Made by a program: the position numbers and the translations under genes. Positions 1-14,014 of a stretch of DNA of 14,014 nt are shown here, piece by piece. Each line of letters opens with the position of its first letter. Position 1 is the stretch's first letter. This DNA is from Pseudomonadota bacterium (GTDB taxonomy: Bacteria; Pseudomonadota; Gammaproteobacteria; Burkholderiales; Thiobacillaceae): contig JAJZRT010000026.1 of the NCBI GenBank assembly GCA_021802595.1, forward strand, positions 1 through 14,014. The letters are read 5' to 3'. The notes beneath the pieces are model-generated. The model saw nothing but the letters and a program-made list of their open reading frames with translations, ran no database searches and was not told the origin of the DNA.

Positions 1-988
1 TCTTGTTCCAGGCGAGGTCTTCGTCGTGGACGTGGTGGGCCTCGTCGTTGAGCACCATCAGATTGGGCAGGCGCTTGACCCGCTCCAGCATGGGCGTGGC
101 CGTGGTGAGGTTGCCCTTGGGCGCGTTGCCCAGCAGGGCCGCGACCGGGTTGATGGGCGCCTGAGGGGCGCCGTCCTCGTAGATCTGCTGGATGTTGGTG
201 AGGAACAGGTTGCCGGCGGATGCCGGCTCGCGGGCGTCTCCCCGCAGGGTCACCTGGAGCGCGAACTGGTTCCTCCATTCCGGCGGCACGATGGGCAGTT
301 GATGGAAAACCCGGGCCGACTCGAAGTCCTCGCGCAGGCGCTCGTAGACGATCACGTTCGGCGCCACCACCAGGAAGTTGTCCGCCGCCAAGCTGCCCGC
401 CTCCAGCCGGCGATGCAGCAGGCTCCACGCGATGACCAGCCCCATGACCACGGTCTTGCCGCTGCCCGTGGCCATCTTCACCGCATAGCGGGTCAGTCCC
501 GCCGGGGGAAGTTCCTGCTCGGCCTGCTTGCCGATCTCCGGGATGTAGCGCCGGAAGCTGCGCGTGCCTTTGGTGGAAGTGAGAATCTCCAGTTCCAGCA
601 GGTCGGGGCTCTCGAAGTAGGCCTGGACCAGTTCGGCCACGTCGCGCCGTTGCTCGACCTCATAGAGATAGACGAGCGTCTCCACCGCCTCCCGCTGGCA
701 GAAGTAGAAGCGGAACGGAAGGCCTTCGGGCAGCAGGTGGTCTTCCTCGAACCAGTACTGAAACAGCCGCCGCGTGGTGTCGGAGGCGCCCGGGTAATCG
801 CCTTCGCGCCAGGCATCCACTTGCTCGCGGATGCGCGTCACCAGCAGGGTTCGGCTCTCGCGCCGACCGTCGGCCTCCTCCCAGGCATCCGCGCCGGCCT
901 TGACCAAATGGCTGCGTGGCGGGGCGTAGGGATTGCGCTCCCGAATCTCCGGCAGTTCGATCTCTAGGACGTTGACGTGCTCGCTCAT
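1..988 (-). CDS. Type III restriction Res-like DEAD/DEAH helicase, N-terminal part (cut by window edge)
   Basis: The 329 visible codons encode the N-terminal third of a superfamily 2 DNA translocase of the type III restriction (Res, COG3587-like) group. Such subunits use ATP to move on or switch along DNA and cut it with a C-terminal nuclease, which here lies outside the window. A Q-like segment (FCQREA, about residues 96-101) precedes a Walker A motif (ATGSGKT, 173-179) and a DEAH box (NDEAHH, 314-319). The ATG at 988 has no clear Shine-Dalgarno sequence. It lies 80 bases after the stop of the AlbA_2 ATPase gene and downstream of mod, the usual mod-then-res order. The opening region (NPYAPPRSHLVK, then a TRRLFQYWFEE segment) reminds me of the BPTD_3080-type restriction endonuclease helicases, but this is from memory. 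Helicase identity is certain; restriction role is inferred from the motifs and the mod neighbour. Confidence 0.85.
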   Translation of the reverse strand, partial: MSEHVNVLEIELPEIRERNPYAPPRSHLVKAGADAWEEADGRRESRTLLVTRIREQVDAWREGDYPGASDTTRRLFQYWFEEDHLLPEGLPFRFYFCQREAVETLVYLYEVEQRRDVAELVQAYFESPDLLELEILTSTKGTRSFRRYIPEIGKQAEQELPPAGLTRYAVKMATGSGKTVVMGLVIAWSLLHRRLEAGSLAADNFLVVAPNVIVYERLREDFESARVFHQLPIVPPEWRNQFALQVTLRGDAREPASAGNLFLTNIQQIYEDGAPQAPINPVAALLGNAPKGNLTTATPMLERVKRLPNLMVLNDEAHHVHDEDLAWNK

Positions 989-1068
989 GAATGATCCGAT
1001 CCGTAGCAATAAGGGCACTCTCGGATAATGAACGTTGACATAACCATTTGATTAAAAACAGTCATTGT

Positions 1069-2556
1069 CTATCTCTCTCGCTCATTATCTGCGTCACCGG
1101 ATAATGAAAACAGGGTGACGTCCTCGCCGCCATCCGGTTTCCGGTACAGGGTTTTCTGCTTGCCCTGGCTCGTGTCCATGACCAGCAACCCCTGCTCCAC
1201 CCAGCGTTTCAACATCTTCGATGCCCTCAGGGTGTCCACCTCGGCGATCCGGCACAGGGCGCGGTTGTTGATGTAGCCGTGGCGGTCGATCCAGTTGCTG
1301 ACCTGCTCCCACACCGCAGGCCGCTCCTCGTTGAGCAGCATGACCAGCACGGCATCCCTATCCAGCGCAGGGCGCGTCAAATAGAGCGGTGGATAGAGGC
1401 CGACGGCGCGCATGGTGGCGAACATCATGCGCACCCCTTCTCCGGCATCGATGTTGGGGGGCTCGGGAAACTCCCGCAGGTTGGCGGCAATCAGCGGGTT
1501 GCGGCTGAACGAGCCGGCGCGCTCGATGGTCGCCGTGGTGATATTGCCCGGCAACAGGCCGGGACTCTCTACTTCGATACGGTTGTCGAAGATGCGTACC
1601 TGGATGTCCTTGGTGATGCTGTAGTCCCGGTGAATCACCGCGTTCGTGATGGCTTCGCGTATGACGCGCGCGGGATAGCGATGCACCGTGTCGAAGCCCG
1701 AGGCCGCAAGCGTCAGTCCCTGGGCAATCTCCCCTGCCACGTATGCGTAGGCATCAGCTACTTGCCGGATCAGCGGCCCCGTGATCGTCTTCGGCGTCTT
1801 CCTGAGATTGGGCAGCGGGCCATGCTCGATGCGCTTGCCAGTGTAATGAAACACCCGGATGGCGGCCTTCGCGGCCAGCACGCCGGACGGGTCGTCGGCA
1901 AATAGCAGGACGGCCGCGCGGGTCGGCAGCAACTGGCCGTCCCGGCGCTTGGCCAGGCCAAGGCGGAACAGGCGGTCGGCGATATCGCCGCTGCGCAAGG
2001 CACGGCTGGCGCAATACAGTCGCCATGCCTCCGTATCCAGCAGTTCCAGCGGCACGTCCACCAGCGCGGATTCGGCGCTGACCAGTCCGCGCGCGAACGA
2101 CAGGGTCGCGATCTCGGCGGCAGACATCTGCCGGTTGCTCTTGCCCATCCGCCGCCAGGTGCCGCCTTCGACAACCGAATGCACCATCGGGCTCTTCGGC
2201 ACCCGCACCAGGACCAGTCGCCCTGCCTGGCCGTCTCGCAACGGGCAGGCGATCGACAGGAAGCTGACGTCCTCAACCGGGGGCGTCAATTGTGATGACA
2301 GCTTGCGCGTGAGCTCATCCAGCGCCACCGGGTTTTCCTCGATGCCGAACAGCCGCGCGGTCCCCACCGCCTTGTCCGCATCCTCGACACCCAATGCCAG
2401 TACACCTCCCTCGGTGTTGGCGAATGCACACACCGTTTCCAGTGCCTTGTGCACCATCTTTCCGGATACGCGCTTGGTCTCGAAGCGCGGCCCTTCCTCG
2501 GTCGAGAGGACCGCGGCGACAAGATCCGCGTCGTTCAGCGCGCCAGCGTCGCTCAC
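1069..2556 (-). CDS. Schlafen AlbA_2 / GHKL-type ATP-binding protein (COG2865-like)
   Basis: This 495-residue protein has an N-terminal AlbA_2 (Schlafen-like) putative nucleic-acid-binding domain: FETKR at 25-29, then the signature CAFANTEGG at 43-51 and ALGVED. A C-terminal divergent GHKL-type ATPase module follows, with an N-box (REAITNAVIHRDY, 300-312), SPGLLPG near 331-337 and GEGVRMMF near 372-379. The last 80 or so residues look like a winged helix (RALCRIAEV, then ASKMLKRWVEQGLLV). The GTG at 2556 is chosen because a strong SD (GGGAGG) sits 4 bases upstream and the codon overlaps the TGA of mod by 4 bases (GTGA). A longer open frame to 2772 exists, but its first 72 residues are low-complexity antisense-like translation of mod. 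The coupling to mod and the downstream res suggests a role in the restriction system. COG2865 proteins are often labelled transcriptional regulators or RecG-like; the biochemical activity is unknown. Confidence 0.88.
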   Translation of the reverse strand: MSDAGALNDADLVAAVLSTEEGPRFETKRVSGKMVHKALETVCAFANTEGGVLALGVEDADKAVGTARLFGIEENPVALDELTRKLSSQLTPPVEDVSFLSIACPLRDGQAGRLVLVRVPKSPMVHSVVEGGTWRRMGKSNRQMSAAEIATLSFARGLVSAESALVDVPLELLDTEAWRLYCASRALRSGDIADRLFRLGLAKRRDGQLLPTRAAVLLFADDPSGVLAAKAAIRVFHYTGKRIEHGPLPNLRKTPKTITGPLIRQVADAYAYVAGEIAQGLTLAASGFDTVHRYPARVIREAITNAVIHRDYSITKDIQVRIFDNRIEVESPGLLPGNITTATIERAGSFSRNPLIAANLREFPEPPNIDAGEGVRMMFATMRAVGLYPPLYLTRPALDRDAVLVMLLNEERPAVWEQVSNWIDRHGYINNRALCRIAEVDTLRASKMLKRWVEQGLLVMDTSQGKQKTLYRKPDGGEDVTLFSLSGDADNERER

Positions 2557-4568
2557 CTGACCTCCCACGTCAGCAACTGGCTGGTGTCGTTGCCGAAGAT
2601 GTCCACCACCTTGACCAGCACCTGGTAGCGGCCCGGCTCGGCGTATTCGTGGGCGTCGCTCTCCAGCACCAGCTTGCGGTTGGCGCGGGTGCGGTAGGCC
2701 TGCCACTGGTTCATGAAGGTGTCGTGGCGGAAGTCCCAGTCCACCGCCCAGTAGTCGATGTAATCCGACCACTTGGCAATCTTGGCGCGCACATCAATGG
2801 GGATCAGCTCGGTGTCGGGGATGACGAAGTTGGCGAGCTTCACCCTGATTTTTCTCCCTCGCCCCTTGGGAGAGGGCCGGGGTGAGGACAGGTCGTCCGG
2901 CACGATCTCGGCCTCCAGGTGCGCGAGGTCGAAGAAGCGCACGTCGCCGCGTTCCACCGCCTGCCGTTCCATCACCTCGCGCGGGATGTTGAGCAGCCGG
3001 AGCTTCACCTGATGGCTGCGCCGCACCTGCTGGGCGAGCGGGTCGTGCAGGCCCATCTCCCACTCCCAGCCCAGCACGTGCAGCTCCTTCTGGCCCAGGG
3101 CGGCCACTTCCGCCACGGCCTCGTTCACCTCGCGGATGGTCACAGGCGCATCCACCGCTCCCACGTGCACCAGGGCCGAGCCCTTCTTGCCATGCACGTG
3201 GGTGCCGGCGATCGGCTGGGCGTGGTACAGATCGAGGATGAAACGCGCATAGGCCGCCACCGCCGCAACGTCCTGCTCCGCCGGCCGCTCGTCGCCGAAG
3301 CTCACCCCCTGCCAGTACTTGCGCTCGTACTGGCCCAGGTTGAGGACTTCGAAGGGCTTGCAGTCCGGGGTTTCCAGCAGGCGCTTGCGGGTGGTGTGGA
3401 TGGCGAAGCGGCCGAGGTCGCAGCCAATCCAGCGGCGATGAAGTTTTTCGGCAACGGCGCAGGTGGTGCCAGAGCCGAGAAAGAAATCCAGCACCAGGTC
3501 GCCTTCGTCACTGCTGGCTCGGATGATGCGTTCCAGCAGGGCCTCCGGCTTCTGGGTGTCATAGCCGGTGCGTTCAATTGCATGAGGGGAAATGGCGCTG
3601 ATGTCGGTCCAAATACTTTGCAAAACCGTTCCGGGCATTTCGTCGAGATACCGCTTGTAACCCGGTATGCCCCCCTCTTTCTTTGGCCAATAGATACGAC
3701 CTTGCTCATCTAATTCATCAAGCTTTTCGATGGTGTATTTCCAGTGGTTCCCCTTTGCAGCAGGGTCGATCCCTCGCCACGGCATACCGGACGAGCCTTT
3801 GCGCGTACCAGCCGCCGTCAGGTCGCTGACCCTATACGGCCGCCCGTCCTGATCCTGATAACGGTAGAAGTTCTCGACGTACTCGGGGTCGTAGTCGGTG
3901 TGCTGCTTGGTCCACTTCCACGTGTCGGTCGCGGTGTAGAGGAAGATCACGTCGTGGATGTGGTTGTAGGTCTTGGAATCGCTGCGTGCGCTGGTGCGTT
4001 GCCAGACGATCTCGTTGCGGTAGTTTTCCCGCCCCATGATCTCGTCGAGAATTGCTTTGGCATAGTGGCTGACGTTGTGGTCGAGATGCACGTACAGGCT
4101 GCCTGTGGGAGCAAGCAATTCGCGCGCAAGTTGCAGCCGGGCGTAGAGCATGTCCAGGTAACTCGTCAGGCCGCCACCCCAAGTGTCCCGATACGCCTTT
4201 TCTTCAATGAGGCTGGCGGTCTTCTCGATCGTCTCGCCACCCACCTGCGCCTTGAACGAGAAATCCGCCCCGGCGTGGAAGGGCGGGTCGATGTAGATCA
4301 AGTCCACCTTGCCGGCGAACTCTGCCATCAGGCTGGCCAGCACCAACTGGTTATCGCCCCAGATGAGCTTGTTGCGCCATTCGTCCTGCCCGCTTGGCTT
4401 GGCGGCGAACAGGTCGGTGGTGTGGCCGACGGCGCGGCTGGCGCGGCCTTCCTTGATGGTCTCCACCACCTGGAAGGGCAGCGCCACGCCGCGATTGACG
4501 ACGCGGTTGCCGTGCTCGTCGTACTTGCCGGGCCAGACCAGTTCGGGCTGGGTGATGTCCAATTTCAT
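2553..4568 (-). CDS. Site-specific adenine DNA methyltransferase, type III Mod-like
   Basis: This 671-residue protein is an N6-adenine or N4-cytosine methyltransferase using S-adenosylmethionine. The motif order is that of the beta class: catalytic motif IV DPPF at 94-97 comes first, a variable middle (about 190-335) is the likely target-recognition region, and then TQKPEALLERII (motif X, 338-349) is followed by the AdoMet-binding motif I (LDFFLGSGTT, 360-369). Beta-class order with a res-type gene downstream fits a type III Mod. A C-terminal extension of some 250 residues follows the catalytic part. The ATG at 4568 has an AGGGG SD 5 bases away and overlaps the stop of the antitoxin-peptidase gene by 4 bases (ATGA). 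The 3' end overlaps the AlbA_2 ATPase gene. Residues about 561-573 are encoded by an interspersed GC-rich repeat kept in frame, an unusual internal insertion. Adenine specificity is assumed from DPPF and the family, not shown. Confidence 0.92.
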   Translation of the reverse strand: MKLDITQPELVWPGKYDEHGNRVVNRGVALPFQVVETIKEGRASRAVGHTTDLFAAKPSGQDEWRNKLIWGDNQLVLASLMAEFAGKVDLIYIDPPFHAGADFSFKAQVGGETIEKTASLIEEKAYRDTWGGGLTSYLDMLYARLQLARELLAPTGSLYVHLDHNVSHYAKAILDEIMGRENYRNEIVWQRTSARSDSKTYNHIHDVIFLYTATDTWKWTKQHTDYDPEYVENFYRYQDQDGRPYRVSDLTAAGTRKGSSGMPWRGIDPAAKGNHWKYTIEKLDELDEQGRIYWPKKEGGIPGYKRYLDEMPGTVLQSIWTDISAISPHAIERTGYDTQKPEALLERIIRASSDEGDLVLDFFLGSGTTCAVAEKLHRRWIGCDLGRFAIHTTRKRLLETPDCKPFEVLNLGQYERKYWQGVSFGDERPAEQDVAAVAAYARFILDLYHAQPIAGTHVHGKKGSALVHVGAVDAPVTIREVNEAVAEVAALGQKELHVLGWEWEMGLHDPLAQQVRRSHQVKLRLLNIPREVMERQAVERGDVRFFDLAHLEAEIVPDDLSSPRPSPKGRGRKIRVKLANFVIPDTELIPIDVRAKIAKWSDYIDYWAVDWDFRHDTFMNQWQAYRTRANRKLVLESDAHEYAEPGRYQVLVKVVDIFGNDTSQLLTWEVR
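2850..2888 (-). repeat. Interspersed GC-rich palindromic repeat inserted in frame inside mod
   Basis: On the plus strand the stretch carries CTCCCTCGCCCC, TTGGGAGAGGG and CCGGGGTGAGG in succession: CTCCC and GGGAG arms around a short loop, with GC-rich flanks. This matches the interspersed repeat seen between genes in many proteobacteria, whose translations are recognisable as SPRPSPKGRGR in one frame and LTPALSQGARE in another. Here it encodes residues 561-573 of the methyltransferase without breaking the frame. Confidence 0.75.
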
Positions 4569-5668
4569 GCAGACCCCTTTTCGTCACAGGGTTCCGCCCA
4601 GCAAAAGCGGCGCTTGAGCCCATTGCCGATCTTGTGGTCGTACACCCCCTCCTTTTGCAGGCGGCCGACGACGATGCCAGGGGCGATACCAATCTCGCCG
4701 GCGAAGGACTCCACCCGGGCCAGCGTGGGGCGGCCCGCCGCCAACCATGCCTTGAGCTTCGCAGGCGGGATGAGTGCGTCGGCAGCGTAGCGGTTCGCCT
4801 CGGCTTCTTTTTCGCCGTCCAGGCCGTTGCCCTCGATGAATATCTCCTTCTTGCCATGCAGCAGCACGTGTCCGGCCTCGTGGAAGAAGGTGAACCAGAG
4901 CTGGTCGTCAGATTTGTAGCGCAGGGAGAGCTGAATCAGCGCCTTGTCGGGAGACAGCCAGCGGGTGGCGCCGGAGACACCGGTCTTGGGCAGTTCCGGC
5001 ACGAAGGCCAGGGCAACGCCCGCGGCGGCGCACAGGTCGATGAGCTTCTGCTGAAACACCTCCGGCGGCTGGCGGGTGAGACTGCGGACTTCCAGCAGCG
5101 CCGCCTGGAAGCGGCCCTTGTCGAAAGGCGCGCAGCGCATCCCCTGGGCCAGCCGCTCCCCCTGGCGCAGCCAGGCGGACACGGCCTCGGGATGTGCCTC
5201 GAAGCGGGCTGACTGCCGGTAGGCCACCTGATGCCCTTTCCACATGAGCTGCCATTGCTCGACAGCGTTGACGCCGAAGAAGCGCAGCACCGCATCGAGT
5301 TGCTCCACCGGATCCTTCAGGCGGGGCAGCCAACCTTGCTGGGTCATCGCCGTTACCGGCACGCGCTTGAGCCAGTCGAGCCCCGTCTGCAAACGGTCGC
5401 GTTCGACATCGCGGGCTCGGACTTCCTGGTAGAGGCTTTCGAGGTTCTGCCAAAAGTGGGCCGGTCTGCCAAGCACGCGCTCCAACTTGAGCGCCGTCTC
5501 GGCGGTGACCGGGGCCTTGGCGTTGACAATCTCGTTGATGGTCTTCGGGGTAAGACCGGTGCGCAGGGCCAGGTCGCGCTGGCTCATGCCGACGGTCTCG
5601 AGGTACTCGGACAGGATTTCTCCGGGCGAGACCGTGTAATCGGGTTGAAAGCCGGTGTCGTTAATCAT
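4565..5668 (-). CDS. higA: HigA-type XRE antitoxin fused to ImmA/IrrE HExxH metallopeptidase
   Basis: This 367-residue protein has two parts. Residues about 14-80 form a HigA-type XRE helix-turn-helix (VSPGEILSEYLE, SQRDLALRTGLTPKTINEIV, then LERVLGRPAHFWQNLE), the DNA-binding and toxin-neutralising part of higBA modules. The C-terminal part is an ImmA/IrrE-family peptidase with the zinc motif HEAGH at 263-267 and a downstream acidic segment (EKEAEANRYA, 287-296) that probably gives the third metal ligand. Ordinary HigA proteins are about 100 residues, so this is the long fused form. The ATG at 5668 has a GGAGGA SD 6 bases upstream and overlaps the toxin stop by 8 bases; the 3' end overlaps mod by 4 bases. 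ImmA-type peptidases in mobile elements cleave their paired repressors. Self-cleavage or toxin release on a signal is plausible here but is inference. Confidence 0.9.
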   Translation of the reverse strand: MINDTGFQPDYTVSPGEILSEYLETVGMSQRDLALRTGLTPKTINEIVNAKAPVTAETALKLERVLGRPAHFWQNLESLYQEVRARDVERDRLQTGLDWLKRVPVTAMTQQGWLPRLKDPVEQLDAVLRFFGVNAVEQWQLMWKGHQVAYRQSARFEAHPEAVSAWLRQGERLAQGMRCAPFDKGRFQAALLEVRSLTRQPPEVFQQKLIDLCAAAGVALAFVPELPKTGVSGATRWLSPDKALIQLSLRYKSDDQLWFTFFHEAGHVLLHGKKEIFIEGNGLDGEKEAEANRYAADALIPPAKLKAWLAAGRPTLARVESFAGEIGIAPGIVVGRLQKEGVYDHKIGNGLKRRFCWAEPCDEKGSA

Positions 5669-6005
5669 GGGTGTCCTCCACGCCGAGAATCTTGATCGCA
5701 GTTACTTGGTGCCAGTCCAGCCCACCTTCCAGCCGCTCGGGATGCGGATCGTGGTCGGGCGTGAAGATCAGGCGGTAAGGGTGATCCAGGTCCATGCTCA
5801 GTTGCCCGGCCCGATCCCCCTTCAGTTCATGACAACGCTCCGAGCCACTATAGGGGGGCCAGAAGTCGCCCAAGCAGTTGGCGGCGCGGATGGCCTGAAT
5901 GCGCCGCATGATCAGGCGGGCACGCCGCTCCCCGTGAATCGCCTGGAGGCTTCGTCCCTCGCGGAAAGCTTTCTCCAGCTTTTTGGTATCAAAAGATATT
6001 TCCAC
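5661..6005 (-). CDS. higB: HigB/RelE-type toxin of a type II toxin-antitoxin module
   Basis: This 114-residue basic protein ends with the pattern typical of HigB-like RelE-fold toxins: ERCHELKGDRAGQLSMDL, then YRLIF at about residues 56-81 and a final strand. These toxins cut mRNA in the ribosome; the cognate antitoxin follows directly, overlapping by 8 bases (ATGATTAA), in the reversed toxin-first order usual for higBA. The start is a GTG at 6005: an in-frame TAA lies at 6018-6020 and no better start exists downstream for 30 residues. No SD is visible ahead of it, and the predicted -10 box (6015-6020) is so close that the message may be almost leaderless. The length, slightly above the roughly 90-110 residues of the family, looks intact. 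Toxicity is not provable from sequence. Confidence 0.87.
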   Translation of the reverse strand: MEISFDTKKLEKAFREGRSLQAIHGERRARLIMRRIQAIRAANCLGDFWPPYSGSERCHELKGDRAGQLSMDLDHPYRLIFTPDHDPHPERLEGGLDWHQVTAIKILGVEDTHD

Positions 6006-6014
6006 TGGAGATTT

Positions 6015-6043
6015 ATATTAACGTAATGGGTTAATTATTTCAA
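6015..6043 (-). promoter_or_regulatory. Predicted sigma70-like promoter of the higBA-mod operon
   Basis: Reading the minus strand, TTGAAA (6043-6038) is followed after exactly 17 bases by TAATAT (6020-6015), close to the TTGACA/TATAAT consensus, in an AT-rich patch inside otherwise GC-rich sequence. It lies between the stop of the helicase gene and the GTG of higB and faces higB. Transcription would start about 6005-6009. It is the only convincing promoter in the minus-strand block, and probably drives higB, higA-immA, mod and the downstream ATPase. Confidence 0.7.
6017..6035. promoter_or_regulatory. Palindromic operator candidate for the HigA-type antitoxin
   Basis: A perfect inverted repeat, ATTAAC and GTTAAT separated by 7 bases, fills most of the promoter spacer and touches the -10 box. 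Toxin-antitoxin operons are normally autorepressed by the antitoxin at such palindromes, and TTAAC/GTTAA-type half-sites are known for HigA relatives. Binding here is inferred only from position and symmetry. Confidence 0.55.
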
Positions 6044-6066
6044 GAATTGTTTCCGAATGGCGTCGA

Positions 6067-8820
6067 TCATGCCGGTCCAATATCTGACCGGCAGATGCCC
6101 TGCATGTCGCAGCCGTTGCAGCGGGCCACGCGGCACAGCCGGTTGTCGCGGATGTCTCGGCCTGCGGCGACGACCAGCGCTTCCGTCTCCCGCAGCAGGC
6201 GTTCCTCCACCAGTTCCCGCTGGGCCGTGCCGGCGCCCTGGTCCAGGTTGTAGATCTCGATCAGGTCCGCCGAGCGGCCAGTGAGCTGCTGGTAGCCCAG
6301 GGCATAGATGTGGAGCTGGCGGCTGGTGACGTCCTCTTCCTGGGCGCGCTCGGTGGATTTGAAGTCGATGATGATGATCTGCTGGGTGTCGGTGCGGCGG
6401 ATCAGGTCAATGCGGCCATGCACCACTACGCCGTCGGCGAGCTTGAGCTCGATGGCCTTCTCGGCGTACTCGATCTTGTCCAGTAGTTGGCCATTCTCAT
6501 CCAGGTAGCGGCGCAGGGCCCGATCCGCCTGCACCCGCATGTCATCACGCAATTGCTGCCAGGCATAGGGCAGGTGCAGGTGGGTGTCGAGCAGTTGCGG
6601 CACCGCGCCGGCATCCAGATATTCGCCATCCAGCGCCTTGTGGTGGACTTCCGCCAGGGCGTCGTGGAGCGATTTGCCGAAGCCGAGCTTCTCATGGAAA
6701 CCCGGGTTGAAGCCGTACATGAAGCGCAGCTTGAACTGGTACGGGCATTCGTAGAAATACTTCAGCTCGCTGAAGGTGAGCAGGATCTCCGACTGCTCCT
6801 GACGCGGCCGTGGCGGCAATTTCTCGACGACCGGCGGCGCGGGTTCGCGAGTCAGCACGTAAGCGGAGGCGGTGATTTCGCGCAGGAAGGGCGACTCCTT
6901 GGCGAACATGCCTTTGGCCGCTTCGGGTGCCCAGGTGCAGTAGAGATATTTCTTGGCCCGGGTCAGGGCGACGTAAAGCAGGCGGCGCTCGTCCGCCTCG
7001 CTGCCGTCGAGGCGGTGGCCGCCCACCACAGCCGCTGCGGGCAGGACGTGAGACCACTTGCGCCCGCCCTGCCCCTTGGCGGGGAAACGGTTCTTGACCA
7101 GGTTGGGCAGAAAAACGACGGGGAATTCCGTGCCCTTGGCACGATGCACCGTCATGACCTGCACGGCATCCGGCTGGGCGAAACCGGCGTCCTCCCAGCC
7201 CTCGGGGTAGTAGTCCGGGGCGTTGTGGATCAGATAGCCGGAGAAGTACGCGTACAGGTCGTCGGGCTTGGTGTGGAAGTGGATGGTTTCGTAATCGGTG
7301 ATGACCTGGCTGAACTTGCCCAGGTTATAGAAGACGATTTCGCCTCGCGCCCGCTCATCCCCGTCGTGATGGGGGATGGTTTCCTCCCGCAGCTCGATCG
7401 CGGCGAGGAAACCCGTGTAGGCACCCTGGAGCGAGTAGCTCGACTTCTGCCAGCGATTGGGCCAGTCGGCTTTTTCGGCATCCAGCCAGGCGATGCCTCG
7501 CCAGACTTGTGCCGGTGTCAGGCCCAGATCGGCCTGCTGCCATGCCTGTTCCAGATGGGCTGCTTGGACACCGTCAGCCAGGTAGTGAAAGACGGCGCAG
7601 GCCGCCTGGACTTCAGCGGTGTCGAACAGCCCGGCCATGCCCTTGACCACGTAGGGGATGCCGGCCTCGCGCAAGGCATCCAGGATGGGCCCGGCGCTGT
7701 TCTTCACGCTGCGCAGCAGGATGGCAAAGTCGGACCAGGACAGGCCCCGGGTCTCGCCATTCTCGGTGAATGGCTTGCCGCGCATTTCCTGAATCTTGTC
7801 GGCGATCCACCGGGCTTCGCTTGCCGGGCTGTCGAACTTGAGGCAGAGCAGGTCGCCATGCCGGAAGGCTTGGGTGCCGGCGCTCTGCATGCGCTTCTCC
7901 AACCGCCCGTCGTTGCGCTCCACGACCTGACGCGCGCTTTCCACCACGCCCTCGCTGCTGCGAAAGTTTTCGGCCAGTGCAACCCGTGAGACGCCGGGAT
8001 AGCGGTCGGCAAAGCCGACGATGTTGGCGATGTCGCTGCCGTTCCACTGGTAGATGGTCTGGTCGTCGTCGCCGACCACGCACAACTGGGCGCCGAGGTC
8101 GTGGAGCAGGCGGATCAGTCCTTCCTGCAAAGGGTTCACGTCCTGGTACTCGTCCACGATCAGGTATTTCACCCGGTCCGCCATCTTCTGCCGCAGGCCG
8201 GCATCGTTCATCAGCGCCTCGACCGCCTCGGTCAGGATCATGCTGTAGTCGAGGTAGCGGTGGTCGTGGAGCAAGGTCTTGTACTTGTCCAAGGCCTGGC
8301 GCACCGGGTGATCTCCCAGCGCGCCCTCGTCGATCTGCGCCTCGCGCACCAGGGAGAGGATTTTCATGTAGAGCCTGGAATCCTTCCACCGCTCCAGTTG
8401 CTTCCCGTCGTGGGTGGTGAGGTCGCGCAAGCCGCTCTGGATGTTGTAGCGGTCGATAAGCAGGCGCTGTTGCACCTCGCTCAACACCGAATACTTGAGA
8501 AAGCGGAAAAGATAGGACTGGAGCAGGTCCAGGCCGAAGCCGTGGATGGTGCCGACAAACATCTCGGCCAATCCGGCGTCCTGCCCCAGTTGCTCACGGC
8601 ACAAGCGGTGAATGCGATCCTTGAGTTCGCCGGCGGCCTTTTCTGTGAAGGTGAAGGCCACGATGTTCGCCGGAGTGATGCCTTCGGCGGCCTTGGTGCT
8701 CAGGAGGTTGACGATGCGCTGGGCCAGTACCTGGGTCTTGCCCGATCCCGCGCAGGCGATCACCTGGAGGTTGCCATCCAGGTGGTCGATGGCCTGTTGC
8801 TGCTGTTCCGTATATTGCAT
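6067..8820 (-). CDS. UvrD/Rep-type helicase fused to a RecB/Cas4-like nuclease with Fe-S cysteines
   Basis: This 917-residue protein joins a superfamily 1A helicase to a nuclease. Helicase motifs run in order: Walker A AGSGKT (24-29), Ia AFTFTEKAAGELK (55-67), II IVDEYQD (221-227), III GDDDQTIYQWNGS (250-262), IV ENFRSSE (284-290), V TVHRAKGTEFPVVF (557-570) and VI LLYVALTRAKK (614-624). The C-terminus is a PD-(D/E)XK nuclease: H719 in SLHDAL, D805 in GRIDLI, D819-x-K821 in DFKS and Q835 in RQLHIYA. Cysteines C692, C896 or C901, C904 and C910 are arranged like the iron-sulfur set of AddB and Cas4. It should unwind and degrade DNA from ends. The ATG at 8820 lies 11 bases after radC; a GTG at 8835 overlapping the radC stop (GTGA) is an alternative and would add 5 residues. 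No partner AddB/RecC subunit is near, so it may act alone or with its neighbours. Confidence 0.9.
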   Translation of the reverse strand: MQYTEQQQQAIDHLDGNLQVIACAGSGKTQVLAQRIVNLLSTKAAEGITPANIVAFTFTEKAAGELKDRIHRLCREQLGQDAGLAEMFVGTIHGFGLDLLQSYLFRFLKYSVLSEVQQRLLIDRYNIQSGLRDLTTHDGKQLERWKDSRLYMKILSLVREAQIDEGALGDHPVRQALDKYKTLLHDHRYLDYSMILTEAVEALMNDAGLRQKMADRVKYLIVDEYQDVNPLQEGLIRLLHDLGAQLCVVGDDDQTIYQWNGSDIANIVGFADRYPGVSRVALAENFRSSEGVVESARQVVERNDGRLEKRMQSAGTQAFRHGDLLCLKFDSPASEARWIADKIQEMRGKPFTENGETRGLSWSDFAILLRSVKNSAGPILDALREAGIPYVVKGMAGLFDTAEVQAACAVFHYLADGVQAAHLEQAWQQADLGLTPAQVWRGIAWLDAEKADWPNRWQKSSYSLQGAYTGFLAAIELREETIPHHDGDERARGEIVFYNLGKFSQVITDYETIHFHTKPDDLYAYFSGYLIHNAPDYYPEGWEDAGFAQPDAVQVMTVHRAKGTEFPVVFLPNLVKNRFPAKGQGGRKWSHVLPAAAVVGGHRLDGSEADERRLLYVALTRAKKYLYCTWAPEAAKGMFAKESPFLREITASAYVLTREPAPPVVEKLPPRPRQEQSEILLTFSELKYFYECPYQFKLRFMYGFNPGFHEKLGFGKSLHDALAEVHHKALDGEYLDAGAVPQLLDTHLHLPYAWQQLRDDMRVQADRALRRYLDENGQLLDKIEYAEKAIELKLADGVVVHGRIDLIRRTDTQQIIIIDFKSTERAQEEDVTSRQLHIYALGYQQLTGRSADLIEIYNLDQGAGTAQRELVEERLLRETEALVVAAGRDIRDNRLCRVARCNGCDMQGICRSDIGPA

Positions 8821-8831
8821 TCTCGACTCGC

Positions 8832-9542
8832 TCACTGTGCGTACTTGGGCAACACGCCCTCGCGGGCAAAGCTGTACGCTCGCTCGCCGGCCACGATGAT
8901 GTGGTCCAGCACCGGTATGCCGATGGCACCGAGCGCCTGCACGAGCACCGCGGTCAACTGATGATCGGCATTGGAAGGCTTGGCCGTGCCCCCCGGGTGG
9001 TTGTGGGCGAGGATGACGCTCGCCGCACGATGCCGCAGGGCCTCTTCCACGACGTGCCGGGGATGGACGTGGGCCTCCTTGACCGTGCCCTCGCCAATCA
9101 TGGCCGGGTAGAGCACCCGGCACTGGCTGTCCAGGCACAACACGTAGAACACTTCTTCGGGGCGCCCCGCCATGAGGGGGACGAGGTACTCGGCCACTGT
9201 CTCGGAGCTGGTCAGCGGCGGATTATCCCGATTCACTCGGTCGTGGAAGTAGCGGCGCGTAATCTGCGGGATCATGCTCAGGAACGCGGCGGCCCTGTCG
9301 CCCATGCCTTCGACGCTGGCGATGTCCTTCGGATCGGCTTCCAGCACCGCCGACAGGGAACCGAAACGGCGCATCAGCCTGTGCGCGATGGGGTTCGTGT
9401 CGGCGCGCGGGATGGCGTGGAAAAGGAGCAGTTCGAGGACCTGATGATCCTCGAACCCGTCCAGGCCATCTTCCAGGAAGCGTGCGCGAAGACGCTCACG
9501 GTGTCCTTGGTGGATGGGTAACGATTCCTCCCCTACAGCCAT
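8832..9542 (-). CDS. radC: RadC-like JAB/JAMM domain protein
   Basis: This 236-residue protein has the RadC layout: an N-terminal helix-hairpin-helix-like segment (EDHQVLELLLFHAIPR, then SVEGMGDRAA near 76-85) and a C-terminal JAMM metal site (AHNHPGGTAKPSNAD, with H180, H182 and D193 as ligands). Despite its name, the family has no settled DNA repair role; RadC-like proteins are common in genomic islands, integrative elements and defence regions. The ATG at 9542 is preferred because AAAGGAA lies 5 bases upstream and the family usually begins close to the HRERLRARFLE segment. A further ATG at 9608 would add 22 residues that look non-conserved. It sits 148 bases after the AlbA_2 ATPase and just ahead of the helicase-nuclease, so co-transcription is likely. 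Its substrate is unknown. Confidence 0.85.
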   Translation of the reverse strand: MAVGEESLPIHQGHRERLRARFLEDGLDGFEDHQVLELLLFHAIPRADTNPIAHRLMRRFGSLSAVLEADPKDIASVEGMGDRAAAFLSMIPQITRRYFHDRVNRDNPPLTSSETVAEYLVPLMAGRPEEVFYVLCLDSQCRVLYPAMIGEGTVKEAHVHPRHVVEEALRHRAASVILAHNHPGGTAKPSNADHQLTAVLVQALGAIGIPVLDHIIVAGERAYSFAREGVLPKYAQ

Positions 9543-9690
9543 TGGTTCCTTTCGTCCGCTATCGACTGCTTGCGACAAACCTCTGCGCGCTTGCGCGATA
9601 GAAAACATTGTTCATTCAAAAGGTTGCCCCTCTATCGCACGTTCCGTATCGAACATCGCCCGTTGATTCGGGCCGTCTTGAGCGATAGCC
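9543..9690. promoter_or_regulatory. Upstream region of radC with repeated CTATCG boxes
   Basis: This 148-base gap carries four CTATCG boxes in alternating orientation: 9559-9564 (+), 9596-9601 (-), 9632-9637 (+) and 9683-9688 (-). Two of them form an 8-base inverted repeat, GCGATAGA at 9595-9602 and TCTATCGC at 9631-9638. I see no confident -35/-10 pair and no clear terminator for the preceding gene. The boxes may be binding sites; this is a pattern observation only. Confidence 0.3.
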
Positions 9691-11328
9691 TCATGCCGCT
9701 ACCCGGTATCGACGCCACCGTTTTTCTCCAAGGTACTGCACGATCCCATCCGCGACCAGGGAATCCAGTACCCGCTTGACCTGGCTGCGTGGAATCTCCG
9801 CGCCAATCCGCTGATGAATCTCGCCAACGGCGGAGTCCGGATAGCGTCCAAGGTCTTCCAGGACCAATGCGCGGAGCCGATGCGGTTCGATACGCTTGAG
9901 GCTCGTCGCGGCTGGGAATTCGAGCCGACGCACCAGTCCCGGGTCGACGAAGTAGCGGGTCGCCTGGGTGCGGCCGGTCTGCTTGACCAAACCCCAATCC
10001 AGCAAGCGGGCAACCCAGGGGCGCAATGCTTCGGCATCCGCCAGTTCGAGTTGCCTTCCGAGTTCCCGGGCGGTCAGCCCCTCGTGCTGTACGAGGAGAC
10101 CAAGCGCGATGCGCTCGCGCTGGGCGAGCGGATAAACCTCACTCGCCTTGGCGATGAAGTCGATGGTGTGGGGCTTGGGCGCCACCCGGGCGACGGTGAC
10201 TCTCACCCAGTCATGGCCCTCAACCACCCGGGGGACCGGACGCCCCTGGGACAGAAGCACATCGTAGAGAGTGTCGAACCCCGTGCCTTCACGCTCCATC
10301 AGCTTGAGATCGTGAAACAAGCGCGTGAGGTGCTCGTTGCGCCGCCGGGATTCGTGCAGAACGTTCTCCGGCGTCACGCCCAGCGGTAAGGGCCCCGGAT
10401 TGACCACTTCAAGGCGGTCAGGGCGCAGGCTGATAAAGATGTCGCCGCGCTGGGTGTAGGGGCGATGAACGAGTGCGTTGATCAGAAGTTCCCGAACCAC
10501 CACCTCGTCGAACACCGGGACGTTCTGCCGGAACAGGCCGTCGGGAATCTCGTAGAACTCGCGGAAATCGGGAATCTCCCGCCATACGTGGTCTACCAGT
10601 TCCATCGGCGAGAGCGTGTAGTCGTCCCACACGAGCTTGTTGACCTTGCGTTCCTGCTCGTCGTACTTGATGAACTGGATGACGGGTGCGGTGCCCAGTC
10701 GTGCCCGATCCGCCTGGGTGCCGACACACAGCACACCGAGATTGGTGAGCCACTTGCCATGGACAAGCAGGTAGTGATTGAGCAGCTCGGCATCGGTCTT
10801 TTCCTTGACCGAATTCTTGACCCGGTCGGAGGCGCGTAGGCCAGCCACCAAGGCGTCAAGCTTGACCTGGTCTACCGAATTCCTGGGCACTCGAAGCGTG
10901 GTCTGGGTTTCCCACGGCAGCGCGGAACGCTCGGCGGCAAGCCGCATCACATCGTCGCCGACGACCGGCTTGCTTTCGTCCGAAACCCTCAAGAAGTAGC
11001 GGCCATCGGTGGTTGAAGCAACGGCCAGGGCGCGCTGAATGCGAAGCTCGAGATATTCGCCGCCGTTATCTGCCTGACGAATTTCGGGCAGGACGGCCAC
11101 ATTTACCGTGCGCTCGCCGATCTTGCGCCGGAGAGTGTCCGTGAGGGCTGGATCAACTCGCTGGTCTGGCGCGGGAGCGTGGGCATGATCCTCGATGCCG
11201 ATCAGCAAACGCCCACCTTGAGCGTTGGCAAAAGCGACGCAATCCTTGGCGAGGCCATCCCAATCGGCATTTCGGCCGGTGACAGCACGCAAGGATTTCT
11301 TGTCGACCAGTTGCCCCTCTTGGCTCAT
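9691..11328 (-). CDS. Second AlbA_2 / GHKL-type ATP-binding protein (COG2865-like)
   Basis: This 545-residue protein has the same architecture as the ATPase gene between mod and res, but the sequence is clearly diverged. The AlbA_2 signature is CVAFANAQGGRLLIGIED (30-47). The upstream acidic-lysine motif is reduced to VDKKS (8-12), unlike the FETK of the other copy, so the domain may be altered. The ATPase module has REL then LINALVHRPY (279-291), VNPGPLP (309-315) and EGTGFDTLY (347-355). Two winged-helix-like segments follow (LTARELGRQLELADAEAL near 418-435 and RSQVKRVLDSLVADGIV near 514-530), suggesting DNA binding. The ATG at 11328 has GGGAG only 2-3 bases upstream. It follows the HTH regulator by 15 bases, so the two are an operon. 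It could be a regulator or a defence effector; the family does not decide. Confidence 0.85.
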   Translation of the reverse strand: MSQEGQLVDKKSLRAVTGRNADWDGLAKDCVAFANAQGGRLLIGIEDHAHAPAPDQRVDPALTDTLRRKIGERTVNVAVLPEIRQADNGGEYLELRIQRALAVASTTDGRYFLRVSDESKPVVGDDVMRLAAERSALPWETQTTLRVPRNSVDQVKLDALVAGLRASDRVKNSVKEKTDAELLNHYLLVHGKWLTNLGVLCVGTQADRARLGTAPVIQFIKYDEQERKVNKLVWDDYTLSPMELVDHVWREIPDFREFYEIPDGLFRQNVPVFDEVVVRELLINALVHRPYTQRGDIFISLRPDRLEVVNPGPLPLGVTPENVLHESRRRNEHLTRLFHDLKLMEREGTGFDTLYDVLLSQGRPVPRVVEGHDWVRVTVARVAPKPHTIDFIAKASEVYPLAQRERIALGLLVQHEGLTARELGRQLELADAEALRPWVARLLDWGLVKQTGRTQATRYFVDPGLVRRLEFPAATSLKRIEPHRLRALVLEDLGRYPDSAVGEIHQRIGAEIPRSQVKRVLDSLVADGIVQYLGEKRWRRYRVAA

Positions 11329-11343
11329 ATCTCCCTTTTGCCC

Positions 11344-11694
11344 TCAATCCAGGATGATCAAGAACTCTGTTGTTCTGACTACTGGCACCAGCAGCCCTTT
11401 CGAGCGTTGAATCTCGACCACTCCGTAGCTCGCCATCGTTTTCAGCGTCCGCGAAAGGTTCGGAGGCTTCCGGCCGGTCAATTCTGCCAGTTCAGCAAGC
11501 GACCCCGGCTTGGAATCCCGAATCGTTCGCAGCAGTGCCCGGTTGTCATCCGAGAGGACGGCCGCAAGGGAACTGGTCGAAGGAAACCACACGGTGGGTT
11601 CCCCTCGGGCAGGTTTGTACTTCCCCTTCGCAATCGCCCGCTCTCGCTCTCGAAGCTTGTCCGGGGCCATCACACCAACAATGCAGCGGCTCAT
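11344..11694 (-). CDS. COG4190-type winged-helix regulator (HVO_A0114 / TumA-like)
   Basis: This 116-residue protein has the layout of COG4190/HVO_A0114 predicted regulators: a basic N-terminal helix (DKLRERERAIAKGKYKP), the conserved GEPTVWFPSTSSLAAVLSDD stretch, RALLRTIRDSKPGS, and a helix-turn-helix (LAELAELTGRKPPNLSRTL, about 67-85) followed by a wing. Such proteins are DNA-binding repressors and serve as antitoxins in some TumE/TumA pairs. Here no intact partner toxin is seen upstream. The gene heads the minus-strand block, 15 bases ahead of the AlbA_2 ATPase. The start at 11694 lacks a close SD; an internal ATG at 11670 giving MAPDK is the alternative. Conserved WFPS and HTH motifs are seen directly; the target operator is inferred to lie just upstream. 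Confidence 0.8.
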   Translation of the reverse strand: MSRCIVGVMAPDKLRERERAIAKGKYKPARGEPTVWFPSTSSLAAVLSDDNRALLRTIRDSKPGSLAELAELTGRKPPNLSRTLKTMASYGVVEIQRSKGLLVPVVRTTEFLIILD

Positions 11695-11745
11695 AGCGCT
11701 TGACTTCTCATGAAAAACCGGCAGTCGGGCATCATCTTATCATGT

Positions 11746-11760
11746 GTTCATAACCTGAAC
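11746..11760. promoter_or_regulatory. Palindrome in the divergent intergenic region
   Basis: A perfect inverted repeat, GTTCA and TGAAC around 5 bases, lies about 50 bases ahead of the HTH regulator gene and about 90 bases ahead of the divergently read small gene at 11851. The position suits an operator for the regulator. No convincing -35/-10 pair was found around it on either strand. Confidence 0.35.
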
Positions 11761-11850
11761 CACGGCGGAATTTTCAGCCCGGAATAGCTTGGCTTCCTGA
11801 TCGAACAGCGCGTTCATGGGGACGTCGTCAATCACTACCCGGAGCCAACG

Positions 11851-12054
11851 ATGAACGCCAAGCCAATCGCCCTCGATGCCTACCTCGCCCGCACCGCCGC
11901 CATCCACGCCAAACTGGAACGGCTGCAACAACTCGCCGACGACCACTTCGGTCACTACCCCGATGCCATCAATTGGGGCCACGTCGGCGACCTCGGGCGG
12001 GTGGAGGCCGGGCTGGACGAGTTGCTGGCGATCTTCAGCGGCGACGGCGTGTGA
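11851..12054 (+). CDS. Small conserved-looking protein of unknown function, paired with a DUF3489 gene
   Basis: This is a 67-residue acidic protein. The middle (about 8-35) is predicted as amphipathic helix (DAYLARTAAIHAKLERLQQLADD), followed by HYPDAINWGHVGDLGRVEAGLDELL, with no transmembrane segment or signal peptide. The start ATG at 11851 is supported by CCGGAG with a 6-base spacer. The next gene starts 28 bases after its stop with the same SD sequence and spacing, so the two form an operon. The overlapping frame reading 11876 onward and the antisense frame are shadows. I do not recognise the family; small genes of this look accompany DUF3489 genes in proteobacterial islands as far as I recall. 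Confidence 0.75.
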   Translation: MNAKPIALDAYLARTAAIHAKLERLQQLADDHFGHYPDAINWGHVGDLGRVEAGLDELLAIFSGDGV

Positions 12055-12082
12055 CGACGCCCATCAACCACCGGAGATCGTC

Positions 12083-12574
12083 ATGACCGCCCAAGCCAAA
12101 CTCACCGACACTCAGACCGCCATCCTCAAGGCAGCTGCCGGCCACCCCAACGGCAACATCGAGCCCCTTCCGACCACCCTGCGTGGTGGTGCCCGCGCCA
12201 AGGTCATCGAGGGCCTGCTCGCCCGAGGATTCATCACGGAATCCGAAGGCGGCCACCGGCTCACCGATGCCGGTTACGCCGCCGTCGGCAAACAGCACCC
12301 CATCCCCAAGGGTGTCCAGAAAATGGACACCCCCGATGTACTCCAGAAATTGGAGGCCACGTCGCGGACGATTCGCCCCGGCACCAAACTGGCCGCGATC
12401 ATCGACGCGATGAAGCGCCCGGGCGGCGCAACCATTGCCCAGATGATAGCCGCCACCGGTTGGCAGGCCCACACCGTCCGGGGCGCGATCTCCGGCATGG
12501 TCAGGAAACGCCTCGGTTACGAGGTGGTCACCGAGAAGGGTGCGGACGGGCAGCGGGCCTATCGCATCGCCTGA
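12083..12574 (+). CDS. DUF3489 domain-containing protein
   Basis: This 163-residue protein ends in a DUF3489 domain (about 101-161): TKLAAIIDAMKRPGGATI, AQMIAATGWQAHTVRGAIS, then RLGYEVVTEKG and RAYRI. It reads as a winged helix with a recognition helix around WQAHTVRGAISG. The N-terminal half (LTDTQTAILKAAA through HRLTDAGYAAV) looks like a second winged-helix-type fold, so the protein is probably DNA-binding. The function of the family is not established; it is frequent in islands and prophages. The ATG at 12083 has CCGGAG 6 bases away, the same layout as the small gene upstream; a longer open frame back to 11876 is only the shadow of that gene. A terminator-like hairpin begins 14 bases after the stop. 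Confidence 0.88.
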   Translation: MTAQAKLTDTQTAILKAAAGHPNGNIEPLPTTLRGGARAKVIEGLLARGFITESEGGHRLTDAGYAAVGKQHPIPKGVQKMDTPDVLQKLEATSRTIRPGTKLAAIIDAMKRPGGATIAQMIAATGWQAHTVRGAISGMVRKRLGYEVVTEKGADGQRAYRIA

Positions 12575-12575
12575 C

Positions 12576-12793
12576 TGCAAACCGCCCAAGGGTCTGCGCG
12601 CACCGCAGGCCCTTTCCTTCGGCCAAATCTCACGGTGGCCGTTTTGCCGATTTTCGGCCCTGCAATCGCCGGAAACCCGCGCCAATACTGGCTGAAAAAG
12701 TGGTGACCGTTTTTCGGTTTCAAGGGGGTGAATTCAACGCACACCCCTTGCCTGGGTGCAAACCGCAAACCCTGCAAACCTCGGTTTGCACCC
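12576..12793. repeat. TGCAAACC boxes and 11-base inverted repeat
   Basis: TGCAAACC occurs at 12576-12583, 12757-12764 and 12773-12780, with GCAAACC at 12765-12771 and the reverse complement GGTTTGCA at 12783-12790. The outer pair, GGGTGCAAACC (12754-12764) and GGTTTGCACCC (12783-12793), is a perfect 11-base inverted repeat with an 18-base spacer. A nested 8-base one has only 2 bases between its arms. The cluster could be an operator, an iteron-like site or a hairpin. None is proven. Confidence 0.6.
12588..12620 (+). terminator. Rho-independent-like hairpin after the DUF3489 gene
   Basis: AAGGGTCTGC (12588-12597) pairs over 10 positions, one of them a G-T wobble, with GCAGGCCCTT (12605-12614) around a 7-base loop. 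A pyrimidine-rich tail with a few Ts (TTTCCTTC) follows. The T-run is weak, so termination may be partial. Confidence 0.6.
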
Positions 12794-13057
12794 TGACGCT
12801 ATCGAAGCGCCGCGCTCGCGCCTCCCGTATTGGATTTTGGCCAGGAAGGACCCCTCCCGTAAAATGACCCATGCGAAACCTGCGAATTCCGCGAAGGCAG
12901 GCTCGGCAACTGCGTTTCCAGTTTGCGCATCGTCTGCGACCGATGCGAATCCGTTGGGCATGCGCATGATTCGCACCGCTGCGCACAGACGCAAAGCCTC
13001 ACGGCACAAGGCGTTTCGCGGCATTCGCACGATTCGCAAGCACAACAACGAGAATAC

Positions 13058-13963
13058 ATGGCGACACCACCGGCATCCGATGAGCAGATCGATGGCCCCG
13101 ACGACGGGTCAGAGGCTGCCGTGCCTGCCGCTGGCCCATTCAATGCGCTGACCGACGATCTCAACGACCTGCGCATCCGCCACCAGCACTGCTGGCTTTG
13201 GCCGCAGATCAGCCTCGAGATCGACCGCCTCGATGACGTGCTGAAAGATGGGCGTCACCTCCTCGAACCGCTGATCACCGACCGCCCCGACTGGGCTGTA
13301 AAAGCCTGCACCGGCATCGCCCGATCCAACCCTGCCATCCACCAGCACGTCGAACGCTACGACAGCTATGCCCAGGCCGCCCGTAGCCTCTGGACGACCT
13401 TCATCCCCGCCACGCCGCCCACCCTGACCGACGCGCAGATCTACGCGGTCATCGCCATGCACGAGGCGCGCATGGCAGCGGAAACCTATTGCGAGATCGC
13501 CGCCGGCATCGAAGAAGAAATGGCGCAGGCCGGCATCGGCCACGACGATGGAGACGATATCGTCGAACTGCGCTGCGACATCGCCGGATGGGAACGCTGG
13601 CACTGGCACTACGCCGCGCAGCAGGTCGGCACCGCTGAGAGATTCCTGCTCATGGCCAGCTTTGCCGCGACAACGCAGGATGCGGCGGCCATCAAGAAAG
13701 CCGAATCGAAGATAGCCACCCTGGAACGCAAGGTGCGGCAGGCCAGGGCGCAAGCAGAAAACTTCTTGAATGGCCGGCCCATTGGTGCAGTCGGCAGGCT
13801 CACCCGCGCGTTGCAGGAAGTCGTCCGTTCCGCGCGCAGCAAGGAACCCGAAGCGGTATTGGCCAAGATCGACGAGTGGATCGGAGAGTGCGTATTCCAG
13901 CCCAAACTGGACGCTGATTCCACGGCAAACTGGACACGAATTCCACGCGAATCTGGACACTGA
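13058..13963 (+). CDS. Hypothetical protein, C-terminus overwritten by tandem repeats
   Basis: This 301-residue soluble, mostly helical, acidic protein belongs to no family I recognise. Seen in it: RIRHQHCWLWPQISLEIDRL near residues 36-56, an alanine-rich centre (IYAVIAMHEARMAAETYCEIAAGIEEEM), a tryptophan/histidine patch (GWERWHWHYA), and a likely coiled coil near 218-245 (KKAESKIATLERKVRQARA). The start chosen is the ATG at 13058, with only a weak purine stretch (CGAGA) upstream. The open frame extends to an ATG at 12923, but that extra part is translated from the ATTCGCA-rich repeats and looks non-coding. From base 13894 the frame runs into the 23-base tandem repeats, so the last 22 or so residues come from the repeat and the stop lies in the third unit. 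The native C-terminus has probably been lost to an insertion. Confidence 0.65.
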   Translation: MATPPASDEQIDGPDDGSEAAVPAAGPFNALTDDLNDLRIRHQHCWLWPQISLEIDRLDDVLKDGRHLLEPLITDRPDWAVKACTGIARSNPAIHQHVERYDSYAQAARSLWTTFIPATPPTLTDAQIYAVIAMHEARMAAETYCEIAAGIEEEMAQAGIGHDDGDDIVELRCDIAGWERWHWHYAAQQVGTAERFLLMASFAATTQDAAAIKKAESKIATLERKVRQARAQAENFLNGRPIGAVGRLTRALQEVVRSARSKEPEAVLAKIDEWIGECVFQPKLDADSTANWTRIPRESGH

Positions 13964-14014
13964 TTCCACGGCAAAGTGGACACAGATTCCAGGGCAAACT
14001 GGACATTTTTGATG
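13894..14014 (+). repeat. Five 23-base tandem repeats, likely multi-repeat end of an IS21-family element
   Basis: Units begin with ATTCC at 13894, 13917, 13940, 13963 and 13986, an exact 23-base period. The consensus is ATTCCACGGC followed by AAACTGGACAC and two variable bases. The last unit departs at its end (TGGACATTTTTGATG) and the window stops there. IS21-family elements carry several such transposase-binding repeats at their ends, and arrays with TGTCCA...GTGGAAT on the complementary strand are, from memory, common at such ends in proteobacteria. The transposase genes (istA, istB) would lie to the right, outside the window, so the assignment is a strong guess. Confidence 0.6.

Follow-up and report, generated by a model that had tools for sequence, protein, structure and literature searches.

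A gene pair encoding a HigB-like toxin and a HigA antitoxin fused to an ImmA-type peptidase lies directly upstream of the methylase gene in a restriction operon, which raises the question of whether the pair governs restriction, is simply carried along with it, or supplies a second line of defense. We addressed this question in a 14,014-nucleotide stretch of a contig assigned to the Thiobacillaceae (the window). The original prediction placed higB at the head of the operon and the methylase and nuclease under the control of the antitoxin. Judged from its sequence, the locus appears instead to be a self-regulating toxin-antitoxin pair inserted in the middle of an anti-virus operon.

Gene order and encoded proteins

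All operon genes were found on the minus strand by ORF analysis of the window. Overlaps of 8, 4 and 4 bases, confirmed from the coordinates as first described, join the higB-like gene (5661–6005, GTG start) to higA-immA (4565–5668), higA-immA to mod (2553–4568), and mod to a GTG-initiated gene (1069–2556) for a Schlafen-type ATPase with AlbA_2 (PF04326, E 1e-14) and HATPase_c_4 (PF13749, E 1e-13) domains. The next gene, res, starts at an ATG at 988 or a GTG at 1018, 80 or 50 bases past the ATPase stop codon, and its N-terminal part (2–988) runs off the window. Upstream of higB, domain matches identified two core genes on the same strand: uvrD, encoding a helicase fused to a PD-(D/E)XK (PF12705, Cas4-like) nuclease (about 6067–8820, the start coordinate 8820 being set by eye), and radC (8832–9608). 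Since this co-directional run begins well upstream with radC and uvrD, higB is not the operon head.

Mod, a type III-like adenine methyltransferase with an N6_N4_Mtase domain, carries DPPF at 94 and FLGSGT at 363, placing motif IV before motif I, the order of type III Mod proteins. Among solved structures, its highest-scoring relatives are type III Mods including EcoP15I (4zcf, E 6e-34), and close relatives of mod in viral contigs amounted to two partial matches. Res gave only an N-terminal ResIII match (PF04851) and a partial match, far under cut-off, to the NCBIfam BPTD_3080 family, the gene being cut by the window end before any C-terminal nuclease region. The UvrD-PF12705 fusion adjoining mod and res reproduces the neighborhood of UvrD-Cas4 and type III Mod/Res loci, several of which carry WYL/HTH regulators and Schlafen-like ATPases (Hudaiberdiev et al. 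2017, PMC5704561); the passages on these loci mention neither HigBA nor a cargo position, and the term radC is absent from the main text. By gene content, the window holds a predicted type III restriction-like defense operon of the order radC, uvrD/Cas4, mod and res.

The HigB-like protein scored under the cut-off for Pfam PF05015 (21.3 bits against 27, E 4e-4). Its AlphaFold model (pLDDT 90) found ribosome-bound P. vulgaris HigB as its first structural match, its family profile matched HigB chains, and positions R78 and H113 hardly vary across 21 aligned HigBs. HigA-ImmA exceeded the TIGR02607 cut-off for a HigA-type helix-turn-helix (63.8 bits against 47.7) and carries a Peptidase_M78 domain (PF06114) with the zinc motif HEAGH at residue 263, an HEXXH motif that is kept in all 53 HigA relatives examined. 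A HigB (RelE-like) fold and a toxin gene placed first are features of HigBA type II toxin-antitoxin modules, and a RelE or PIN toxin paired with an Xre-COG2856 (helix-turn-helix and zinc protease) fusion was predicted as a module by Makarova et al. (2009, PMC2701414). Such fusions were likened to LexA and are abundant in phages and prophages; the passages describing them do not mention a restriction operon.

HigA-ImmA also matches the PADLOC profile PD-Lambda-2_B (PDLC03982, E 4e-33) over residues 19–341. In the account of the anti-phage system PD-lambda-2, a HigB-like gene likewise precedes a HigA-peptidase fusion, and the HigA-peptidase was toxic while the HigB-like protein rescued (Vassallo et al. 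2022, PMC9519451); it is therefore uncertain which of the two window proteins is the toxin and which the antitoxin. Were the roles swapped here, the HigA-peptidase would be toxic, the HigB-like protein would neutralize it, and loss of HigB would trigger abortive infection. We consider this very improbable, given the match to ribosome-bound HigB, the nearly invariant residues, and two relatives (L015 and L078) that carry HigA-ImmA with only a 17-codon HigB stub. The third PD-lambda-2 gene is a relative of the P4 antitoxin (PMC9519451), whereas mod comes next in the window, and PD-Lambda-2_B was the only component of that system among the matches listed for the 10 proteins scanned, in a library that may lack models for the others. 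HigA-ImmA further matched the capP profile (E 3e-11) and, weakly, the RmrA profiles (best E 2e-10), with no PADLOC match for its HigB-like partner in this RosmerTA test, and the ImmA part weakly resembles the fold of CapP and PprI (TM about 0.25–0.35).

Promoter and operator ahead of higB

The sigma-70-like sequence ahead of higB at 6015–6043 (TTGAAA-17-TAATAT, 9 of 12 consensus matches) is the sole minus-strand match of the promoter scan in the window, but the consensus by itself is not significant, since the window holds three matches against 2.3 expected in shuffles. What makes this promoter credible is a perfect repeat, TTAAC-N7-GTTAA, that overlaps it and recurs in relatives. This putative HigA operator, TTAACGTAATGGGTTAA in plus-strand letters (6018–6034), extends across the spacer into the beginning of the -10 element and is the only site in the window, against 0.01 expected. 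Palindromes of the same TTAAC GTTAA type are bound by P. aeruginosa HigA in its own promoter, as described for that HigBA pair, although the P. aeruginosa protein is short and, unlike HigA-ImmA, has no peptidase (PMC6987408).

Of 39 distinct regions upstream of higB, counting that of the window, 21 contain the 17-bp palindrome TTWAC-N7-GTWAA and 18 do not; the set comprised 54 higB-higA pairs minus 10 with little sequence upstream and 5 that were duplicates. Shuffled regions gave a mean of 0.09 and at most 2 (300 shuffles), a statistic that is partly post hoc because the exact repeat, searched before the relatives, was widened after viewing the relatives' own repeats. A total of 33 sites occur across 136 loci (1.93 Mb, counting near-copies), 27 of them ahead of higB or, in loci without higB, ahead of higA. 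With the palindrome marking so many higB upstream regions compared to shuffles, autoregulation is well supported, and HigA-ImmA very probably regulates the promoter that drives it, as originally proposed and as expected of a type II HigBA module, on sequence grounds.

Operators ahead of radC, mod or res were also considered and rejected, the single window site lying before higB. C-protein systems similarly place a restriction-modification operon under helix-turn-helix control, using proteins that differ from those of the window, and one C-family gene is described as an apparent repressor of an entire type I hsd operon (PMC12707154). The likeness to a C protein drawn in the original prediction does not extend to the typical type II switch that splits methylase and nuclease control, as a lone operator before higB provides no such separation at the sequence level.

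The 80-base, AT-rich gap before res (989–1068, minus strand, 39% GC) may hold a separate promoter; the scan returned no consensus promoter within it. No terminator-like sites occur on the minus strand from the higB start to the mod start. Such sites were found inside mod (4286–4265) and near the end of the ATPase gene (1132–1116), and the whole window holds 10 against 9.0 in shuffles, about the number expected by chance. The site just before the res gap, while no more than chance, counts against shared transcription of res.

The interval upstream of mod in related loci

Of 80 related mod loci, 62 have a co-directional radC and/or uvrD/Cas4-like gene upstream of mod; UvrD relatives occur in 61 of 83 sources and RadC relatives in 49. 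This core is not universal: neither gene was seen upstream of mod in 18 loci, 11 of which have less than 5 kb of upstream sequence, while seven lack both despite at least 8.8 kb (L045, L051, L062, L066, L072, L073 and L076). Of two plasmid relatives of mod compared by annotation, L187 has a UvrD helicase plus two unnamed genes ahead of the methylase, and L186 has no such helicase annotated in the 9 kb upstream. We defined the slot as the stretch separating mod from the closest core gene upstream, and called it empty when no leftover ORF of at least 80 codons remained. Among the 62 slots, 25 were empty, 17 held sacsin/NOV_C genes, 10 Schlafen genes, 5 HigA-ImmA and 9 other genes only, with some slots holding two kinds of gene and several slot proteins giving no Pfam match. 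Residents resembling effectors include PemK, TIR, Schlafen and subtilase proteins; among near relatives, L018 carries an HTH-ImmA fusion with a PemK toxin, L007 a PemK toxin, L005 an IetS-type subtilase and L006 a Schlafen protein.

HigA-ImmA stands upstream of mod in only 6 of the 80 loci, besides the window and one viral contig, indicating that mod and res do not need it, and HigBA was rejected as a fixed part of this restriction-modification system. The original prediction had turned on how often homologous loci carry higBA upstream; the arrangement is a minority one but recurrent, and in all 8 slot loci HigBA shares the strand of mod. Transcription of mod has an older source: core genes precede it in 62 of 80 loci, and in 12 of 19 measurable empty-slot loci it is estimated to start at most 41 bases after the upstream core gene (6 of the 25 had no anchor and were dropped).

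The HigA tree (53 rows) forces at least four gains or losses of HigA-ImmA upstream of mod and the Mod tree (84 rows) forces five changes, both under a single model (LG+G4) and the latter by a quick search; the Mod count may be one too high because the kindred loci L015 and L078 split there. These two are together on the HigA tree, and the split perhaps comes from a differing middle part of mod. A proposal that one HigA cassette had moved between their different mods was dropped when DNA comparison identified the loci as kin (94% identity over 1242 bases), and they count as one event for this reason. As judged from such comparisons, the module, along with other effector-like genes, is repeatedly gained or lost at the same place in relatives.

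An insert-tolerant position could also receive a passenger addiction module that stabilizes the locus from its own promoter, with no regulatory or defensive tie to restriction. Consistent with this, the module has its own operator, many slots are empty, and most HigA-ImmA/HigBA relatives found stand elsewhere, on plasmids, virus-labelled contigs and chromosomes, with a small number adjoining type I restriction genes. Coupling to mod also varies, from a 4-base overlap in the window and 1 (L019), 8 (L083) and 16 bases (L078) to 52 (L074), 98 (L012) and 140 bases (L015), or two intervening ORFs in L009, using ORF starts as listed. We nevertheless regard the passenger explanation as unlikely, since HigBA keeps to the mod strand, several other slot residents are effector-like, and an addiction module would gain nothing in L015 and L078, where the operator, HigA-ImmA and HEXXH are kept without an intact higB. 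Outside this slot, a search of 369 genomes of one class gave 20 strong HigA matches (E at most 5e-56), and at least 5 of 19 flanks, with neighbors annotated for some, held same-strand restriction or defense-type genes near HigA (L171, counted for a subtilase only, L173, L174, L175, and L182, counted for a short HsdS-like piece). In L173 the module sits inside a type I operon, between HsdM-HsdS and HsdR.

Possible wiring of the module to restriction

The reading we favor, with confidence that is evenly balanced, is that a self-contained HigB/HigA-ImmA module inserted between uvrD and mod acts as a regulated back-up effector in the restriction operon and is inessential to restriction itself. The module, joined to mod through the overlapping reading frames, would bring its own promoter and operator. 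HigA-ImmA would repress the higB promoter, so that mod, the Schlafen gene and perhaps res would be read partly from it. Upon triggering of the peptidase, HigA would be cleaved or inactivated and the distal genes of the operon would be transcribed more strongly. HigB, which belongs to a family of mRNA-cutting toxins, would arrest the cell if restriction had failed. Both HigA-ImmA control of mod/res and the abortive back-up, central to the original prediction, are plausible inferences. RNase back-ups embedded in a restriction locus have a precedent in PrrC, which involves different proteins. Defense operons of BREX and related systems are likewise described with accessory or back-up effectors, including Schlafen RNases fused to a minimal histidine kinase and wHTH; BREX core genes differ from those of the window, and HigA and ImmA are not named in the main text (PMC12839542).

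Single-stranded DNA is a candidate trigger by the precedent of CapP and PprI, with CapH+CapP and PprI described as ssDNA-activated proteases (PMC13373217, PMC10904395). In CapH-CapP, a helix-turn-helix repressor and an ImmA-type protease control an adjacent immune operon, much as proposed here, although these are two separate proteins, whereas the window has one fused protein, a toxin partner and a position within the operon (PMC13373217, PMC10904395). HigA-ImmA might then be purely a regulator, a one-protein counterpart of CapH-CapP that tunes mod-res after DNA damage, with HigB a minor co-repressor or on its way to being lost. The retained features of L015 and L078 point this way, as do the profile and model matches of ImmA to CapP, with PprI in the fold comparison. 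However, L015 and L078 represent one event, HigB of the window is intact and HigB-folded, and HigB is present beside most HigA relatives, making a purely regulatory role quite improbable.

The back-up effector reading can be extended, speculatively and with low confidence, to HigBA as a plug-in fuse. In this extension, ssDNA produced as the operon's own UvrD/Cas4 and Res act on a phage, or fail to stop it, would activate ImmA, which would destroy HigA, boost restriction and free HigB, with HigA-ImmA serving as CapH-CapP in one protein. The operon would then be a chassis with an exchangeable abortive module, since its slot accepts other possible fuses (HTH-ImmA with PemK, TIR, Schlafen and sacsin/NOV_C).

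The recurrent 17-bp operator provides a convenient way of marking promoters in this HigB/HigA-ImmA family, and the locus gives a specific example, open to experiment, of a possible link between restriction and abortive infection. The module brings its own operator and a stress-type peptidase, which could time the switch from phage cutting to cell arrest. A recurrent restriction core keeps one place for interchangeable modules of effector-like or toxin type, and because related operons carry other possible back-up weapons at the same position, our analysis suggests that bacteria add modules of this kind to their restriction systems to provide a second line of defense.

Core operon and slot contents

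All claimed coordinates and overlaps were confirmed on the sequence: on the minus strand, higB (6005-5661) overlaps higA-immA (5668-4565) by 8 bases, higA-immA overlaps mod (4568-2553) by 4, and mod overlaps a Schlafen AlbA_2/HATPase gene (2556-1069) by 4, while res runs from 988 past the window end after an 80-base AT-rich gap. HigB scored under the Pfam cut-off; its family profile matches HigB chains, and its model (pLDDT 90) has P. vulgaris HigB on the ribosome as first structural match. HigA-ImmA joins a HigA helix-turn-helix (TIGR02607) to an ImmA/IrrE peptidase, with the HEXXH motif in 53/53 relatives examined and PD-Lambda-2_B as top PADLOC match. Mod is type III-like, and the UvrD-like helicase bears a PF12705 nuclease. 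Within mod, palindromic repeat-like DNA at 2841-2889 keeps the frame and encodes SSPRPSPKGRGRK, starting at residue 561. An alignment of 19 Mods (window among them) lacks this segment in its majority consensus; a dispersed repeat seems to have been inserted in frame.

We surveyed the 80 best of 149 related mod loci plus two viral contigs by iterated-profile annotation; of 83 sources (window counted; many contigs are short), 61 have a UvrD relative and 49 a RadC relative. The original prediction had higB heading the operon, which did not hold, as radC and/or uvrD lie upstream of mod in 62/80 loci. The commonest order was radC-uvrD-slot-mod-res, with uvrD-radC-mod in L028, L044, L048, L050, L057 and L058 (L-numbers denote comparison loci) and radC immediately upstream of mod in L032, L043, L056 and L075. 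Seven of the 18 remaining loci lacked radC/uvrD across 8.8 kb or more, so this core is common, not universal; the other 11 had <5 kb upstream. Hudaiberdiev et al. 2017 (PMC5704561) had already reported this UvrD-Cas4/Mod/Res neighbourhood, including its HTH and Schlafen genes. Upstream of radC, and co-directional with it, the window carries another Schlafen AlbA_2/HATPase gene (11328-9691) and a gene for a winged-helix protein of HVO_A0114 type (11694-11344), and the operon or island may therefore start further up. At its edge (13910-14014) the window has short repeats patterned as ATTCCACGGCAAACTGGACAC, which resemble the multiple terminal repeats that an insertion sequence can carry.

The slot between the nearest upstream core gene and mod, readable in the 62 loci where such a gene was found, was empty (no leftover ORF of 80 codons or more) in 25 and held sacsin/NOV_C genes in 17, Schlafen in 10, HigA-ImmA in 5 and other genes only in 9, with classes overlapping because certain loci contain two kinds. 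The sacsin/NOV_C class corresponds to PADLOC TmtA, two members being annotated and the remainder assigned by BLAST cluster. Other cargo included an IetS-type subtilase (L005), a TIR-TPR protein (L040), PemK toxins (L007 and L018, the latter together with another HTH-ImmA fusion), and DUF5615 (L022). Among 19 measurable empty slots, the estimated mod start fell 41 bases or less past the core gene in 12, and gaps were 70-446 in 7.

HigBA within and outside the slot

The predicted HigBA-before-mod order recurs, on the mod strand each time, but in only 6/80 mod loci, the sixth being L074, whose contig begins 81 bases upstream of higB. Placing the 8 slot members on the HigA tree (53 rows) takes 5 changes, of which supported branches force at least 4; for the 8 HigA-bearing rows of the Mod tree (84 rows, quick LG+G4) the figure is 6, with at least 5 forced, a count that may be one too high because the DNA kin L015 and L078 split there. 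A rough yardstick starts from the 20 strong HigA-ImmA matches among 369 genomes belonging to one class and assumes ~3,000 genes in each; by it, ~0.001 HigA-ImmA would be expected by chance in 62 slots, against 5 observed. All eight slot loci carry higA on the mod strand, overlapping mod in the window and separated from it by 1 base in L019, 8 in L083, 16 in L078, 52 in L074, 98 in L012, 140 in L015 and two ORFs in L009.

HigBA is a mobile module: most relatives found are two-gene units away from this operon, on virus-labelled contigs, plasmids and chromosomes. Certain relatives occupy other restriction or defence sets: HsdM-HsdS-HigB-HigA-HsdR (L173), HsdM-HsdM-HigB-HigA-OLD nuclease-UvrD (L175), SNF2 helicase-HigB-HigA-MNT/HEPN...subtilase-Mod (L174) and, on a plasmid, HigB-HigA-HsdS (L163). 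In virus-labelled L102 and L104, HigB-HigA-ImmA lies downstream of a different Res-Mod pair.

A putative operator and toxin-less loci

The claimed promoter ahead of higB is indeed the sole minus-strand match, but the window held 3 matches against 2.3 expected, so its weight comes solely from the overlapping operator, a perfect TTAAC-N7-GTTAA repeat. The family pattern derived from it, TTWAC-N7-GTWAA, was present in 21/39 distinct higB upstream regions (window counted) and missing from 18, against a mean of 0.09 and maximum of 2 in 300 dinucleotide shuffles. Across 136 loci (1.93 Mb, near-copies counted), 25 of 33 sites lay upstream of higB and 2 upstream of higA in loci without higB; 74 HigA-less loci (1.19 Mb) held 4. 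TTAAC GTTAA palindromes are binding sites of P. aeruginosa HigA (PMC6987408).

L015 and L078, kin counted once, run operator, 17-codon stub, HigA-ImmA and mod; the stub has a HigB-like beginning (by eye) and overlaps the start of HigA-ImmA, which retains HELGH. Their sequences show that operator and HigA-ImmA can persist without the toxin, which favours a regulatory role for HigA-ImmA and speaks against its being lethal alone in these loci. At L015 1060-1140, radC and ~15 codons like the uvrD start (by eye) precede the HigA cassette, and uvrD seems to have been deleted. At DNA level the L015 and L078 mods agree closely (90-93%) over the beginning and the later part, and blastn aligns nothing in the intervening region; exchange of a target-recognition part would give this pattern.

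A proposed back-up module in a restriction operon

The component parts are already known: a 2009 paper (PMC2701414) predicted RelE paired with Xre-COG2856 fusions, and accessory back-up effectors including Schlafen RNases are described for BREX (PMC12839542). Our searches of open-access PubMed Central turned up no description of HigBA inside this restriction operon, nor of the uvrD-mod interval as a cargo slot.

Counting against a back-up role are the minority distribution, loose spacing in certain loci, a possible promoter of its own ahead of res, and PD-lambda-2, where the toxic partner is the HigA-peptidase (PMC9519451). The best reading, to which we give an even chance, is a self-regulated back-up module plugged into the restriction operon. 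By analogy with CapP and PprI, peptidases activated by single-stranded DNA (PMC13373217, PMC10904395), HigA-ImmA would repress mod and res, and a trigger would then release the toxin.
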